Origin: Zobellia galactanivorans
GTDB lineage: Bacteria; Bacteroidota; Bacteroidia; Flavobacteriales; Flavobacteriaceae
NCBI RefSeq assembly: GCF_000973105.1
Contig: NC_015844.1
Span: 1,546,501-1,610,500 of the forward strand
Direction of reading: 5' to 3'
DNA: 64,000 nt
The stretch's first letter is position 1. Every line of letters begins with the position of its first letter. Below are positions 1-64,000 of this stretch, in pieces. Under the pieces are notes generated by a model that saw nothing but the letters and a program-made list of their open reading frames with translations, did not search any database and had not been told where the DNA came from. The translations under genes were made by a program, and so were the position numbers.

Positions 1-64
1 TTACGGTAATCATAAAAGAAGACCGTAGCGCAAAGCGGTATGACCTTCTTAATCTAGGAGGCAT
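1..64 (-). CDS. N-terminus of a sensor histidine kinase (PhoR-like), cut by window edge
   Basis: An open frame starts at ATG 64 (minus) and runs off the left edge, giving 21 residues that begin MPPRLRRSYRFALRSSF. A short basic stretch followed by the start of a hydrophobic segment is how flavobacterial PhoR-type kinases begin, and the frame lies directly downstream, on the same strand, of the OmpR/PhoB-family regulator. An in-frame stop lies 24 bases upstream of the ATG, so no longer start is possible. The kinase identity is inferred from position and N-terminal style; no catalytic motif is visible here. Confidence 0.5.
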   Translation of the reverse strand, partial: MPPRLRRSYRFALRSSFMITV

Positions 65-201
65 AAAAAAAGTGTTTAATATTCGCTACGGAACCTTTAT
101 ACGTCATTTCAGGGCATTTTTCGGCATTCAAAACCCAATCAAGGGGAGAACGGCCCAAAATTACTATAAAAAAGACGTATTACTTAACGATGTAGATTTT
201 A

Positions 202-888
202 TTAGAGCACAAACTTGTAGCCTACACCTTTTACGGTCTTGAAATGATGCTCTCCGATTTTCTCACGAAGCTTTCTAATATGCACGTCGATCGTACGTCC
301 ACCGACCACGACTTCATTGCCCCAGACCCTATCTAGTATAACTTCCCTTTTAAAAACCTTATTGGGTTTTGAAGTCAACAGGGCCAAAAGTTCAAATTCT
401 TTTCTAGGCAGAACGATTTCTTGGCCATCGTTCATTATTTTGTATTCTTCCCTATTGATTACAATATTGCCCACCTTAACAATATCATCCTGCGGGGCAC
501 TTTCTTCCTTTAACCTTCTTAAAAGGGCCTTCACCTTACTGACCAGAACTTTCGGTCTAATGGGCTTGGTAATATAATCATCGGCCCCGGCATCAAAACC
601 GGCCACTTGCGAATAGTCTTCGCCGCGTGCCGTAAGAAAAGTTATGATAGAGTTCTCCAGTCCGGCCGTGTTTCTAATAGTCTCACAAGCCTCTATACCG
701 TCCATCTCGGGCATCATCACATCCAGTATTATCAAATGGGGCTGCTTCTTCTTTGCCATGGCTACGCCTTCAACTCCATTCTTGGCCGTAAAGACTTGAT
801 AGCCTTCGGTAGTAAGATTGTACCCGACAATTTCTAGAATGTCCGGCTCGTCGTCTACCAATAATATCTTAATGTCTTTCTTTTTCAT
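202..888 (-). CDS. OmpR/PhoB-family response regulator
   Basis: A cytoplasmic DNA-binding regulator of 228 residues, full length for the family. The receiver domain (about residues 6-121) has the acidic pair D12-D13, phospho-acceptor D56 in LDVMMPEMDG, T86 and the conserved K108 in ITKPI. The C-terminal winged helix (about 137-228) has the family ending GRTIDVHIRKLREKI...TVKGVGYKF. The gene lies upstream of a probable histidine kinase, and its divergent intergenic region carries 11-bp-spaced TTAAC repeats resembling PhoP/PhoB binding sites, so PhoB is the best guess. The exact regulon is inference; phoB is not assigned as a symbol because other OmpR-family members look alike. Confidence 0.93.
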   Translation of the reverse strand: MKKKDIKILLVDDEPDILEIVGYNLTTEGYQVFTAKNGVEGVAMAKKKQPHLIILDVMMPEMDGIEACETIRNTAGLENSIITFLTARGEDYSQVAGFDAGADDYITKPIRPKVLVSKVKALLRRLKEESAPQDDIVKVGNIVINREEYKIMNDGQEIVLPRKEFELLALLTSKPNKVFKREVILDRVWGNEVVVGGRTIDVHIRKLREKIGEHHFKTVKGVGYKFVL

Positions 889-914
889 AAGGTGTGTAAA
901 GATGGTTATTTCGT

Positions 915-922
915 CAAAAGTA
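915..922 (-). promoter_or_regulatory. Bacteroidetes -7 box for the response regulator gene
   Basis: On the minus strand this reads TACTTTTG, a perfect match to TAnnTTTG, 26 bases upstream of the regulator ATG at 888. No clear TTG (-33) is seen at the usual distance, which would fit a promoter that needs an activator bound at the adjacent TTAAC repeats. Confidence 0.5.
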
Positions 923-949
923 AATATAATACCGACATTCCGGGGTCTC

Positions 950-1010
950 TTAACGTTGATTTAATATAGTAACGTTAGGCTAACCTTATCGCAATAAAGT
1001 TTTAACATGC
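950..1010 (+). promoter_or_regulatory. Tandem TTAAC-type direct repeats, Pho-box-like operator
   Basis: Half-sites occur at 950 (TTAACGTTG), 961 (TTAATATAG), 969 (GTAACGTTA), 980 (CTAACCTTA), 991 (weak, GCAATAAAG) and 1002 (TTAACATGC). The spacing is 11 bp within 950/961 and within 969/980/991/1002. PhoB/PhoP-family regulators bind direct repeats at 11-bp spacing, and TTAACA-like repeats are the B. subtilis PhoP form. The block lies between the divergent regulator and lipoprotein genes, so it could control either or both. Binding is inferred. Confidence 0.55.
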
Positions 1011-1093
1011 ACATAACTCGACTTTTACCTCACGTAGCGTTATTTGCCTTGTTTAATAATTGAGTAGAACTAAATAACACTCAAACATTTATA

Positions 1094-3496
1094 ATGAAAC
1101 TAAATAGTAACGAAATGAAAAAATCTCTTTTCTCTTTATTGGCCTTTGCGTCACTCGCCATTATTTCTTCTTGTAGTAGCGACGACGGTGGTCCAACCCC
1201 TAATCCCAATCCTGATCCAGAGGGTGAGGAAATAACTAAAACGGGTATTATTACGGAGGACGAAACCTGGGAAGCCGAAAATATCTATATATTGGATGGC
1301 AAAGTGGTGGTTGACGAAGGTGTTACCCTTACAATTGAGCCAGGAACTATTATTAAAGGTGAGCTTGGTGAAGAAACTCTTGCCTCTGCACTTGTAGTGG
1401 ATCAAGGTGGGAAGATTATGGCAGAAGGTACTGCTAGCCAACCTATTATATTTACTTCTATTGAAGATGGCATTAAACAAGGTGAAACTACAGGAACTCT
1501 TACTACAGCTACTAAGGGCCGTTGGGGTGGTGTTATCATCTTGGGTAAAGCACCAATCTCTGTAAACGGAGACCTTCAAACTGCACAGGTAGAAGGTTTG
1601 CCTGTTGATGAATCTTACGGACAGTACGGTGGTACTGATACAGCTGATAATTCAGGTGTTCTTAAATATGTATCTATACGTCACGGTGGTGTTACAATTG
1701 CACCGGATAACGAAATCAACGGATTAACCCTAGGTGGTGTTGGTTCCGGTACGGTTATAGAAAATATTGAGGTAATAGCTAACGATGATGACGGTATCGA
1801 GTGGTTCGGTGGATCTGTAAACGTTACAAATGCTTTGGTATGGGCACAAAGTGATGATGGTTTTGATACTGATGAAGCTTGGTCCGGAACTCTTACTAAC
1901 GGTGTAGTTATAATGGAAGGTGAATCTGGTTCAGGTCTTGAGCTTGACGGTCCTGCAGGTAGTGCTGCTACTGAAAGTACCGCTTTCACAATGACAGGTA
2001 TTACACTTATAGGAAACGGAAGTACTAGCAAGTATGCGGATCTAAGAGACGGAACACTCGTTAACCTTAACAATGTTTTGGCCTATGGTTTCTCTGAAGG
2101 TTCTACTGTAAATATCGCTGATGCCGATACTGCTAAAGAGCTTACTGATGGTCGTATCACTTTCTCTAACTGGGAAATGGTATTGCCAGAAGGAAGCACT
2201 ATTGCAGATGTTTTAGCTGGTGATGATATTGCAGAAGGAGACGAAACTAAATTTACTGATAACGCTACGGCTGTTGGAACAGGAACTACAGGTGCTGATT
2301 TAGATGCATTTGCATGGACTTTAGCTGCTAGTGAACAAGCTATTGCTGTTACGCCTCAAGGAACTACAATTACAAAATCAGGTATTCTTACTTCAGACGA
2401 AACTTGGACAGCTGATAACATTTATATCTTAGACGGTAAAGTTGTAGTAGACGAAGGTGTCACTCTTACAATTGAGCCAGGAACTATTATTAAAGGTGAG
2501 CTTGGTGAAGAAACTCTTGCCTCTGCACTTGTAGTGGATCAAGGAGGAATGATTATGGCCGAAGGTACTTCTGATAAACCGATTATTTTTACTACAGTAG
2601 AAGATGGAATCGTTCAAGGAGAAACTGCAAGCACACTTACCACTGCCACTAAAGGCCGTTGGGGTGGTGTTATCGTTCTTGGTAAAGCACCAATCTCCGT
2701 AAACGGAGACCTTCAAACTGCACAGGTAGAAGGTTTGCCTGTTGATGAATCTTACGGACAGTACGGTGGTACCGATGCAGCAGATAACTCTGGTGTTCTT
2801 AAATATGTATCTATACGTCACGGTGGTGTTACAATTGCACCGGATAACGAAATCAACGGATTAACCCTAGGTGGTGTTGGTTCTGGTACGGTTGTAGAAA
2901 ATATTGAAGTAGTTGCTAACGATGATGACGGTATCGAGTGGTTCGGTGGGTCTGTAAATGTTACAAATGCTGTAGTATGGGCACAAAGTGATGACGGTTT
3001 TGATACTGATGAAGCTTGGTCCGGAACTCTTACTAACGGTGTAGTTATAATGGAAGGTGAATCTGGTTCAGGTCTTGAGCTTGATGGTCCTGCAGGTAGT
3101 GCTGCTACAGAAGCTACGGCGTTCACCATGACAGGTATTACACTTATAGGAAACGGAAGTACTAGCAAGTATGCGGATCTAAGAGACGGAACACTCGTTA
3201 ACCTTAACAATGTTTTGGCCTATGGTTTCTCTGCAGGTTCTACAGTAAATATTGCTGATGCCGATACTGCTAAAGAGCTTACTGATGGTCGTATCACTTT
3301 CTCTAACTGGGAAATGGTTCTTCCTGAAGGCACTGCTGTTGCTGATGTTTTAGCTGGTGATGATATTGCAGGAGGAGACGAAACTAAATTTACTGACAAC
3401 GCTGATGGTATCGCAGCTGCAGCTGATGCTTCTGAAGGTGTTGGTGCTGATCTATCTGCTTTTTCATGGGCATGGTCTGCTGGTGAATTAGAGTAG
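1094..3496 (+). CDS. Surface/periplasmic lipoprotein with two near-identical beta-helix repeats
   Basis: An 800-residue lipoprotein. The signal peptide ends in the lipobox AIISSC with Cys27, followed by SSDDGG and a Pro/Asn-rich linker. The alternative start M8 (nt 1115) gives a more usual signal peptide (MKKSLFSLLAFASL). The mature part consists of two copies of a roughly 378-residue unit (residues 47-425 and 426-800) that differ at few positions; each has VTLTIEPGTIIKGE, a Gly-rich GGTD/VSIRHGG region and repeated hydrophobic strands like a right-handed parallel beta-helix. The gene lies upstream of and probably works with the TonB-dependent receptor, beside a Pho-like regulator. The ligand is unknown. 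Homologues are often labelled only as hypothetical proteins. Confidence 0.85.
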   Translation: MKLNSNEMKKSLFSLLAFASLAIISSCSSDDGGPTPNPNPDPEGEEITKTGIITEDETWEAENIYILDGKVVVDEGVTLTIEPGTIIKGELGEETLASALVVDQGGKIMAEGTASQPIIFTSIEDGIKQGETTGTLTTATKGRWGGVIILGKAPISVNGDLQTAQVEGLPVDESYGQYGGTDTADNSGVLKYVSIRHGGVTIAPDNEINGLTLGGVGSGTVIENIEVIANDDDGIEWFGGSVNVTNALVWAQSDDGFDTDEAWSGTLTNGVVIMEGESGSGLELDGPAGSAATESTAFTMTGITLIGNGSTSKYADLRDGTLVNLNNVLAYGFSEGSTVNIADADTAKELTDGRITFSNWEMVLPEGSTIADVLAGDDIAEGDETKFTDNATAVGTGTTGADLDAFAWTLAASEQAIAVTPQGTTITKSGILTSDETWTADNIYILDGKVVVDEGVTLTIEPGTIIKGELGEETLASALVVDQGGMIMAEGTSDKPIIFTTVEDGIVQGETASTLTTATKGRWGGVIVLGKAPISVNGDLQTAQVEGLPVDESYGQYGGTDAADNSGVLKYVSIRHGGVTIAPDNEINGLTLGGVGSGTVVENIEVVANDDDGIEWFGGSVNVTNAVVWAQSDDGFDTDEAWSGTLTNGVVIMEGESGSGLELDGPAGSAATEATAFTMTGITLIGNGSTSKYADLRDGTLVNLNNVLAYGFSAGSTVNIADADTAKELTDGRITFSNWEMVLPEGTAVADVLAGDDIAGGDETKFTDNADGIAAAADASEGVGADLSAFSWAWSAGELE
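1232..2368 (+). repeat. Intragenic tandem duplication, copy 1
   Basis: First of two in-frame units offset by 1137 bases (379 codons). Long blocks match the second unit at nucleotide level, for example the segment around 1331-1405 versus 2468-2542. Differences cluster at the unit starts and just before the unit ends. Confidence 0.9.
2369..3493 (+). repeat. Intragenic tandem duplication, copy 2
   Basis: Second in-frame unit of the beta-helix lipoprotein, starting at ITKSGIL. It ends at the stop codon. Very high nucleotide identity to copy 1, including synonymous positions, implies a recent duplication or ongoing gene conversion. Confidence 0.9.
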
Positions 3497-3530
3497 TTGC
3501 AACGCACTAGAAGAATATAAAAAGAAAAAT

Positions 3531-3561
3531 GTCCAAAGGCTTTGATTTTAAGCCTTTGGAC
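3531..3561 (+). terminator. Hairpin between lipoprotein and receptor genes
   Basis: A perfect 12-bp stem (GTCCAAAGGCTT / AAGCCTTTGGAC) closes a 7-base loop and is followed by TATTTTG. It could terminate part of the lipoprotein transcripts or stabilise their 3' end and so set the ratio of lipoprotein to receptor. The U-tract is short, so readthrough is likely. Confidence 0.6.
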
Positions 3562-3601
3562 TATTTTGTTCATAATTGAGCACTATATAAATTAACATAA
3601 A

Positions 3602-6418
3602 ATGCTGAAAAAAATACTCTTTGCAACTACCCTTGTTTTCGCACAATGGTGTTTTGCTCAAACCGGGACCATATCAGGGAAAATGATGGACGGTGAGTTT
3701 AACGATGTCCTCCCATTTGCCAATATCCTGATAAAGGGAACAACCATAGGAAGCTCCTCTGATTTTGATGGGGTGTATGCCTTGGAGGTGGAGCCCGGCA
3801 CATACACAGTTTCGTTTTCATATATTGGTTACACATCAAAAGAAATTACCGATGTAGTTGTTGAAGCTGGTAAGGCTACTGAAGTAAATGTAACACTTCA
3901 GCCAGCTTCCGCTCAGTTAGATGAGGTAGTGGTTACCACTACGGTTAGCAAAAACACGGAAGCCTCGGTTTTAAACCTTCAAAAAAATTCAGTTAACCTT
4001 ATGGATGGGTTATCATTGGAGGCTATAAAAACTACGGGTGCAAGTAATATTGCCTCAGCCATTAAAAGTGTGCCAGGAGTATCGGTACAAGAGGGGAAGT
4101 ATGTAATTGTGAGAGGGTTGGGAGACCGTTATACCAAATCTATTTTAAATGGAATGGATATACCTGGCTTGGATCCGGATAAAAACACAGTTCAGATGGA
4201 TATATTTCCTACCAACATTCTAGAAAATGTAATCGTTTTAAAATCTGCCGCAGCAGAATTACCTGCAGATTTTACCGGGGGTGTGGTAAACGTGGTTACC
4301 AAAGATTTTCCTGCTCAGAAACAGATGTCTTTTTCTGCTTCTGTGGGTTATAATAACAATATGCACTTTAAAGATAATTATTTATCCTACGAAGGTGGTG
4401 GAACCGATTTCCTTGGTTTTGATGATGGCACAAGAGAGTTGCCTATTTCTAAACAGGCGGTTATTCCAAGCCCATCTTCTTCGGAGAATGAAAATTTAGA
4501 GGGCATTACACGTTCTTTTGAAAAAACTATGGCCACGGAACGGCAAAATTCGAAACCCGATTTTAGCCTAGGTTTTAGTTACGGAAATCAATTTGACGTA
4601 GGCGATAACAAACTTGGTTTTATTGCATCTTTAGATTATAAAAACACCACTACTTTCTACGAGGGCTTTGAAAACGGTATCTACCAAAAAAACCCTGAAA
4701 GTGATGTTAACGAACTACGTTTTGACAGAAGGCAAGAAGGGGATATAGGTTCTAATAACATATTGGCATCTATTTTAACGGGCTTGTCTTATAAAACGGG
4801 CAAATCTAAGTACCGTTTAAACTTTCTTCACATTCAAAATGGAGAGTCAAGAGCGGCACTTTATGATCAAGAAACACAAATTTCCAATTCTATTGAGGTA
4901 GTTAAGGATAACCTTGAATATACACAGAGTTCGGTAACTAACTTATTGCTTTCTGGCAAACATACGTCTGAGGATGCTTCGTTTGTTACAGAATGGAGTT
5001 TGTCACCCACTTTGGCCAAAGTTCATGATAAGGATATAAGGTTGAGTACTTTTATTGTTGAACCTAATGGTTTCTCTATAAGTCCTGATGCTGGCTTTCC
5101 TCAACGTCTTTGGAGAAATCTTGAAGAAACCAATGCTGTAGGAAAAATTGATTTTTCTAAGAGTTATGAAATGTTCGGCAACAAGTCTATGTTGAAATTT
5201 GGTGGCCTTTACAGTTACAAGCAAAGAGAGTATGATATTCAAAACTATAGAATTCGTTTCTTTGATTTTACAACAGCGGACCTAAACGGTGACCCGGATT
5301 TAATTTTGGCAGATGAAAATATATGGAGCTTGGATAATAATTCTGGATCCTATTTTAGCGGTAACTTTCAGCCAGCTAACAACTACGATGCAGAACAGAA
5401 TACCATTGCGGCATATCTTTCCAATGAATTTAAATTTTCGGAGAAATTCCGTGCTATACTAGGCTTAAGAGCTGAGCAGTTTACAACGTATTTTACAGGT
5501 CAAAACAATACAGGCAGTGAAATCTATGATAATGAAAAAACCATAGACGAACTTGATTTCTTTCCTTCTGCAAATTTAATTTACGGATTTAAGGAAAATA
5601 TGAACTTTAGAGTTTCATACTCAAGAACTACGGCTCGTCCAAGTTTTAAAGAACTTTCGGTAGTTCAAATTACAGATCTTTTAACGGGTACACTTTTCAT
5701 TGGTAATTTAGATTTGGTTCCTACTTATGTTGACAATTTTGACTTCAGGTATGAGGTTTTTGGAGACAGGGCTCAGATGTTGGCTTTCAGTAGCTTTTAT
5801 AAAAAACTAAAAGATCCTATTGAGATAGTTGCTTACAGTAACGTAGCACCTAATCAGATTACGCCTCGTAATGCCCCTTCTGCCGATATATTTGGATTAG
5901 AACTTGAAGCGCGTAAGAATTTTGGATTTATTTCTGAGTCACTTAGTAACTTAAGCATAAACTTAAATGTCTCTGTTATTGATTCTAAAATTGAAATGGC
6001 AAAAGGTGAGAACCAGGAATATGAAACTAGACTTGCTTTTGCTAGAGATGGTGAAACAATTGAAGAAACGAGAGAGCTTCAAGGGCAATCTCCTTACTTA
6101 GTAAATGTGGGTCTAAACTATAATAACAGGGAAACTGGATTTGAAACCGGAGCATTTTTTAACGTTCAGGGAAAAACGTTACAAGTTATTGGTTTTGGTC
6201 AAAATGCTGACGTTTATACGCAACCTTTCAATAGTTTGAATTTTAATATTTCTAAGGCCTTTGGAGAAGAGCAACGCTCTAAAGTAAGTTTTAAAGCGAA
6301 CAACATTCTTGGTGATGATCGTGAAAGTCTTTATGAATCTTTCGGAGGAATTACGAACCGTTACTCTTACAGAGATCCGGGTGTATCATTCTCTTTAGGA
6401 TATAGCCTTTCTTTTTAA
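3602..6418 (+). CDS. TonB-dependent outer-membrane receptor
   Basis: A 938-residue outer-membrane receptor. It has a signal peptide (residues 1-19, ending CFAQ), a carboxypeptidase-regulatory-like domain (about 22-108, TISGKMMDG...SYIGYTSKE), a plug domain (about 125-245, including SVPGVSVQEGKYVIVRGLGDRY) and a beta-barrel ending in the hydrophobic SFSLGYSLSF with terminal Phe. TonB and ExbBD would energise it. It lies 105 bases after the beta-helix lipoprotein with a hairpin between, in the same direction, next to a Pho-type two-component pair; a role in uptake of a phosphorus compound is a reasonable guess only. It is not a clear SusC. Confidence 0.92.
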   Translation: MLKKILFATTLVFAQWCFAQTGTISGKMMDGEFNDVLPFANILIKGTTIGSSSDFDGVYALEVEPGTYTVSFSYIGYTSKEITDVVVEAGKATEVNVTLQPASAQLDEVVVTTTVSKNTEASVLNLQKNSVNLMDGLSLEAIKTTGASNIASAIKSVPGVSVQEGKYVIVRGLGDRYTKSILNGMDIPGLDPDKNTVQMDIFPTNILENVIVLKSAAAELPADFTGGVVNVVTKDFPAQKQMSFSASVGYNNNMHFKDNYLSYEGGGTDFLGFDDGTRELPISKQAVIPSPSSSENENLEGITRSFEKTMATERQNSKPDFSLGFSYGNQFDVGDNKLGFIASLDYKNTTTFYEGFENGIYQKNPESDVNELRFDRRQEGDIGSNNILASILTGLSYKTGKSKYRLNFLHIQNGESRAALYDQETQISNSIEVVKDNLEYTQSSVTNLLLSGKHTSEDASFVTEWSLSPTLAKVHDKDIRLSTFIVEPNGFSISPDAGFPQRLWRNLEETNAVGKIDFSKSYEMFGNKSMLKFGGLYSYKQREYDIQNYRIRFFDFTTADLNGDPDLILADENIWSLDNNSGSYFSGNFQPANNYDAEQNTIAAYLSNEFKFSEKFRAILGLRAEQFTTYFTGQNNTGSEIYDNEKTIDELDFFPSANLIYGFKENMNFRVSYSRTTARPSFKELSVVQITDLLTGTLFIGNLDLVPTYVDNFDFRYEVFGDRAQMLAFSSFYKKLKDPIEIVAYSNVAPNQITPRNAPSADIFGLELEARKNFGFISESLSNLSINLNVSVIDSKIEMAKGENQEYETRLAFARDGETIEETRELQGQSPYLVNVGLNYNNRETGFETGAFFNVQGKTLQVIGFGQNADVYTQPFNSLNFNISKAFGEEQRSKVSFKANNILGDDRESLYESFGGITNRYSYRDPGVSFSLGYSLSF

Positions 6419-6440
6419 GGCCCTACCATAATATCATGAA

Positions 6441-6462
6441 AAACCCCGCAAATGCGGGGTTT
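6441..6462 (+). terminator. Rho-independent terminator of the receptor gene
   Basis: Stem AAACCCCGC / GCGGGGTTT with loop AAAT, followed by TATATTTT, 22 bases after the receptor stop. Confidence 0.85.
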
Positions 6463-6670
6463 TATATTTTCAACAAAAATCCTGCAAAACCAAAGGTCAA
6501 TTATTCGGAATGCTCCAATAGGCTCCTTTTAAGATAAAACCTATATACTCGTCCAAAAAAAAGGAAGCTGTTTCTTAAAAAGAATACATAAGCAATACTT
6601 TGGACACCACCATTCATACATATATTCCTACAAAATATAAAATCGAACAACGATCAAACTAAAGATTTCG

Positions 6671-6678
6671 TATATTTG
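6671..6678 (+). promoter_or_regulatory. Bacteroidetes -7 box (TATATTTG)
   Basis: Perfect TAnnTTTG, 27 bases upstream of the ATG at 6706. The upstream stretch from 6419 holds the receptor terminator and otherwise nothing recognisable. No TTG is present at the usual -33 distance. Confidence 0.5.
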
Positions 6679-6705
6679 TGGTATACTATTTGCTCACATA
6701 ATCAT

Positions 6706-7014
6706 ATGAAGCACTTTTACTTGGTAATTACTTTCTTATGTATCTCCTTTTCCTATGGCCAAGACGCCAAAGGTAATGGTGATATTAAAGGGTTTAAACT
6801 TTATCCCAACCCCGTCACGAGCGGCAAGGTATATATTAGCACCTCAGAAAGTACGCCCAAGCAGATTGCCATATATGATGTGTTAGGCACCCAGGTGCTA
6901 CAAACACAGATTAACGGTACCGAACTCAATCTTTCCGAGCTTGATGCCGGCGTATACGTCCTACGCGTTTACCAAAACAACAAAGTAGCGACAAGAAAGT
7001 TGATCGTAAAGTAA
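6706..7014 (+). CDS. Small secreted protein consisting almost only of a T9SS type A sorting domain
   Basis: 102 residues from ATG 6706; an upstream in-frame TTG at 6676 lies inside the promoter and is rejected. The signal peptide is about residues 1-18 (ends SFSYGQ). A nearly immediate C-terminal sorting domain follows: GFKLYPNPVTSGKVYI, IYDVLGTQVLQ, LDAGVYVLRVY and the final RKLIVK. These are the marks of the type A CTD that the type IX system recognises and usually replaces with a surface anchor. There is no room for cargo (about 10 residues between signal peptide and CTD). It is paralogous to the next gene. The function of a cargo-less sorting domain is unknown. Confidence 0.85.
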   Translation: MKHFYLVITFLCISFSYGQDAKGNGDIKGFKLYPNPVTSGKVYISTSESTPKQIAIYDVLGTQVLQTQINGTELNLSELDAGVYVLRVYQNNKVATRKLIVK

Positions 7015-7200
7015 TTACAATCGATTTCACTCGAATTAGCCTTGCCTGCGCTTATTACCCTATTTTTTTCGTTTGACAAACCAACGGAGCCCCTTTCGAT
7101 AAACGGTCCCAAAATTACGACGAACGGACCACCCTATACCGTTTTCCATACAGTTCGTCTATTTTCACAACATTTTAGCCGACCTACAACCTTCATTAGC

Positions 7201-7208
7201 TACCTTTG
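7201..7208 (+). promoter_or_regulatory. Bacteroidetes -7 box (TACCTTTG)
   Basis: Perfect TAnnTTTG, 26 bases upstream of ATG 7235, the same spacing as in the paralogous gene at 6706. This suggests that the two small genes are transcribed separately. Confidence 0.5.
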
Positions 7209-7234
7209 GACCGTTGATCCCAAATCAATAATCT

Positions 7235-7558
7235 ATGCGTATAACCTACTTCATACTTATGTGTGTATTCACCCTTGGTGCGTCCGCCCAAGATGCTTTC
7301 GATTTTCAAAATCAGAAAAGCGAAGAAATCCCAGGCTTTAAAATATACCCCAATCCGGCCTTCACCGATGTTGTCAATGTCATAACCAGAGACAACCATT
7401 TAAAACAGGTAAGGGTCTACGACGTGTTCGGGGAAATTGTACTCTCTGAAAAAATATCAAGAAGTAACCTGAACATATCCGGCTTGGTCCCTGGCGTCTA
7501 CGTTTTGCAAGTAACCGAAAACAAAAAGACGAGCAACAGAAAGTTGGTGATAAAATAA
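7235..7558 (+). CDS. Small secreted protein consisting almost only of a T9SS type A sorting domain (paralogue)
   Basis: 107 residues. The signal peptide ends at about residue 18 (LGASAQDA); a short spacer follows, then the sorting-domain motifs GFKIYPNPAFTDVVNV, VYDVFGEIVL, LVPGVYVLQVTE and the terminal RKLVIK. It shares architecture and length with the gene at 6706-7014 but is clearly diverged in sequence, so the pair is not a recent copy. It should be exported through Sec and then T9SS. No catalytic or binding domain is present. It could be a sorting-domain decoy, a minimal surface protein or a remnant; the sequence does not decide. Confidence 0.85.
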   Translation: MRITYFILMCVFTLGASAQDAFDFQNQKSEEIPGFKIYPNPAFTDVVNVITRDNHLKQVRVYDVFGEIVLSEKISRSNLNISGLVPGVYVLQVTENKKTSNRKLVIK

Positions 7559-7570
7559 TCCCAAAGAAAA

Positions 7571-7588
7571 AGCTCCCTTTCAGGAGCT
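7571..7588 (+). terminator. Weak hairpin after the second sorting-domain gene
   Basis: Six-base stem AGCTCC / GGAGCT with loop CTTTCA, 12 bases after the stop, followed by CTTCAATC. No strong U-tract. Confidence 0.35.
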
Positions 7589-7625
7589 CTTCAATCTAAT
7601 TAAAAAAACAAGTATTATGTTTTTG

Positions 7626-7650
7626 CATTACCCTAAATTAAGGGATAATG
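7626..7650 (-). terminator. Hairpin downstream of the FKBP gene
   Basis: CATTACCCT pairs with AGGG-A-TAATG (one bulge) around a 6-base loop, and on the minus strand is followed by CAAAAACATAA. It sits between convergent genes. Confidence 0.4.
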
Positions 7651-7656
7651 TACGGC

Positions 7657-8088
7657 TTACAAGATTTCGATCACTTCTATATCGAATACCAAATCTTTAC
7701 CGGCCAATGGATGGTTCCCATCCACTACAATAGTCTCTTCCTTTACATCGGTTACGACCAAATTGATCTCTTGCCCACTTTGCGTCTGAGAAACAAGTCC
7801 CATTCCCACTTTTGGCTCAATATCTTGAGGCAATTGACTTTTAGGCACTTCTTGTATCAACTCGGTTCTAGGCAAACCGTAAGCCTCCTCCTTAGGAATA
7901 TTAACGGTTTTCTTCTCATTGACCTTCATATCAATAAGTCCTTTTTCAAAACCTGGTATCAACTGGCCTTGACCTAGGGTGAACTCAATAGGCTCTCCCC
8001 TTTCCACAGAGCTGTCAAAAACCTCTCCAGTGGCCAACTTGCCTGTATAATGTACCTTTACTTTATCGTTCTCTTTAACTTGACTCAT
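7657..8088 (-). CDS. FKBP-type peptidyl-prolyl isomerase, SlyD-like
   Basis: A 143-residue cytoplasmic cis-trans prolyl isomerase and chaperone. The split FKBP domain (DKVKVHYTGKLATGEVFDSS, FTLGQGQLIPGFEKGLI) encloses an insert-in-flap domain (about 70-125; EAYG...IEPKVGMGLV), and VDGNHPLAGKDLVFDIEVIEI closes the fold; this is SlyD architecture. It lacks the His-rich metal-binding tail of E. coli SlyD. No signal peptide. Monocistronic, with a good promoter upstream. Confidence 0.93.
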   Translation of the reverse strand: MSQVKENDKVKVHYTGKLATGEVFDSSVERGEPIEFTLGQGQLIPGFEKGLIDMKVNEKKTVNIPKEEAYGLPRTELIQEVPKSQLPQDIEPKVGMGLVSQTQSGQEINLVVTDVKEETIVVDGNHPLAGKDLVFDIEVIEIL

Positions 8089-8138
8089 ATTATCATTTTA
8101 AAAAAAAACAGCAAAATGCTATTTTTTAACTATTTCGG

Positions 8139-8167
8139 TAAAGGTACAGGTATAAAAACGGCTACAA
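8139..8167 (-). promoter_or_regulatory. Promoter of the FKBP gene
   Basis: On the minus strand TTG (8167-8165), 18 bases, then TACCTTTA (8146-8139), one mismatch from TAnnTTTG. Start codon is 50 bases downstream. Confidence 0.55.
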
Positions 8168-8333
8168 AATCTTTAACCCCAGCCCCCTAGGTATTTAGAA
8201 AACATTAACATAATTTTCTGTATTCGTTAAAATAATTAACATTTAAGGAAGTTGGTTTTAAGCGAGTAGCCTTTGTAAACAAAATTATCCACTTTTACCC
8301 ATATCGTTTATTTTATACGGCAAAGGATATCGC

Positions 8334-8341
8334 TACTTTTG
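8334..8341 (+). promoter_or_regulatory. Bacteroidetes -7 box (TACTTTTG)
   Basis: Perfect TAnnTTTG, 17 bases before ATG 8359. The 8089-8358 interval otherwise holds the divergent FKBP promoter and AT-rich sequence. Confidence 0.5.
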
Positions 8342-8358
8342 CCAAAGTATTTTCAATT

Positions 8359-9336
8359 ATGGACGGTAAGCAAATCTTCAATATCGAATCAAAAGGTGAA
8401 TTTGATGTACAGGCCCTCAAAGTCTTTAGGCATCAATATGACCAAAATGAGGTGTATCGTGAATTTTGTTCGTATTTGGGAAAATCTACCGAGAACGTCG
8501 GGGATATAAGCGAAATTCCCTTCCTCCCCATTTCCTTCTTTAAATCGAAGGAAATCATTTCCGGGAAAAAACACCCGGAAGCCATTTTTACAAGTAGTGG
8601 TACCACCGGAAGCCAGACCAGCACGCATATTGTAAACCGCATCGCCCTTTACGAGCAGAGTTTCCGAAAAGCTTTTAGCCTGTTTTATGGAAACATAGAA
8701 GACTATTGCGTATTGGCCCTACTACCTTCTTATCTCGAACGAGAGGGATCTTCGCTCATCTACATGGTAGACGACATGATCCAAAAGAGCAAACACCCCG
8801 ACAGCGGCTTCTACCTTCACGACCTTGATGGTCTTCGAGAAAAATTGATCGCCCTAGATGCCAGCGGGCAGAAAGTTCTATTGATAGGAGTGTCTTTTGC
8901 CCTTCTCGATATGACAGAGAGCCACTCGCTTCGGCTAAACCATACCATTGTTATGGAAACTGGAGGGATGAAAGGGCGCAGAAAAGAATTGATCCGCGAA
9001 GAATTGCACCACATCCTAAAAAAAGGATTCGGTGTTCAGTCCATACATTCCGAATACGGAATGACCGAACTACTGTCACAGGGCTACTCTAAGGGAAACG
9101 GTATTTTTGAGACCCCACCTTGGATGAAAATACTAATACGCGATACTGAGGATCCATTGACCTATCAAGGCCATCAAAAAACGGGAGGCATAAATGTCAT
9201 CGATTTGGCCAATATAGATTCTTGCGCCTTTATCGCAACGCAAGACCTAGGCAAAACCTATACAAACGGTAGCTTTGAGGTGCTCGGTAGGTTTGATCAT
9301 TCCGATGTAAGGGGATGCAATCTAATGGTGCTTTAA
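8359..9336 (+). CDS. LuxE-like acyl-protein synthetase / acyltransferase
   Basis: A 325-residue soluble protein of the LuxE (acyl-protein synthetase) family, related to ANL adenylating enzymes. The P-loop-like SSGTTG motif is at residues 79-84, ALLPSYLEREGSSLIYM is near 115-131, and SEYGMTELLSQ, where the acyl-adenylate would be held, is in the second half. There is no lux operon here: the gene stands alone between an FKBP gene and a convergent lipoprotein. In flavobacteria such genes are generally of unknown role; activation of an acyl or aryl acid as AMP ester is the family expectation. Stop overlaps the convergent neighbour by 4 bases. Confidence 0.8.
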   Translation: MDGKQIFNIESKGEFDVQALKVFRHQYDQNEVYREFCSYLGKSTENVGDISEIPFLPISFFKSKEIISGKKHPEAIFTSSGTTGSQTSTHIVNRIALYEQSFRKAFSLFYGNIEDYCVLALLPSYLEREGSSLIYMVDDMIQKSKHPDSGFYLHDLDGLREKLIALDASGQKVLLIGVSFALLDMTESHSLRLNHTIVMETGGMKGRRKELIREELHHILKKGFGVQSIHSEYGMTELLSQGYSKGNGIFETPPWMKILIRDTEDPLTYQGHQKTGGINVIDLANIDSCAFIATQDLGKTYTNGSFEVLGRFDHSDVRGCNLMVL

Positions 9337-9863
9337 AGCCCCAGGATCTTGGCATCTACAAAGAAAGTAGAATTCACGTCAATTTCATGATCCGTACTGA
9401 TCAATTCATCCGTCACCGTTTTTAAACGAAGGTTGAACTTGTCTTTTTTAATATATTCTTTTAAGTCTACATCAAGTACATCTACATCTAAAACATCGCC
9501 TACATTTTCATCGACAACCTCTTTTGAAGCTATTTTAATCTCATCAAGGCCCTCTGCTGAAATATAAACGACCAAGGACTCAAGAAAACTAAAATCACTA
9601 TCGTCAGGTGATGTGATTACCAGCTGTAACCGGGTCAGTTTAATTTCCTCGATAAGGTCTTTACGGGTATCGTTTACCTCAAACTGCGAATCTGAATTGG
9701 TTTCCATGTCCGGTGTGAACATGTCGAACGGAAGGTCTACACCCGCCGTAGAAGGAATGGTTACCTGACTTTTATATTCTAGATCGAACTTGGTGAGTTC
9801 ATCTAACTTATCACAAGAAACGAGCGTTACAAAAACGGCGAGAACCAATATAAAAATACGCAT
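9333..9863 (-). CDS. Lipoprotein of unknown function
   Basis: 176 residues from ATG 9863; a TTG one codon upstream is not needed. The signal peptide has the lipobox VTLVSC with the Cys at about 17. The mature part is acidic and strand-rich, with repeats of DVDVLDVDL near the C-terminal third. No family is recognised. It is convergent with the LuxE-like gene and downstream of tyrS on the same strand with an 80-base gap. Confidence 0.75.
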   Translation of the reverse strand: MRIFILVLAVFVTLVSCDKLDELTKFDLEYKSQVTIPSTAGVDLPFDMFTPDMETNSDSQFEVNDTRKDLIEEIKLTRLQLVITSPDDSDFSFLESLVVYISAEGLDEIKIASKEVVDENVGDVLDVDVLDVDLKEYIKKDKFNLRLKTVTDELISTDHEIDVNSTFFVDAKILGL

Positions 9864-9948
9864 CAAATAAAGGGTTTAAAAACGTTACTGTTCGATAACG
9901 CCTTTAAACCCCTTTTATTCTAATTATCCGGCAATTAACATCGCCCGA

Positions 9949-11244
9949 TCAGTTCACTACCAAAACAAAATAGTTCTTTTTGCCTCGTTGCAAGAGTACA
10001 AATTTGCCATTGATCAGATCGTTTTCGCCAATCTGGTAATCGGCCTTTACTTTTTCCTTGTTTACGGAAATGGAATTCTGTTTCAGCTCCCTACGGGCTT
10101 CACTGTTGGAAGTCAAGAATCCGGTCTTATCGGCCAAAGCCCCGATCATATCCAATCCGGGAGTGAGCTCAGACTTCGAAATTTCAGCCTGTGGCACACC
10201 GTCAAAAACATCTAAAAAAGTCTTTTCGTCCAAGTTTTTAAGGTCTTCCGAAGTCGACTTTCCAAAAAGGATATTACTTGCTTTTTGGGCATTCCCCAAA
10301 TCTTCCTGTGAATGCACCATTACGGTAATCTCTTCTGCCAAGCGCTTCTGCAAGACCCTCATATGTGGGGCTTCTTGATGCTCCTTTATCAATGCCTCTA
10401 TTTCGTCCTTACTCAGAAAAGTAAATATTTTGATGTATTTCTCGGCATCGACATCTGAGGTATTCAACCAATATTGATAAAACTTATAGGGGGAGGTCCG
10501 CTCCGCATCCAACCAAATATTACCGCCTTCGGTCTTACCGAACTTGGTTCCATCGGCCTTGGTAATCAACGGACAGGTCAAGGCATAGCCTTTTCCATTT
10601 CCTATTCTTCGGATCAGCTCAGTACCTGTAGTAATGTTTCCCCACTGATCACTACCTCCCATTTGCAAGGTGCAATTATAATTTTGATAGAGGTATAGAA
10701 AATCGTAGCCCTGTACCATCTGATAAGTGAACTCGGTAAAGGACATTCCTTCTTTAGATTCGGCCGAAAGTCGTTTTTTTACGGAATCCTTGGCCATCAT
10801 ATAGTTTACGGTAATGTGTTTTCCAACATCCCTGATAAAATCCAAGAAGGTAAAGTCTTTCATCCAGTCGTAATTATTGACCAAAATGGCGGCATTCTCG
10901 GCATCGCCATCAAAATCTAAAAATCGCGACAACTGCCCTTTTATGGCTTCTTGATTATGCCGAAGGGTAGCTTCATCCAACAGATTACGCTCTGCCGATT
11001 TTCCGGAAGGATCCCCGATCATGCCCGTGGCACCGCCAATAAGGGCATAAGGCTTATGGCCGGCCAACTGAAAATGGCGGAGCATCATCACCCCTACCAA
11101 ATGACCGATGTGCAATGAATCTGCGGTCGGGTCTATACCTACATAGGCCGATTGCATTTCATTCATCAGGTGTTCTTCCGTTCCGGGCATCGCATCGTGC
11201 AACATGCCTCTCCATTTTAATTCTTCTACAAAGTTTGAAGTCAT
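9949..11244 (-). CDS. tyrS: Tyrosyl-tRNA synthetase
   Basis: A 431-residue class I aminoacyl-tRNA synthetase, usual length for TyrS. The HIGH motif is intact at residues 45-48 ([11 protein letters not shown]), GGSDQWGN is the tyrosine pocket, and KFGKTEGG is the KMSKS-equivalent loop. The C-terminal part carries the S4 RNA-binding domain. It has its own promoter and is divergent from the SDR gene. Confidence 0.97.
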
Positions 11245-11271
11245 GTTCGTTCTGTTCTGAAAATTGAGCTA

Positions 11272-11298
11272 CAAATATAAAAGTAAATCATCGCCCAA
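11272..11298 (-). promoter_or_regulatory. Promoter of tyrS
   Basis: On the minus strand TTG (11298-11296), 16 bases, then TATATTTG (11279-11272), 27 bases before the tyrS ATG. No T-box leader is seen. Confidence 0.6.
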
Positions 11299-11336
11299 CC
11301 CCCGAATAATAGCGGAAATTATTCCCGGCGATTTGC

Positions 11337-11344
11337 TAACTTTG
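11337..11344 (+). promoter_or_regulatory. -7 box placed 4 bases from the start codon
   Basis: TAACTTTG is a perfect TAnnTTTG ending only 4 bases before ATG 11349. If used, transcription would begin at or next to the A of the ATG, a leaderless message. Confidence 0.45.
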
Positions 11345-11348
11345 AGGC

Positions 11349-12356
11349 ATGGTATTGGTAACGGGCGGAACGGGGTTAGTAGGCTCACATCTTTTATTGA
11401 AATTGGTGCAGAACGGTGATTCCGTTCGAGCCATATATAGGAAAGGCAGTAATCTTGAGCGCGTAGCCAAGGTCTTTGGCTATTATACCGACGATGCCCA
11501 AGCCCTTTTCAATAAAATAGAATGGGTCGAGGCCGATATTACCGACATTCCCGCCCTTGAAAGCGCCTTTGACCAGGTCAGCCAAGTCTACCATACCGCT
11601 GCCCTTATTTCCTTCGACCCTAAAAAATTCGACATCCTCGAAAAAATAAATACCGAGGGCACGGCCAATGTGGTCAACCTCTGTATTGCCCACAAAATCA
11701 AAAAACTGTGCTACACCAGTACGATCGGGGCTATCGGCAAAAGCATGGGCAATGCCATGGCCAACGAAGAAAACCCGTGGACATCAAGAGAGGCCAATGT
11801 ATACGGACTCACAAAACAGGCTGCGGAAATGGAGGTTTGGCGCGGCTCACAGGAAGGACTATCGGTAGTAATGGTAAATCCGGGGGTAATTATCGGCCCG
11901 GGCTTTTGGAACAGTGGCAGTGGCGACCTTTTTACCGTCGCCCAAAAAGGATATCGTTTTTACCCCCCTGGGGGAACCGGCTTTATAACCGTTTACGATG
12001 TAGTTAAAATGATGGTGGCGTTAATGGGTTCCGAAATCAGCAATGAACGCTATATTGCCGTGGCCGAGAACCTGACGTTTAAAGAAATCCTTACAAAGAT
12101 TACATCTGAACTGGGTATCAAGCCCCCCACTACCCCATTAAAATATTGGCAACTTGAAGTCGGAAGGTGGTTCGACTGGCTTAAAAACCTCTTCCTTCAA
12201 AATGGGCGCCGGATTACAAAAAACTCCATCCGCTCCTTAAAAAATAGGGAAATATACGACAACCAAAAAATCAAGACCGACCTTGGTTTTGAGTTCGAAG
12301 CCCTAGACGAAGCTATATCGTTTTGCTGTAAGCGGTTTACCGAAGAGTGTCTTTAG
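11349..12356 (+). CDS. NAD-dependent epimerase/dehydratase (extended SDR)
   Basis: A 335-residue Rossmann-fold oxidoreductase. The nucleotide-binding motif VTGGTGLVGSHLL starts at residue 3, and the catalytic YGLTK (YxxxK) lies at about 156-160 with the preceding TSTIGAIG Ser/Thr. The overall form resembles dihydroflavonol-4-reductase-like or sugar/sterol SDRs. The substrate cannot be told. The very short N-terminus before the glycine motif makes ATG 11349 the only sensible start. 3' end overlaps the convergent DUF4296 gene by 20 bases. Confidence 0.88.
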   Translation: MVLVTGGTGLVGSHLLLKLVQNGDSVRAIYRKGSNLERVAKVFGYYTDDAQALFNKIEWVEADITDIPALESAFDQVSQVYHTAALISFDPKKFDILEKINTEGTANVVNLCIAHKIKKLCYTSTIGAIGKSMGNAMANEENPWTSREANVYGLTKQAAEMEVWRGSQEGLSVVMVNPGVIIGPGFWNSGSGDLFTVAQKGYRFYPPGGTGFITVYDVVKMMVALMGSEISNERYIAVAENLTFKEILTKITSELGIKPPTTPLKYWQLEVGRWFDWLKNLFLQNGRRITKNSIRSLKNREIYDNQKIKTDLGFEFEALDEAISFCCKRFTEECL

Positions 12357-12759
12357 CCTTTTTGGCCTTTGCTTTTTCCCTTTCGAGTTTTTCCTTGGCC
12401 ACCCGAATACTGTCGTTCAGTTTTTTTTGCTCTTCCAGTTCCTTGCTTTTTTTCTCAAGGTTGGTCTCTACCTTTTTATAGATTTTTTCGTACTCTACGG
12501 GAAGTGAAGCGTAGTAACGGTCGCTTTCCACGAATTGCAGACTGTCAATGTCGTATTTTTTAAAGATATAGTCCATGGGCTCAATGCCGTTTTCCCTAAG
12601 CACTTCCAAATTGGTCGTCTTGGCGGCATTGACAATAGCCAGGTCTTGGAGTATCTCAACCATTTTTTCTTGAGGAATGAGGTTTTCCGGCTTCTCTAAA
12701 AGTGTTTCGTTGCACGAGACCAAAACCAAAAACATCAAGGCTATCGTTAAAAATCTCAT
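12337..12759 (-). CDS. DUF4296 lipoprotein
   Basis: 140 residues. Lipobox LVLVSC with Cys16, then the DUF4296 signature (LIPQEKMVEILQDLAIVNAA, YIFKKYDIDSLQF, SDRYYASLPVEYEKIY), ending in a highly charged Lys/Glu coiled-coil tail of about 45 residues. Last gene of the glycosyltransferase-pyrC operon, 1 base after pyrC. This order is common in flavobacteria. Function unknown. Confidence 0.88.
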   Translation of the reverse strand: MRFLTIALMFLVLVSCNETLLEKPENLIPQEKMVEILQDLAIVNAAKTTNLEVLRENGIEPMDYIFKKYDIDSLQFVESDRYYASLPVEYEKIYKKVETNLEKKSKELEEQKKLNDSIRVAKEKLEREKAKAKKAKDTLR

Positions 12760-12760
12760 A

Positions 12761-14095
12761 TTATCTATTGAAGGTTAGTCGCTTTGCCCTGCGTTCGGCA
12801 GAGAAATTTCCATTTTCATAGGCCAAATGACCGTTTACAAAGGTATGCGTAACGGTCGACTTAAACGTAGTGCCTTCAAAAGGCGACCATTTACACTTGT
12901 AAGCGATGTTCTCCTTGGTCACTTGATAAGGCGCATTTAGATCCACCACTACCAAATCGGCAAAATACCCTTCCCTGATAAAACCTCGTTTCTCAATCTG
13001 AAAAAGTATGGCCGGGTTATGACTCATTTTCTGTACTACCTTTTCCAGTGAAATCACCTTTTCCCGAACCTTTTCCAACAGGGCGGGAAGCGCATGTTGC
13101 ACCAAGGGACCGCCCGAAGGGGCTTTGGTATATACATTATCTTTTTCGCCCAACAAATGTGGGGCGTGGTCAGTAGCGATCACATCTATACGGTCGTCCA
13201 GCAAGGCCTTCCACAAGCGGTCTCTATCCTCTGCGGCCTTTACGGCCGGATTCCACTTGATCAAGGTGCCCTTGGTGTCATAATCCTCCTCGGAAAACCA
13301 AAGGTGGTGCACACATACTTCGGCCGTTATCTTTTTCTGCTCTAGCGGGATATCGTTTCTAAAAAGATCCGTTTCCTTTCCGGTAGACAAATGAAATACA
13401 TGCAGTCTCGTCCCGGTTTTTTCGGCCAGTGCTATGGCTTTCGAAGACGAAAGGTAGCACGCTTCGACACTACGGATCTTAGGATGGTATTTTACGGGAA
13501 TGTCATCTCCGTACTTCGCCTTATACTCGGCGAGGTTTCTTTTTATAGTCCCCTCATCTTCGCAATGGGCGGAAATCACCATTTCGGTGTTCTTGAAAAT
13601 CTTCTCTATAACCTCCTCGTCATCGACCAGCATATTACCTGTTGAAGACCCCAAAAAGAGTTTCACTCCCGAGCAGGCATTTTTATCCAATCGCTTTAAC
13701 TCTTCCAGGTTGTCATTGGTACCCCCAAAAAGAAAAGAATAATTGGCAAAGCTAGACCGGGCGCCCATTTCAAATTTCTCTTCGAGCTTTTCAATGGTTG
13801 TCGTCTGAGGTGTGGTATTGGGCTGTTCCATATAAGTGGTAATCCCTCCGGCTACCGCCGCCCTACTTTCTGAGGCAATGTCGCCCTTATGGGTGAGGCC
13901 CGGCTCCCTAAAATGCACCTGGTCGTCGATTACCCCCGGCAAAAGGTACCTGCCCTGAACATCGATTACTTCGGCAGTATCATCTGAGATATTGGCGGCT
14001 ATCTTCTCTATCAAGTCGCCCTTTATCAAAAGGTCTCCTTCAAAAATCGAGTTTTCGTTTACGATTCTGGCATTCTTTATCAACATTTTTCCCAT
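12761..14095 (-). CDS. pyrC: Dihydroorotase, class I
   Basis: A 444-residue amidohydrolase that cyclises carbamoyl-aspartate to dihydroorotate in pyrimidine synthesis. Metal-site segments are DDQVHFREPG (57-66), SAHCED, HVFHLSTG and IATDHAPH; substrate-binding GGPLVQHALPA is present. The first metal-binding motif reads D-Q-V-H where the family usually has D-x-H-x-H, so the first His is Gln (Q59). To my memory this is shared by other flavobacterial dihydroorotases. It is 1 base downstream of the glycosyltransferase and 1 base upstream of the DUF4296 gene. Confidence 0.92.
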   Translation of the reverse strand: MGKMLIKNARIVNENSIFEGDLLIKGDLIEKIAANISDDTAEVIDVQGRYLLPGVIDDQVHFREPGLTHKGDIASESRAAVAGGITTYMEQPNTTPQTTTIEKLEEKFEMGARSSFANYSFLFGGTNDNLEELKRLDKNACSGVKLFLGSSTGNMLVDDEEVIEKIFKNTEMVISAHCEDEGTIKRNLAEYKAKYGDDIPVKYHPKIRSVEACYLSSSKAIALAEKTGTRLHVFHLSTGKETDLFRNDIPLEQKKITAEVCVHHLWFSEEDYDTKGTLIKWNPAVKAAEDRDRLWKALLDDRIDVIATDHAPHLLGEKDNVYTKAPSGGPLVQHALPALLEKVREKVISLEKVVQKMSHNPAILFQIEKRGFIREGYFADLVVVDLNAPYQVTKENIAYKCKWSPFEGTTFKSTVTHTFVNGHLAYENGNFSAERRAKRLTFNR

Positions 14096-14096
14096 A

Positions 14097-14825
14097 CTAA
14101 AACCTAGATTTTTGAAACATGCTCCGTATTTTCATCATAAAAACGCCAAAGATGGCCTCTTTTATTATAGATCCCGACATTTTCGATTTTCCCCTGACCC
14201 TATCCCTAAAAATAATGGAAACCTCTTCTATCTTATAATTCTTTAGATAGGCCCTGAATTTCATTTCTATCTGAAAAGCATAACCTACAAAGCGAACGGA
14301 ATCTAAATTGATATTTTCTAAGACATGACGCCTATAGACCACAAAACCAGCCGTCGGATCGTGAACGCGCATTCCGGTAATCATCTTCACATAAAACGAG
14401 GCCCCATACGACAGCAAGACACGTTGAAGCGGCCAATCGACCACGTTCACCCCTTTTTTATATCGGGAACCTACCACCACATCGGCTCCATTGGCACAAG
14501 CCCTGTACAACCTTAACAGGTCTTCGGGATTGTGTGAAAAATCGGCATCCATCTCAAAAATATAATCGTACTTCCTTTCAATGGCCCATTTGAACCCATG
14601 AATGTAGGCCGTACCCAAACCCGATTTCTCTTTACGTACTTCCAGGAAGAGTTGTTCCGGAAATTCTTGCTGCAACTCCTCTACCTTTGCAGATGTCCCA
14701 TCGGGAGAGTTGTCATCAACTATCAAAACATGAAATTTCTTATTGAGGACAAAGACAGCTCGAATTATAGCTTCTATATTCTCTATCTCATTGTAGGTGG
14801 GGATTATAACTAGACTATCTGACAC
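14097..14825 (-). CDS. Polyprenol-phosphate mannosyltransferase-like GT2 glycosyltransferase
   Basis: A 242-residue family 2 glycosyltransferase of the dolichol-phosphate mannose synthase type, without C-terminal membrane anchors. Motifs are IIPTYNEIENIE (8-19), VDDNSPDGT (36-44) and the metal-binding DAD at 93-95 followed by SHNPEDLLRL. It starts at GTG 14825; no in-frame ATG is near, and a TATTTTTG -7 box lies at 14852-14845. First gene of the operon with pyrC and DUF4296. It may supply the polyprenyl-phosphate sugar used by the divergent GT39 gene. Confidence 0.9.
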   Translation of the reverse strand: MSDSLVIIPTYNEIENIEAIIRAVFVLNKKFHVLIVDDNSPDGTSAKVEELQQEFPEQLFLEVRKEKSGLGTAYIHGFKWAIERKYDYIFEMDADFSHNPEDLLRLYRACANGADVVVGSRYKKGVNVVDWPLQRVLLSYGASFYVKMITGMRVHDPTAGFVVYRRHVLENINLDSVRFVGYAFQIEMKFRAYLKNYKIEEVSIIFRDRVRGKSKMSGSIIKEAIFGVFMMKIRSMFQKSRF

Positions 14826-14907
14826 GGATACGATTGAGTTTTGACAAAAATAGCATTTTAAAAGTCACCGAAAAATGACAACTATCGAATTGTGATATTT
14901 TTAAAGG

Positions 14908-14936
14908 TTGGCTATCTATCAGAATTTGTAATTTTG
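14908..14936 (+). promoter_or_regulatory. Promoter of the GT39 gene (decides its start)
   Basis: TTG (14908-14910), 18 bases, TAATTTTG (14929-14936): both elements match the Bacteroidetes consensus. Transcription would start near 14942, which rules out the in-frame GTG at 14892 and supports ATG 14988. Confidence 0.65.
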
Positions 14937-14987
14937 AGCGTTGTTAATGGTGACAGGCCAAGCCTAAACCCGAGATCCCGACCAAGA

Positions 14988-16655
14988 ATGAAGTCTAAAC
15001 TACCCCGATTATTTTTAATTATACTAGGAATTGGTTTTCTGATCAACCTGCTTCAGTCGTATTTTACACCGCTCATTTTTGATGAGGCCTATTATTGGCA
15101 TTTTGCAAAAAAGATGTCTTGGGGCTATTTTGACCACCCGCCCCTAGTGGCCCTGCTCATTAAGATCAGCAGCTTTTTCTTTGATGGCGAGCTTGGGGTT
15201 CGTTTTATGAGCTGTGTACTGTCTACCGCCACATTGCTGATTTTGTGGAACACCATAGACCACCCGAAAAAAAACCAATATGTAGTGCATTATTTTGTAC
15301 TCGCCTACTCGATGACGCTCTTGAACGCCTATGGTTTTTTTACACTGCCCGACACCCCATTGTTGTTCTTTACGGCACTCTTGCTCTTCCTCTATAAAAA
15401 ATTCCTGGAAAAGCCCAGATTATTATGGGGCATTGCTATGGGCATCGCCATGGCAGGCTTGATGTACAGTAAATACCACGCCGCCCTGGTCATCATCTTC
15501 ATTCTGTTGTCTAACCTAAAACTGGTCTTCAACAAATATGCATGGCTCTCGGTATTCATTGCGCTGTTATGTTACACCCCCCATTTCATCTGGCTTTACG
15601 AAAACGAGTTCGTTACCATAAACTACCATCTTTTCGACCGCCCCAACGACCCCTATAATTTTAATAAATACACCCTCGGCTATTTTGTAAACTTATTGGC
15701 GCTCTTCGGCCTCACCTTTCCATGGGTGTATTGGGCCCTTTTTAAGACCAAGGCCAACGATAAATTTACAAGGGCCTTATTATTTCTCGTTTACGGGGTA
15801 CTTATTTTCTTCTTTATCTCAAGCTTTAACCGAAGAATACAGACCCAATGGATCATTGTCATATCCATTCCGCTTGTCATAATCGTATTCCGTTTTATGA
15901 TGGAAAATGAGGTGGCGAAAAAATGGATCTATAGAATGGGGCTGACAAACATCGCCCTGATCTTATACCTCAGGGTAGGACTGGTATACGAACCCATGTC
16001 GCCCATTTATTATGAAACCCATGGGAACATAGCCTTGGCCGAAGATGTACGGGCAGCCGTAGGCGACATGCCCTTGGTCTTTGAGAACTCTTATAGAAAA
16101 GCCCCTATGTTCGCCTTTTATTCCGGCAACACTACCTACTCGCTCAACAACGAAAGCTATCGCCGAAACCAATATTCCATAGACGATTCCGAATCGAAGG
16201 TGCAGCACCAAAAAGTACTTTACCTTTCTGGCCGTGCCTCGAATGCCGACCTTACTTTCACAAAAAGTAACGGCAGTAAAATCTACGGCAGATACATCGA
16301 CAACTTTGAATCGTTCAGAAAGCTAAAAACCTTGCTCGATGGACCTATCGATTTCAACCTTGAAAAAGAACAGACCTTTCAACTGTACAATCCCTACGAT
16401 TTTGAAATCGACCTGAGCAAATTGCGCTTTAATGTAGCGTATATGACCGATTTCAAGATCGTCATTGACCGCCTGCCCATTAGCCCAAAACCCAATGACC
16501 CGAACATAACGAGCATTGGGGCGAAGGATACGATCACCTACACCTTTAAATTTCCAGAGCCCAAAAAATTAAAAGACCCAAAATACGTTAGAATAGGTAT
16601 TATGGAGAACGGCATGAATTACGGCATCAACGGAAAAAACACCAAAATCAAATAA
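14988..16655 (+). CDS. Family 39 (ArnT/PMT-like) membrane glycosyltransferase
   Basis: 555 residues from ATG 14988. An N-terminal transmembrane segment is followed by FDEAYYWHFAKKMSWGYFDHPP, whose acidic residue early after TM1 and DHPP motif mark GT39 enzymes that transfer a sugar from a polyprenyl-phosphate donor. About nine to ten more membrane segments follow to about residue 330, then a C-terminal soluble domain of about 210 residues. Divergent from the GT2 gene, which could make its donor. The acceptor (lipid, protein or glycan) is unknown. The next gene starts at the base after its stop. Confidence 0.88.
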   Translation: MKSKLPRLFLIILGIGFLINLLQSYFTPLIFDEAYYWHFAKKMSWGYFDHPPLVALLIKISSFFFDGELGVRFMSCVLSTATLLILWNTIDHPKKNQYVVHYFVLAYSMTLLNAYGFFTLPDTPLLFFTALLLFLYKKFLEKPRLLWGIAMGIAMAGLMYSKYHAALVIIFILLSNLKLVFNKYAWLSVFIALLCYTPHFIWLYENEFVTINYHLFDRPNDPYNFNKYTLGYFVNLLALFGLTFPWVYWALFKTKANDKFTRALLFLVYGVLIFFFISSFNRRIQTQWIIVISIPLVIIVFRFMMENEVAKKWIYRMGLTNIALILYLRVGLVYEPMSPIYYETHGNIALAEDVRAAVGDMPLVFENSYRKAPMFAFYSGNTTYSLNNESYRRNQYSIDDSESKVQHQKVLYLSGRASNADLTFTKSNGSKIYGRYIDNFESFRKLKTLLDGPIDFNLEKEQTFQLYNPYDFEIDLSKLRFNVAYMTDFKIVIDRLPISPKPNDPNITSIGAKDTITYTFKFPEPKKLKDPKYVRIGIMENGMNYGINGKNTKIK

Positions 16656-17312
16656 ATGGAACCGATACTACGCACCGCGGGAACAGCCGACTGGATTACG
16701 ATAATACTTATCGGCAGTATCTTATTCTTGGTCTTGGCAAAGCGCCTGTTCTATAGTCGGTTCTTGAATTTTATTATACTGCCCTTCAACAACAAGTACA
16801 TTTTCATGTATGGCAAAAAAGAAAAACTGATGAACTGGTTTCATATCTTTTTTACCATTTTTCAGGTCATCAACTTTGCCTTGTTCATTTTCTTGGCTAG
16901 ACAGGTTTTAAGGGAAAGCACCGAAGACATTTACCCGTTTATATATCCTATTATTTTAGCGTGTCTTTTTGGGTTTATTGTCGTAAAAATTATCTTACAG
17001 CTAGGTAACGGCTTCATTTTTGGCTCCATAAAGACCATAGGTGAACTTATTTTTAAAAAATTATCATACCTAAATTATAGTGGTATTATCATGTTTTTGG
17101 CCAACGTTATATTGGCCTACGTTGCGCAGGGCTCGAAAACCGTGGTGTATATCGCCATATTGTTGGTCCTCTTAATCAATGTAATCGGGTGGGTTACAGT
17201 ATTAAGGAATCATCAAAAATTCATCACCAACTACTTTTTCTATTTTATTTTGTACCTTTGCGCTCTCGAAATTTCCCCATTTGTTATCATTGGCAGTTAT
17301 CTTAAACAATAG
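16656..17312 (+). CDS. DUF4271 membrane protein
   Basis: 218 residues with about six transmembrane segments and little soluble sequence; the ending YFILYLCALEISPFVIIGSYLKQ is typical of DUF4271. The ATG directly abuts the stop of the GT39 gene, and hemD follows after 6 bases, so the three are probably co-transcribed. A DUF4271-hemD pair is common in flavobacteria, but the role is not known. Confidence 0.85.
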   Translation: MEPILRTAGTADWITIILIGSILFLVLAKRLFYSRFLNFIILPFNNKYIFMYGKKEKLMNWFHIFFTIFQVINFALFIFLARQVLRESTEDIYPFIYPIILACLFGFIVVKIILQLGNGFIFGSIKTIGELIFKKLSYLNYSGIIMFLANVILAYVAQGSKTVVYIAILLVLLINVIGWVTVLRNHQKFITNYFFYFILYLCALEISPFVIIGSYLKQ

Positions 17313-17318
17313 GTTTAT

Positions 17319-18065
17319 ATGAAAGTAAAAACGATTTTGGTCTCGCAACCAGAACCGAAGATGGAAAACTCACCGTATTCGAAACTGATTGACAAGGAAA
17401 AAGTCAAAGTAGACTTTAGGCCTTTTATTCATGTTGAGGGTGTGGATGCTAAAGATGTGCGCCAGCAAAAAATAGATTTGAAAAACTATACGGCTATCAT
17501 CTTGACCAGCCGCAACGCCGTTGACCATTTCTTCCGCATTGCCGAAGAAATGCGCTTTAAGGTACCCGACTCCATGAAGTATTTTTGCCAGTCGGAAGCC
17601 GTAGCGTACTATTTACAAAAATATGTAGTATACCGGAAGCGTAAAATCTATGTCGGCAAGCGAAATTTTGCCGATTTGGTTCCTTTGTTCAAAAAGTACA
17701 AAGGCGAAAAATTCCTTTTACCTTCATCTGATGCCCTCAAACCCATCATTCCAGAAATTTTGGACGGATTGGACATTGAATGGAAGCGTGGTATTTTTTA
17801 CAAGACCGTGATAAGCGACTTATCGGACCTTCGCGATGTATACTATGATATCTTGGTATTCTTTAGCCCTTCGGGTATTGAATCCTTGCTACAGAATTTT
17901 CCGGATTTTGAGCAAAACGATACGCGCATTGCCGTATTCGGCAACTCGACCATAGATGCCGCTACCCAAGCCGGCCTACGCATAGACATCAAGGCTCCAA
18001 CGCCTGAAACACCGTCTATGACCATGGCACTTCAAAAGTACATTACTACGGTAAACAAGAAATAA
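17319..18065 (+). CDS. hemD: Uroporphyrinogen-III synthase
   Basis: A 248-residue cytoplasmic enzyme that closes hydroxymethylbilane to uroporphyrinogen III in haem synthesis. It shows the two-domain HemD pattern: VDFRPFIHVEGVD, ILTSRNAVDHFF (about 66-77), FFSPSGIESLLQNF (about 185-198), VFGNSTIDAATQAGL and the C-terminal APTPETPSMTMAL. HemD is poorly conserved, but these three stretches are the usual landmarks. Last gene of the GT39-DUF4271-hemD run; a strong hairpin follows. Confidence 0.9.
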   Translation: MKVKTILVSQPEPKMENSPYSKLIDKEKVKVDFRPFIHVEGVDAKDVRQQKIDLKNYTAIILTSRNAVDHFFRIAEEMRFKVPDSMKYFCQSEAVAYYLQKYVVYRKRKIYVGKRNFADLVPLFKKYKGEKFLLPSSDALKPIIPEILDGLDIEWKRGIFYKTVISDLSDLRDVYYDILVFFSPSGIESLLQNFPDFEQNDTRIAVFGNSTIDAATQAGLRIDIKAPTPETPSMTMALQKYITTVNKK

Positions 18066-18090
18066 GACTTCTTGATTCAAAAACATATAA

Positions 18091-18120
18091 AAAACCCCCT
18101 GTTCAAGAACAGAGGGTTTT
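18091..18120. terminator. Bidirectional terminator between hemD and pckA
   Basis: Stem AAAACCC-C-CTGTT / AACAG-A-GGGTTTT with one C.A mismatch, loop CAAG. A-tract on one side and T-tract on the other suit both convergent genes. Confidence 0.8.
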
Positions 18121-18147
18121 CTATATTTCCAGTCTTTCGGTCGACAT

Positions 18148-19746
18148 TTAAAACGCATAGCGCTGCGGTCCACCCCTTCGGATTTCCTCGCTCGCATAGG
18201 CTTCAAACTTCTTAAAGTTCTCCCTAAAGGCATTCGTCAACTTAAAGGCCGTAGTATAATAGGCTTCATCATCGTTCCATGTCGTACGCGGACTCAATAC
18301 ACTGGTAGGTACTCCTGGGCATTCCCTTGGCTGTGCAACACCAAACACCGAATGGATATGGTAATCATCATAGGTATATAGCCCCAAGTCCCCATTGAGC
18401 ACGGCATTGATCATAGCCCGGGTATACTTTAGCTTCATACGCGTACCTACTCCGTAAGGACCTCCGGTCCACCCTGTATTGACCAGCCAAACGTTCACCC
18501 CGGCTTCTTTCATTTTCCTACTTAGCATTTCGGCGTATTTGGCCGGATGCAAGGGCATAAACGGTGCTCCGAAACAGGCGGAAAAAGAAGGAACAGGCTC
18601 GACTACCCCAGCTTCGGTGCCCGCAACCTTGGCGGTATAGCCCGAAATGAAATGATAGGCCGCTTGGCTCGGGGTCAATTTCGATATGGGAGGCAATACA
18701 CCAAAGGCATCGGCCGTAAGGAAGAATATATTCTTAGGATTCTTACCCATGGAAGGTCGTTGCACGTTCTCAATATGGCAGATAGGATAACTCACCCTTG
18801 TGTTTTGTGTTATGGAAGTATCGGCAAAATCGACATTACCGGCCTCATCCATGACCACATTCTCTAAAATGGCGCCTTTTTTGATAGCACCGAAGATTTC
18901 GGGTTCGTTCTCTTGCGAAAGGTTGATGACCTTGGCATAGCAACCACCCTCAAAATTAAAAACGGCATTCTCATTGTTCCAACCGTGCTCATCGTCACCA
19001 ATAAGTTTTCGTGAGGCATCGGTAGACAAAGTCGTTTTTCCAGTACCCGAAAGGCCAAAGAATATAGCCGTATCACCATCTTTACCCACATTTGCCGAGC
19101 AGTGCATCGGCAAGGTTTTCTTCTCTACAGGAAGTATAAAGTTCAGCGCTGAGAAAATCCCTTTTTTAATTTCGCCAGTGTAGCCCGTACCCCCGATAAG
19201 CACAATTTTTCGGGTGAAGTTCAAAATTGCGAAATTGTGTTGTCGCGTACCATCGATTTCGGCATCGGCCCTAAAGCCCGGGGCATTTATCACCGTCCAC
19301 TCCGGGTCAAAATTTCTCAATTCCTCTTCCGTAGGCCTGATGAACATATTATAGGCAAATTGATTTGCCCAAGGATGCTCATTGATGACCCTAATATCAA
19401 TTCGATAATTAGGATCGGCACAGGCGTAACAATCGCGCACGTACAACTCCCTTTCATTCAGATAGGCAATCACCTTGTCATAAAGCGCATCGAACTTAGA
19501 GGGCTCAAAGGGAAGGTTGATATCGCCCCACCATACTTTTTTTTCGGTAATCTTATCTTTTACGATAAACCGATCCTTAGGTGACCTACCGGTAAATTCC
19601 CCGGTATTTACCGCCAAGGCCCCAGAAGAGGCTTCCTTTCCCATCTTCTTCTCAAGAGCAATGGCATGTAGCTCTGAAGGAGACAGCTGATAATGCAGAT
19701 TATCGTGCGTGATACCGTACGATTTTAAAGAAATAGATTTTCTCAT
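18148..19746 (-). CDS. pckA: Phosphoenolpyruvate carboxykinase (ATP)
   Basis: A 532-residue gluconeogenic enzyme converting oxaloacetate and ATP to phosphoenolpyruvate. The kinase-1a P-loop is GLSGTGKTTLS; upstream are RSPKDRFIV, GGTGYTGEIKKG and HCSANVG, and downstream LIGDDEHGW with the metal-binding acidic pair, all canonical. Length is normal. Monocistronic. Promoter not clear: the upstream 85 bases are AT-rich and hold TAATTTTA (one mismatch from TAnnTTTG) on the minus strand. Confidence 0.97.
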   Translation of the reverse strand: MRKSISLKSYGITHDNLHYQLSPSELHAIALEKKMGKEASSGALAVNTGEFTGRSPKDRFIVKDKITEKKVWWGDINLPFEPSKFDALYDKVIAYLNERELYVRDCYACADPNYRIDIRVINEHPWANQFAYNMFIRPTEEELRNFDPEWTVINAPGFRADAEIDGTRQHNFAILNFTRKIVLIGGTGYTGEIKKGIFSALNFILPVEKKTLPMHCSANVGKDGDTAIFFGLSGTGKTTLSTDASRKLIGDDEHGWNNENAVFNFEGGCYAKVINLSQENEPEIFGAIKKGAILENVVMDEAGNVDFADTSITQNTRVSYPICHIENVQRPSMGKNPKNIFFLTADAFGVLPPISKLTPSQAAYHFISGYTAKVAGTEAGVVEPVPSFSACFGAPFMPLHPAKYAEMLSRKMKEAGVNVWLVNTGWTGGPYGVGTRMKLKYTRAMINAVLNGDLGLYTYDDYHIHSVFGVAQPRECPGVPTSVLSPRTTWNDDEAYYTTAFKLTNAFRENFKKFEAYASEEIRRGGPQRYAF

Positions 19747-19831
19747 TTTTTGTGAATTGTTAATTCAGAGTTTGTTTTCGGGTATAAAATTATCAAAATA
19801 ATAACTTTACATGCCTTAAAATGAGAATTTA

Positions 19832-20218
19832 TTAGCACAAATATTTATATACCCGATATCCAAATAGGCCCCAACCTACAATAAGCAAGGTACCGCCCAA
19901 TGGGGTTACCAGACCGATTACCCTAAAATCAAAATCGGTCAGACTGTTCATAGCCAAGAGGTAAATAGAGAAAGAAAAACAAAAAATTCCCACCAACACA
20001 AAATAGAAAACCAACTTTTTACTAGCTTCGGGCAATGCTTGCATATTACCTAAAACCAACAACAGCAAGGCATGGTACATTTGGTATCTTACCCCGGTCT
20101 CAAAAGTTTGAATCGCATCGGCATCTACTAATTTTTCCAAGCCATGAGCACCAAAAGCACCCAAAATGACAGCCATAGCCCCTAGGACGATTCCTGTTAG
20201 AAATATTGTTTTGTTCAT
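19832..20218 (-). CDS. DUF423 family small membrane protein
   Basis: 128 residues, four transmembrane segments. AVILGAFGAHGLE near the N-terminus, YQMYHALLLLVLG in the middle and LVTPLGGTLLIVGWGLF near the end are the DUF423 (YwdK/YgdD) landmarks. Inner membrane. Function is not established for the family. It stands alone, divergent from the saccharopine-dehydrogenase-like gene. Confidence 0.9.
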   Translation of the reverse strand: MNKTIFLTGIVLGAMAVILGAFGAHGLEKLVDADAIQTFETGVRYQMYHALLLLVLGNMQALPEASKKLVFYFVLVGIFCFSFSIYLLAMNSLTDFDFRVIGLVTPLGGTLLIVGWGLFGYRVYKYLC

Positions 20219-20299
20219 AACTTATATGATGTATTTTTTTATAAATATAACAATCACTACCTTAGTCTCTCGTTATACCTATTAAAAGTACAAAACTAA

Positions 20300-21679
20300 A
20301 TGTCGCGAAATATACTTGTTATCGGAGCAGGGAAATCTACCTCCTATCTTCTGGATTATTTTCTCGAAAAATCTAATGAAGAGCAACTTCACCTTACCAT
20401 TGGCGACCTCAATCCAGAGTCCATTTCCAAAGCCGTCAAAGACCATAAAAACTGTACGGTAATTCAACTCGACATACAGAACGAAGCCGCAAGAAAGAAA
20501 GCCATAGACGAAAGCGACATTGTGGTCTCTATGCTTCCCGCATTCTTGCACAGTAAGGTTGCCGTCGATTGTTTGGCATTGAACAAGCACTTGGTTACGG
20601 CTTCCTATGTAAGCGATAGCCTAAAGGACTTGGAGGCAGAGGTAAAGAAGAGGGGACTGGTATTTATGAATGAAATAGGCCTCGATCCCGGTATCGACCA
20701 TATGAGTGCCATGCAGATCATTGACAGGATCAGGGACAAAGGCGGAAAAATACTGCTTTTTGAGTCGTTTTGCGGGGGATTGGTCGCTCCTGAAAGTGAC
20801 GACAACCTATGGAATTACAAATTCACCTGGAATCCGCGAAACGTTGTCCTTGCAGGTCAAGGTGGTGCGGCAAAGTTTATTCAGGAAGGCACCTACAAAT
20901 ATCTTCCCTACCATAAACTGTTCCGGCGCACCGAATTTTTCGACATTGAAGGCTATGGCCGTTTTGAAGGCTACGCCAATCGAAACTCTTTAAATTACAG
21001 GGAAGCCTACGGCCTGCAAGATGTGCTCACCCTCTATCGGGGTACGATGCGCCGGGTGGGGTTTTCAAAAGCCTGGAACATGTTCGTACAACTGGGCATG
21101 ACCGACGACAGTTATACCATTGAGAACTCCGAGGACATGTCTTACCGCGAGTTCACCAACCTATTTCTGCCGTATTCCCCAACAGATTCGGTAGAACTAA
21201 AACTTAGGCATTACCTTAAAATCGACCAAGACGACATTATGTGGGAAAAGCTCTTGGAGCTCGACCTTTTTAACGACCAAAAGTCCATTCCGTTAAAACA
21301 TGCCACCCCGGCCCAGATTCTTCAATACATACTGGAAAAGAGCTGGAACCTCAACGACGATGATAAGGACATGATCGTTATGTACCATAAAATAGGTTAC
21401 GAACTTCAAGGCCACAAATACCAAATCGATGCCAATATGGTCGTCATTGGCGAGAACCGAATCCATACGGCCATGGCCAAGACGGTAGGACTACCCGTAG
21501 CCATCGCCACCTTGGCCATCCTGAACAAAAAGATAAGCACCCCCGGCATACAAATACCCATCAAAAAAGAAGTGTACCAACCCATATTAGAAGAACTTAA
21601 ATCATATGGGATCCATTTTAAGGAATACAAAGTACCATACCTAGGCTATAATCCTGATTCCGTGTCCAATGAAGATTAA
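20300..21679 (+). CDS. Saccharopine dehydrogenase-family oxidoreductase
   Basis: A 459-residue Rossmann enzyme: ILVIGAGKSTSYLLDYF at residues 5-21 binds NAD(P), IVVSMLPAFLHSKVA closes the nucleotide site, and MNEIGLDPGIDHMSA with the following FCGGLVAPES is the typical saccharopine dehydrogenase/lysine-ketoglutarate reductase middle. It could act in lysine breakdown or on a polyamine-related substrate as carboxynorspermidine synthase relatives do; the sequence does not decide. An Lrp-type regulator follows in the same direction after 95 bases, which favours amino-acid metabolism. Confidence 0.87.
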   Translation: MSRNILVIGAGKSTSYLLDYFLEKSNEEQLHLTIGDLNPESISKAVKDHKNCTVIQLDIQNEAARKKAIDESDIVVSMLPAFLHSKVAVDCLALNKHLVTASYVSDSLKDLEAEVKKRGLVFMNEIGLDPGIDHMSAMQIIDRIRDKGGKILLFESFCGGLVAPESDDNLWNYKFTWNPRNVVLAGQGGAAKFIQEGTYKYLPYHKLFRRTEFFDIEGYGRFEGYANRNSLNYREAYGLQDVLTLYRGTMRRVGFSKAWNMFVQLGMTDDSYTIENSEDMSYREFTNLFLPYSPTDSVELKLRHYLKIDQDDIMWEKLLELDLFNDQKSIPLKHATPAQILQYILEKSWNLNDDDKDMIVMYHKIGYELQGHKYQIDANMVVIGENRIHTAMAKTVGLPVAIATLAILNKKISTPGIQIPIKKEVYQPILEELKSYGIHFKEYKVPYLGYNPDSVSNED

Positions 21680-21774
21680 GCATATTCATTTAGGCTTTAT
21701 CCAAAACGGCATTTACTAGCGGTATGAAATTCAAACAATAATAGCTACTTTTACCATCAAATTGAAACCCTGAT

Positions 21775-22245
21775 ATGAAACCAAGTAACGATAAAGTAAA
21801 AATTGACGGTATCGACAAAAAGATTCTAAGGTACTTGATGGAAGATGCCAGAAAGCCCATTCTGGAAATTGCCCGAAACATTGGTATATCTGGGGCGGCC
21901 ATTCACCAACGCCTTAGAAAATTAGAGGCATCGGGATTACTGGCCGGTTCAAAATTTATAATCAACCCCAAGGTCATGGGCTACACCACCATGGCCTATA
22001 TAGGCATATACCTCGACAAGGCCATGAGCAACCCTGTTGCCGTAAAACAACTCGAAAAGATTCCCGAAGTACTGGAATGCCACTATACCACGGGCAATTG
22101 GTCTATTCTCATAAAAGTGCTCTGTAAAGACAACGAACACCTGATGCACGTGCTGAACAAGGAAATTCAACAGATAGAAGGGGTATCGCGTACGGAAACC
22201 TTTATTTCCTTGGCCCAGCAAATTGATCGACAAATTCAGATCTAA
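21775..22245 (+). CDS. Lrp/AsnC-family transcriptional regulator
   Basis: 156 residues. The N-terminal helix-turn-helix is DGIDKKILRYLMEDARKPI...GISGAAIHQRLRKLEASG (about 8-55); the C-terminal RAM/AsnC effector domain includes PEVLECHYTTGNWSILIKV and ends EGVSRTETFISL. Usually an octameric amino-acid sensor. Probably regulates or responds with the upstream saccharopine-dehydrogenase-like gene; that link is inference from proximity. Confidence 0.95.
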   Translation: MKPSNDKVKIDGIDKKILRYLMEDARKPILEIARNIGISGAAIHQRLRKLEASGLLAGSKFIINPKVMGYTTMAYIGIYLDKAMSNPVAVKQLEKIPEVLECHYTTGNWSILIKVLCKDNEHLMHVLNKEIQQIEGVSRTETFISLAQQIDRQIQI

Positions 22246-22248
22246 TAT

Positions 22249-22279
22249 TTGTATTAAATCTAAATAAGGATTATTTTTG
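22249..22279 (+). promoter_or_regulatory. Promoter close to the start of the 108-residue gene
   Basis: TTG (22249-22251), 20 bases, TATTTTTG (22272-22279). The -7 box ends 6 bases before ATG 22286, so the message would be nearly leaderless. Confidence 0.55.
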
Positions 22280-22285
22280 TCCTCA

Positions 22286-22612
22286 ATGGTACGCATTCAT
22301 TCATCACAATACTACTCATTTTTCCAATCGGATAAGGAAAGATGTTTTTATATAGACCTCGGTCAGAAGTTGGTGCGTTTATCGTTTTGCCAGCTCTTAT
22401 CGCTGCGTCAAAAAGTGTGGGGCATTACCATTGAACATCACTTTGACGAGGAAATCAACCCCCATGGAATAGAGATCCTGACCCTTTGCAACAGAGAACA
22501 CCTTTTCGTATTGAACACCTTGGAAATTCTCGACCTCAAGGCCTTACTTAGCGATGTATTTTTTGTGCTCGGTATTGCCGCCCAAACGCCCTCCCTTACC
22601 TCCAAAATTTAA
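22286..22612 (+). CDS. Small conserved-looking protein of unknown function
   Basis: 108 residues from ATG 22286; the in-frame TTG at 22277 lies in the -7 box and is rejected. No signal peptide or membrane segment. It has a well-mixed, protein-like composition with VWGITIEHHFDEE, GIEILTLCNREHLFVLNT and a hydrophobic C-terminal helix, and keeps the local codon use, so it looks real. Not recognised. It lies between the Lrp regulator and ferritin. Confidence 0.65.
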   Translation: MVRIHSSQYYSFFQSDKERCFYIDLGQKLVRLSFCQLLSLRQKVWGITIEHHFDEEINPHGIEILTLCNREHLFVLNTLEILDLKALLSDVFFVLGIAAQTPSLTSKI

Positions 22613-22719
22613 ACCTTCCTATTTTTAACCAGTCTAAAACCAGTTATAAATTGGTTAACCCACTAGCTCTGTACACGCTTTTGTGATAACTTTACGTTAG
22701 ACAGATAAAGAAAAAGACA

Positions 22720-23232
22720 ATGAAAGATATAGCGAGACAACAGATGAGTATAAAGGTGGAAAGCATGGATATGCTTAACGCCCAAATACAAATGGAGGGA
22801 AAAGCATCTGCCTCTTATTTGGCCATGGCCTCTTGGTGCGATCAACGGGGTTATACGGGCAGCGCGGACTTTATGTACCAACAAGCGGCCGAGGAAAGGG
22901 AGCATATGATGAAGATTTTCAAGTTCGTCAACGATTGTGGCGGAAATGCCATTTCACCCGAAGTAACAAATATCAACCATGATTTCTCTTCCTTGGAGGA
23001 AGTTTTCGAAACGGCCTTGACCCAAGAAATAGAAGTAAGCAAATCGATCAATCGAATAGTTGCCACAGCCAGGAAGAACAGCGATTTTGGCGTTGAAAAC
23101 TTCATGCAGTGGTTCATTACCGAACAATTGGAAGAGGAAAAGTCAATACGCGACATCTTAGACCTATTTGAACTGATGGGCCGCGACGGTATCGCCTTAA
23201 AACTGATCGATGAACGTATCAATGCAGCATAA
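22720..23232 (+). CDS. Ferritin
   Basis: A 170-residue cytoplasmic iron-storage protein, a four-helix bundle that assembles into a 24-mer and oxidises Fe(II). Ferroxidase ligands are visible in QMEGKASASYLAMASWCDQRG (helix A), AAEEREHMMKIF (helix B, E-x-x-H) and FITEQLEEEKS (helix D). Length and Tyr/Trp placement fit bacterial ferritin rather than bacterioferritin, which would have the haem Met at a different place. Followed by a strong terminator. Confidence 0.95.
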   Translation: MKDIARQQMSIKVESMDMLNAQIQMEGKASASYLAMASWCDQRGYTGSADFMYQQAAEEREHMMKIFKFVNDCGGNAISPEVTNINHDFSSLEEVFETALTQEIEVSKSINRIVATARKNSDFGVENFMQWFITEQLEEEKSIRDILDLFELMGRDGIALKLIDERINAA

Positions 23233-23250
23233 CACTTAGACTAACTCAAG

Positions 23251-23285
23251 AAAAAGGCTGTCTAAATATTTAGACAGCCTTTTTT
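23251..23285 (+). terminator. Terminator after ferritin
   Basis: Near-perfect 17-bp palindrome (AAAAAGGCTGTCTAAAT and its complement) with a run of T at the end; symmetrical, so it may also serve the convergent protease gene. Confidence 0.88.
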
Positions 23286-23306
23286 ATATGCTTATGGTTT
23301 CTTGAA

Positions 23307-24002
23307 TTAATCCCTTCCTCCAAGTACTTGCATTCCCCAATAGACCAAGGTAGCCAAAGAACCGATAGCCGCTACCAAGTAGGTTCGCGCAGCCCACTTT
23401 AAGGCATCCTCTGAGCCCTTGTATTCTTGCGGGGTTACTATGTTCTTTGCTTTCAACCAAGCCAAGGCCCGGTTACTGGCATCGTATTCTACAGGTAGGG
23501 TGATAAAACTGAACAGGGTGGCCATGCCCATCATAACCAATCCGGCAACCGCGATCCAGTACCCAAGACCGACACCTGCGGCAGCACCTAGCATCAGACC
23601 GCCAAAAACGACCCACATAGACATTCCTGAGGTAACGCTTACTACAGGCACCAATTTAGAACGCATGGTCAACCATTCATACGCCTGTGCATGTTGTACG
23701 GCGTGTCCGCATTCATGGGCCGCTACCGCAGCAGAAGCCGCATTTCTTTGGTTATACACACCTTCACTTAGATTTACCGTTTTGTTCTTTGGGTTGTAAT
23801 GATCGGTAAGCATACCGGCGGTAGAAACAACCTTAACATCGCGAATACCATGGTCGGCCAACATTTTTTCGGCTATTTCGGCACCGCTCATTCCATTGCT
23901 CAAATGCACTTTGGAATAATACTTAAACTTGCTCTTGAGCTTACTGCTCACCAACCAGCTTACTAAAGCTATGGCTCCTATCAAAATATAATATCCCATC
24001 AT
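23307..24002 (-). CDS. Membrane zinc metallopeptidase (YugP type)
   Basis: 231 residues, PF04298-type neutral zinc protease. An N-terminal membrane anchor (3-17) is followed by the gluzincin motif HECGH within AVAAHECGHAVQHA (about 93-106), then three hydrophobic segments in the middle and C-terminal parts, and the downstream FITLPVEYDASNRAL where the third ligand Glu is expected. Family members face the membrane; substrates are unknown. Confidence 0.92.
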   Translation of the reverse strand: MMGYYILIGAIALVSWLVSSKLKSKFKYYSKVHLSNGMSGAEIAEKMLADHGIRDVKVVSTAGMLTDHYNPKNKTVNLSEGVYNQRNAASAAVAAHECGHAVQHAQAYEWLTMRSKLVPVVSVTSGMSMWVVFGGLMLGAAAGVGLGYWIAVAGLVMMGMATLFSFITLPVEYDASNRALAWLKAKNIVTPQEYKGSEDALKWAARTYLVAAIGSLATLVYWGMQVLGGRD

Positions 24003-24212
24003 AACTATATTCCTTTTTAAAATTAAATTTAAAGATAATCAAAAACTCTTCATTTCATATACCGGCTCACTTCCCGTGAAGGCGAAGTGCGGCTTTTCAT
24101 AATCCAGACGAAGGCAGACCCTCTGCAATCCGTTACCTTAGCAAAAGCAAAAACCCCGCCAAAAGAAATTGACAAGGTTTTACGAGATAGATTCTGCCAA
24201 AATGTCTTTGGC

Positions 24213-24467
24213 TTATTTGTACTTGAACTTTAAAACCAGCATTAAAAAAAGGAGGCAGGCCGTTACGGCATTGGCCAAGGTAACAGGCAGGCTACTGATC
24301 ATCAAACCGTATACCAGCCACAGGACCACCCCTACAAATAGCACCAGATAGGTCGTAAGCGAAATGTCTTTGGTAGATTTGTCTACCCAAGTTTTGTAGA
24401 CCTGGGGTACATAGCCGGCCGTGGTCAAAATAGCGGCCACCAACCCGAGAATTTCAATATAGTCCAT
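24213..24467 (-). CDS. SemiSWEET sugar transporter
   Basis: 84 residues with three transmembrane helices, the length of bacterial SemiSWEETs. The PQ-loop motif appears in GYVPQVYKTW, followed by STKDISLTTYLVL and an Asn-containing third helix (TLANAVTA). Such proteins dimerise to form a facilitative sugar pore. 27 bases separate it from leuS upstream, so it may be co-transcribed with it. The 24003-24212 interval downstream holds no gene or terminator I can support. Confidence 0.92.
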   Translation of the reverse strand: MDYIEILGLVAAILTTAGYVPQVYKTWVDKSTKDISLTTYLVLFVGVVLWLVYGLMISSLPVTLANAVTACLLFLMLVLKFKYK

Positions 24468-24494
24468 ATTATACCAAGTTGATGGCCGTATAGC

Positions 24495-27431
24495 TTAGCC
24501 TACGATGTTAACAATTTTACCGGGCACCACGATCACTTTTTTAGGCGTACGCCCTTGCAATTGCTGTTGCGTTTTTTCATGGGCCATTACCGCCGCCTCA
24601 ATTTCATCTTTGCTCAAGTCTAGCGGGAGCTCAAGTTTAAAACGCATTTTTCCGTTAAAGGAAACCGGGTATTCCTTACTGCTTTCCACCAGGTATTTTT
24701 CTTCGAATTTCGGAAAAGATACCGTAGCGATCGAACCCTCATGGCCCAACTTGCTCCAAAGCTCCTCGGCAATATGGGGCGCGTAGGGCGATACTAAAAT
24801 TGCCAAGGGCTCCAATACCGCACGGCTGTTACATTTCTGCGAACTCAATTCGTTTACTGCGATCATAAAGGTAGATACCGAGGTATTGAAACTAAAGTTC
24901 TCAATATCTCCCTCAACTTTTTTAATGGTCTTGTGCAGGGTCTTGTAACTGTCTTTTGACGGTTCTGCTTCCGACACCTCAAAGGCACCTTCCGGACCCG
25001 AATGGTACAAACGCCATAGTTTTTTCAAGAAACTGTGCACCCCCGTGATACCCGCAGTGTTCCATGGCTTGGATTGCTCCAAGGGCCCTAAGAACATTTC
25101 GTACAGACGCAATGAATCGGCTCCGTACTCCTCACAAATGGCATCGGGGTTGACCACGTTGTATTTGGACTTGGACATTTTCTCTACTTCGCGGCCAACA
25201 ATGTATTTATCATTATCTCCATCAATCACCTCCCCATTTTCTCCAATAAAAACAGCTTCCCCATATTCTTCTCGCCAATTCCTGAATAACTCTAGATTCA
25301 ATTCATCTGAAGCGTTTACAAAAGAAACATCAACTCTAATTGGCCTAATACCTAATGTCAAAGCCTTAAACTCCGAATTAGGGCCATATTTTTCATGTAC
25401 AACCTTTAAGGCTTTATTTATTACCTCAAATTTATTATCATTTTTAACTTTTAAAGACAAATAAACCTTTGGCAAGCCCAAAGTACCTAACAATTCATAC
25501 ACAAAAGCACTCGTCCCCGTAATCATCCCCTGGTTGATCAACTTTTTAGCAAATTCATCTTTAGGCACCAAACCTAGATCGAACATAAACTTCTGCCAGA
25601 AACGACTATATAGCAAATGCCCCGTAGCATGCTCGCTTCCCCCAATGTACAAGTCCACATCTTGCCAGTATTCTATGGCTTCCTTAGAGAAGATCTCGTT
25701 CTCGTTATGCGGGTCCATGTACCTATTAAAGTACTGTGAGCTTCCCGCCCAACCTGGCATAGTGTTTAACTCAAGAGGAAAAACAGTTTTATTATCAATC
25801 TTATCATTGGCTACAACTTCATTTTTCCCTGTATCCCAAGCCCAAACGGTAGCATTGCCCAAAGGCGGCTCTCCGGTTTCGGTAGGTAAATATTTATCGA
25901 CCTCCGGTAATTTTATAGGTAAATGTTCAGGAGCGATCATCTGTGGCATTCCATCTACATAATACACAGGAAAAGGCTCGCCCCAATAGCGCTGACGGCT
26001 AAAAACGGCATCGCGCAGACGGTAGTTGACCTTACCTTTTCCCACACCCAATTTTTCCAATTCGGCAATAGCCTTTGAAGTAGCCTCCTTATAGCCCAAG
26101 CCGTTCAAAAAGTCGGAATTGGCAATAACGGTGGTCGCCTTATCGGCAAAGGCTTCCTCTGATATATCGACCCCTTCAAAAATATTAGGGATAGGAATAT
26201 TGAAATGCTTCGCAAAATCGTAGTCCCTTTGATCCCCACAAGGCACCGACATTACGGCTCCCGTACCATATCCGGCCAACACATAGTCACCGATCCAAAC
26301 CGGAATCGGCTCTTTGGTAAACGGATGCTCGGCATAGGCTCCGGTAAAAGCACCTGAAATGGTCTTTACATCGGCCATACGTTCCCGTTCGCTACGTTTG
26401 GCCGTAGCTTCTATATAGGCCTCCACCTCCGCCTTCTGTTCGGGCGTGGTTATCTTGGTGACCAGTTCGTGCTCTGGGGCCAAGGTCATAAAACTCACCC
26501 CAAAAATAGTATCGGGACGGGTCGTAAATACGGCTATCTTATGTTCCGACCCTTTTAAGGCGAACTCCACCTCGGCACCTTCACTTCTACCGATCCAGTT
26601 GATCTGTGAATCTTTCAGGGGCTGCGGCCAATCTACCGTATCCAAGCCATCTAGCAAACGCTGGGCATAGGCTGTGATACGCATGCTCCACTGGGTCATT
26701 TTTTTACGGACTACCGGATGCCCCCCGCGTTCGGAGACCCCATTGACGATTTCGTCATTGGCCAAGACCGTACCTAGGGCGGGACACCAGTTGACCTCGC
26801 TTTCCGCCAAATAGGTCAGGCGGTATTTTAATAAAATTTCTTGCTTTTCCTTAGCTGAAAAGGCCTTCCAATCGGCCGCCGAAAACTGCGTTATATCTTC
26901 ATCACAAACCGCCTGTACATTTGCATTCCCCTCTTGTTCGAATATGGAAATCAAATCTTCAATAGCTTCCGCCTTATCGGAAGCTTTATTGTACCACGAA
27001 TTGAACAACTGAATAAAGATCCACTGCGTCCATTTGTAATACTGCGGATCGGAAGTACGTACCTCACGGCTCCAATCAAAAGAAAAGCCCAACTGATCCA
27101 GTTGCCTCCTATAGGTTTTTATATTGGCTTCCGTAGTAATGGCAGGATGCTGTCCGGTCTGGATGGCATACTGCTCCGCCGGCAAGCCAAAAGAATCGTA
27201 GCCTTGCGGGTGCAAGACATTAAAACCTTTGTGTCTTTTATAGCGTGCATAGATATCACTGGCGATGTACCCGAGCGGATGCCCCACATGTAATCCGGCA
27301 CCCGAAGGGTAAGGAAACATGTCCAACACATAGTACTTTGGTTTATCGGAATTGTTCTCGGCCTTGAAGGTTTCGTTCTTGGCCCAAAAGTCTTGCCAAT
27401 CTTTCTCTATTTTCCTAAAATCGTAGTGCAT
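24495..27431 (-). CDS. leuS: Leucyl-tRNA synthetase with enlarged leucine-specific domain
   Basis: 978 residues. HIGH motif HVGHPLGYIASD near residue 50, CP1 editing domain (about 230-430, with GVSFMTLAPEH and GTGAVMSVPCGDQRDYDF), and KMSKSKYNVVNPD near 755. Between NQGMITG (about 633) and the KMSKS loop lies an insert of roughly 110 residues, larger than the roughly 50-residue leucine-specific domain of E. coli LeuRS. The DNA encoding it (about 25190-25530) is visibly more AT-rich than the flanks. All catalytic motifs are intact, so the enzyme should be active. Confidence 0.97.
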   Translation of the reverse strand: MHYDFRKIEKDWQDFWAKNETFKAENNSDKPKYYVLDMFPYPSGAGLHVGHPLGYIASDIYARYKRHKGFNVLHPQGYDSFGLPAEQYAIQTGQHPAITTEANIKTYRRQLDQLGFSFDWSREVRTSDPQYYKWTQWIFIQLFNSWYNKASDKAEAIEDLISIFEQEGNANVQAVCDEDITQFSAADWKAFSAKEKQEILLKYRLTYLAESEVNWCPALGTVLANDEIVNGVSERGGHPVVRKKMTQWSMRITAYAQRLLDGLDTVDWPQPLKDSQINWIGRSEGAEVEFALKGSEHKIAVFTTRPDTIFGVSFMTLAPEHELVTKITTPEQKAEVEAYIEATAKRSERERMADVKTISGAFTGAYAEHPFTKEPIPVWIGDYVLAGYGTGAVMSVPCGDQRDYDFAKHFNIPIPNIFEGVDISEEAFADKATTVIANSDFLNGLGYKEATSKAIAELEKLGVGKGKVNYRLRDAVFSRQRYWGEPFPVYYVDGMPQMIAPEHLPIKLPEVDKYLPTETGEPPLGNATVWAWDTGKNEVVANDKIDNKTVFPLELNTMPGWAGSSQYFNRYMDPHNENEIFSKEAIEYWQDVDLYIGGSEHATGHLLYSRFWQKFMFDLGLVPKDEFAKKLINQGMITGTSAFVYELLGTLGLPKVYLSLKVKNDNKFEVINKALKVVHEKYGPNSEFKALTLGIRPIRVDVSFVNASDELNLELFRNWREEYGEAVFIGENGEVIDGDNDKYIVGREVEKMSKSKYNVVNPDAICEEYGADSLRLYEMFLGPLEQSKPWNTAGITGVHSFLKKLWRLYHSGPEGAFEVSEAEPSKDSYKTLHKTIKKVEGDIENFSFNTSVSTFMIAVNELSSQKCNSRAVLEPLAILVSPYAPHIAEELWSKLGHEGSIATVSFPKFEEKYLVESSKEYPVSFNGKMRFKLELPLDLSKDEIEAAVMAHEKTQQQLQGRTPKKVIVVPGKIVNIVG

Positions 27432-27457
27432 CTGATATCTTTCTTTTCAATGTGGCG

Positions 27458-27465
27458 CAAAAATA
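27458..27465 (-). promoter_or_regulatory. -7 box of leuS (TATTTTTG on minus strand)
   Basis: Perfect TAnnTTTG, 26 bases upstream of the leuS ATG. No TTG at the usual distance upstream. Confidence 0.45.
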
Positions 27466-27511
27466 AGTTTATTCAATTTACTTTCCTAAATTTACGCCCG
27501 TATACGCGATT

Positions 27512-28390
27512 ATGGGTAAGTCTTTTGAACAATATCAGAAACAAAAATTGATATCATCTTATTTTTCGGTGGTATTGAGCATTGCTTTGGTGCTATTTTT
27601 ATTAGGAATTTTGGGTCTTTTGGTCATCAACACCAAGAAGATGGCCGATCACTTTAAAGAACAGATTACCATTTCCATTTTCCTAAAGGATGAAGCCAAA
27701 GAGTCTGAAATAGACCAATTACAAAAAAACCTTTTACAGGCCGAACACACCAAAAGTGCGGTATTCGTCTCAAAAGAAGAGGCCGCCGAACAGCACAGCG
27801 AGGAAATAGGCGAGGATTTTCAGAATTTCTTAGGGTACAATCCGCTTAAAAACTCCATCGACCTGCAATTACGGGCCGATTATGTCACCCCCCAAGAAAT
27901 CGATTCATTGGCCACCACCCTTGCCCAAAAGACCTATATAGAAGAAGTAAGTTACGACAAGCCCTTGGTCGGCCTGTTGAGCGAGAACGTAAAACGGATC
28001 AGCTTTTGGATCTTGATCGCCAGTGGCGTACTTACGTTTATCGCTATTTTACTCATCAACAGCTCTATACGATTGAGTATTTACTCCAAACGCTTTATCA
28101 TCAAGACCATGCAAATGGTAGGGGCCACCAAGACCTTTATTCGTCGTCCTTTTATATGGATGAATATCAAACTGGGTATGTTCGGGGCCCTAACCGCGCT
28201 TTTGGCCTTGACCGGGATCTTGTATTATTTAGACCAAAACTTTCCGGAACTGGAACTTTTTAAAGATATGGAACAACTGGGCATGCTCTATGCGGCAATT
28301 TTTGTCTTGGGTATTTTCATCTCACTGATCAGCACCTTTTTCGCAACACAACGGTTCTTGAACCTCAGGACCGATGAACTCTATTATTAA
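27512..28390 (+). CDS. ftsX: Cell-division ABC-permease-like protein FtsX
   Basis: 292 residues. Short cytoplasmic N-terminus, TM1 (about 20-42), an extracellular/periplasmic domain (43-165; KEQITISIFLKDEA...IEEVSYDKPLV) and three further TM segments with NSSIRLSIYSKRFIIKTMQMVGAT between, the classical FtsX layout. FtsX with FtsE transmits a signal to peptidoglycan hydrolases at the septum. No ftsE is adjacent. Heads a run with DUF3098, uppP, truB and a TonB-like gene, an arrangement seen widely in flavobacteria. Confidence 0.95.
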   Translation: MGKSFEQYQKQKLISSYFSVVLSIALVLFLLGILGLLVINTKKMADHFKEQITISIFLKDEAKESEIDQLQKNLLQAEHTKSAVFVSKEEAAEQHSEEIGEDFQNFLGYNPLKNSIDLQLRADYVTPQEIDSLATTLAQKTYIEEVSYDKPLVGLLSENVKRISFWILIASGVLTFIAILLINSSIRLSIYSKRFIIKTMQMVGATKTFIRRPFIWMNIKLGMFGALTALLALTGILYYLDQNFPELELFKDMEQLGMLYAAIFVLGIFISLISTFFATQRFLNLRTDELYY

Positions 28391-28466
28391 GCCCGCCAAT
28401 ATCGGCAGAAATACCCTTGAAACAATAAACCTTTACGACCATAAACTTTTTTAAATAGAACTTCGT

Positions 28467-28474
28467 TAAATTTG
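28467..28474 (+). promoter_or_regulatory. -7 box placed 4 bases from the start codon
   Basis: TAAATTTG, perfect TAnnTTTG, ends 4 bases before ATG 28479; transcription would begin about at the start codon. An extra internal promoter in the ftsX operon. Confidence 0.4.
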
Positions 28475-28478
28475 CAGC

Positions 28479-28748
28479 ATGGGTAAGAAACAAAAAGAAC
28501 ACACAGGCAAACAGGTCACGCAAGAATTCATTTTTCAGAAAAAGAACTACACCTTCTTTTTCGTCGGTCTTGCATTTATAGCCATCGGCTTTATACTCAT
28601 GAGCGGCGGCGGTAGTGATGACCCTAATGTATTCAACGAAGACATCTACAGTTTCAGAAGGATACGCTTAGCACCTACCCTAGTATTAATTGGATTAGGT
28701 ATTGAGATATACGCCATATTGTTGAATCCGCACAAGAAGAAAGACTAA
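28479..28748 (+). CDS. DUF3098 small membrane protein
   Basis: 89 residues with two transmembrane helices (about 25-42 and 64-82). FIFQKKNYTFFFVGLAFIAIGF and DIYSFRRIRLAPTLVLIGLGIEIYAIL are the DUF3098 signature. Lies between ftsX and uppP, 1 base before uppP. Function unknown; the constant neighbourhood suggests a division or envelope role. Confidence 0.9.
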   Translation: MGKKQKEHTGKQVTQEFIFQKKNYTFFFVGLAFIAIGFILMSGGGSDDPNVFNEDIYSFRRIRLAPTLVLIGLGIEIYAILLNPHKKKD

Positions 28749-28749
28749 T

Positions 28750-29544
28750 TTGGAGACGCTAGACGCCATCATTCTCGGTATCATTCAAGGATTGACCGAA
28801 TTTTTACCCGTATCATCAAGTGGACACTTAGAATTGGGAAAAGCCATTTTAGGCGACCATTCCGTACCCGAAGAAAGCCTTTTGTTTACCGTGGTACTGC
28901 ATTTTGCCACCGCCTTAAGCACCATTGTTGTTTTCAGGAAAGACATATGGGAAATCATCAGCGGTCTTTTGACTTTTAAATGGAACGAAGAAGCGCAATT
29001 CTCGGTAAAGATTATCATATCTATGTTGCCCGCCGTTTTTGTGGGCCTCTTCTTTGAGGAACAACTGGAAGCCTTTTTCGGGGGCAACGTTCGCTTTGTA
29101 GGCTTTATGCTATTGATAACGGCCGTTCTTTTATATTTTGCGGACAAAGCCAAGGACACGGATAAAAAAGTTAGCTTCGGCAACGCACTGATCGTCGGCA
29201 TCTCACAGGCCATAGCCATGTTACCAGGTATTTCAAGAAGTGGCGCCACCATCTCCACATCGGTACTTTTGGGCGTAGACAAGACCAAGGCGGCCCGTTT
29301 TTCGTTCTTGATGGTCGTACCCCTGATCTTTGGAAAAATAGCAAAAGACCTTATGAGCGGCGACCTTAACTTTGACGGCGGAAACAATGTTGCCATGGGC
29401 GCAGGTTTTATCGCCGCCTTTGTAGCCGGTCTCGCTGCCTGCACCTGGATGATCCAATTGGTCAAGAAGAGCAAGCTTTCTTACTTCGCCATTTACTGCT
29501 TTGTTGTAGGGCTGATCGCCATTGCCTACGGTTTTATGAGTTAG
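28750..29544 (+). CDS. uppP: Undecaprenyl-diphosphatase
   Basis: 264 residues, polytopic membrane enzyme that dephosphorylates undecaprenyl diphosphate to recycle the cell-wall lipid carrier. Signature motifs are GIIQGLTEFLPVSSSGHLE (10-28, with catalytic Glu) and LPGISRSGATISTSVLLG (about 159-176). The start is TTG at 28750; the reading frame starts right after the DUF3098 stop and no in-frame ATG fits the conserved N-terminus METLDAIILG. The 1-base gap points to translational coupling. Confidence 0.95.
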   Translation: METLDAIILGIIQGLTEFLPVSSSGHLELGKAILGDHSVPEESLLFTVVLHFATALSTIVVFRKDIWEIISGLLTFKWNEEAQFSVKIIISMLPAVFVGLFFEEQLEAFFGGNVRFVGFMLLITAVLLYFADKAKDTDKKVSFGNALIVGISQAIAMLPGISRSGATISTSVLLGVDKTKAARFSFLMVVPLIFGKIAKDLMSGDLNFDGGNNVAMGAGFIAAFVAGLAACTWMIQLVKKSKLSYFAIYCFVVGLIAIAYGFMS

Positions 29545-29586
29545 AGCGATTTCAGTTTCGCTAAAAAGGGATTAATATTTTTTTAC

Positions 29587-30300
29587 ATGGATTCGCGTAG
29601 CAAAGAAGACTTTCTTGACGGACAAATATTGCTTATAGACAAGCCGCTAGGATGGTCGTCTTTTCAAGCCGTAAACAAATTAAAATGGGCCATTCGCTCA
29701 AAATTCAAACTCAAGAAGTTTAAAATCGGCCATGCGGGAACCTTAGATCCTTTAGCTACAGGACTACTCATCATTTGCTGCGGAAAGTTCACCAAGAAAA
29801 TACCGGAGCTTCAAGGCCAGGTAAAGGAATATACGGGCACCATAACCCTCGGCGCCACCACCCCTTCGTACGATTTGGAAACCGAAGTCGACCAAACCTA
29901 CCCTACCGAACATATCACCAAAGCCTTGCTCAACGAGACCCTCTTACAATTTATAGGCGATATCGAGCAACGCCCCCCTGTATTTTCGGCCCTAAAAAAA
30001 GACGGCAAGCGCCTTTACGAATATGCCCGCGAAGGAAAGGACGTGGAAATAAAAACAAGGATCGTAAACGTTTCGACTTTTGAAATCACCCAAATGAAGC
30101 TGCCCGAGCTAAAATTCAGGATTGTTTGCAGTAAAGGCACCTACATTAGATCTTTGGCACACGATTTGGGGCAAGCATTAGGGAGCGGAGGCCATTTATC
30201 TGAACTCAGGAGAACCAAAATAGGAGAATACAACGTAAATACAGCCACAGATCCTAATGTTTTTGCGGAAAATCTACTGGGAAAAACGACAAAATCGTAA
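29587..30300 (+). CDS. truB: tRNA pseudouridine-55 synthase
   Basis: 237 residues. The catalytic Asp is in GHAGTLDPLATGLLI (about 55-69), preceded by DKPLGWSSFQAVN; GTYIRSLAHDLGQALGSGGHLSELRRTKIG near residues 183-210 is the second conserved block. It modifies U55 in the T-loop of most tRNAs. Shorter than E. coli TruB because it lacks the C-terminal PUA extension, as usual in Bacteroidota. Confidence 0.96.
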   Translation: MDSRSKEDFLDGQILLIDKPLGWSSFQAVNKLKWAIRSKFKLKKFKIGHAGTLDPLATGLLIICCGKFTKKIPELQGQVKEYTGTITLGATTPSYDLETEVDQTYPTEHITKALLNETLLQFIGDIEQRPPVFSALKKDGKRLYEYAREGKDVEIKTRIVNVSTFEITQMKLPELKFRIVCSKGTYIRSLAHDLGQALGSGGHLSELRRTKIGEYNVNTATDPNVFAENLLGKTTKS

Positions 30301-30369
30301 AAAGAACACCTTAGTCTTTCCGTTCAACGAATAATTAAAATATTTTTTTAAAATTGTGGTTATACCACC

Positions 30370-31101
30370 ATGACCTTGAACCGTAAACACTTATCGTTTC
30401 TTATCACCATCTTTTCGATGTCCATAATCGTGTTGGCCTTGTACAACATTCATTTAGGACAAGACAAGGAGCAGGATGAGTACGTGGTGGAAATGATGCT
30501 GGAAGAAGATATTGAAGAGCTTCTCGAAAAAAAGGAAGAGCTGGAAGAAGAAATTGAAAAATCGGAGCCCCTTAAAAGCCACATGGCGTACAACGAAACG
30601 GCAAAGCCGAGCTACGGCAACCCAGAACCCTTAAAAACCCTTGAGGAGTTGATGGAGGAAAAATTGGCCGCCGAGAATAACGACGACCCAACGGGCATGC
30701 TTTCAGATTCCGAATACGCGGAACGCGTAAAGGAACTTAAAAAGAAGCGCCAGGAAGCCAAGCAACTATTAGGCGAAAAAGAAGCACAGAAGAAAGAATT
30801 CACCAATAACTTGGCCAAACGCCGAACTTCGGTTTCCTATTCTTTGGTAAACCGTAGCTACTACAAGTTACCCCCTCCCATATACACCTGTATCGAAGGA
30901 GGAAAAGTGGTCATAAACATTCAAGTAGATGCCACAGGCAATGTTGTCGATGCCGATTACAACGCCAAAAGTTCCGGAACTACAAACGGCTGTCTCATAG
31001 ACAACGCCATAGCCTACGCTTTAAAGGCGAAATTTAGCTCTGGTGAAAAGTCCATACAAAAAGGTACGATTACCTACCTATTTCAAGGGAAGGCGCGCTA
31101 A
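30370..31101 (+). CDS. Membrane-anchored protein with TonB-like C-terminal domain
   Basis: 243 residues. N-terminal TM anchor (8-27), a highly acidic stretch EEDIEELLEKKEELEEEIE (about 44-62), a charged coiled coil (about 90-145), then a C-terminal domain of about 80 residues with GGKVVINIQVDATGNVVDADYNAKSSGT and AIAYALKAKF, the pattern of TonB C-terminal folds. It lacks the Pro-rich spanning region of true TonB. Last gene of the ftsX-uppP-truB run, so it may serve the envelope rather than receptor energisation. Overlaps the convergent thioredoxin-like gene by 24 bases. Confidence 0.75.
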   Translation: MTLNRKHLSFLITIFSMSIIVLALYNIHLGQDKEQDEYVVEMMLEEDIEELLEKKEELEEEIEKSEPLKSHMAYNETAKPSYGNPEPLKTLEELMEEKLAAENNDDPTGMLSDSEYAERVKELKKKRQEAKQLLGEKEAQKKEFTNNLAKRRTSVSYSLVNRSYYKLPPPIYTCIEGGKVVINIQVDATGNVVDADYNAKSSGTTNGCLIDNAIAYALKAKFSSGEKSIQKGTITYLFQGKAR

Positions 31102-31704
31102 GAGTTCCTTCAACATTGTTTGCCCCTTATCTTTATTGTACCATTGCTGTAAATCCTCTTTGATTTCAGGTAACAGCGTTCCGTGTTTTGCCTTATGGTC
31201 GGCCACCAATTTTGCGGCAGGCTCAGGCCGCGGTCCCCAATCAGCAAGTACTTCTTGGTTTTCACGATCCCAAAAAATCAATTTAGGGATAGACATTCCG
31301 CCATTGGTCAAAAACTGGTTCATAAGGTCTATATTCTCATCCCTCAAAACCACTTTAAAATCGATATGTTCGTTCAACTGGGCCACCTTATTGATAACGG
31401 GCAAGGCCGGCGCAGCATCCCCACACCAACTTTCGGTCAAAACGATCATTTGCAATTTTTTGCCGAGCTTGGCAATTTGCGCAACATGCTCATCACTAAG
31501 CTTAACGGTCTTATCAAAACGTTTCATCCGTCTATCGTTAAGCATGGTATAATTGGCCAAGGCTTCCGTCTGGTTCGGTCCGGTAGACTTCCCCTCTATG
31601 GCCAATTGGCTAACCATGGCACGATAATCGTCGTACGAAATTGCTTGCGACAAGGCTTTTTCAAGTAATTGCTGCGTATTGTTCAATGTTGTAGGTATTG
31701 CCAT
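31078..31704 (-). CDS. Thioredoxin-like protein with a single active-site cysteine
   Basis: 208 residues, no signal peptide. The C-terminal half is a thioredoxin fold: KLQMIVLTESWCGDAAPALPVINKVAQ, then GGMSIPKLIFWD with the cis-Pro. The site reads W-C-G-D-A instead of CxxC, so classical disulphide exchange is not possible; monothiol chemistry or a non-redox role is likelier. The N-terminal 80 residues are helical. Known as a flavobacterial thioredoxin-family subgroup. Confidence 0.85.
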   Translation of the reverse strand: MAIPTTLNNTQQLLEKALSQAISYDDYRAMVSQLAIEGKSTGPNQTEALANYTMLNDRRMKRFDKTVKLSDEHVAQIAKLGKKLQMIVLTESWCGDAAPALPVINKVAQLNEHIDFKVVLRDENIDLMNQFLTNGGMSIPKLIFWDRENQEVLADWGPRPEPAAKLVADHKAKHGTLLPEIKEDLQQWYNKDKGQTMLKELLARLPLK

Positions 31705-32022
31705 TTCAATCTTCTTTAATTCGTTACAAAGTTAACACTCTGTCGGTACAGCTTGCGTAACTTGGGTAACATTGGTAGCACTTTCCCACAAGAACTTACA
31801 TCTGCCTCGTTGAAAGGGGCCTCAACAAGAACAAAGTCCGATTTACGATACTAAAACACACTTTCAATGCATTGATCCAAAGGGCACCTTCCACTAAAAA
31901 ACGATTACTAGACAAACCTTGATTCATAATTTCTTAATATTGGACTGCAAAACATCGATTGAAAGTAACACAAGCATAACCTTTTGTTCATAAAGACGTA
32001 TTTTCGCGATTCAAAAAACAAA
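31705..32022. other. Gene-free interval
   Basis: About 320 bases between divergent genes. I see no tRNA, no convincing ORF and no perfect TAnnTTTG box; the closest is TATTTTCG about 15 bases before the tag start. Probably only promoters. Confidence 0.5.
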
Positions 32023-32586
32023 ATGGAAAAACAAAGATGCGGTTGGTGCAAAGGCGACCCCCTTTACGAGGCCTACCATGACGTAGAATGGGGGGCACCG
32101 GTAAAGGACGACGATACCCTTTTCGAGTTCTTGGTCTTGGAAACCTTTCAGGCCGGATTGAGCTGGATTACCATTTTAAAGAAGCGCGAAAATTTCAGAA
32201 AGGCCCTAGATAATTTCGATTACCGCAAAATAGCCCGGTACGAAGAAAGTAAGATACAAGCCTTACTGAACGATGCCGGAATCATCAGAAACAAATTAAA
32301 GGTAGGAGCAACAGTTTCCAATGCTTTGGCGTTTATGAAGGTGCAAGATGAATTTGGAAGTTTTAGCGATTATGTCTGGAGTTTTGTTAACCATAGCCCC
32401 ATAAAGAACAGGGTAGAAAATTACAAAAATGGCCCTGCCACCACAGAAATTTCGGATGCCCTGAGCAAAGACCTGAAAAAACGAGGTTTCAAGTTTGTGG
32501 GCAGTACCGTAACCTATGCCTTTATGCAGGCCGTAGGTATGGTCAACGACCATGAAATCTCATGTTTTAGGTATGAGCAAGTGTAG
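32023..32586 (+). CDS. tag: DNA-3-methyladenine glycosylase I
   Basis: 187 residues from ATG 32023 (MEKQRCGWCKGDP); an in-frame TTG 39 bases upstream gives an atypical N-terminus. Family motifs are CGWC at the zinc site, YHDVEWGAPVKDDDTLFEFLVLE, QAGLSWITILKKRENFR and GFKFVGSTVTYAFMQAVGMVNDH with the second zinc-ligand region (HEISC). It excises 3-methyladenine from alkylated DNA. Cytoplasmic. Confidence 0.95.
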   Translation: MEKQRCGWCKGDPLYEAYHDVEWGAPVKDDDTLFEFLVLETFQAGLSWITILKKRENFRKALDNFDYRKIARYEESKIQALLNDAGIIRNKLKVGATVSNALAFMKVQDEFGSFSDYVWSFVNHSPIKNRVENYKNGPATTEISDALSKDLKKRGFKFVGSTVTYAFMQAVGMVNDHEISCFRYEQV

Positions 32587-32619
32587 TTAAAAAATGAACC
32601 TTACAGAAAGTATAGCGAT

Positions 32620-33210
32620 ATGAATTTTAAGTCTATTTTCCTTTTAGTATTTATTTTCTCCTTTGGTACCGGTACACTCTTCGCCCAAGTCAAAAGTGAG
32701 CGCGAACACCGTATTCGAAAATCACAATTTCCGGAAAAGGCCCTTATGGGCATCGAGGAAAAATTGGAAAATGCGAGGCAAATACGTTTTTACAAGGAAA
32801 TAGACAGCAACGAGGTCAGCTACAAGGTTAAGTTTAAAAAAGACCGTTTGCGATACGGTATAAAATTCAACAACGACAGCAATATCGAAGCCATTGAATT
32901 TGAAATAAAGCCGGTAGACATCCCCAACGATTCCTATTCCCAAATCATCGCTTATCTGGAAAATAATTTCGAAAAATACCGCGTACAAAAAATACAACAA
33001 CAATATCTTACCGAAGGTAACGACATAGACCAAAGCCTGAAAGATGCCTTTCAAAACCTGATGCTTCCCTCCATTACCTACAAATTTTCCGTCAAAGGCA
33101 GGAAGAACGGTAAGGATGTTGAAAAATTTGAAATCATCTTTAATGCCGAAGGTAAATTGGAATTGATCAAAAAGGCCCTACCTCCAAACTATGACCATAT
33201 ACTATATTAA
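32620..33210 (+). CDS. Secreted/periplasmic protein of unknown function
   Basis: 196 residues with signal peptide (1-22, ending TLFAQ). The mature part is rich in Lys/Glu and has alternating strands (VSYKVKFKKDRLRYGIKF) and a C-terminal FEIIFNAEGKLELIKKALP, vaguely like PepSY/BLIP-type folds; no firm family. The next gene starts inside its last 20 bases, so the pair is translationally coupled. Confidence 0.75.
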   Translation: MNFKSIFLLVFIFSFGTGTLFAQVKSEREHRIRKSQFPEKALMGIEEKLENARQIRFYKEIDSNEVSYKVKFKKDRLRYGIKFNNDSNIEAIEFEIKPVDIPNDSYSQIIAYLENNFEKYRVQKIQQQYLTEGNDIDQSLKDAFQNLMLPSITYKFSVKGRKNGKDVEKFEIIFNAEGKLELIKKALPPNYDHILY

Positions 33211-33877
33211 AAAGCTCTTTGTTCTTTTTAGCTTGTTGTTGAGCAGTTTGGGGTTCTGCCAAGAGAATCTCACAGGCTATTTTCAGCCCGATATTTCGTT
33301 GAAATATAAGGTGAGCACCAATTATTCACATAGTTTCAAGGCAGCCCAGCGCGCCTATATTTACGAAGATGATTTTTCATATCGTATCAGACAAATTGAC
33401 CTTGTTCACTTTTCCTCTTTTAAAATCGACCCGAAACAAAGTTTGGCCCTTGGGGTACAGTACCGCTTCAGGCACACTTTCGATGAACCGGAAGAGAACG
33501 AACTAAGAACGGTACAGCAGTACAAATATTCGCATAGCAACAAAAACCTAAACATGGGTAGCCGTTTTCGGGCCGAACAGCGCATCACGCCTTCATTGAC
33601 CGTTCATCGCTTTCGGTATCGCTTCGCGATCGACTTTCCTTTAAAAGGTGAAGAACTTGACGTAGGAGACCCATATTTTTCCGCTTCCGCAGAACCACTC
33701 CTTAGTGTCTCCAAAGGCGAGAGCCCCATATACGACCAACGTCTCACATCGCACTTCGGTTGGTTGCTCGACCACGGAACAAAATTGGAAATCGGTGCCG
33801 AGTATCGCGCAGAAGACTATACACAGGCGACACAGCATATCTTCTTCTTACTCACCTCGCTTATTTTCAGCCTTTAG
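33191..33877 (+). CDS. DUF2490 outer-membrane beta-barrel protein
   Basis: 228 residues. Signal peptide ends GFCQ; the remainder alternates hydrophobic and polar residues with aromatic ends (LGVQYRFRHTF, GSRFRAEQRI, LEIGAEYRAEDY) and ends in the strand HIFFLLTSLIFSL, typical of DUF2490 barrels. The start lies within the preceding gene (overlap 20 bases). Its 3' end overlaps the convergent aat gene by 30 bases. The pair probably forms one envelope unit. Confidence 0.85.
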   Translation: MTIYYIKKLFVLFSLLLSSLGFCQENLTGYFQPDISLKYKVSTNYSHSFKAAQRAYIYEDDFSYRIRQIDLVHFSSFKIDPKQSLALGVQYRFRHTFDEPEENELRTVQQYKYSHSNKNLNMGSRFRAEQRITPSLTVHRFRYRFAIDFPLKGEELDVGDPYFSASAEPLLSVSKGESPIYDQRLTSHFGWLLDHGTKLEIGAEYRAEDYTQATQHIFFLLTSLIFSL

Positions 33878-34528
33878 AATTTGAATGAATTCAGAACGGG
33901 GGATTTCTTGGGCGCCCAAACTCTCAAGATGGGACGTATAGATCTGGCAATCGATGAGCCTATAGTTTTTTGCTTCCAGTTCCTGAGCCATTTTGATGAA
34001 GGCAAACTTTGAGGCATTGCTCACCTTGCTGAACATGCTTTCCCCGCAGAAAACAGTCCCTAGGTCTACACCGTAGAGTCCGCCCACGAGCCTATCGTTT
34101 TCCCAGACTTCGTACGAGGTGGCATATCCTTTTTCATACAGTTGCAGATAGGCCCTTTTCATCTTATCGGTTATCCACGTGCCGTCTTGGCCTTCTCTTT
34201 CAATGCTGGAACAGGCTTCGATGACAGCTTCAAAAGACTGGTTTTTGGTCAACTTAAACCTGTCGTCGCGCAATACTTTACGCATGCTTTTAGAGATTTT
34301 CACATCCTTTGGACGAAGCACCATTCTAGGGTCGGGGCTCCACCACAGCAATAGCGCATCAGTATTGAACCAGGGGAAAATACCGCTTTTGTAGGCCAAC
34401 AACAAACGTTCGACCGACAGATCGCCCCCGGCCGCCAAGAGGCCATCGTCTTGGGCATATTCCACCGGAGGAAACACCAAGGCTTCGCCGAGAAAAAATA
34501 AACTGTTTTGAGCTTCGTTTCCTTTCAC
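33848..34528 (-). CDS. aat: Leucyl/phenylalanyl-tRNA-protein transferase
   Basis: 226 residues, enzyme of the N-degron pathway that adds Leu or Phe to N-terminal Arg/Lys of proteins. Motifs: DGLLAAGGDLSVERLLLAYKSGIFPWF (27-53), LLWWSPDPRMVL, GLYGVDLGTVFCGESMFS and LIDCQIYTSHLESLGAQEIPR. Starts at GTG 34528, preceded by GAAAGG as a ribosome-binding site; the in-frame stop TAA 9 bases upstream excludes any other start. Confidence 0.96.
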   Translation of the reverse strand: MKGNEAQNSLFFLGEALVFPPVEYAQDDGLLAAGGDLSVERLLLAYKSGIFPWFNTDALLLWWSPDPRMVLRPKDVKISKSMRKVLRDDRFKLTKNQSFEAVIEACSSIEREGQDGTWITDKMKRAYLQLYEKGYATSYEVWENDRLVGGLYGVDLGTVFCGESMFSKVSNASKFAFIKMAQELEAKNYRLIDCQIYTSHLESLGAQEIPRSEFIQILKAENKRGE

Positions 34529-34560
34529 CCTTTCGTTTTAGAGATATTGCAAAAATAGCC

Positions 34561-34597
34561 AAAAGCCCCGTTAGGCAGTCTAGCTAACGGGGCTTTT
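34561..34597 (-). terminator. Terminator downstream of the DUF3127 gene
   Basis: Perfect 14-bp stem AAAAGCCCCGTTAG / CTAACGGGGCTTTT, 9-base loop. Lies between DUF3127 and aat on the same strand, so it separates them. Confidence 0.88.
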
Positions 34598-34635
34598 ATA
34601 ATTTTCTTCACGGGCCTGATCAGCCCATGTAAAAC

Positions 34636-35013
34636 TTAAAAGGGTAAATCGTCGTGATCTTCCTCATTTAGGTTGTCAGCAGGTTGAAACGCTTCCGCTG
34701 GTGGCACAGGCGGCATTCCAGGCGCGCTTTGTTCCGCTTGAACAGCCTCGATTCTCCAACCTTGGATAGAATTGAAATATTTAACCTCACCCTGTGGGTT
34801 GGTCCATTCCCTACCTCTTAAGTTGATACTGATCTTTACGTCTTGACCTACACTAAAGTTATTCAACAAATCGGTTTTATCTTGTACAAACTCTACCATT
34901 ATATGTTGTGGGTACTGTTCTTCGGTAGTTACCACTATCTCGCGCTTTCTAAACCCGTTATTCCCGAAGGTTTGGGTTTCCCCGATCATTTTTACTTTTC
35001 CTTGAACTTCCAT
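34636..35013 (-). CDS. DUF3127 protein with SSB-like acidic C-terminal tip
   Basis: 125 residues. The N-terminal about 85 residues form a compact strand-rich domain (VQGKVKMIGETQTFG...VGQDVKISINLRGREW...FNSIQGWRIEAV), consistent with an OB fold; a Pro-rich flexible stretch (MPPVPPAEAFQP) leads to the tail EEDHDDLPF. This domain order and tail mirror single-stranded DNA-binding proteins (tip DDDIPF), which recruit repair and replication proteins. DUF3127 is the family; ssDNA binding is inference. Confidence 0.85.
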   Translation of the reverse strand: MEVQGKVKMIGETQTFGNNGFRKREIVVTTEEQYPQHIMVEFVQDKTDLLNNFSVGQDVKISINLRGREWTNPQGEVKYFNSIQGWRIEAVQAEQSAPGMPPVPPAEAFQPADNLNEEDHDDLPF

Positions 35014-35114
35014 GATTATGAATTATATGTGAACTAATTTTTATAGTGGATAAAAGTAGTTTTAATCGCATAATCCACCTAAAAAAACAAATAGAAGTTA
35101 TTAAAGGTTATCAG

Positions 35115-35780
35115 CTATAAGCGATAATAGAATTTTACCCCCAAAGATGGGTTGGGACCAAAATCCCGGCCTTCCTTATCATACAAGGAAGAATACCATT
35201 CGCGAAAAACATCGGTGCTTTCTAGGTTTTCCACATCGAGATATTCACTGTTGCGCCAACGGAAACCGATTCCTCCATAAAAGTTCAATCCGACCTTTTG
35301 TCCCAAGTTCAAAAACAAACCAAACTTAAGGTGCATTCCATATTTTTGACGTTCGAACCGAGCCCGGTCATAACGAAAATCTTCACCGTTTTCAGTCTGG
35401 TACTCCCCATTGGAAAAGATATTGGCCTGGTCGATATAAAACAGTTCGGCAGAAATATATTTTAGGGTTCTCGCCTTAGGGTTGAGCACATAATGAAACT
35501 CGGGCCTTATTTCCCATAAGCGGTAACTATCCCCAAGATGATTGCTCAAGAAGCCTATTCCCTTATTGCCATAACCGATGTCGACACCCATTTTCACATG
35601 GGGCGCTACATGCTGGATATAGCCAAGCCGCAACCTAGGGGCATAAATATCCAAAGATGAAAAAGGACTAACAGTAATATACGAAGAGGCCCCACTTTGA
35701 CGGGCCACGTCATTTTCCTGCGAAAATGCATGGGGCACGACCAGAAGTAACAAGAGCAAAACGGACAGGTGGGTTTTCAT
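35115..35780 (-). CDS. Outer-membrane beta-barrel protein
   Basis: 221 residues from ATG 35780 (MKTHLSVLLLLLLVVPHAFSQ); a TTG three codons upstream is not needed. Signal peptide, then amphipathic strands such as LRLGYIQHVAPHVKMGVDIGYG, MHLKFGLFLNLGQKVGLNFYGGIGFRW and a terminal SLGVKFYYRL. It looks like a small porin-like or structural barrel (DUF3575-like); no ligand signature. Confidence 0.8.
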   Translation of the reverse strand: MKTHLSVLLLLLLVVPHAFSQENDVARQSGASSYITVSPFSSLDIYAPRLRLGYIQHVAPHVKMGVDIGYGNKGIGFLSNHLGDSYRLWEIRPEFHYVLNPKARTLKYISAELFYIDQANIFSNGEYQTENGEDFRYDRARFERQKYGMHLKFGLFLNLGQKVGLNFYGGIGFRWRNSEYLDVENLESTDVFREWYSSLYDKEGRDFGPNPSLGVKFYYRL

Positions 35781-35867
35781 AATACGCAAAGGAATAGATG
35801 ATCGTTAATTTCACCTGAAACACTTCAACCCATATAAACCCTACTAAAATACTGGTTTTCCTGTAGA

Positions 35868-36752
35868 TTACTCCGCCAACAATACCTTCCATGCGGAAAG
35901 CACATCGTTCTTATGTAAATATTCTTGGGCCTTTAACTCTAGCGGCTTTCTTTCCCCTCCACTGAGCAAAGACCTTATTTCGATATGCTCCGCTACAAAA
36001 TCTTCTACCGATTTACGGTCGGGTATTTCCTCGATATTGCCCAACATTCCCAAATCGTTACCGGTGAGGGTCTTGCTCAAACGAATATGTTCGGGTATTT
36101 GATCAAAGCCGATCCCCAAGGAAGACAAGGGCTTGGGCACTTCGAACAATCCTAGATTGGCCCTGCTGTACCAATTGCCTCCCATACGCGCCACTTGATC
36201 GATCTTACATTGATCGATTACCCCGTTTTCATCAAGAATATCGGGGTCGACATGTATTTTTACCACTTCGGAAAACACCAAGTTACCCGCACCGCCTTCA
36301 CGCCCCAAGGCCTCCACCTTGCTTACCTTACATTCAAATTGTACAGGCGATTCGGCCACACGAAAAGGCCTTACGATATCTGAAGATCGCATAGTCAGGC
36401 CCGCCTTTTCAAATTCGTTCACTCCCTTGGCGTATTCGGTACTCGACAAAGACATTTGCTGTACCATATTGTAATTGACGACATTTATAACCACCTCTTT
36501 GGTCAACAACACGTTCTGCAAGGTATGCTTTGTGGTGTTGTCACGCACCCTACGCGCCGGTGAGAAAATCAAAATAGGAGGCTTGGCGCTGAACACATTA
36601 AAAAAACTAAAGGGAGACAGGTTGGGGTTTCCCTTTTCATCTACCGTACTGGCAAACGCAATTGGCCTGGGACCTACGGCCCCCAAAAGATAAGCATGCA
36701 ACTGAGCGGTAGAAACCGCTTCGGGTAGTACTGAAATCATTTCTTTTGCCAT
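35868..36752 (-). CDS. Flavin reductase-family protein
   Basis: 294 residues, split-barrel FMN-binding fold. VGPRPIAFASTVDEKGNPNLSPFSFFNVFSAKPPILIFSPA (27-67) is the flavin-binding core, and EVVINVVNYNMVQQMSLSST follows. The C-terminal 100 residues with MGGNWYSRANLGLFEVPKP extend beyond the minimal domain, as in the longer Bacteroidota members. Redox partner unknown. Divergent from the histidine kinase gene. Confidence 0.9.
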   Translation of the reverse strand: MAKEMISVLPEAVSTAQLHAYLLGAVGPRPIAFASTVDEKGNPNLSPFSFFNVFSAKPPILIFSPARRVRDNTTKHTLQNVLLTKEVVINVVNYNMVQQMSLSSTEYAKGVNEFEKAGLTMRSSDIVRPFRVAESPVQFECKVSKVEALGREGGAGNLVFSEVVKIHVDPDILDENGVIDQCKIDQVARMGGNWYSRANLGLFEVPKPLSSLGIGFDQIPEHIRLSKTLTGNDLGMLGNIEEIPDRKSVEDFVAEHIEIRSLLSGGERKPLELKAQEYLHKNDVLSAWKVLLAE

Positions 36753-36830
36753 AGCATAAAGATAAGAAAATAGAATCCATCAAAAACACCGATGCCCATC
36801 TACCCTACATCTTTTTCTTCATATTTACCT

Positions 36831-36838
36831 TATCTTTG
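36831..36838 (+). promoter_or_regulatory. -7 box upstream of the histidine kinase gene
   Basis: TATCTTTG, perfect TAnnTTTG, 52 bases before ATG 36891. No TTG at the usual distance. Confidence 0.4.
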
Positions 36839-36890
36839 ACGGGTTCAACCCTTAACGAAATACGGGCTTGGACCCATTCAATAGGTATTT

Positions 36891-38045
36891 ATGCGGATGA
36901 ATTTCAATCCTAAAAATAAAACATCGAATTTCATTTTACTCATTACCTCCTTTGGTATTGTGAGCCTTATACTGTGGAATACGAACAGTTTCTTTAAAAA
37001 GTTCAAGGAAGAAGAACGGCTTAAGATGGAAATTTGGGCCACGGCACAATCGGAATTCCAACAATCGTCGGAAGATACCGATCTGGGCAACCTACACCTC
37101 AAAGTTTTCCAGAACAACACCTCGACCCCCATGATCTTGGTCAACAAAGACGGTTCGTACAAGACCAATAACATGGATAAGCAGAAAGTAAGCGACTCTG
37201 TTTATGTTCAAAATAGAATACGGAAGTTCGAAAGCGAGAACAAACCCATTTCAATAAACCAACAGGGCGAACATTTGGCTACGCTTTATTACGGCAATTC
37301 GGAGGTTTTGAACAAATTGAAATACTACCCCATAGCCCTCTTATTGATCATGTTTTTGTTCGGGGCGGTAATCTTCTTCTTTTTCAAGACCAACAAGGCC
37401 TCTGAACAGAACAAACTATGGGCAGGCATGGCCAAGGAAACGGCACACCAGATCGGTACGCCCTTATCTTCCTTATTGGGATGGAACGAACTTTTAAAAA
37501 GCGAAAACATCAACCCCCAGATTACCAAGGAAATCTCAAAGGATATTTCTAGGCTAGAGACCATTACCGAACGCTTTTCAAAAATAGGTTCGCTACCCAA
37601 GCTCGACCCCCACGATATTGTAAAAGAAACCAAAGATGCCTACGACTACCTAAAATTGCGTAGCTCAAAACTGATCGATTTCTCGTTCTCTTCAAATGTA
37701 GGTCAGCTTCCGGTATTACTGAACCGCTCCCTCTACAATTGGACGATAGAAAACCTGGTCAAAAACGGTATCGACGCCATGAAGGGCAAGGGAAGCATCC
37801 ACATAGAGATACGAAGCGAGGGCAAACAAGTACACGTACAAGTTTCGGATACCGGCCACGGCATACCCAAAAGTGACTTCCAGACCATTTTCAACCCTGG
37901 GGTAACCAGCAAAAAAAGAGGTTGGGGCTTGGGCCTTTCGTTGGTAAAAAGAATCGTTGAAGAGTACCATAAGGGGAAGATAAAAGTACTTTCGTCGAAT
38001 AAGCAGGGTACAGTTATGCAGGTTACCCTAAAGGCTTTAAGTTAG
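36891..38045 (+). CDS. Orphan membrane sensor histidine kinase
   Basis: 384 residues. TM1 about 13-30, an extracytoplasmic region of about 115 residues, TM2 about 148-167, then a HisKA-like dimerisation helix with ETAHQIGTPLSSLLGW (His about 187) and HATPase motifs NLVKNGIDAM (N box), DTGHGIPKSDF (G1) and GWGLGLSLVKRIVEEYH (G2). No HAMP domain and no response regulator nearby, so the partner must be elsewhere. MetR at residue 1 or M3 could be the true start. Confidence 0.93.
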   Translation: MRMNFNPKNKTSNFILLITSFGIVSLILWNTNSFFKKFKEEERLKMEIWATAQSEFQQSSEDTDLGNLHLKVFQNNTSTPMILVNKDGSYKTNNMDKQKVSDSVYVQNRIRKFESENKPISINQQGEHLATLYYGNSEVLNKLKYYPIALLLIMFLFGAVIFFFFKTNKASEQNKLWAGMAKETAHQIGTPLSSLLGWNELLKSENINPQITKEISKDISRLETITERFSKIGSLPKLDPHDIVKETKDAYDYLKLRSSKLIDFSFSSNVGQLPVLLNRSLYNWTIENLVKNGIDAMKGKGSIHIEIRSEGKQVHVQVSDTGHGIPKSDFQTIFNPGVTSKKRGWGLGLSLVKRIVEEYHKGKIKVLSSNKQGTVMQVTLKALS

Positions 38046-38130
38046 AAGGTCGAAAACCCTAAGACCTCTATTTTCGTATAAAAAGAGTATATTCAGAAAT
38101 AAGAGATTTTATTTTTTACAAGCAGTTGAA

Positions 38131-38478
38131 ATGGCAAAGGAAAAATTAGTGATGATCAAGGAAGCGGAACTGACAAACAATTGCCCGGAATGCTTCAATC
38201 AAGATTTAAAGGTTTCTTTTTACCAAAAACACAAGTATGGCAAACTCTTTCATTCCATTACGAATGAGGTTACGCATGAAATCGTATGCAATAAATGTGA
38301 GTCGAAAATCTATCCTGTAAGTTGGACGGACGATATTGAGCGTAGTTTCAAGTACTACCAAAAAATGGTGACCCCTGATCGCAACACCCTAAAATTTACT
38401 CCCCTATTCTGGGTTTTAATCTTGCTTATCGTGGCCATAGTGGCCGCTGGTATTTATTTTACGATTCAGCAGACCTAG
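38131..38478 (+). CDS. Small tail-anchored protein with a two-CxxC zinc-ribbon
   Basis: 115 residues. CPEC (about 19-22) and CNKC (about 54-57) probably hold one Zn; a single transmembrane helix lies at about 91-111, leaving the ribbon in the cytoplasm. No family recognised. Its stop overlaps the convergent HIT gene by 4 bases. Follows the orphan histidine kinase in the same direction after 85 bases. Confidence 0.75.
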   Translation: MAKEKLVMIKEAELTNNCPECFNQDLKVSFYQKHKYGKLFHSITNEVTHEIVCNKCESKIYPVSWTDDIERSFKYYQKMVTPDRNTLKFTPLFWVLILLIVAIVAAGIYFTIQQT

Positions 38479-38867
38479 CCTAGTTCGGCGCGGATCTTCG
38501 CGGCAATCGTTTCAAATTCTTCCTTGGCAAGTGAGACCTTGTGCTGAAAAGTAGCCTCTTGCATACTGTTCAAAGGTATAAGATGAACATGAACGTGCGG
38601 CACCTCAAGGCCAATGACCGTCATTCCTACCCGTTTACAATCGATGGCAGTTTCAATGGCCTTCCCCACTTTTCGTGAAAAGGCCATGAGTCCCATATAG
38701 GTAGCCTCGTCAAGATCCATAATCTTATCTACCTCTTTCTTCGGAATACAAAGAGTATGCCCCTTGGCGTTGGGGTTGATATCTAAAAAGGCGAAATAGT
38801 CATCGTCTTCCGCTATTTTATAACAGGGAATTTCGCCGTTGATGATTTTTGTGAAGATCGATGCCAT
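38475..38867 (-). CDS. HIT-family nucleotide-binding hydrolase
   Basis: 130 residues. FTKIINGEIPCYKIAEDDDYFAFLDINPNAKGHTLCIPKKE is the HINT-type N-terminal part, and HVHVHLIPL (about 101-109) is the H-x-H-x-H catalytic triad region. Hydrolyses purine nucleoside phosphoramidates or dinucleotides. 14 bases downstream of greA and likely co-transcribed. Confidence 0.95.
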   Translation of the reverse strand: MASIFTKIINGEIPCYKIAEDDDYFAFLDINPNAKGHTLCIPKKEVDKIMDLDEATYMGLMAFSRKVGKAIETAIDCKRVGMTVIGLEVPHVHVHLIPLNSMQEATFQHKVSLAKEEFETIAAKIRAELG

Positions 38868-38881
38868 AGCGCTCTAAAATT

Positions 38882-39358
38882 TTATGCTCTTGTAATCTCT
38901 AAAATATCGAATTTCAAGGTTCCGTTCGGTACGGTTATCTCAGCGGTATCGCCTACTTTTTTACCCAACAGTCCTTTACCTATAGGTGAGCTTACCGAAA
39001 TCTTGCCTGTTTTCAGGTCGGCCTCGCTCTCGGCTACCAAGGTGTATTTCATTTCCATACCGTTGGTCTGGTTCTTCAATTTAACGGTAGAAAGCACCAG
39101 TACCTTAGAGGTGTCCAATTGAGATTCATCAATAAGACGCGCATTGGAAAGGATTTCCTCCATCTTAGAGATCTTGAGCTCCAATAGGCCTTGGGCCTCT
39201 TTGGCCGCGTCGTACTCCGCATTTTCGGAAAGGTCACCCTTATCACGTGCTTCGGCGATGGCTTGGGAAGCTTTGGGTCGTTCAACATCTTTCAATTGAT
39301 TCAACTCGTCCCTTAATTTTTGTAGTCCTTCTTTTGTATAGTAAGATACGTTACTCAT
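38882..39358 (-). CDS. greA: Transcription elongation factor GreA
   Basis: 158 residues, normal length. The N-terminal coiled coil (to about 75) carries the catalytic-tip DLSENAEYDAAKEAQ acidic pair; the C-terminal FKBP-like domain has VSSPIGKGLLGKKVGDTAEITVPNG. It stimulates transcript cleavage in backtracked RNA polymerase. Promoter -7 box upstream. Confidence 0.97.
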   Translation of the reverse strand: MSNVSYYTKEGLQKLRDELNQLKDVERPKASQAIAEARDKGDLSENAEYDAAKEAQGLLELKISKMEEILSNARLIDESQLDTSKVLVLSTVKLKNQTNGMEMKYTLVAESEADLKTGKISVSSPIGKGLLGKKVGDTAEITVPNGTLKFDILEITRA

Positions 39359-39444
39359 ATGATACTCGTTTAATATATCAGGTAAAATAGGAAAATCCTC
39401 TACATAGACCGTAACATTGCAGCCATTTTAGAGAGGATTTAACG

Positions 39445-39452
39445 CAAATATA
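39445..39452 (-). promoter_or_regulatory. -7 box of greA (TATATTTG on minus strand)
   Basis: Perfect TAnnTTTG followed by C, 86 bases upstream of the greA ATG. Confidence 0.5.
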
Positions 39453-39504
39453 CATAAATTTTGTTCACTTTTGCTGTACGGATTTTTAACCTACATCCTT
39501 TTCT

Positions 39505-39942
39505 ATGAAGCGTTTGTTCAGCATACTTATTGTCTTATCAACCTTATCGTGTAGCAAAGATGGGGTTGTGCGCAATCCCTACTTGCAAGAGGTGGGTTTT
39601 CGGTTCGATATGAACCTCAACCTTCCCAAGTACAGTCAGCTGACCAATATCGGAAGTATCGTTTTCGTCGACAATGCGGGTGTGGGCATAAGAGGCATTT
39701 ATGTCATTCAATCGGGTATTGACCAATACCGTGCCTTCGAGGCCACCTGCCCCAACCACGTGCCCAACGATTGCTCTACCATGACCCAGAACGGCCTAGA
39801 GGTTACCTGTTCGTGCGACGACCTTGTTTACAACCTATTCACCGGTCAACTGATCAACCCACCGGAAGAGGGCAAACGGTATTACGACATGCTCGAATAT
39901 CGCGCTACACGCAGCGGCAGGATCATACTGGTCACCAACTAG
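39505..39942 (+). CDS. Lipoprotein with degenerate Rieske-like domain
   Basis: 145 residues. Lipobox LSTLSC with Cys16. The mature part resembles a Rieske fold: ATCPNHVP (about 90-97) stands for C-x-H and VTCSCDDLVYNLFTGQLINPPEEG (about 109-132) for C-x-x-H. The first site has one extra residue (C-P-N-H) and the second lacks the His (C-S-C-D-D), so an intact 2Fe-2S cluster is doubtful. Function unknown. Confidence 0.75.
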   Translation: MKRLFSILIVLSTLSCSKDGVVRNPYLQEVGFRFDMNLNLPKYSQLTNIGSIVFVDNAGVGIRGIYVIQSGIDQYRAFEATCPNHVPNDCSTMTQNGLEVTCSCDDLVYNLFTGQLINPPEEGKRYYDMLEYRATRSGRIILVTN

Positions 39943-39947
39943 CACTT

Positions 39948-40631
39948 TTACTCGTTTCTATAGCGCTCCATAATGGCCTTGAAAAGTTCACCCGTACTAG
40001 GCGGGGTGTAAGAAATAGCATTGGCCCCGGCCTCGATGGCCGACACAATGGTTTCATCCGTTTTTCCCCCAGTGGCAATGATCGCAACCTCATCATCGAT
40101 ATCCCTTATACGCTTAATGATATCGGTAGTTTTACCCGCCCCTGAAACATTAAAGATATCGATACCGGCCCGTATCCTTCCCTTAATATCATCTTTTTCA
40201 GATACAATGGTAATGGTTACCGGAATATCGATTCGGTCTTTCAACTGCCGGATCAGGTCATTGGGGGCCGGCTTGTTCAAGACTACCCCTAAGGCCCCTT
40301 GAAAATCGGCATGTACGGCCAACTCAATAGACCGGTTACCCGTAGTGATTCCTCCCCCTACGCCACAAAAAATAGGCTTATCGGCCGCCAAAATCAAGGC
40401 ATTGGAAATGGTGGGCTGTGGTGTAAACGGGTAGACCGCAATAATGGCATTGGCATTGGTATTGCGTATGATGGCCACATCGGTACTGAACAAAAAAGAC
40501 TTTAACAATTGCCCGAAAACACGAATACCCGAGCACTCGTCTATAATTTCAGGGACGGCTACGATATTCTTCCGCAGCTTACTTCCAAAGGCCGGTACTT
40601 TTTTCATATGCTCTTGGGTATTTTTAACCAT
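39948..40631 (-). CDS. TIM-barrel-like protein of unknown function
   Basis: 227 residues, cytoplasmic. Gly-rich FCGVGGGITTGN (about 87-98) and IIATGGKTDETIVSAIEAGANAISYTPP (about 183-210) look like phosphate-binding loops of a TIM barrel, with DIFNVSGAGKTTDIIKRI between. The last motif resembles the end of ThiG/KDPG-aldolase-like barrels. I do not recognise the family; homologues are sometimes called hydrolases. Adjacent to a Gfo/Idh/MocA gene on the same strand after 32 bases. Confidence 0.65.
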   Translation of the reverse strand: MVKNTQEHMKKVPAFGSKLRKNIVAVPEIIDECSGIRVFGQLLKSFLFSTDVAIIRNTNANAIIAVYPFTPQPTISNALILAADKPIFCGVGGGITTGNRSIELAVHADFQGALGVVLNKPAPNDLIRQLKDRIDIPVTITIVSEKDDIKGRIRAGIDIFNVSGAGKTTDIIKRIRDIDDEVAIIATGGKTDETIVSAIEAGANAISYTPPSTGELFKAIMERYRNE

Positions 40632-40663
40632 TATACTTCAGTAAAACTGCAGGGCCAGGCCGT

Positions 40664-41653
40664 CTATAGACTACCTAAAATACGGTCCATTACCCAACTG
40701 GTATGCAAGGCCGTCTTTCCTGTTGACGGATGGCTTTTACCCCCGAACAGATCCTCCCTTAAATTTTCAACATGAAATTGCTGCACATGTTCGGGATGGG
40801 CTATAAACAAGCGCTTTTCGCCCTTGGCATTGACCAAGACCACATCGGCCTCCTCAAAAACGGAAAAACCGATCTTACCTTCACTTCCGTAAATCTCGAC
40901 CAAGTCTTCCCTTTGGTGGGTTCCAAAATTCCATGTACCCGAACCCGTGATGCCCTTTTTATGAAGCCAATGCCCCGTTATGGCATCTTTGGCGGTATAC
41001 AAGCCCTGTTGGTTCAGTGCCGTTCCGTAAGCCTCGTCAAAATCACCCAACAAATAGGCAAAGAGATCTAGGCCGTGACTGGCCAAATCGTCAAAATACC
41101 CGCCCGGGGCCACTTGGGCATCGGTACGCCAATTGTACTGCCCGCTTAAATCGACTTCATTGGGCGGTTTTCCCAAAAACCAACGAATGTGGCGGACTTC
41201 CCCTATTTGATGGGTATCCAACCATTCCTTCACCTTTAAAAAACGCGGTAAGGAACGACGGTAATACGCTACGAAAAGGGGTATGTTTTTCTTTGCAAAT
41301 GCTTGCTCGACCTCAAGACTATCGGCATAGCTCGGAGCCATCGGTTTTTCAATACAACAAGGCTTTCCCGCAGCAGCGACCTTTAGCGCATATCGCTTAT
41401 GACTATCGGGAGGCGTGGCGATATAGACGGCATCTACCTCTTCATCGTTTATAAGGGCATCGGCATCTGAATAGTATTTAGGAATACCATGCCTTTTGGC
41501 GTAATCAGCAGCTTTCCCGGCATCGCGCCGCATAACGGCCACGACTTCAAAACCTTCCGTTTTTTGATAGGCCGGTCCGCTTTTGACTTCGGTTACATTT
41601 CCGCAACCTAAAATACCCCAGCGAATTTTAGTTTTATTCATCGTTTCACTCAT
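40664..41653 (-). CDS. Gfo/Idh/MocA-family oxidoreductase
   Basis: 329 residues. N-terminal NAD(P)-binding Rossmann domain with WGILGCGNVTEVKSGPAY (12-29) and the family motif CIEKPMAPSYADS (about 98-110), then a C-terminal alpha/beta domain with GGYFDDLASHGLDLFAYLLG where the catalytic His is expected. Acts on a sugar, inositol or related hydroxy compound. Likely co-transcribed with the TIM-barrel-like gene downstream. Confidence 0.92.
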   Translation of the reverse strand: MSETMNKTKIRWGILGCGNVTEVKSGPAYQKTEGFEVVAVMRRDAGKAADYAKRHGIPKYYSDADALINDEEVDAVYIATPPDSHKRYALKVAAAGKPCCIEKPMAPSYADSLEVEQAFAKKNIPLFVAYYRRSLPRFLKVKEWLDTHQIGEVRHIRWFLGKPPNEVDLSGQYNWRTDAQVAPGGYFDDLASHGLDLFAYLLGDFDEAYGTALNQQGLYTAKDAITGHWLHKKGITGSGTWNFGTHQREDLVEIYGSEGKIGFSVFEEADVVLVNAKGEKRLFIAHPEHVQQFHVENLREDLFGGKSHPSTGKTALHTSWVMDRILGSL

Positions 41654-41774
41654 ATAGCCATTACTTTGAATCCGTAGTAAAAATAACGGATTTAAGAACA
41701 GCTTCTAAGCCGCGATGAAACTAATTCCATAAGTTTTTAACGCCATCCGATTACGAAGAAAAACAACCTCGGCA

Positions 41775-43907
41775 TTAAAACCTAACCGTAGCTCCCAATA
41801 AGAAATTCGTTCCTGCCTGTGGATAGTAATAGATATACCCACCTCCATAATCCGCTCCGTTCGAAACAAACTTTGAATCAAAGATATTGTTCACCAAACC
41901 GGATAGGGTGATGCTCTTAACAAAAGTATTTACATCAATTTGATATTGAATATTGAAATCGGTCTGGGAATACCAATCCAACACCGAGTCTTCGTTATGA
42001 ATATTGTTCATGTATTGTTTTCCCACGTATTTGTTCAACAACGACAACTGCAGGTTGTAAAGGGGATTGTAGCCCAAAACGTTACCCGTAATGATATTAG
42101 GGGAAAATGCGATGGTGGTATTGCCCAATTCTTCTAAGACGCCATTGTTCTCCGTAAAAAAATCTATGTTCTTATTAGAGCTTACGGCTAAATTCGGTCG
42201 CCAAAAAAACTTCTTCCCGATCTGAACATTTGCATCCAACTCGAATCCGAGTCTGTAACTATCCCCAACGTTGGCACGCAACGGAGCCCCTACATCGTTG
42301 AGCTGCCCTGTCAACACCAATTGGTCTTTGTACTTCATATAATAGGCATTGGCATTCAGTTGGAACGAAGTGGAGACATAACGCCACCCCAACTCAAAAT
42401 CGTTCAATTTTTCCGATTTAGGGCTTCCCCCTTCGTAATCGTTCCTATTCGGCTCACGATTAGCAACGGCATAACTGAAATAGAAATTGTTATTGGCATC
42501 CAAGTTAAATACCACCCCCGCCTTAGGGTTGAAAAAACCAAAGGTATCATCAACAAGTCCGGTATCTTCCCCGTTGGCCGAATAACCCACCCTTCTATAT
42601 TGAAGGTCGCCAAAGAGGCTCCATTTATCGTTTAGACCATAATTCACCTTTGAATACACATTGAAATCCGATTTATTGGAATCGTCTTCATAATACCTAT
42701 CGCGAATATGGCTATCGGTAGCATATCGTGCCCAAATAACTTCACCGAAGTGATCCCCTTGATACGAATTCCATCCTCCCCCTAAAATAACATCTAAACG
42801 GTCTTTGGTATAATTGGCCGAAAAGACTAGGCCGTAGAACTTGTTATCTAACCAGCGACGACGTATCAAATCGGTCGTTTCAACCAAATCACCATTCACC
42901 ACTATGGGATCAAAGCCGTATGTTGCAAAGTCATCTTCTTGTTTGTACTGTTCAAAAAATCCGCTCCCTTTGGTAAAATGAAGGGCTACATTAGAACTCC
43001 AATTCCCAGAAAGCTTCTGATTCCAAAGAAATTGGGCATGGTTTTGCTTGTAGTCATCCACCTCATTGTCATAGAATTGCTCGTCTCCGTTTTCATCGGT
43101 GTAGGCCCCCGCCGAATTATAAGTTCTATCCTCTAATAAGGTTTCCGCATCAACGCCGTTCCATGCCTGATAAGTCACCTCATGCCCACCGAAGAGTAAG
43201 GCCTTCAATTGTGTTTTACCGTCGCTGTAGGCCACTTGCAAGAAGTAAGAATCCAGATTGGAGGAAGCCCTATCCACATAGCCATCTGAAGTTATTCGCG
43301 ACAATCGACCGGAAATCTCTATCCGATCATTGAGTAGACCCGTACTGAACTTGATATTGTTCCTAAGCGTATTAAAGCTCCCTACGGACGATGAAACCTG
43401 GCCATAGGCTTCTTCAGAAACGGCATCCGTCAATAGGTTCAGGCTAGCTCCAAAGGCTCCTGAACCGTTGGTAGACGTACCCACACCACGCTGAAGTTGC
43501 AAACTTTCGGTAGAGGAGGCAAAATCGGGCATATTGACCCAAAAGGTACCATGCGACTCAGAATCGTTGTAAGGTATACCGTTTATGGTAACGTTAACGC
43601 GCGTATTGTCACTACCACGTACGCGAATACCCGTATAGCCAACTCCGGCTCCCGCATCGGAGGTAGTTACCACCCCAGGCAGAAAATTCATGAGAATAGG
43701 AATATCTTGACCCAAATTACGCGAAGCGTATTCTTCTTTTTTAAGATTGGAAAAAGTTACGGGAGTAGCCTTATTGACCCTAATAGCAGAAACAAAAACC
43801 TCATCTAGGTTTATTTCTTTGCCGGTAAGGGAATCGACTTCCTTTTCTTGGGCAAAAACCTGGCCCGTAATCAACAGGCCGACCAAAAGCATTACAATGT
43901 GTTTCAT
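41775..43907 (-). CDS. TonB-dependent receptor under TPP riboswitch control (predicted thiamin transporter)
   Basis: 710 residues. Signal peptide (1-19, ending VFAQ), no carboxypeptidase-like domain, plug (about 45-160; LPGVVTTSDAGAGVGYTGIRVRG), 22-strand barrel ending TNFLLGATVRF. The plug and barrel style fits the small-ligand (cobalamin, siderophore, thiamin) class rather than SusC. The leader carries a thiamin-pyrophosphate riboswitch, and riboswitch-linked TonB receptors are known candidate thiamin importers in Bacteroidota. Substrate is therefore inferred from regulation. A terminator-like feature in the leader is weak, so control may be translational. Confidence 0.9.
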   Translation of the reverse strand: MKHIVMLLVGLLITGQVFAQEKEVDSLTGKEINLDEVFVSAIRVNKATPVTFSNLKKEEYASRNLGQDIPILMNFLPGVVTTSDAGAGVGYTGIRVRGSDNTRVNVTINGIPYNDSESHGTFWVNMPDFASSTESLQLQRGVGTSTNGSGAFGASLNLLTDAVSEEAYGQVSSSVGSFNTLRNNIKFSTGLLNDRIEISGRLSRITSDGYVDRASSNLDSYFLQVAYSDGKTQLKALLFGGHEVTYQAWNGVDAETLLEDRTYNSAGAYTDENGDEQFYDNEVDDYKQNHAQFLWNQKLSGNWSSNVALHFTKGSGFFEQYKQEDDFATYGFDPIVVNGDLVETTDLIRRRWLDNKFYGLVFSANYTKDRLDVILGGGWNSYQGDHFGEVIWARYATDSHIRDRYYEDDSNKSDFNVYSKVNYGLNDKWSLFGDLQYRRVGYSANGEDTGLVDDTFGFFNPKAGVVFNLDANNNFYFSYAVANREPNRNDYEGGSPKSEKLNDFELGWRYVSTSFQLNANAYYMKYKDQLVLTGQLNDVGAPLRANVGDSYRLGFELDANVQIGKKFFWRPNLAVSSNKNIDFFTENNGVLEELGNTTIAFSPNIITGNVLGYNPLYNLQLSLLNKYVGKQYMNNIHNEDSVLDWYSQTDFNIQYQIDVNTFVKSITLSGLVNNIFDSKFVSNGADYGGGYIYYYPQAGTNFLLGATVRF

Positions 43908-44011
43908 TCGTATAAATTAGCTACGAATAAAAGGGGCCTTATTCTATATGTTGTTTTGAAAATTCGTCCAATTATGGACCGGCATAAAAAATCCAAGAAG
44001 TGAAAAAAAAT

Positions 44012-44128
44012 CACTGTCCCTTGGCAGCATTACCCGCCCAGGTTCATTGGGTATAATCTCAGCTTATCTTGATTCAACCAAGGCCCTATGTTGGCCTTGA
44101 CCGTTTCAAGGGTTCGCACCCCTTTGAG
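44012..44128 (-). promoter_or_regulatory. TPP riboswitch (THI element)
   Basis: Minus-strand RNA contains the ordered THI-box elements: AAGGGGTGC at the 5' side, an extended variable stem region, GCTGAGATTATACCC, AATGAACCTG, GGGTAATGCTGCC and AAGGGA. These match the conserved CUGAGA, ACCC, GAACCUG, GGNUAAUGCC and AGGGA blocks of known TPP riboswitches. The leader lies 105 bases before the receptor ATG. Binding of TPP should lower expression. P3 is longer than usual with a possible extra hairpin (CTTG...CAAG). Confidence 0.88.
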
Positions 44129-44134
44129 ATGGCG

Positions 44135-44142
44135 CAAATATA
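44135..44142 (-). promoter_or_regulatory. -7 box of the riboswitch transcript (TATATTTG)
   Basis: Perfect TAnnTTTG ending 6 bases before the 5' part of the riboswitch, as expected if the RNA starts near 44128. Confidence 0.6.
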
Positions 44143-44295
44143 GCTCGGCCCTTTTACATTTCATAACTAATTTGATCAAAAGACAGGGCTTCGTTCATCG
44201 ATCGTGCCATAGCCTGCAAACAATTAACGCTTATCGGTAAACCCTATCAACATTATATCCGTATTTTTAGAAAGACTTTTGTGCAACATACGAAC

Positions 44296-46776
44296 ATGGT
44301 AAACGCCTCTAAAAAATCTAAAAACAAATTCACCTTAAAAATTGTCGCCAGCTATCTCATTTTGGCTATACTGGCGGCAGCCGTTGGTTATTTCGTATAT
44401 ACCGAGATACAAACCTATATTTCAACCGAAACCGCCGATGTAAACGATGAAAAATTACTACGGACAAGTTCGTTGATGACCAATCTTTACGAGGCCGAAA
44501 GTCTTTCTAAGCTCGCCTTACAGAGCGACGAGAAAATCAATTTTGACGCCTACGCCCTTAAAATAGACTCCATACAAATAGAAATCGACACCCTAAAGCA
44601 GCTAATGTTGGGCGAAGAACAAAAAAGCCTGTTAGATAGCCTGCAGGTTCTATTGAGCCAAAAAGTAAGCAACAACAACGAGTTGCGAAAATTGAAAGTC
44701 AAAAGCAAGTCGGCCAATTCGTTGGACAAGGCCTTAAAGGAATTTGAAAAAATAGAGGAATCTTTCGGCAAGTTTTCAGCAGAAAACCTTTTTACCGACT
44801 TCGACCAGTTGTCCCCAAAGGTGCAGCAATCCCTAAGGGACTATGCCGACCTGATCAGTAAAAACGTTCCGAATTCAGGCGATAACACCAAGAACGCCGC
44901 CTATGTAGATTCTATCTTGAACGTTTCAAAAGCCATGTTGAGAAAGGCCAAATTGGCCGATACCCGATCGCAACGCTCCTTGGCGCAAAAGGAAATCGAG
45001 GTAAACCGTAACGACCTTGAACTCTCGCGCCAGCTCCAAAATATCATTGCCGCCTTTGAAAAAGAAATTATAGCCAGCAGTTACAACACCAGTATCGTAA
45101 AACGGGAAACCCTAAAAAGAACTACCCGGATCGCCGGTTTGGCGGCACTATTAGGATTTTTGATCGTGGGCATCTTTTCTTTTTTGATTACAAGGGATTA
45201 TTGGAAAGTACAGACCTATCGAATGCGGTTAGAAAAAGAGAAAAAATTCTCCGAGTCGATTTTAAAGAGTCGCGAGCAGCTGATCTCTACCGTAAGCCAC
45301 GATTTGCGCACACCGTTAAACACCATTAGTGGATATTCGGAACTACTCGAAAGCACGGGACTGACCCGCAAGCAAAACGGGTATATAAAGAATGTAAAAT
45401 CGGCCTCGGAATATGTCGGCAATCTAGTGAACGACCTACTCGATTTCTCAAAACTGGAAGCAGGTAAGCTCAAAATCGAAAAGGTTCCCTTTATCCCGGC
45501 CCATCTGATTCAAGAAACCGCCGAAAACCTTCAGGCCTTAAACATGCAAAAAGGCCTAAAATTGGTCTTGGAAATCGCCCCACAACTTCAACAAACCGTA
45601 TTGGGCGACCCGTTCAGGATTCGACAAATACTGACCAACCTTATGGGCAACGCCTTTAAGTTTACCGAGCAGGGCCAAATCAAGATCATAGCCACCGCAA
45701 CCAAGGGCAAGGACAAGGCCATAACGGCACGTATTCAAGTGGTCGACACAGGCATAGGCATAGCCAAGGAAAAACAACATTTAATATTCAAGGAATTCAC
45801 CCAAGCCGACAGTGATACGGATAAAAAGTTTGGCGGTCACGGTCTGGGACTCACCATTTCAAAAAAATTGGCCGAGCTCCTAAAGGGCAGCTTGACCCTT
45901 GAAAGCCAATTGGGCTCAGGAAGTACCTTTACCCTACAGCTACCCCTTGAAATTACCGATGCGGTAAAAAAACCAAATAAGGAAATGCCCTATTTGGCCC
46001 CCAAACTACGTATGCTGATCATTGACGACGATACGGCCTTATTACATATGCTACGCGAACTGGCAGAGAGTATGGGCATTACGGCACATACCTTTACCAA
46101 TTTTCTTTCCATTGAAAAAGACTCCCATTTAGCCTATGACATAGTACTTACCGATATTCAAATGCCACAGGTAACGGGGTTCGAAGTATTGAAAAAACTC
46201 AAATCGGGGGCCTACAAGCACTATACCGACCAACCTATCGTTGCCATGACCGGCAGAAGGGACCTAGGGCCGGAAGCCTATATTGGGGTCGGATTTTCCC
46301 AAGTGCTACAAAAGCCCTTTCCAAAAGGGGAACTTATTGCCACACTCAAGCTATTGGGCATTACCACCCAAGACGAAGCGCCCAAAGAAGGAAAGACAGA
46401 GGCCCTTGACCGTGAACCCAAATTATACAACCTTGACATCATCCATTCTTTTTTAGGAAGGAACGAAGATGCGATACAAGACGTACTGGGCACCTTTTTA
46501 AGCGATACAGAAACCAACATGAAACTTCTTGAGGAAACGGTAGGCACACAAGACTACCCCCAAGTAAATCAAGTAGCACACCGTATGCTGCCCATGTTCA
46601 GGCAACTGAAAGCCGAAAGCTGTGTAGTTGCATTGGAACACATGGAAGTTGCAACCCCTGAAGCCATGGACCATAAGACCCTTTCAGATTCATTTGCGAA
46701 TTTGAAATCAGATGTAGCGGATTTAACAAGCGAACTCAAAGAGCGCCTAACTACAAGTCCAGATTATAATGATTGA
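44296..46776 (+). CDS. Hybrid sensor histidine kinase with receiver and Hpt domains
   Basis: 826 residues from ATG 44296; the in-frame GTG 15 bases upstream is less likely. TM1 about 15-35, a helical periplasmic region of about 240 residues, TM2 about 280-300, HisKA with TVSHDLRTPLNTISGY (His near 335), HATPase with GGHGLGLTISKKLAELL, a receiver (about 570-685; acceptor Asp near 621 in LTDIQMPQ) and a C-terminal Hpt domain (about 710-815) with VAHRMLP (His near 762). A complete His-Asp-His relay. It is convergent with a sigma-54-type response regulator, overlapping by 26 bases, so the two are candidate partners. Confidence 0.93.
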   Translation: MVNASKKSKNKFTLKIVASYLILAILAAAVGYFVYTEIQTYISTETADVNDEKLLRTSSLMTNLYEAESLSKLALQSDEKINFDAYALKIDSIQIEIDTLKQLMLGEEQKSLLDSLQVLLSQKVSNNNELRKLKVKSKSANSLDKALKEFEKIEESFGKFSAENLFTDFDQLSPKVQQSLRDYADLISKNVPNSGDNTKNAAYVDSILNVSKAMLRKAKLADTRSQRSLAQKEIEVNRNDLELSRQLQNIIAAFEKEIIASSYNTSIVKRETLKRTTRIAGLAALLGFLIVGIFSFLITRDYWKVQTYRMRLEKEKKFSESILKSREQLISTVSHDLRTPLNTISGYSELLESTGLTRKQNGYIKNVKSASEYVGNLVNDLLDFSKLEAGKLKIEKVPFIPAHLIQETAENLQALNMQKGLKLVLEIAPQLQQTVLGDPFRIRQILTNLMGNAFKFTEQGQIKIIATATKGKDKAITARIQVVDTGIGIAKEKQHLIFKEFTQADSDTDKKFGGHGLGLTISKKLAELLKGSLTLESQLGSGSTFTLQLPLEITDAVKKPNKEMPYLAPKLRMLIIDDDTALLHMLRELAESMGITAHTFTNFLSIEKDSHLAYDIVLTDIQMPQVTGFEVLKKLKSGAYKHYTDQPIVAMTGRRDLGPEAYIGVGFSQVLQKPFPKGELIATLKLLGITTQDEAPKEGKTEALDREPKLYNLDIIHSFLGRNEDAIQDVLGTFLSDTETNMKLLEETVGTQDYPQVNQVAHRMLPMFRQLKAESCVVALEHMEVATPEAMDHKTLSDSFANLKSDVADLTSELKERLTTSPDYND

Positions 46777-48133
46777 TTTTATTATAAAGCGTTTTCCGTG
46801 TCACCTGAAGTAATTTTGCCGCTTTCGACTTATTGAAATTGGTTTTTTTCAAGGCTTTGATAATACGGTCCTTTTCAAATTCCGATTTTGAAAAATTCTC
46901 TATGGTAGTCGTTTTTTCTTGCGGTTGAAGCACCTCTCGTGGCAAGGCTTCCATTTGAACCTCATCGCCCGTGGTCAATAACACGGCCCTTTTCACTACA
47001 TTCTGTAGTTCACGAAGGTTACCCGGCCAGTGGTATTGCTGAAAAGCTTCCCAAACTTCCGAAGAAAATCCGTCAACGTTTTTATCCAGACTTGCATTTG
47101 CCTTGTTCAAAAAATTCTCGGCAAATAACATCAAGTCCTCGAATCGTTCCTCTAGGGAAGGAATCTGTATGGAGAATTCATTCAATCTATGAAAAAGGTC
47201 TTCCCTAAAAGTACCTTTCTCCACCGCCTCGGTCAAATCTTCGTTAGTAGCCGTAATGATACGCACATCTACATCAATCTCTTTCGTACTACCAACCCGT
47301 TTTATTTTTCGTTCCTGCAAGGCCCGAAGCAATTGTATTTGGTTCTCGTACGATAGGTTACCCACCTCATCCAAGAACAAGGTCCCTTTATTGGCAGCCT
47401 CAAAATTCCCTATCTTATCTTCTACCGCTCCGGTAAAACTTCCTTTTATATGTCCGAAAAACTCACTTGTCGCCAATTCTTTGGGTATGGCACCACAATC
47501 GACAGCAATAAAATTAAAGTCCTTGCGCTTGCTGTTATCGTGAATGGCCTTGGCCGTCACCTCCTTACCCGTACCGCTTTCCCCGGTAATTAAAACGGAC
47601 ATATCGGTAGGGGCTACCAGTTTTATATAGTCTTCCAATTTTTTGGAAGCCTCACTCACTCCTTTAACTATAGTATTCGTTCCTCCCACTGGGCGGGTAG
47701 CCTTGGAACCATTTTGCCTTGAGTCCTTTTTAGACCCGTCTCCCTCTGTTGGGGCGGTTTGGGCCATACTGACCTCCACCTTTAAGGCGTTATCTAAGAT
47801 CATTACGATTTCATCAGGGGTAAAAGGCTTTGAAATGTAGTCGAAGGCCCCCTTTTTCATGGCATTTACGGCCGTACCAACCTCAGCATAACCGGTCATA
47901 ACGATTACCTGTGTCTTTGGACTCACTCCTTTTATATCGGTCAGTAACTGTATACCGTCATAATCGGGCAAACGCAAATCGGTTAATATCAAATCAAAAT
48001 CGGTTTTCCCGAATTTTTCCTTGGCATCTGGGGCTGTAAAGCTCGTCTCTACTTCGTAGCCGTGTCTCGTCAAAAACTTTTGAAGCATCTGACAAAAAGC
48101 GGCGTCATCTTCAATGATTAAAAGGTTTGGCAT
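46751..48133 (-). CDS. Sigma-54-dependent response regulator (NtrC family)
   Basis: 460 residues from ATG 48133 (MPNLLIIEDD); a longer reading frame adds 15 residues but spoils the receiver start. Receiver 1-120 with D9, D10, acceptor D52; AAA+ domain about 155-380 with Walker A GESGTGKE (184-191), the sigma-54 contact loop GSFTGA (231-236), Walker B LFLDEVG and arginine finger region; C-terminal Fis-type HTH with KSKAAKLLQVTRKTLYNKI. It should activate RpoN polymerase from upstream enhancers. A convergent hybrid kinase and a downstream array of secreted proteins with -24-like elements lie beside it. Confidence 0.95.
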   Translation of the reverse strand: MPNLLIIEDDAAFCQMLQKFLTRHGYEVETSFTAPDAKEKFGKTDFDLILTDLRLPDYDGIQLLTDIKGVSPKTQVIVMTGYAEVGTAVNAMKKGAFDYISKPFTPDEIVMILDNALKVEVSMAQTAPTEGDGSKKDSRQNGSKATRPVGGTNTIVKGVSEASKKLEDYIKLVAPTDMSVLITGESGTGKEVTAKAIHDNSKRKDFNFIAVDCGAIPKELATSEFFGHIKGSFTGAVEDKIGNFEAANKGTLFLDEVGNLSYENQIQLLRALQERKIKRVGSTKEIDVDVRIITATNEDLTEAVEKGTFREDLFHRLNEFSIQIPSLEERFEDLMLFAENFLNKANASLDKNVDGFSSEVWEAFQQYHWPGNLRELQNVVKRAVLLTTGDEVQMEALPREVLQPQEKTTTIENFSKSEFEKDRIIKALKKTNFNKSKAAKLLQVTRKTLYNKINHYNLDL

Positions 48134-48241
48134 AAAGCTGTTTAGTATTCTGTATCTATCTACGTAAAAATAGTACAAGAAAGCTGTCTCTCCTCTAAAT
48201 TTATCATAAAAGATATTTTTAAAAAAGGGCCAAAACGCAAA

Positions 48242-48269
48242 AAAGGAACCGTTATATCACGGTTCCTTT
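48242..48269 (-). terminator. Terminator of the small secreted-protein pair
   Basis: Perfect 11-bp stem AAAGGAACCGT / ACGGTTCCTTT, loop TATATC, followed on the minus strand by TTTTTGCG. Confidence 0.85.
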
Positions 48270-48311
48270 CTCAAAATTGGTTCGGAATTTCTTCCGACAA
48301 TTTAGTTCTTC

Positions 48312-48617
48312 TTATTGTTGAACGGCGTTACCTTCTTCATCAACGATAAGGGCACCAGAAGTACCATCTTCCAAAGAAACTTCCAATTTGTATTGGTTAG
48401 CTTCGTTCTTGCTTGCTTTGTTGATCGTAGCACCTGGGTAGTTGGTTTCGATCATTGCAGTTACGGCTTCTGGAACTTCTTCCAAGGCAACCTCGGCAAA
48501 AGCATCTTGGGCTACAGCTTCAGTAGCTGTTTCTGTAGCGTCGGCAGCTTGCTCTTCTTGAGCGAATGCAGTTAAACTTCCTAGTGCGAAAACGGTGGTA
48601 ATAAATAATTTTTTCAT
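48312..48617 (-). CDS. Small secreted PepSY-like protein, copy A
   Basis: 101 residues. Signal peptide (1-19, ending TAFAQ), an acidic Ala/Thr/Glu linker (EEQAADATETATEAVAQ), then a domain of about 60 residues: EEVPEAVTAMIETNYPGATINKASKNEANQY and YKLEVSLEDGTSGALIVDEEGN. The helix, YPGATI turn and paired strands resemble PepSY/BLIP-type inhibitor or ligand-binding folds. Only 3 residues differ from copy B directly upstream, and it has no -24-like element of its own, so it is probably transcribed with copy B. Function unknown. Confidence 0.82.
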   Translation of the reverse strand: MKKLFITTVFALGSLTAFAQEEQAADATETATEAVAQDAFAEVALEEVPEAVTAMIETNYPGATINKASKNEANQYKLEVSLEDGTSGALIVDEEGNAVQQ

Positions 48618-48690
48618 AATATTCTTATTTTATATGTGTAACTAATTAATGGTAATATTCAATGTAGGGGAACTAAACGCTAGGCGCTTT

Positions 48691-48996
48691 TTATTGTTGA
48701 ACGGCGTTGCCTTCTTCATCAACGATAAGGGCACCAGAAGTACCATCTTCCAAAGAAACTTCCAATTTGTATTGGTTAGCCTCATTCTTGCTAGCCTTGT
48801 TGATCGTAGCTCCAGGGTAGTTGGTTTCAACCATTGTAGTTACGGCTTCCGGAACTTCTTCCAAAGCAACCTCGGCAAAAGCGTCTTGGGCTACAGCTTC
48901 AGTAGCTGTTTCTGTAGCGTCAGTAGCTTGCTCTTCTTGAGCGAATGCAGTTAAACTTCCTAATGCGAAAACGGTAGTGATAAATAATTTTTTCAT
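48691..48996 (-). CDS. Small secreted PepSY-like protein, copy B
   Basis: 101 residues, 98 identical to copy A. Signal peptide ends TAFAQ; domain layout the same. It is preceded by a conserved TTGGTATCAT element (49042-49058) at a distance that puts a transcript start about 35 bases before its ATG. Heads a two-gene unit with copy A, 73 bases apart. The periplasm or cell surface is the expected location. Confidence 0.82.
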   Translation of the reverse strand: MKKLFITTVFALGSLTAFAQEEQATDATETATEAVAQDAFAEVALEEVPEAVTTMVETNYPGATINKASKNEANQYKLEVSLEDGTSGALIVDEEGNAVQQ

Positions 48997-49041
48997 GATA
49001 TTCAGGTTTTAAGTGTTATTAATTAATTTCAGTTAGTATAT

Positions 49042-49058
49042 AGAAAATATGATACCAA
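49042..49058 (-). promoter_or_regulatory. Conserved -24/-12-like promoter element, copy B
   Basis: Minus strand reads TTGGTATCATATTTTCT. GG is followed by exactly 10 bases and then TC, where sigma-54 promoters have GG-N10-GC. The same layout occurs before the two other array promoters. Its -12 end is 47 bases from the start codon. Confidence 0.55.
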
Positions 49059-49433
49059 AACAGCTAAAACCCCTAATCAATTAAAAAACAGTTGGTTATA
49101 TATTTTGTCGATTTTCAAAACTGTGTATTATTGTAAAATTCTGTTTCATTTGGGTAATAATTTCACAACTCAACCATCGCGATGTAAAACCCTAGCCTTG
49201 GGCTTTTTTTAATTTGTTGGGATGGATCAGGTCTAAAAGCAAAAAATCCGAGCAACTTATGCCGGACCATTTTACATTAAGACCTTCTTCTTTTTTCCTT
49301 TAATCGATAAGCCGGTATCGGTACTCTAGGAAGCTACATCAATATCGTTATTCTCCCTTCTTTATAAATTAGACGATGCCCTATTACTTTATATTTTCGA
49401 ACACTCAAAAAATTATGACCTTATACAAAATAG

Positions 49434-49463
49434 AAAGGGGCTGCAGATGCAACCCCTTTCTGA
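49434..49463 (-). terminator. Terminator of the third PepSY-like gene
   Basis: Nine-base stem AGAAAGGGG / CCCCTTTCT with loop containing TGCA...TGCA, 39 bases after the stop on the minus strand, followed by ATTTTGT. Confidence 0.75.
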
Positions 49464-49501
49464 CCAAACCAACTTGATACAAAACAAATAACTCAAGTTA
49501 T

Positions 49502-49807
49502 TTACATTTCAATCCAGTTACCATTTTCGTCAGCGTACAAAGTACCGGCAGTACCATCTTCTAGGGAAACCTCTAGCTTGAACTGCTTTGCTTCGTTCAC
49601 GTATGCTTTATCAATAGATGCAGTAGGATAGTTTTTAGCAACTGCTGCGGTCACCGCTTCGGGCAACTCATCGGCAGATACTTCAGAAAAATCATCTTGA
49701 GTCGCTGCGGCCTCAGTGGCTGCAGCTTCAACTGCCGTAGACTCCTCTTGGGCAAAAGCCGAAAGACTTCCTAATGCCAATATTGCTGTGATAAATATCT
49801 TTTTCAT
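49502..49807 (-). CDS. Small secreted PepSY-like protein, third paralogue
   Basis: 101 residues from ATG 49807 (MKKIFITAILALGSLSAFAQ); a longer upstream reading frame overlaps the promoter element and is rejected. Same architecture: signal peptide, acidic linker rich in Ala/Glu (TAVEAAATEAAATQ), domain with NYPTASIDKAYVNEAKQFKLEVSLEDGTAG and the ending DENGNWIEM. Clearly diverged from copies A/B, so the array is older than their duplication. Confidence 0.82.
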   Translation of the reverse strand: MKKIFITAILALGSLSAFAQEESTAVEAAATEAAATQDDFSEVSADELPEAVTAAVAKNYPTASIDKAYVNEAKQFKLEVSLEDGTAGTLYADENGNWIEM

Positions 49808-49843
49808 GATGTGTTCTTTAGAATTAATAACTGTATACTCTAA

Positions 49844-49860
49844 AGAAATAATGATACCAA
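49844..49860 (-). promoter_or_regulatory. Conserved -24/-12-like promoter element, third paralogue
   Basis: Minus strand TTGGTATCATTATTTCT, with GG-N10-TC. It shares the TTGGTATCAT core with the copy B element while flanks differ. -12 end is 38 bases from ATG 49807. Confidence 0.55.
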
Positions 49861-49923
49861 AATCGCAAAACAAACATAAATATTTGATTTACAGTTATAT
49901 AACATATTTTTAAAATATGTAAA

Positions 49924-49961
49924 GTGTGTAATTGTGTGTATTTCTAGTACTTTGGTGTGTA
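49924..49961 (-). promoter_or_regulatory. GTGTGTA cluster upstream of the third paralogue
   Basis: GTGTGTA (plus-strand reading) occurs three times at 49924, 49934 and 49955, 64-101 bases beyond the -24-like GG. That is the right place for an enhancer bound by an NtrC-type activator. Role inferred. Confidence 0.4.
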
Positions 49962-50065
49962 AAATGTATACGAATACCCATGATCCACACCCGAGCGAAG
50001 TATCAGCAACACCTTCCTTCGCATACAGCATCTTTCGAACTGAAACCCTATAGCTAGATATATTA

Positions 50066-50101
50066 AAAAAGCCCCATCTTCAAATGAAGATGAGGCTTTT
50101 T
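50066..50101 (-). terminator. Terminator of the fourth PepSY-like gene
   Basis: Stem GCC-C-CATCTTC / GAAGATG-A-GGC extended by A5 / T5 with one mismatch, loop AAAT, 39 bases after the stop on the minus strand. Confidence 0.8.
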
Positions 50102-50139
50102 ACTAACTATCTAACTATGCTACTAATAAAAGTATTAGC

Positions 50140-50448
50140 TTATTTTTCGATCCAGTTACCTTCGGCGTCAGCATACAATTCAGCAGTTTCACCATCTTCT
50201 TTGGCAACTTCCAATTTGTACTGGGCATCTTCGTTCATGAAGGCTTTAGAAATAGTTGCACCTGGGTGGGCAGCCTCTAAAGCTTCAGAGATAGCGGCAG
50301 GAACTTCTTCAACTGCTACTTCAGCAAAAGCATCTTGAGCTTCAACAACCTCAGTTGCTACTGTTTCTTCTACTACTGTTTCTTCTTCTTGTGCAAAAGC
50401 AGTCATTGTACCTAAAGACAATACTGCAGCAAACATTAAGTTTTTCAT
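50140..50448 (-). CDS. Small secreted PepSY-like protein, fourth paralogue
   Basis: 102 residues. Signal peptide MKNLMFAAVLSLGTMTAFAQ; acidic Val/Glu/Thr linker (EEETVVEETVATEVVEAQ); domain with EEVPAAISEALEAAHPGATISKAFMNEDAQYKLEVAKEDG and the ending DAEGNWIEK. Most diverged member of the array. Own promoter element and terminator. The conserved parts across all four paralogues are the helix before the P-[GT]-A-[TS]-I turn and the QYKLEV strand. Confidence 0.82.
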   Translation of the reverse strand: MKNLMFAAVLSLGTMTAFAQEEETVVEETVATEVVEAQDAFAEVAVEEVPAAISEALEAAHPGATISKAFMNEDAQYKLEVAKEDGETAELYADAEGNWIEK

Positions 50449-50486
50449 TTTGTGTGTGTTTTAAATTATTGATTTGTTTTGATAAT

Positions 50487-50502
50487 CTCTTAGTACTAAG
50501 AG
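50487..50502. repeat. Perfect 16-base palindrome overlapping the -12 region
   Basis: CTCTTAGTACTAAGAG, dyad centred at 50494/50495, overlaps the -12-like part of the fourth paralogue promoter. It might be a repressor operator specific to this copy; not found before the others. Confidence 0.4.
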
Positions 50503-50515
50503 AAAATGATGCCAA
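50499..50515 (-). promoter_or_regulatory. Conserved -24/-12-like promoter element, fourth paralogue
   Basis: Minus strand TTGGCATCATTTTCTCT, GG-N10-TC. This copy has TTGGCA, the exact sigma-54 -24 core. -12 end is 52 bases from ATG 50448. Confidence 0.58.
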
Positions 50516-50601
50516 CTCGAAACACCCCCACCTAAAACACACTAAACACCTGATTAACAGATAACTAATTTAAAACCACCTCATACATCACTTGTATACA
50601 G

Positions 50602-50646
50602 GTGTGTAAAAACATAAAAAAGTGTGTAAAAAATACACACTTTTTT
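50602..50646. promoter_or_regulatory. GTGTGTA repeats and dyad: enhancer candidate and/or terminator
   Basis: GTGTGTA at 50602 and 50622 with the inverted TACACAC at 50634-50640. The latter two form a stem flanked by A6 and T6 (50616-50646), which also looks like a terminator for the DUF4301 gene on the minus strand. Sites lie 87-125 bases upstream of the fourth paralogue's -24 element. Both roles may hold. Confidence 0.5.
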
Positions 50647-50682
50647 AGGTAAACCTTATACTGTACTTCAGCTTATGACGCG

Positions 50683-52221
50683 CTATTTGACCTGATGTGC
50701 GGGCCGCAATAGATCGTTTACGGTTTTTACCGGGTTGAAAGTTGAAGATGGTACCTCTACAAATATGGTGTTCCAAAACGCCATGGCGCCATTCCACAAT
50801 CCTGGAAGTTCCAGGGCCTTTAACTCCCTGCCTTCTTTGGTCTTGCCCGTAATAAACCCTTGCTTGGTATCGATGTAGTTCATCAGGTTGTATTTTTCCC
50901 CTTTATAGTTCTTCACGGCACAGACCAAGTCGACCGGATTGAAATGGGTCGAGTTTTTGAGGATCGCGGCCTGATGCGCGTTATCCATATCAATTTGGGC
51001 TGACTCAATGATCTGTAACGAAATATTTCCTTTTCGGTCATTGATCCAGAATGGGCCGCCTCCGGGTTCTCCTTCGTTCTTGACCATCCCACAGATACGT
51101 ATGGGCCTATCAATCTTATCTTTTAACACTTCAATTTGTTCGCCGATACTGAATCCTGCGAAATTATCTGAGAAACGCACGTTAAGTTCGTTCTCCAAGA
51201 AGCTCTTGATCTCGTCTAATTGACTTGAGGTCAGTTCATCGTTATCGAGACTTTTGGCATAGGCAAAGGCCTTTTCTTGGACACTTAAGAGCACCCCTGC
51301 CAATATCTTTTTACTATCCGCTACCTCGCCTGCAAATCTTGGAACGGTAACATTGTCGATATTCTTGATAAATATGATATCGGCATCTTGCTCGTTCAAA
51401 TTCTCGATTAGGGCACCATGGCCTCCAGGTCTAAACAAGACGGAACCATCACTGTTTCGAAAGGGTTCGTTCCGCATATCTACCGCAATAGTATCGGTCG
51501 ATGGTTTTTGATAGGAATAACTCACCTTAAAAGAGGTCTCGGTAGCCTTCGACACCCTTTCACTTACGGCGTTGAACTCCGCATTGAACATATCGCCATG
51601 CTGTTCGCTAATGGTAAAGTGCAACTCTGCGGTATTACCAGTCTTGGCATACACCGATGCTTCCTTTAAATGTTCTTCAAAAGGCGTAGCCGTATGGTCC
51701 CCATAGTTATGGAAAGGTAATAATCCTTTTGGATAAAACCCGTAATTAAGACCATCTTCAGACATCATTTCCTTTACAAAAAGATAGAGTTCCTCATCTT
51801 TGGAAGAAGTCTTTCCCGCAATGCGCTGTTTGACCAAATCGTAGAAGGCGAAGTCGGTTATACCCTCCGAAAAGGCTTTCATGGCCTTATCGTCCGTACG
51901 TTCAAAATACGCTTCCAACGATTCTTCCTTAGGGTCGTAAGCATCCAAAAAATTGAACAAAGCCTTGAACATACGCGATGCGGCCCCTGAAGCAGGCACA
52001 AATTTCAACAAAGACAGCCCTGTACTCGAGGCTTCGAACTTTTGAATCAAATCCTTTTCTTCGGATGGGGTAAATTTTGAAAGCCCTTCACCTATTGTAA
52101 CGGCCTTTTCAAGTTGTACAAACGGAATACCCTCTTTAAAGGTCTCTATTTGCTCGTTTACCTTTTTCTCCGAAATTCCCTTTTTGGCCAGCAGGGCCAA
52201 ATCATTTTCTGTTAGTGTCAT
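50683..52221 (-). CDS. DUF4301 family protein
   Basis: 512 residues, cytoplasmic. LLKFVPASGAASRMFKALFNF (about 73-93) and GLNYGFYPKGLLPFHNYG with TPFEEHL are landmarks of DUF4301; PASGAASRM resembles a nucleotidyl-transfer loop of sugar-nucleotide pyrophosphorylases, and DNFAGFSIGEQIEVLKDK...FWINDRKGNIS fits that idea. The ATG overlaps the stop of the NadR-like gene (ATGA), so they are coupled. Function unknown; context suggests vitamin salvage. Confidence 0.85.
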   Translation of the reverse strand: MTLTENDLALLAKKGISEKKVNEQIETFKEGIPFVQLEKAVTIGEGLSKFTPSEEKDLIQKFEASSTGLSLLKFVPASGAASRMFKALFNFLDAYDPKEESLEAYFERTDDKAMKAFSEGITDFAFYDLVKQRIAGKTSSKDEELYLFVKEMMSEDGLNYGFYPKGLLPFHNYGDHTATPFEEHLKEASVYAKTGNTAELHFTISEQHGDMFNAEFNAVSERVSKATETSFKVSYSYQKPSTDTIAVDMRNEPFRNSDGSVLFRPGGHGALIENLNEQDADIIFIKNIDNVTVPRFAGEVADSKKILAGVLLSVQEKAFAYAKSLDNDELTSSQLDEIKSFLENELNVRFSDNFAGFSIGEQIEVLKDKIDRPIRICGMVKNEGEPGGGPFWINDRKGNISLQIIESAQIDMDNAHQAAILKNSTHFNPVDLVCAVKNYKGEKYNLMNYIDTKQGFITGKTKEGRELKALELPGLWNGAMAFWNTIFVEVPSSTFNPVKTVNDLLRPAHQVK

Positions 52222-52784
52222 TTATTCTTCAATAAGTTATCTATATGTTTTACGGCGGTCGCCAAGCGTTCTTCCCTTCCTCCGGTCAATATAATAAAAT
52301 TACGATTATATTTTTCAAGGGTTTCTTTAAAGTAATTGAACATACGCTCACGTTCATTGGGTTTATCCCTTAGATCATCGCCCACCCAGGGCACATCTAT
52401 ATACGTAAGAAAATACAAATCATAATGATTATTTAACGCGTACTTTTCCAAGACCGGATCGCAATAGCCCAGATAATAGGCTTCCGAATATACCTTGGTC
52501 TCAAGCAGGTCGGTATCGCAGATAAGCACCTCTGTAGCCTTTTTGGCAAGTTCGTTTTCAAGCCGCATCTGACCTTCGGCTATCGGCAATAAATCTTTGG
52601 GCTCACAGGTCTTTCGCTCGTTGTTCCATTTGTTTTGCAAATACTCCCTAGCGTATTCGGGTACCCAAACCGTATTGTACTCGCGGGCCAACTGATCGGA
52701 AAGCGTGGTCTTTCCTGTAGATTCAGGACCGAACAGTACTATTTTAACAACATCTGAGGGCTCTTGTTCAAACTTTTTTTCCAT
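52218..52784 (-). CDS. NadR-type kinase-domain ATPase
   Basis: 188 residues from ATG 52784 (MEKKFEQEPSD). Walker A FGPESTGKTTLSDQLA (about 17-32), PEYAREYL typical of the ribosylnicotinamide kinase domain of NadR, and CDTDLLETKVYSEAYYL. There is no adenylyltransferase domain. Overlaps the end of the PnuC-like gene by 46 bases. Textbook pairing would be nicotinamide riboside uptake plus phosphorylation, but the neighbouring thiamine-binding protein makes thiamin kinase an open alternative. Confidence 0.88.
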   Translation of the reverse strand: MEKKFEQEPSDVVKIVLFGPESTGKTTLSDQLAREYNTVWVPEYAREYLQNKWNNERKTCEPKDLLPIAEGQMRLENELAKKATEVLICDTDLLETKVYSEAYYLGYCDPVLEKYALNNHYDLYFLTYIDVPWVGDDLRDKPNERERMFNYFKETLEKYNRNFIILTGGREERLATAVKHIDNLLKNK

Positions 52785-53377
52785 GCGAGATAACCGTAAA
52801 CCGCAATAATCGTAAACAAGAAATATTGCAGGGAGGTAAATATAAGGCCTTTGTACCAATAAAGGGGAACGCTGATAATATCCCCGATAATCCAATACAC
52901 CCAGTTTTCAAGCTTTTTCTTTGCCATCAACCACATTCCTACAAAGAAAATAGCCGTGGTAAAGGTGTCTACATACGCTGTCCAATTGTTGAACTTATCA
53001 AAAAGGTAATAGACCAAGCACACGAAAATGACGGTCCCCACAAACAACAGGGCCGACCATTGCTTCTCTTTGTTTGTCGTTCGTGTAATCGGTATAAAAT
53101 GGGTCTGGTCTACTTTTCGCGTCCAGAAATACCATCCATATATACTCATTGAAAAATAGTAGGCATTGATAAGCATATCGCCCAACAAGCCAAAAATCAG
53201 GAGGATATAAACAAATATAGCGGTGCTAATTATACCGGTAGGAAAAACCAGGATATTCTCCTTTTTTGAAAACCATACACTTAAAAACCCGAAGATTACA
53301 CCTATGATTTCCAAGACCACCAAATGGATGGGAACACCTTCGTACTGTGCAAAAATCCAATCAAAAATGTGGCTCAT
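52739..53377 (-). CDS. PnuC-family vitamin transporter (PnuC or PnuT)
   Basis: 212 residues with seven or so transmembrane helices. GLLGDMLINAYYFSMSIYGWYFWTR (about 65-89) and NWVYWIIGDIISVPLYWYKGLIFTSLQYFLFTIIAVYGYLAW (about 158-199) are the PnuC signature with the W-x-x-W sugar/base-stacking residues. PnuC moves nicotinamide riboside; the related PnuT moves thiamin. It starts within the thiamine-binding-protein gene (overlap 17 bases), so thiamin transport is the likelier choice by context. Confidence 0.9.
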   Translation of the reverse strand: MSHIFDWIFAQYEGVPIHLVVLEIIGVIFGFLSVWFSKKENILVFPTGIISTAIFVYILLIFGLLGDMLINAYYFSMSIYGWYFWTRKVDQTHFIPITRTTNKEKQWSALLFVGTVIFVCLVYYLFDKFNNWTAYVDTFTTAIFFVGMWLMAKKKLENWVYWIIGDIISVPLYWYKGLIFTSLQYFLFTIIAVYGYLAWKKSLNKSPQMLLK

Positions 53378-53621
53378 AATCGCTTCGGTCAGACTTTACC
53401 ACTTTCATATACAACAGCCCTTTGTCCATCAATTCAAAAGCTTCCTTAATATCTTCTTTAAGAAGGTCCATTACTTCATCATACTCACCATAGACCTGGG
53501 TACTTAAAGGGTTTTCCAAAACAGTAAGTCCTGAAGCCCGTAACTTTTTAATAAAGTTGATAATGTGTTCTTCAAAATCATCCTGTAAGGGAGAAAAGGT
53601 AAGCTCTACCGATATGTTCAT
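53361..53621 (-). CDS. Thiamine-binding protein (PF01910-like)
   Basis: 86 residues, no signal peptide. MNISVELTFSPLQDDFEEHIINFIKKLR and LTVLENPLSTQVYGEYDEVMDLL match the small thiamine/HMP-binding ferredoxin-like family (YkoF/MTH1187 type). First gene of the operon that continues with the PnuC-like transporter, NadR-like kinase and DUF4301. No THI box was found in the 100 bases upstream. Confidence 0.88.
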   Translation of the reverse strand: MNISVELTFSPLQDDFEEHIINFIKKLRASGLTVLENPLSTQVYGEYDEVMDLLKEDIKEAFELMDKGLLYMKVVKSDRSDYEPHF

Positions 53622-53722
53622 TCTATTTTATATTTGGTTGTTCGTCGATTATGGCCGCAAGCGTTACAACAATCACGTACACCTTCAATTTTTAATATGT
53701 TTTTGCCCCCTCTTTATTCTGG

Positions 53723-54355
53723 CTAGCCTTTTAAGGCATAGACACAGGTAAACCCTTCGAACTCCATAAACCTTATATGGTACATAGAGAGGTCGCCCTG
53801 GTACAATATTTCCGCAGTGGTCGCCGCACTGTCGAAAACAAAGTCCTTTACATCAATATGATGCATAAAACTTAGACCTTGCTGGGCATATATTTTATAG
53901 AGGGCCTCCTTGCTTCCCCATACAATGGTCAATTTTCGTATAAGGGCGTCGGTATTGGCTATGGTCCGGTATTCTTCTATAGGGGTGAATTTATGTGCTA
54001 TTCGCAAGATTTTTTCCCTTTGCATTTCAATATCGATCCCTACATCGTCCTTACTGCTTACGATGATTCCCGTAAAATGGTTTGAATGGGTAATACTTAT
54101 CTTGTTACCATCATTTAAATGGGGCTTTCCAAATTCATCATAATACAAATCGGCATCTACATATCCAGCTTCGGCCATCAAGTGCCTGATGCTCAAGAAC
54201 CCCCTACGATGCATTTCAGATTTCATGCCCCGCATTCTTTTTTGGCAATGCGGCGTCAGGTCTATACCCTTAGAAAGTTCCTGTTCCGACTCGGTAACCT
54301 TCCAGATATACACCTTGGTGTCTTTATTTACCTTGACTATCTTATAAAGAGGCAT
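53723..54355 (-). CDS. 4'-phosphopantetheinyl transferase (Sfp-like)
   Basis: 210 residues. Mg-binding motif GIDIEMQ (about 102-108) and WGSKEALYKIYAQQGLSF (about 144-161; W-x-x-KEA) are diagnostic. It loads phosphopantetheine onto carrier proteins. No polyketide or peptide synthetase lies in the window. Separate from the thiamine operon by about 100 bases. Confidence 0.94.
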   Translation of the reverse strand: MPLYKIVKVNKDTKVYIWKVTESEQELSKGIDLTPHCQKRMRGMKSEMHRRGFLSIRHLMAEAGYVDADLYYDEFGKPHLNDGNKISITHSNHFTGIIVSSKDDVGIDIEMQREKILRIAHKFTPIEEYRTIANTDALIRKLTIVWGSKEALYKIYAQQGLSFMHHIDVKDFVFDSAATTAEILYQGDLSMYHIRFMEFEGFTCVYALKG

Positions 54356-54375
54356 AGGGTTCTATACGTTTTTCT

Positions 54376-54383
54376 TAACTTTG
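54376..54383 (+). promoter_or_regulatory. -7 box of ahcY (TAACTTTG)
   Basis: Perfect TAnnTTTG followed by C, 54 bases before ATG 54438. No TTG at -33. The short leader has no SAH riboswitch that I can see. Confidence 0.5.
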
Positions 54384-54437
54384 CAACCACAAATAGCTGT
54401 ATAGCTAATATAACGAAAGTAAAAAATAAAAAAGAAT

Positions 54438-55754
54438 ATGGATACCAAAACTGTTTCTTATGTGCCTTATAAGGTAAAAGATATTTCTTTGGCGGACTGG
54501 GGAAGAAAAGAAATCGAACTTGCAGAAGCCGAGATGCCTGGCCTTATGGCTTTGCGCGAAGAATACGGAGAAGAGCAACCTTTAAAAGGTGCACGAATAG
54601 CCGGATGTCTTCACATGACCATTCAAACCGCTGTTCTTATAGAAACTTTGGTGACATTGGGCGCCGATGTTACTTGGAGCTCTTGCAATATATTCTCTAC
54701 ACAAGACCATGCCGCCGCCGCCATTGCCGCTGCGGGCGTACCTGTATATGCTTGGAAAGGCATGAGCGAGGAAGAATTTAACTGGTGTATCGAGCAAACC
54801 CTGTTTTTTGGCGAGGAGCGCAAGCCCTTGAATATGATCTTGGACGATGGTGGCGACCTTACCAATATGGTATTGGACGATTATCCTGAATTGGCCAAGG
54901 CCATTAAAGGTCTTTCCGAAGAAACCACTACCGGTGTTCACCGTTTGTACGAACGCGTAAAGAACGGTACTTTGCCTATGCCGGCCATCAACGTAAACGA
55001 CTCGGTTACCAAATCGAAATTTGATAACAAGTACGGATGTCGCGAAAGTGCCGTTGATGCCATTCGCCGTGCAACCGACACCATGCTAGCCGGTAAAAAA
55101 GTAGTAGTTGCCGGTTACGGTGATGTCGGTAAAGGTACTGCCGCTTCTTTCAGAGGCGCCGGTTCTATCGTTACCGTTACCGAAATCGATCCTATTTGCG
55201 CCCTACAGGCGTGTATGGACGGTTTTGAAGTAAAAAAATTGGAAACTGTTGTTGGCAAGGCCGATATTGTCATTACCACTACAGGGAACAAAGACATCAT
55301 TCGCCCCGAACACTTTAAGGCAATGAAAGACAAAGCCATTGTTTGTAACATTGGCCATTTTGACAATGAAATTGACATGGCCTGGTTAAACAAGAACTAT
55401 GGCAACACCAAAGACGAAATCAAACCACAGGTAGACAAGTACACCATAGACGGAAAAGACATTATCGTCTTGGCCGAAGGTCGCTTGGTAAACCTAGGTT
55501 GCGCCACGGGACACCCGAGCTTTGTAATGAGCAACTCGTTCACAAACCAAACCTTGGCCCAAATCGAACTTTGGAAGAACAGCGAAAAGTACAACAACGA
55601 AGTATACATGTTGCCCAAGCACTTGGATGAAAAGGTAGCCGCCTTGCACTTGTCGCGTTTAGGAGCCGAATTAACGGAGCTTAAACCGGAACAGGCCGAA
55701 TATATCGGCGTAACCGTAGAAGGGCCTTACAAGCCGGACTATTACAGATATTAG
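54438..55754 (+). CDS. ahcY: Adenosylhomocysteinase
   Basis: 438 residues. NAD-dependent enzyme splitting S-adenosylhomocysteine into adenosine and homocysteine. [31 protein letters not shown], the NAD motif [20 protein letters not shown] (about 219-238) and the conserved C-terminus [10 protein letters not shown] are intact. Closes the methyl cycle. A terminator follows. Confidence 0.98.
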
Positions 55755-55814
55755 GCCTTCGACTGCACTCGGTCTTAATACAGGGCCAAGGGCCCAATCC
55801 TAATATAAAACCCC

Positions 55815-55846
55815 AAACCCTTACAGCAATGTGAGGGTTTTTTGTT
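55815..55846 (+). terminator. Terminator after ahcY
   Basis: Stem AAACCCTTACA / TGTGAGGGTTT (one G.T pair), loop GCAA, followed by TTTGTTTTT. Confidence 0.85.
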
Positions 55847-55950
55847 TTTCCGAACCTGACTTTTAGCATAAAGCAAAAACCCCTGCCATCGTTTACCATA
55901 ACTGCCAAATCTTAACACCCAATCATGCCTAACCGGATAAAGGAAATGGC

Positions 55951-56967
55951 CTATTCTATTCCTAATTTTTCCAAATCGTAGAAATAAAAATTCTTTTCAT
56001 CGTTCATAGCGACAAATAGGCCGCTCTTAAACGTATCATTCAACGGGACGGTTACAACCTCGCACCCATCGGTTTCCAAAGTTGAAAGATTGACCGCCCT
56101 TACAAAAGCATTCGTTTTTCTTGAATAGATATTGAACTGTCCACGTTGTTGATCGGAAACAATAATATACCCCTCACCATTCGGATATTGTGCGATAGCA
56201 ATGCCCTCTATATCACTTTTAAAATTTTCGCCGCCAAAACAACTTAGCTCCACATCCCCCATGGACGGCTCAGCATAATATTTCCGTATACAATGTTGCT
56301 CATCTGAATAATAGACAAAGCCTAGTTCATGATCTACCGCTATGGCCTCAATCTCTTTTTTCCCACTAAATTTTCCAAACTTACGCACCAACTCGGCATT
56401 TACCTGGCCCTTGTCATTAGCCACTATTTTATATTGGTACAGATAGCCTTGCGTAGGCCCCGTCTTTCGTCCCACTATGGCGTATATGCTCTGGTCTTTT
56501 GAGGATTTGTACAAACTGACCCCCATAGGCAGCCTCATTTCAGGGTTTTTCTCGTCTGCAAAAACCGGAAAACCTCCATTATCCAACGGCTTCATATCCG
56601 GCACCGAAAACAAACGAACTTGACTTTTCTCTCGCTCCGTAAACATTAAAATATCGACCTTTGTTGTATCGTTTATTGCAAAGCCATAAGCGATATCGAC
56701 ATTATTAGGTCGACGAATATCGCTTATGGATTTTTCTTCAAGTATCTTACCATTAAGATCAAAAGCATAGATAGCCCCATTGGTTTCCTTATCAGTTCCA
56801 AAAACAATACTTTTCGATGCGTCCATAGGATTGACCCAAATAGCGGGATCATCTGTATCGTTAACCGTTTTTTCGGTAATCACATTTGGGGCTACAGCAG
56901 GTAGCTGTGAAGTGTTACAAGACTGCATGGCCATAAGGGCCAAAAGAAATAAGAATATATTTTTCAT
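55951..56967 (-). CDS. Beta-propeller phytase lipoprotein
   Basis: 338 residues. Lipobox MAMQSC with Cys17. DTDDPAIWVNP (about 38-48), RRPNNVDIAYGF, EKNPEMRLPMGVSLYKS, KEIEAIAVDHELGFVYYSDEQ and DIEGIAIAQYPNGEGYIIVSDQQ are the repeated acidic Ca-binding strands of six-blade phytases, which remove phosphate from inositol hexakisphosphate. Downstream of the TonB receptor after 58 bases, so the pair should import or capture products of phytate cleavage. Surface exposure is inferred. Confidence 0.93.
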   Translation of the reverse strand: MKNIFLFLLALMAMQSCNTSQLPAVAPNVITEKTVNDTDDPAIWVNPMDASKSIVFGTDKETNGAIYAFDLNGKILEEKSISDIRRPNNVDIAYGFAINDTTKVDILMFTEREKSQVRLFSVPDMKPLDNGGFPVFADEKNPEMRLPMGVSLYKSSKDQSIYAIVGRKTGPTQGYLYQYKIVANDKGQVNAELVRKFGKFSGKKEIEAIAVDHELGFVYYSDEQHCIRKYYAEPSMGDVELSCFGGENFKSDIEGIAIAQYPNGEGYIIVSDQQRGQFNIYSRKTNAFVRAVNLSTLETDGCEVVTVPLNDTFKSGLFVAMNDEKNFYFYDLEKLGIE

Positions 56968-57025
56968 CGTATAGGGAGATTGATATTTTAGACTAGATTT
57001 TGGAATTGTTCTTTCGATCTAGGAG

Positions 57026-59890
57026 CTACCTTTTAAAGAGATCATATTTAAGACCAAATGTCAATCGTCTTCCATAGAACTCAATCTGTTGCGTGCGGCC
57101 TTTAACACCTTGAAAATAACGCAACGGCTGGTTGCTTATATTATTTAGGTCTGCATACACACTTAGGCTATTGGTAATCTTATAACTAGCATTAAAATCT
57201 AAGAAAAGCTGTGTGTCGTAATACCTGTCTTCAAATTCGTTGCCCCCAAGCTCATCTATATATGCATCTGAAAAATTAACGGACATACGAGCCGAGAATT
57301 TTTTATCGTTATACCCCAAAGAAGCATTAAAGGTATTTGGAGTGGTATTGGGCAAATCTATACCTTCTCGATCCTCTCCATCTTCGTTCTTAATACCTTC
57401 TGCAGAAGAAGAAATGAAAGTGTAATTTAAGTATAAGCTAAAGTTTCGTGCGAAACCTGGCAGAAAATCAAGCTGCCTTTGAAAAGCAATCTCCGCTCCA
57501 AAAATTCGGGCACCATCTCCATTTAAGGGTTGAAAAATTTCAAAACCCGCTGTATCATCTCCGTAAAAATCATCACTAGTCTCACTTCTGGACAAGTATA
57601 TAAAGTTATCGATGTTCTTATAAAAAAGTCCCCCGGAAAGAATACCCACACTCCTAAAATAATGTTCGGCCATAACATCAAAATTCATCGATGTGGTCGC
57701 CGCCAATTCCGGATTACCTAAATAAATTTCCTCATCGCCTGAAACAACATCCAAAGAAGGCACCAAATCTTCATAGTTGGGTCTAGCCAAGGTATTTGTC
57801 CATGCAAGGCGCAGAATAGTTGCATCACTAAGGTCATACTTGAGATGCAAGCCCGGCAAGACGTTAGTATACGAACTCTCCTCTGTTATTTTTCCTACTA
57901 AATCCTCTTCATCAATGATACTGTTACCGACCGCGGTGACTTTAGTCGCCTCCAACCTAAGCCCAAACAGAACACTTAGTTTTTCAGTAATCTTTTGATT
58001 GGTCATGGCATAGGCCGCGAAAACATTTTCATCTACATTGAAATTAGCTCTCAAAAATTCGTCCGGAACGGACTCCCCATCTACCAAATCCAATGCTCCA
58101 AGCCATTTTTCATCAGCAAAAGACCCAGCTACATATTGGCTACCGGCCAGAAATTTGGTGTCGGAAAGGTCTCTTTGGGCAACATCTGCCAATGTGGGAA
58201 AATCATCTTCCAGGTCATATTCAAAAAAATCATTATCCCTTAATTTGGTTTTCATTCTTGCCCTTCCGCCGAATTTTATACTCCCATCTCCGTTTCCAAA
58301 AAAATCGGAAGGGACTTCAAAGTTTACAAAAACATTAAAATCTTCTTCTTTAGTGAATTGATTTTCTTCGGTCACCTCGTCATATTCAAAATTCGACAAA
58401 TCTGCATCGGCACTGTTTTCTGCAGTCATTAAAGGGTATCTAGAACTACTATTGTCGTTTCGTACGGCATATTCATTTTCAAATACAATATACCGTTCAT
58501 TTAGCCTCTCTTCGGAAGCCTTTGCAAAGGAGGTCATCCAATCCATTTTTAAACTTCCCCATAAATGGTTACCTCCAAGACTGTAGTTTTGCATTCGTTG
58601 GTCTTCTAGGCGTCTGTTCTTGTTACGGCTATTATCAATTCCGCCTTTTGTCTCTCTGGTAATTTCAGCGGGGAACCGTGTCAAATTGCCTTGATTTACC
58701 GTAAAATCACCTATTTCTATATCTTCGCCATCCAGTATTTCACTCTGCAGTACAAATCGATTCTCGCGGTCGTCACGCCAATTGTATATCGATTTAAGAA
58801 AGATGGAGTTATTGGCATCGAACCTATAATCAAAATTGGCCGAAAGACTACGCCTCACCCGCTGCACCAAGTATTCACGTTGCTCAAAGGCACTTGTATA
58901 CGGATTCACATCAACCTCTTCTAAAATAGGTTCACCGTCAACATCATCTGAACCCGTATAATATTCAAATTCATCCGACCATTCTGCCTCGACATTATCG
59001 GAACCAAAATCATTATCATTATACGAAGCACTGACCATCCACCCAAATTTGCCATTATCACTTCTATTGCCCAACAGGAAAGACCCATTAATAATTGGCT
59101 TATCCGTTATAAAGTTCACGCCTGAGCCTAAGGTCGAAGAAAGCCGAAAACCTTGCGGCGACGTTCTAGTAACCAAGTTTACGGAACCTCCCAAGGCATC
59201 TGCATCCATATCGGGAGTGACCGCTTTACTCACTTCAATACTTTGTATCATATCGGCAGGAATCAAGTCCATCTGCACATTTCTATTATCGCCTTCGGCC
59301 GATGGCACACGACTCCCATTAAGCGAAACGGAATTTAACTGCGGTGAAAGTCCGCGAACAATAATATTTCTAGCCTCCCCTTGATCTACCTGCATGGTAA
59401 TACCGGGGATACGCTTTACGGCATCACCAATATTTGCATCGGGAAACTTCCCGATTTGATCGGTTGCTACCACATTGGTAATATTCATATTGGTTCTCTG
59501 TGTATTCAACGCCCTAGCTTGGCTACCCAACCCGAAACCAGTAACCTCCACTCCATCCAATTCTAAGGTCTTAGGTGTAATAAAAATAGATACCGATGCC
59601 GTTTCCCTTTCTTTGACCACTACTTCTTGGGTAATATCAGCATACCCTAAATAAGTAATGTTCAAGGTGTAGTTACCAGCAGGAATACCAACAAGTGAAA
59701 AACGACCGTCAAAATCTGAAATAGCCCTTTTTTTTAGTTCAGAAATAATAATATTGGCCCCAGGTACATTAATACCGTTTTCATCTGAAATTGTCCCCTC
59801 TACATTTCCTAACTGAGCCGAAACAACCATATTTGAGCAGGCAACAAATAGTAATAGCACTAGACTTTTAAATGCTTTTCTCGAATTCAT
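57026..59890 (-). CDS. TonB-dependent receptor of the phytase operon
   Basis: 954 residues. Signal peptide ending VVSAQ (about 26), carboxypeptidase-regulatory-like domain (about 28-112; GNVEGTISDENGINVPGANIIISELKKRAISDFDGRF), plug (about 130-240; IGDAVKRIPGITMQVDQGEARNIIVRGLSPQLNSVSLNG), barrel with terminal FYGRRLTFGLKYDLFKR. The plug type with NIIVRGL and NGSRVPSAEGDNR is common in receptors for oligosaccharides or larger ligands without a SusD partner. A repeat array lies upstream. Substrate may be an inositol phosphate, judging from the phytase. Confidence 0.92.
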   Translation of the reverse strand: MNSRKAFKSLVLLLFVACSNMVVSAQLGNVEGTISDENGINVPGANIIISELKKRAISDFDGRFSLVGIPAGNYTLNITYLGYADITQEVVVKERETASVSIFITPKTLELDGVEVTGFGLGSQARALNTQRTNMNITNVVATDQIGKFPDANIGDAVKRIPGITMQVDQGEARNIIVRGLSPQLNSVSLNGSRVPSAEGDNRNVQMDLIPADMIQSIEVSKAVTPDMDADALGGSVNLVTRTSPQGFRLSSTLGSGVNFITDKPIINGSFLLGNRSDNGKFGWMVSASYNDNDFGSDNVEAEWSDEFEYYTGSDDVDGEPILEEVDVNPYTSAFEQREYLVQRVRRSLSANFDYRFDANNSIFLKSIYNWRDDRENRFVLQSEILDGEDIEIGDFTVNQGNLTRFPAEITRETKGGIDNSRNKNRRLEDQRMQNYSLGGNHLWGSLKMDWMTSFAKASEERLNERYIVFENEYAVRNDNSSSRYPLMTAENSADADLSNFEYDEVTEENQFTKEEDFNVFVNFEVPSDFFGNGDGSIKFGGRARMKTKLRDNDFFEYDLEDDFPTLADVAQRDLSDTKFLAGSQYVAGSFADEKWLGALDLVDGESVPDEFLRANFNVDENVFAAYAMTNQKITEKLSVLFGLRLEATKVTAVGNSIIDEEDLVGKITEESSYTNVLPGLHLKYDLSDATILRLAWTNTLARPNYEDLVPSLDVVSGDEEIYLGNPELAATTSMNFDVMAEHYFRSVGILSGGLFYKNIDNFIYLSRSETSDDFYGDDTAGFEIFQPLNGDGARIFGAEIAFQRQLDFLPGFARNFSLYLNYTFISSSAEGIKNEDGEDREGIDLPNTTPNTFNASLGYNDKKFSARMSVNFSDAYIDELGGNEFEDRYYDTQLFLDFNASYKITNSLSVYADLNNISNQPLRYFQGVKGRTQQIEFYGRRLTFGLKYDLFKR

Positions 59891-59951
59891 TTTTGATTGG
59901 TTTTACGATTCCAAAAATATGGATATCAATCACATACAATGTTTTCTAAAA

Positions 59952-60002
59952 GGAAACAAATAGGCAACAATCGAAAAAAAGAAGGAAACAACAAGGCAAC
60001 AA
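59952..60002 (-). promoter_or_regulatory. Tandem direct repeats upstream of the phytase-operon receptor
   Basis: Plus-strand reading: GGAAACAA at 59952 and GGCAACAA at 59963, then again GGAAACAA at 59984 and GGCAACAA at 59995. Half-sites are 11 bases apart and units 32 bases apart (about three helical turns). A weaker GGAAACAC lies at 60034. Position 62-112 bases upstream of the receptor ATG and beside the TPR-LuxR regulator gene suggests operators for that protein. Confidence 0.6.
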
Positions 60003-60045
60003 TAATACTGGGTTTACATAGAAGTAACCTTCCGGAAACACAGGA

Positions 60046-61535
60046 CTAAAAAGTCAACAAAAAACGGCTCAATTCTTCTTTTGGACCAATAGGTAATTTT
60101 TTACGAAGCCGGTATCTAGATACACGTACACTGTCTGGAGTCAGCCGTAAGATTGCCGCGATTTCCTTGGAAGATAAATTAAGGCGCAACAAAATAGACA
60201 ACCGTAATTCTGCAGGCGATAGGGGGCCTAAAACTTTAGCATGCAATTGCTTTATAAAATCTGGATGGATTTCATTGAAAAGAACCAAGAACTCGTCCCA
60301 CTCATGTTCTTGAGATAAACTAAAATCAATTTCATTGACTACTTCCCGCAACTTTCGTTTTAAATCTATATTGGAACGCCCAAGACTATTTTTCAAGGTA
60401 TGAGAAAGTCTTGATAACATCTTATTCTTTTGTGCGAGATGCAAACTGTACCGTGATAGTGCGGCATTTTTAAGGTACACCTCTTTCTGCAAGCCTATTT
60501 CTTCCATACGCTTATTTTCAAGCTCCGCCTCAAGAATACGCTTTTCAAAATCCGCTATTTTTTGACCTTCCCTTTTTTTTCGTTTAACATATAACAACCA
60601 GAGTATACCGAGTATACCGAAGGTCGCCATAGCACAGACCAACAGATACTTTTGGGCGCGATCTATTTCCCCTTCGTGTAAAAGCTGTTGTATTTTGGCT
60701 TCCCTTTCCTTGGTATCGTAGATTACTTGTAAGGCACTGGCTTGATTACTTCTGTACAAGGACTTGTTTCGCTCGTCCAATTCTAAAAAGGCGGTAAGTT
60801 CTTCGTATGCCTTTTCCCCTTCCCCCATCAGATAGTAGGTTTTAGACAAATCTTTGTGCGCACTTGCCTGTTCTCCAGTATGACCAACACGTGTAGCTAC
60901 GTCTAAAGATTCTAGGGTAAATTGCAGTCCTTCATCAAGGGCGCCCGTTTTTCTATGGACATCACCTAAATTGTTCAAAATATTGGCCCGTCCTTTATCG
61001 AGAGTGGAATGGTATTTTAATGCTGTTTCAAAATAACCCTGGGCCGTTTCAAAATCTTCTAAATCTTCATAAATACTACCAATACTCTCATTTACCAAGG
61101 AAATACCATTGGAATCGTCTAACTCTAAATACATTTTAAGACTTTCATTCTGATAGACTAAAGCCTTGGCGTAATCACCCTTCTTTTCATAACAGGTACC
61201 TAGATTACTTTTTGCGGTAGCGACAATATATCCCGCATCTATAATCTGCGCTTCTAGAATACATTTTTCGAAATGGGTAATGGCGGCCTCATAATTTTTT
61301 AGCCCCAGATGAATTGAGCCCAAACGATTGACCAGGTCAACGTATAGCGTATCGTGGACTTCGTTCTCCAACAAGACAAGAGCTTTATTAAATTGATCTA
61401 AAGCCTCTATATAAACACCGTTTTCTTGACAGAAATAGCATCAATACCCTTATCATCGGAATATTGCCCCACCATCAAAAACGGAATTGCCAAGAAACTA
61501 AAAAGAAAAAACGTAGTTCTAATTTTATGGTACAT
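60046..61535 (-). CDS. TPR-LuxR membrane-anchored regulator, frameshifted near the N-terminus
   Basis: The main frame (60046 to about 61440) encodes TPR repeats (EAALDQFNKAL-like, NYEAAITHFEKCIL, DYAKALVYQNESL), one TM helix (about 245-263 counted from TTG 61374), a coiled coil and a C-terminal LuxR-type HTH (SPAELRLSILLRLNLSSKEIAAIL). It has no ATG at its upstream end; a stop lies at 61441. The next frame holds ATG 61535 with signal peptide MYHKIRTTFFLFSF...MVGQ, and ends just inside the TPR region. A -1 shift near AAGAAAACGG (about 61415-61425) joins them. Could be a real mutation, a programmed shift or a sequence error. Probable regulator of the adjacent receptor/phytase operon. Confidence 0.75.
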
Positions 61536-61633
61536 TATGGTACATAAGGAAGGTAAGAATCGAGCAAGTTACGTTGCTAACATTGCCTTTATATTACCCC
61601 AACATTATCTTAATGTACAAACATTCAAACAAA

Positions 61634-61666
61634 AAAACCCTCTCCAAGAATCTTGGAAAGGGTTTT
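61634..61666 (-). terminator. Terminator of rplU-rpmA
   Basis: Stem AAAACCCT-C-TCCAAGA / TCTTGGA-A-AGGGTTTT with one mismatch, 22 bases past rpmA on the minus strand, followed by TTTGTTTG. Confidence 0.85.
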
Positions 61667-61687
61667 ATACGATAAAAGAAAAACTTC

Positions 61688-61948
61688 TTAAGCCTCGAAC
61701 GGCTCTATGGAAACATAAGATTTTCCACCAGCTTTCTTTTCAAACTTTACTAGTCCGTCTACACGGGCATGCAATGTATGGTCTTTACCGGCATACACAT
61801 TCTCACCTGGATTGTGTCTTGTACCACGTTGTCTAACGATGATATTTCCGGCAATAGCGGCTTGGCCACCAAAAATCTTAACGCCCAAGCGTTTCGATTC
61901 CGATTCCCTACCGTTTTTAGAACTACCTACACCTTTTTTGTGTGCCAT
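61688..61948 (-). CDS. rpmA: 50S ribosomal protein L27
   Basis: 86 residues. [29 protein letters not shown] and [19 protein letters not shown] are canonical. The N-terminus begins MAHKKG with no Firmicutes-type cleavable extension. Downstream of rplU by 82 bases. Confidence 0.98.
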
Positions 61949-62030
61949 GATATTAGGTTTTAAAAAGTGTTTCCCTCAGTAATCACTTAAAGGATACACT
62001 ATATTGATTATACTTTGTGGGGTTTGGCGA

Positions 62031-62675
62031 TTAGGCCTTACCACCGTCTAATTCGTCTTGCCATTTCTTCAACTCGTCCCACTTACCTTCAGCAGCTAAT
62101 TTAGCTTGTGCAGGCCAAGTATCGGTTACGTGGTTACCACGTACATCGGCGATGATCTCGGAAATTTTGGCGGCATCAGTCTTTGCCAATTCGGCAAAGG
62201 TAGAAACACCGGCTGCAATCAAGGTCTCGGCGATTTTCGGTCCGATACCTTCAATTTTTTTCAAATCATCTGCTTTTGCTGCTTTCTTGGGAGCGGCTTT
62301 TGGCGCAGCTTCCTTTTTGGCAGGCTTCTCCTCTTTCTTAGGAGCAGCAGCTTTCTTTCCACCTTTCGCAACGATACTCTCGATTACGATTTCGGTCAAA
62401 GCTTGACGGTGACCATTTTTCACTTGGTACCCTTTACGTCTCTTTTTCTTAAAGACGATTACTTTGTCACCTCTTAGGTGTTTCACGACTTTTGCCTCAA
62501 CAGCGGCTCCATCTATAGCCGGGGCGCCAACAGTAATGTCCGATCCGTCAGCTAAAAGAAGTACATTGTCAAAAGTTACCTTTTTTCCTTCTTCTGCCTG
62601 TAAACGGTGAACATACACTTTTTGGTCTTTCGCAACTTTAAATTGCTGCCCTGCCATCTCTACGATTGCGTACAT
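62031..62675 (-). CDS. rplU: 50S ribosomal protein L21 with helix-hairpin-helix C-terminal extension
   Basis: 214 residues, about twice the usual 103. Residues 1-103 are L21 (MYAIVEMAGQQFKVAKDQKV ... KKKRRKGYQVKNGHRQALTEIVI). Then a Lys/Ala/Pro linker (about 108-138) and a helix-hairpin-helix domain LKKIEGIGPKIAETLIAAGVSTFAELA (about 141-167) with a Trp-rich end (KWDELKKWQDELDGG). Flavobacterial L21 proteins often have such a tail. The tail may bind rRNA or DNA; its role is not known. Confidence 0.96.
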   Translation of the reverse strand: MYAIVEMAGQQFKVAKDQKVYVHRLQAEEGKKVTFDNVLLLADGSDITVGAPAIDGAAVEAKVVKHLRGDKVIVFKKKRRKGYQVKNGHRQALTEIVIESIVAKGGKKAAAPKKEEKPAKKEAAPKAAPKKAAKADDLKKIEGIGPKIAETLIAAGVSTFAELAKTDAAKISEIIADVRGNHVTDTWPAQAKLAAEGKWDELKKWQDELDGGKA

Positions 62676-62728
62676 AATTGTGTATATATTAGTTTATTGT
62701 TTCCGCCCATTTTTTCAATAAGCGGATG

Positions 62729-62758
62729 CAAATATACGCCTAAATCGTTAACCTACAA
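62729..62758 (-). promoter_or_regulatory. Strong promoter of rplU-rpmA
   Basis: Minus strand TTG (62758-62756), exactly 19 bases, TATATTTG (62736-62729), followed by C. Best match to the Bacteroidetes consensus in the window. Confidence 0.75.
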
Positions 62759-62810
62759 GCGTTTTTTATATATTTTACCCTCATTTTTCACGCTGAAAGT
62801 CCAAAAATAA

Positions 62811-62833
62811 AGCCGCAAATCATCTTTGCGGCT
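62811..62833 (-). terminator. Terminator of the DUF4199 gene
   Basis: Nine-base perfect stem AGCCGCAAA / TTTGCGGCT, loop TCATC, followed on the minus strand by TTATTTTTGG. Confidence 0.8.
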
Positions 62834-62860
62834 CCAACTTTACTTTATTCGAGGTAATCC

Positions 62861-63325
62861 TCAACTATGTTTAACCAATTTTCTTTTAAGATTACGGCTT
62901 GTTTTGAACAACTGCATAAACGAAAGTGTCAACACCAAAGTAGAGGCAAAGCCCATTATCGCAACGGTAAAAAATACGATTCCCTCAAAACTTTTGTAGT
63001 CTTTAAACCACACCGTAGAAAGTTGTTCTAAAAACAACAAGTTGATTTCCGTACTGTAAAATGCAAAGAAAATGGTAAACACCAATGTAGCCACAAAACC
63101 GGTCACAAGTCCGGCCGTAAAGCCTTTCCCGTAGTTAAAGCTATCGGGATTCTTCAGTTTAAAATACTTAATGGCCTCGTAAATTCCGAAACCGGTTATA
63201 AAACCGTTAAACAGACTAAAGAATATATTGGTGTGCAAATCAAACAAAGAGAGTATTAAAAAATAAGCAATTAGGCAACCGCTCGTAGCGATTCCGAATC
63301 GAATGGGTTGTGCAAATTGTTTCAT
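62861..63325 (-). CDS. DUF4199 membrane protein
   Basis: 154 residues with four transmembrane helices (about 8-28, 35-52, 68-92, 113-137). Pattern FNGFITGFGIYEAIKYFKLKNPDSFNYGKGFTAGLVTG is the DUF4199 landmark. Ends with a basic tail (KTSRNLKRKLVKHS). Function unknown; lies alone between rplU and the M16 protease. Confidence 0.88.
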   Translation of the reverse strand: MKQFAQPIRFGIATSGCLIAYFLILSLFDLHTNIFFSLFNGFITGFGIYEAIKYFKLKNPDSFNYGKGFTAGLVTGFVATLVFTIFFAFYSTEINLLFLEQLSTVWFKDYKSFEGIVFFTVAIMGFASTLVLTLSFMQLFKTSRNLKRKLVKHS

Positions 63326-63495
63326 TTTCTAAGTTTTTGAAGTTCAATTCTTTAAGTTAATAAAAAAAATAAAGCAACACCACAAAAGCGTGTTAAAGGA
63401 TGTTATTGCAGGTTATTTTTCTTACAAAAAATGAATATCTTCGTGTAACGATCTTTGGCAATCGTCCACTAATAATGCAACTAACACACTATATC

Positions 63496-64000
63496 ATGAA
63501 AAAAAAATTACTTATAGGAGGTTTTCTCCTTCTCATCGGGCTTTGCCTGCAAGCGCAAGAAGTAAAATATGAAGAGTACGACCTCGATAACGGCCTCCAT
63601 GTCATTCTCCATCAAGACAACTCGGCTCCCTTGGTCACTACTTCGGTCATGTACCATGTTGGGGGCAAAGACCGTACCGAAGGCCGTACAGGCTTCGCCC
63701 ATTTCTTTGAGCACCTACTCTTTGAGGGCACTAAAAATATAGAACGCGGAAAATGGTTTGAAATCGTTTCTTCCCACGGCGGAATAAACAACGCCAACAC
63801 CTCCCAAGACCGCACCTACTACTACGAAGTTTTTCCATCGAACAACCTAAAACTCGGGCTCTGGCTCGAATCGGAGCGTATGCTGCACCCCGTGATCGAC
63901 CAAAAGGGAGTAGAGACCCAACAAGAAGTGGTAAAAGAAGAAAAACGACTGCGATACGACAATAGGCCTTACGGCCAACTGATTTCGGAAGTTGGCAAAA
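63496..64000 (+). CDS. M16-family zinc peptidase, N-terminal part (runs off window)
   Basis: 168 residues to the edge. Signal peptide MKKKLLIGGFLLLIGLCLQAQ, then YDLDNGLHVILHQDNSAPLV and the inverted zinc motif HFFEH in TGFAHFFEHLLFEGT (about 66-80); the downstream EEKRLRYDNRPYG holds the third ligand Glu. Pitrilysin/processing-peptidase family, exported to the periplasm. No ORF stop is seen within the window. Confidence 0.93.
   Translation, partial: MKKKLLIGGFLLLIGLCLQAQEVKYEEYDLDNGLHVILHQDNSAPLVTTSVMYHVGGKDRTEGRTGFAHFFEHLLFEGTKNIERGKWFEIVSSHGGINNANTSQDRTYYYEVFPSNNLKLGLWLESERMLHPVIDQKGVETQQEVVKEEKRLRYDNRPYGQLISEVGK

Follow-up and report, generated by a model that had tools for sequence, protein, structure and literature searches.

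A candidate sigma-54-type circuit linking a hybrid kinase and an NtrC-type activator to an array of PepSY-like genes in Zobellia galactanivorans

Results

Organization of the locus

The window, i.e. the whole stretch of 64,000 nt that was analysed (Zobellia galactanivorans assembly GCF_000973105.1, NC_015844.1, positions 1,546,501-1,610,500, forward strand), carries a hybrid sensor kinase gene on the plus strand (44296..46776) which converges with the gene of an NtrC-type response regulator on the minus strand (46751..48133), the stop ends of the two overlapping by 26 bp. Four small PepSY-like genes, all on the minus strand, are designated A (48312..48617), B (48691..48996), C (49502..49807) and D (50140..50448), of which A is placed 73 bp behind B and has no promoter element of its own. 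This layout had been proposed by an earlier sequence-only reading and was borne out by domains and coordinates. A terminator-like hairpin is located 3' of gene C (49432..49461, minus strand), and an Rfam scan of the window returned no family at the gathering score. The conserved surroundings of the module also comprise an upstream DUF4301 gene (50683..52221, minus strand) and a TonB-dependent receptor gene (41775..43907, minus strand), whose membership of the circuit is putative at most.

The kinase frame opens with a GTG at position 44281 and ends at 46776 of the plus strand, and its alternative ATG start at 44296 agrees with the kinase starts picked by script in relatives. The protein consists of a transmembrane segment, a helical periplasmic sensor, a second transmembrane segment, HisKA, HATPase and receiver domains and an HPt-like C-terminus, the membrane segments and the periplasmic placing being read off the sequence. 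Pfam matched HisKA, HATPase_c and Response_reg, whereas the C-terminal HPt stayed under the cut-off (PF01627, E = 0.093). The His-Asp-His relay claimed earlier is plausible but short of proof, because the HPt-like motif H[KRQ]M[LA] is present in 49/56 kinases despite the weak Pfam match. The model of the sensor domain was all-helical (pLDDT 78.5) and gave no Foldseek match at E ≤ 0.001; the sensor domains of TorS and McpS were among its weak Foldseek matches and were not relied on. In a profile search of the PDB its top match was 3va9, a sensor kinase, at a weak E of 0.028.

The regulator combines a receiver, an AAA+ domain with a GSFTGA loop and a Fis-type HTH, and its matches to the receiver, Sigma54_activat and HTH_8 models place it by domain content among the NtrC-type bacterial enhancer-binding proteins. 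NtrC-type regulators open RpoN promoters at -24/-12, and rpoN was found in 149/149 genomes. The loop, noticed earlier as intact, reads GSFTGA in the window; of 57 relatives read, 55 share this form and the other two have GAFTGA. With the ZraR equivalog model the activator scored 370.2 bits against a cut-off of 760, and it was equally near to the AtoC, PEP-CTERM-box, NtrC and ZraR models, under every cut-off. A second sigma-54 activator, encoded near grpE in the genome of the window, has the loop GAFTSA in 18/19 loci read. A coupling of the activator loop to promoter base -13 was considered and dropped, because the GAFTGA activators L096 and L097 have TTCC and TTTC promoters.

Relative to protein A, identity is 97% for B, 61% for C and 54% for D, and the N-termini of all four are signal-peptide-like as judged from the sequence, the proteins being predicted to be secreted or exported. 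PF11396 matched A, B and C with E ∼1e-4 and 21.8-22.7 bits and D with E = 0.0073 and 17.0 bits, all below its gathering cut-off of 28.3. The earlier description of four paralogous secreted PepSY-like proteins was thus upheld as regards paralogy and signal-peptide-like starts, but the PepSY assignment lies under the Pfam threshold. A structure model of a PepSY-like protein (pLDDT 72.7) retrieved 3due, 4dsd and 3db7 as top Foldseek matches, all weak (E 0.05-0.07 for these three; E 0.05-0.13 and TM ∼0.4 over the best matches), and sequence profiles matched the window proteins to 3due and 3db7 with E ∼1e-5. The computed pI of 4.05 equals the lower bound of the program and was not used.

Co-occurrence of activator and PepSY-like genes

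In 149 Flavobacteriaceae genomes, the activator and array-type PepSY genes were found together in 49, the activator alone in two, PepSY alone in two and neither in 96, a distribution whose Fisher value overstates independence because the genomes are related. The co-occurrence in relatives, for which the sequence-only reading had suggested a search, is therefore present. Of the 50 activator loci fetched from other genomes, 46 have a PepSY gene upstream of the activator and on its strand (gap ≤832 bp), and 49 have a convergent kinase after the activator, within 100 bp in 47.

Ten PepSY-profile ORFs of activator genomes are located away from the activator; six have a good GG-N10-C element and five an upstream palindrome (see below) of at least 13 matching positions. 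One of the ten is a contig-edge fragment (L165), two (L166 and L168) are long and distant proteins that lack both elements, and in L164 the 3' end is cut and the upstream region readable. Conversely, the PepSY gene of G080, a genome with no activator match, has no kinase or activator beside it and lacks both elements; this activator-less comparison consists of one genome, as in a second (L109) the gene is cut by the contig end. The architecture is thus kept at roughly half of the PepSY genes not linked to the activator and is missing from one activator-less genome, which further supports the proposal that the adjacent activator has the array as its regulon.

In a search of 296 genomes of the class, an activator relative was detected in 49 genomes of other families. 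Twenty-five of these were read with ∼1.5 kb flanks, and a PepSY gene adjoins the activator in two (L182 and L185), where visual inspection showed no clear element of the family type before the PepSY gene; another (L193) has a weak PepSY profile match (E 9e-4) in a short ORF.

A -24/-12-like element precedes the leading PepSY-like genes

The GG-N10-TC element reported earlier before three of the four genes was recovered on the minus strand upstream of B (TTGGTATCATATTTTCT, 49042..49058, exact), C (TTGGTATCATTATTTCT, 49844..49860, exact) and D (TTGGCATCATTTTCTCT, 50499..50515, one mismatch). The exact element TTGGYATNNNNNTTTCT has nine matches in the 5.52 Mb genome as against six in the backward control, and only those of B and C pass a position filter (outside ORFs of at least 150 aa and 25-140 bp before the ATG of an ORF of at least 60 aa). 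Occurrence of the same promoter before many unrelated genes, which would have spoken against a dedicated regulon, was thus not seen: in this genome, under this filter, the exact element was found before no unrelated gene. The loose pattern was mildly enriched inside the window (41 versus 28.7), and a genome scan allowing three mismatches (211+169 versus 197+187 in the backward control) was useless by itself.

In the 50 activator loci from other genomes, the exact element precedes 38 of 66 leading PepSY genes (mean of 0.03 in Markov sequences) and none of 11 following PepSY genes or 162 control genes. A relaxed element, whose scoring favours GG and C letters at sigma-54 spacing, was found before 60/66 leading genes, corresponding to 44/46 loci, the remaining six genes scoring under its threshold. 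Base -13 is T in 38/38 exact sites, the exact pattern having permitted T or G, and T or C in ∼92% of the 60 relaxed sites. In contrast, the grpE promoters of the family have canonical TTGC with G at -13, a reading in which 30 of 60 places were given to the motif and 7 of those 30 loci were unreadable by it. GG and C are kept at their spacing, and the earlier reading is corrected as to the -12 box, which is non-canonical, TTTC or TTCC rather than TTGC. Use of sigma-54 at the array promoters is likely, and falls short of proof because -13 is T where the consensus and grpE have G.

Another sigma factor might use these promoters, with the activator working elsewhere, and we regard this as improbable. 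Most -12 boxes do lack the canonical G at -13, and promoters of a sigma-A variant and of ECF factors have been mapped in the family, as stated in the consulted parts of PMC9723704. Against it, the housekeeping box TAnnTTTG occurs within 120 bp of just 1/66 leading PepSY genes, although it is equally missing before receptor genes (0/38), GG and C keep sigma-54 spacing in the 60 genes noted above under a scoring biased toward these letters, and the genes co-occur with a sigma-54 activator and bear a palindrome at enhancer distance.

A palindrome at near-fixed spacing upstream of the element

A palindrome, AGTGTGTAA-N3-TTACACACT, is located ∼116 bp upstream of the element; it is a feature without earlier report and fits an activator site (UAS). 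In the window the proposed UAS of D (50621..50641, no strand assigned) agrees with the consensus at 17/18 positions, whereas the candidates of B (49149..49169) and C (49954..49974), likewise without strand, are degenerate (12/18, weak and near background). A UAS of at least 13/18 was found at 49/66 leading PepSY genes, with 1.1 expected, and at 0/162 controls, and in 44 of the 45 genes with both parts its spacing to the element is 102-130 bp. As exceptions, L159 has a perfect UAS and no clear -24/-12, and L161 and L162 have the element and a UAS of just 12. The elements are kept in genera where the activator is just 55-60% identical.

The palindrome could be merely the intrinsic terminator of DUF4301, with the GG-N10-TC likeness left over from gene duplication. 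It lies ∼40-60 bp past the DUF4301 stop in the window, between A/T flanks, and was classed as terminator-like, and DUF4301 is the assigned upstream gene in 25 of 45 palindrome cases. However, PepSY genes precede it in 11 and other or unassigned genes in nine, the sequence of its arms is conserved beyond pairing, the elements persist at the low activator identities given above, and, while its distance to the element has an sd of 9, that to the upstream stop ranges between 2 and 3381 bp (sd 584 over the 42 cases in which a gene was assigned). Because the spacing follows the element, the terminator reading was rejected; we hold it to be very improbable. Together with the co-occurrence and the element, the palindrome at near-fixed spacing supports the adjacent activator as the regulator of the array.

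In the window's own genome a UAS with at most one mismatch occurs at one place, in the window, and with at most three mismatches at two, as against one in the backward control. Across genomes, and counting against a dedicated circuit, a UAS with at most one mismatch was present in only 16/51 with and in 4/98 without the activator. The activator might also run a larger and more degenerate regulon that takes in, for example, further envelope genes and of which the array would be the strongest target. Of 52 sites of at least 14/18 in 61 sequences, which had been chosen for activator or PepSY, 49 lie no more than 400 bp ahead of a PepSY start. The degenerate copies of B and C imply that weak sites elsewhere could escape detection, the second own-genome site has three mismatches, and one 16/18 site (G081) is located away from any PepSY gene, yet the low own-genome count and the concentration before PepSY starts make the larger regulon rather unlikely. 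The array is the only activator target detectable in the window's genome.

Discussion

We consider it highly probable that the module is a dedicated envelope two-component circuit which switches on the PepSY-like array via sigma-54. Sequence comparison shows co-occurrence, a near-fixed promoter architecture, with the persistence and loss described above, and a housekeeping -7 box that is almost missing, and supports the view that in marine Flavobacteriaceae the main visible job of kinase and activator would be to switch on the adjacent PepSY-like set. In the proposed course of events, the membrane-bound hybrid kinase would sense a periplasmic cue and pass phosphate along His-Asp-His to the convergently encoded activator, which would bind the palindrome ∼116 bp upstream of the GG-N10-(T/C)C promoter and remodel sigma-54 RNA polymerase, so that the small, acidic, exported PepSY-like proteins are turned on from the putative transcription units D, C and B-A.

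The last step is the most speculative: the PepSY-like proteins may bind envelope components that are misfolded or charged, damp the kinase, or do both. Periplasmic ZraP damps its own kinase in ZraPSR, and by analogy the PepSY-like proteins might be envelope-stress effectors, perhaps with such a feedback. The way in which genes for kinase, activator and periplasmic proteins are closely linked resembles ZraPSR, for which a protein titled repressor of ZraSR, presumably ZraP, is on record. With a probability approaching an even chance, the proteins could instead act purely as effectors, be it as chaperone, inhibitor or metal buffer, without kinase feedback, an inhibitor role having been put forward for this fold in the portion of the DUF2874 structure paper available to us (PMC2954215). 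More tentatively, one might picture a widely conserved sigma-54 envelope-stress circuit with an array variable in copy number, PepSY-like proteins as both periplasmic effectors and titratable inhibitors of their kinase, and GG-N10-YC as a distinct sigma-54 subclass apart from the canonical chaperone promoters.

For the PepSY-like proteins, whose biochemistry is little understood, the module supplies a candidate regulator, promoter and testable trigger. In the Flavobacteriaceae, in whose published promoter map chaperones, proteases, gliding genes and unknown exported proteins predominate, it would make a second, separate sigma-54 circuit. The non-canonical -12 boxes of 44 loci in different genera form a natural set for studying promoter reading by sigma-54 and activator, and the kinase-activator-effector unit is compact and testable in laboratory flavobacteria.

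In the openly licensed PMC literature, as far as its accessible texts go, no published description of this composition of kinase, activator and PepSY array was found. Among structurally characterized proteins, those of the window are most like the DUF2874/PF11396 members BVU2987 (3due) and BT0923 (3db7), by profile and as best Foldseek matches; unlike BVU2987, a tandem repeat, they have one repeat and score under the Pfam cut-off. ZraPSR has a non-hybrid kinase, a non-PepSY effector and no multicopy array, whereas the window has a hybrid kinase, a PepSY-like effector and a multicopy array. The two systems share a kinase with a sigma-54-type regulator, a small set of targets, predicted in the case of the window, and a linked protein of the periplasm: according to the excerpted text of PMC7657598, Escherichia coli ZraPSR comprises a sensor kinase and a sigma-54-dependent regulator that directly controls only zraP, zraSR, mgtA and perhaps little else, the chaperone ZraP being among its products, and is tied to envelope stress, and the title naming a repressor of ZraSR is a reference within that article. 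Expression in Z. galactanivorans is the subject of PMC5613140, judging from its accessible part. The sigma-54 (SM4) regulon of Flavobacterium psychrophilum, as presented in the sections of PMC9723704 at hand, has mapped -24/-12 promoters and a theme of envelope and protein quality control, and the targets listed there are chaperones, proteases, genes for gliding and exported proteins whose function is unknown; PepSY is a word that its main text never uses. The array resembles this regulon in bacterial family and in its putative -24/-12 promoters and differs from it in that the family's grpE promoters are canonical. In Porphyromonas gingivalis, the gene of PG0717, a protein with four DUF2874 domains, lies beside the two-component system HaeSR, for which the available portion of PMC3764172 contains no sigma-54 link; there, as with the DUF2874-like genes of the window, the gene of a DUF2874 protein adjoins a two-component system.

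Results

Checks of open reading frames, domains and elements in the window bore out those recognized in the sequence-only reading. In this genome, a single contig of 5,521,712 bases with the window at 1546501-1610500, the hybrid kinase gene (44296-46776, + strand) converges on the NtrC-type activator gene (46751-48133, − strand) with an overlap of 26 bp, and the closest named relative found at the locus, Zobellia uliginosa DSM 2061, carries a 97% identical kinase. The PepSY-like genes A (48312-48617), B (48691-48996), C (49502-49807) and D (50140-50448), all on the − strand, encode small proteins of 101-102 aa. If FA-Q is taken as the end of the signal peptide, their mature parts contain no cysteine and are highly acidic, with a charge computed as −14 to −19 at pH 7. 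Because a terminator-like hairpin lies 3' of gene C, the array is probably transcribed as three units, D, C and B-A. A and B share 97% identity, and in another Zobellia genome (L104, 7645-9154) the last unit consists of four tandem PepSY genes, with the element found only before the first; this tandem and the near-identity of A and B (48312-48996) suggest a recent change in copy number.

Among 149 genomes of the family, covering 148 genera, the activator (E<=1e-130) was present in 51 and an array-type protein (E<=1e-5) likewise in 51, with both in 49 (Fisher, 2e-34; as the genomes are related, this value should not be read as if the events were independent). The co-occurrence that the sequence-only reading had proposed to look for was thus found, and the comparison supports its suggestion that the array is the putative regulon of the adjacent activator. 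Of the two genomes with the activator alone, G092 proved, with an iterated profile, to have a PepSY gene beside that activator. In the activator loci of 50 genomes (L051-L100, the window's own genome excluded), the activator was followed by a convergent kinase in 49 cases, 47 of them with no more than 100 bp between the two genes and L064 with 2.1 kb. In 46 loci a PepSY gene lay upstream of the activator on its strand, the nearest one separated by 832 bp or less. A TonB-dependent receptor and DUF4301 were found within the stretch in 39 and 37 of these loci, respectively. Three genomes (G034, G053 and G071) had no PepSY gene adjoining the activator but one elsewhere, and in G027 neither kinase nor PepSY gene was seen in the 12 kb read around the activator. 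One locus (L089, 992-6041) carries a tandem pair of kinase paralogues beside the activator.

The 50 loci contain 77 PepSY genes, of which 66 are leading, defined by the lack of another PepSY gene in the 110 bp upstream. A search 25-130 bp before the start found the exact pattern TGGYAY-N5-TTKC at 38 of the 66 leading and none of the 11 following genes; in the same loci it was absent from all 29 DUF4301, 38 receptor, 47 activator and 48 kinase genes, and Markov sequences gave a mean of 0.03 and a maximum of 1. By a relaxed score, GG-N10-C was found at 60 of the 66 leading genes, in 44 of 46 loci, 42-99 bp before the start (median 64). The housekeeping −7 box TAnnTTTG occurred within 120 bp of just one of the 66 leading PepSY genes; the same search gave 21/47 activator, 13/48 kinase and 9/29 DUF4301 genes, but 0/38 receptor genes. 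The predicted promoter architecture of the array is conserved and somewhat unusual. At −13, the 60 relaxed sites carry T in 77%, C in 15%, G in 5% and A in 3%, under a score slightly favouring T/C, and all 38 exact sites carry T even though the exact pattern took T or G equally.

rpoN was present in all 149 genomes, and in the window's genome four matches to sigma-54 activators were obtained at E<=1e-30. In F. psychrophilum, published start mapping (PMC9723704) places −24/−12 promoters before grpE, dnaK, groES and others. Of 30 grpE loci examined in the window's family, 23 were readable and 21 scored well, 18 of these, including that of the window's genome, having the canonical TTGC; none of the 23 reached 14 for the upstream palindrome described below. 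Because the family's grpE promoters are canonical, the putative array promoters form a different subclass at −13. A second type of sigma-54 activator, whose gene in the window's genome is close to grpE, was sampled in 19 genomes (L232-L250) and has GAFTSA (18) or GAFTNA (1), not GAFTGA.

A dyad count with no preset motif detected GTGTA-N5-TACAC at 21 of the 46 loci, against an expectation of 0. The full consensus of this putative activator-binding site (UAS), AGTGTGTAA-N3-TTACACACT, was sought in the interval from 130 to 240 bp ahead of the start; 13 or more of 18 positions matched in 49 of 66 leading PepSY genes against 1.1 expected, and in none of 162 control regions. A terminator of DUF4301 was rejected as an explanation, since the palindrome lies at widely varying distances from the upstream stop codon (2 to 3381, sd 584). 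In the 45 leading genes with both parts, the spacings from palindrome centre to TGG fall into three groups about 12 bp apart (102-107 in 8, 115-120 in 27 and 127-130 in 9, with 83 in one), steps that may reflect a preferred helix face or mere shared ancestry. The palindrome with at most one mismatch occurred in 16 of 51 activator genomes versus 4 of the 98 without the activator (Fisher, 9e-6); as a control, the backward pattern matched in 5 genomes. In the window's genome its sole such occurrence is before gene D; the UAS of B and C score 12/18 each, near background, and possibly these genes are activated via D's shared site or via several weak half-sites. In G149, a genome without the activator, a UAS of 17/18 (L172, 2412-2432) directly precedes a 246-aa open frame.

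Genomes with the activator also contain ten PepSY-profile ORFs that are not linked to it (L110, L159-L166 and L168). A clear GG-N10-C stands in the usual position at six of them and a UAS of at least 13 at five, both being present at four (L110, L160, L163 and L164); L159 has a perfect UAS and no clear element, and L161 and L162 combine the element with a UAS scoring 12. Of the other three, one is a fragment cut off at a contig edge, and two encode long, distant proteins and have neither part. In L159 and L163, DUF4301 still adjoins the PepSY gene, which is unlinked from the activator, not from DUF4301. In G080, DUF4301, a single PepSY gene and the receptor are consecutive, and neither kinase nor activator lies between them; no activator match was obtained at E<=1e-130, and in this single genome element and UAS are both absent at the PepSY gene. 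The second PepSY-only genome (L109), its gene being at a contig end, was left out.

Discussion

We regard a dedicated kinase-activator-array circuit as the probable reading of these comparisons, held with good confidence, slightly lowered because every one of the unbiased exact sites shows the departure at −13 and because only roughly half the unlinked genes retain each element. The −13 departure is the main reason for doubting the use of sigma-54, and also the most testable oddity of the system.

As to the role of the PepSY-like proteins, their sequence profiles match 3due and 3db7 (E about 1e-5), and the best structural matches of an AlphaFold model, although weak, are to the DUF2874 group that includes these two. 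An inhibitory binding role has been proposed for this fold (PMC2954215), and PG0717, a DUF2874 protein, adjoins the two-component system HaeSR (PMC3764172). The window's own genome offers a further case (L002, 1483-1926 and 2003-3259, − strand), in which an ordinary sensor kinase has a PF11396 protein of two repeats immediately behind it. The PF11396 family may accompany two-component systems more widely. Together with the analogy to ZraPSR, the inhibitory proposal and these two-component neighbours lead us to favour an envelope-stress output as the putative role; that the proteins damp their own kinase may be the case, as speculation.

The system is an NtrC-type two-component switch, a known kind, with a PepSY-like output class that is apparently new, no account of it having been found in the literature searched for such switches with PepSY-like output. 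Its closest working analogue is ZraPSR (PMC7657598).
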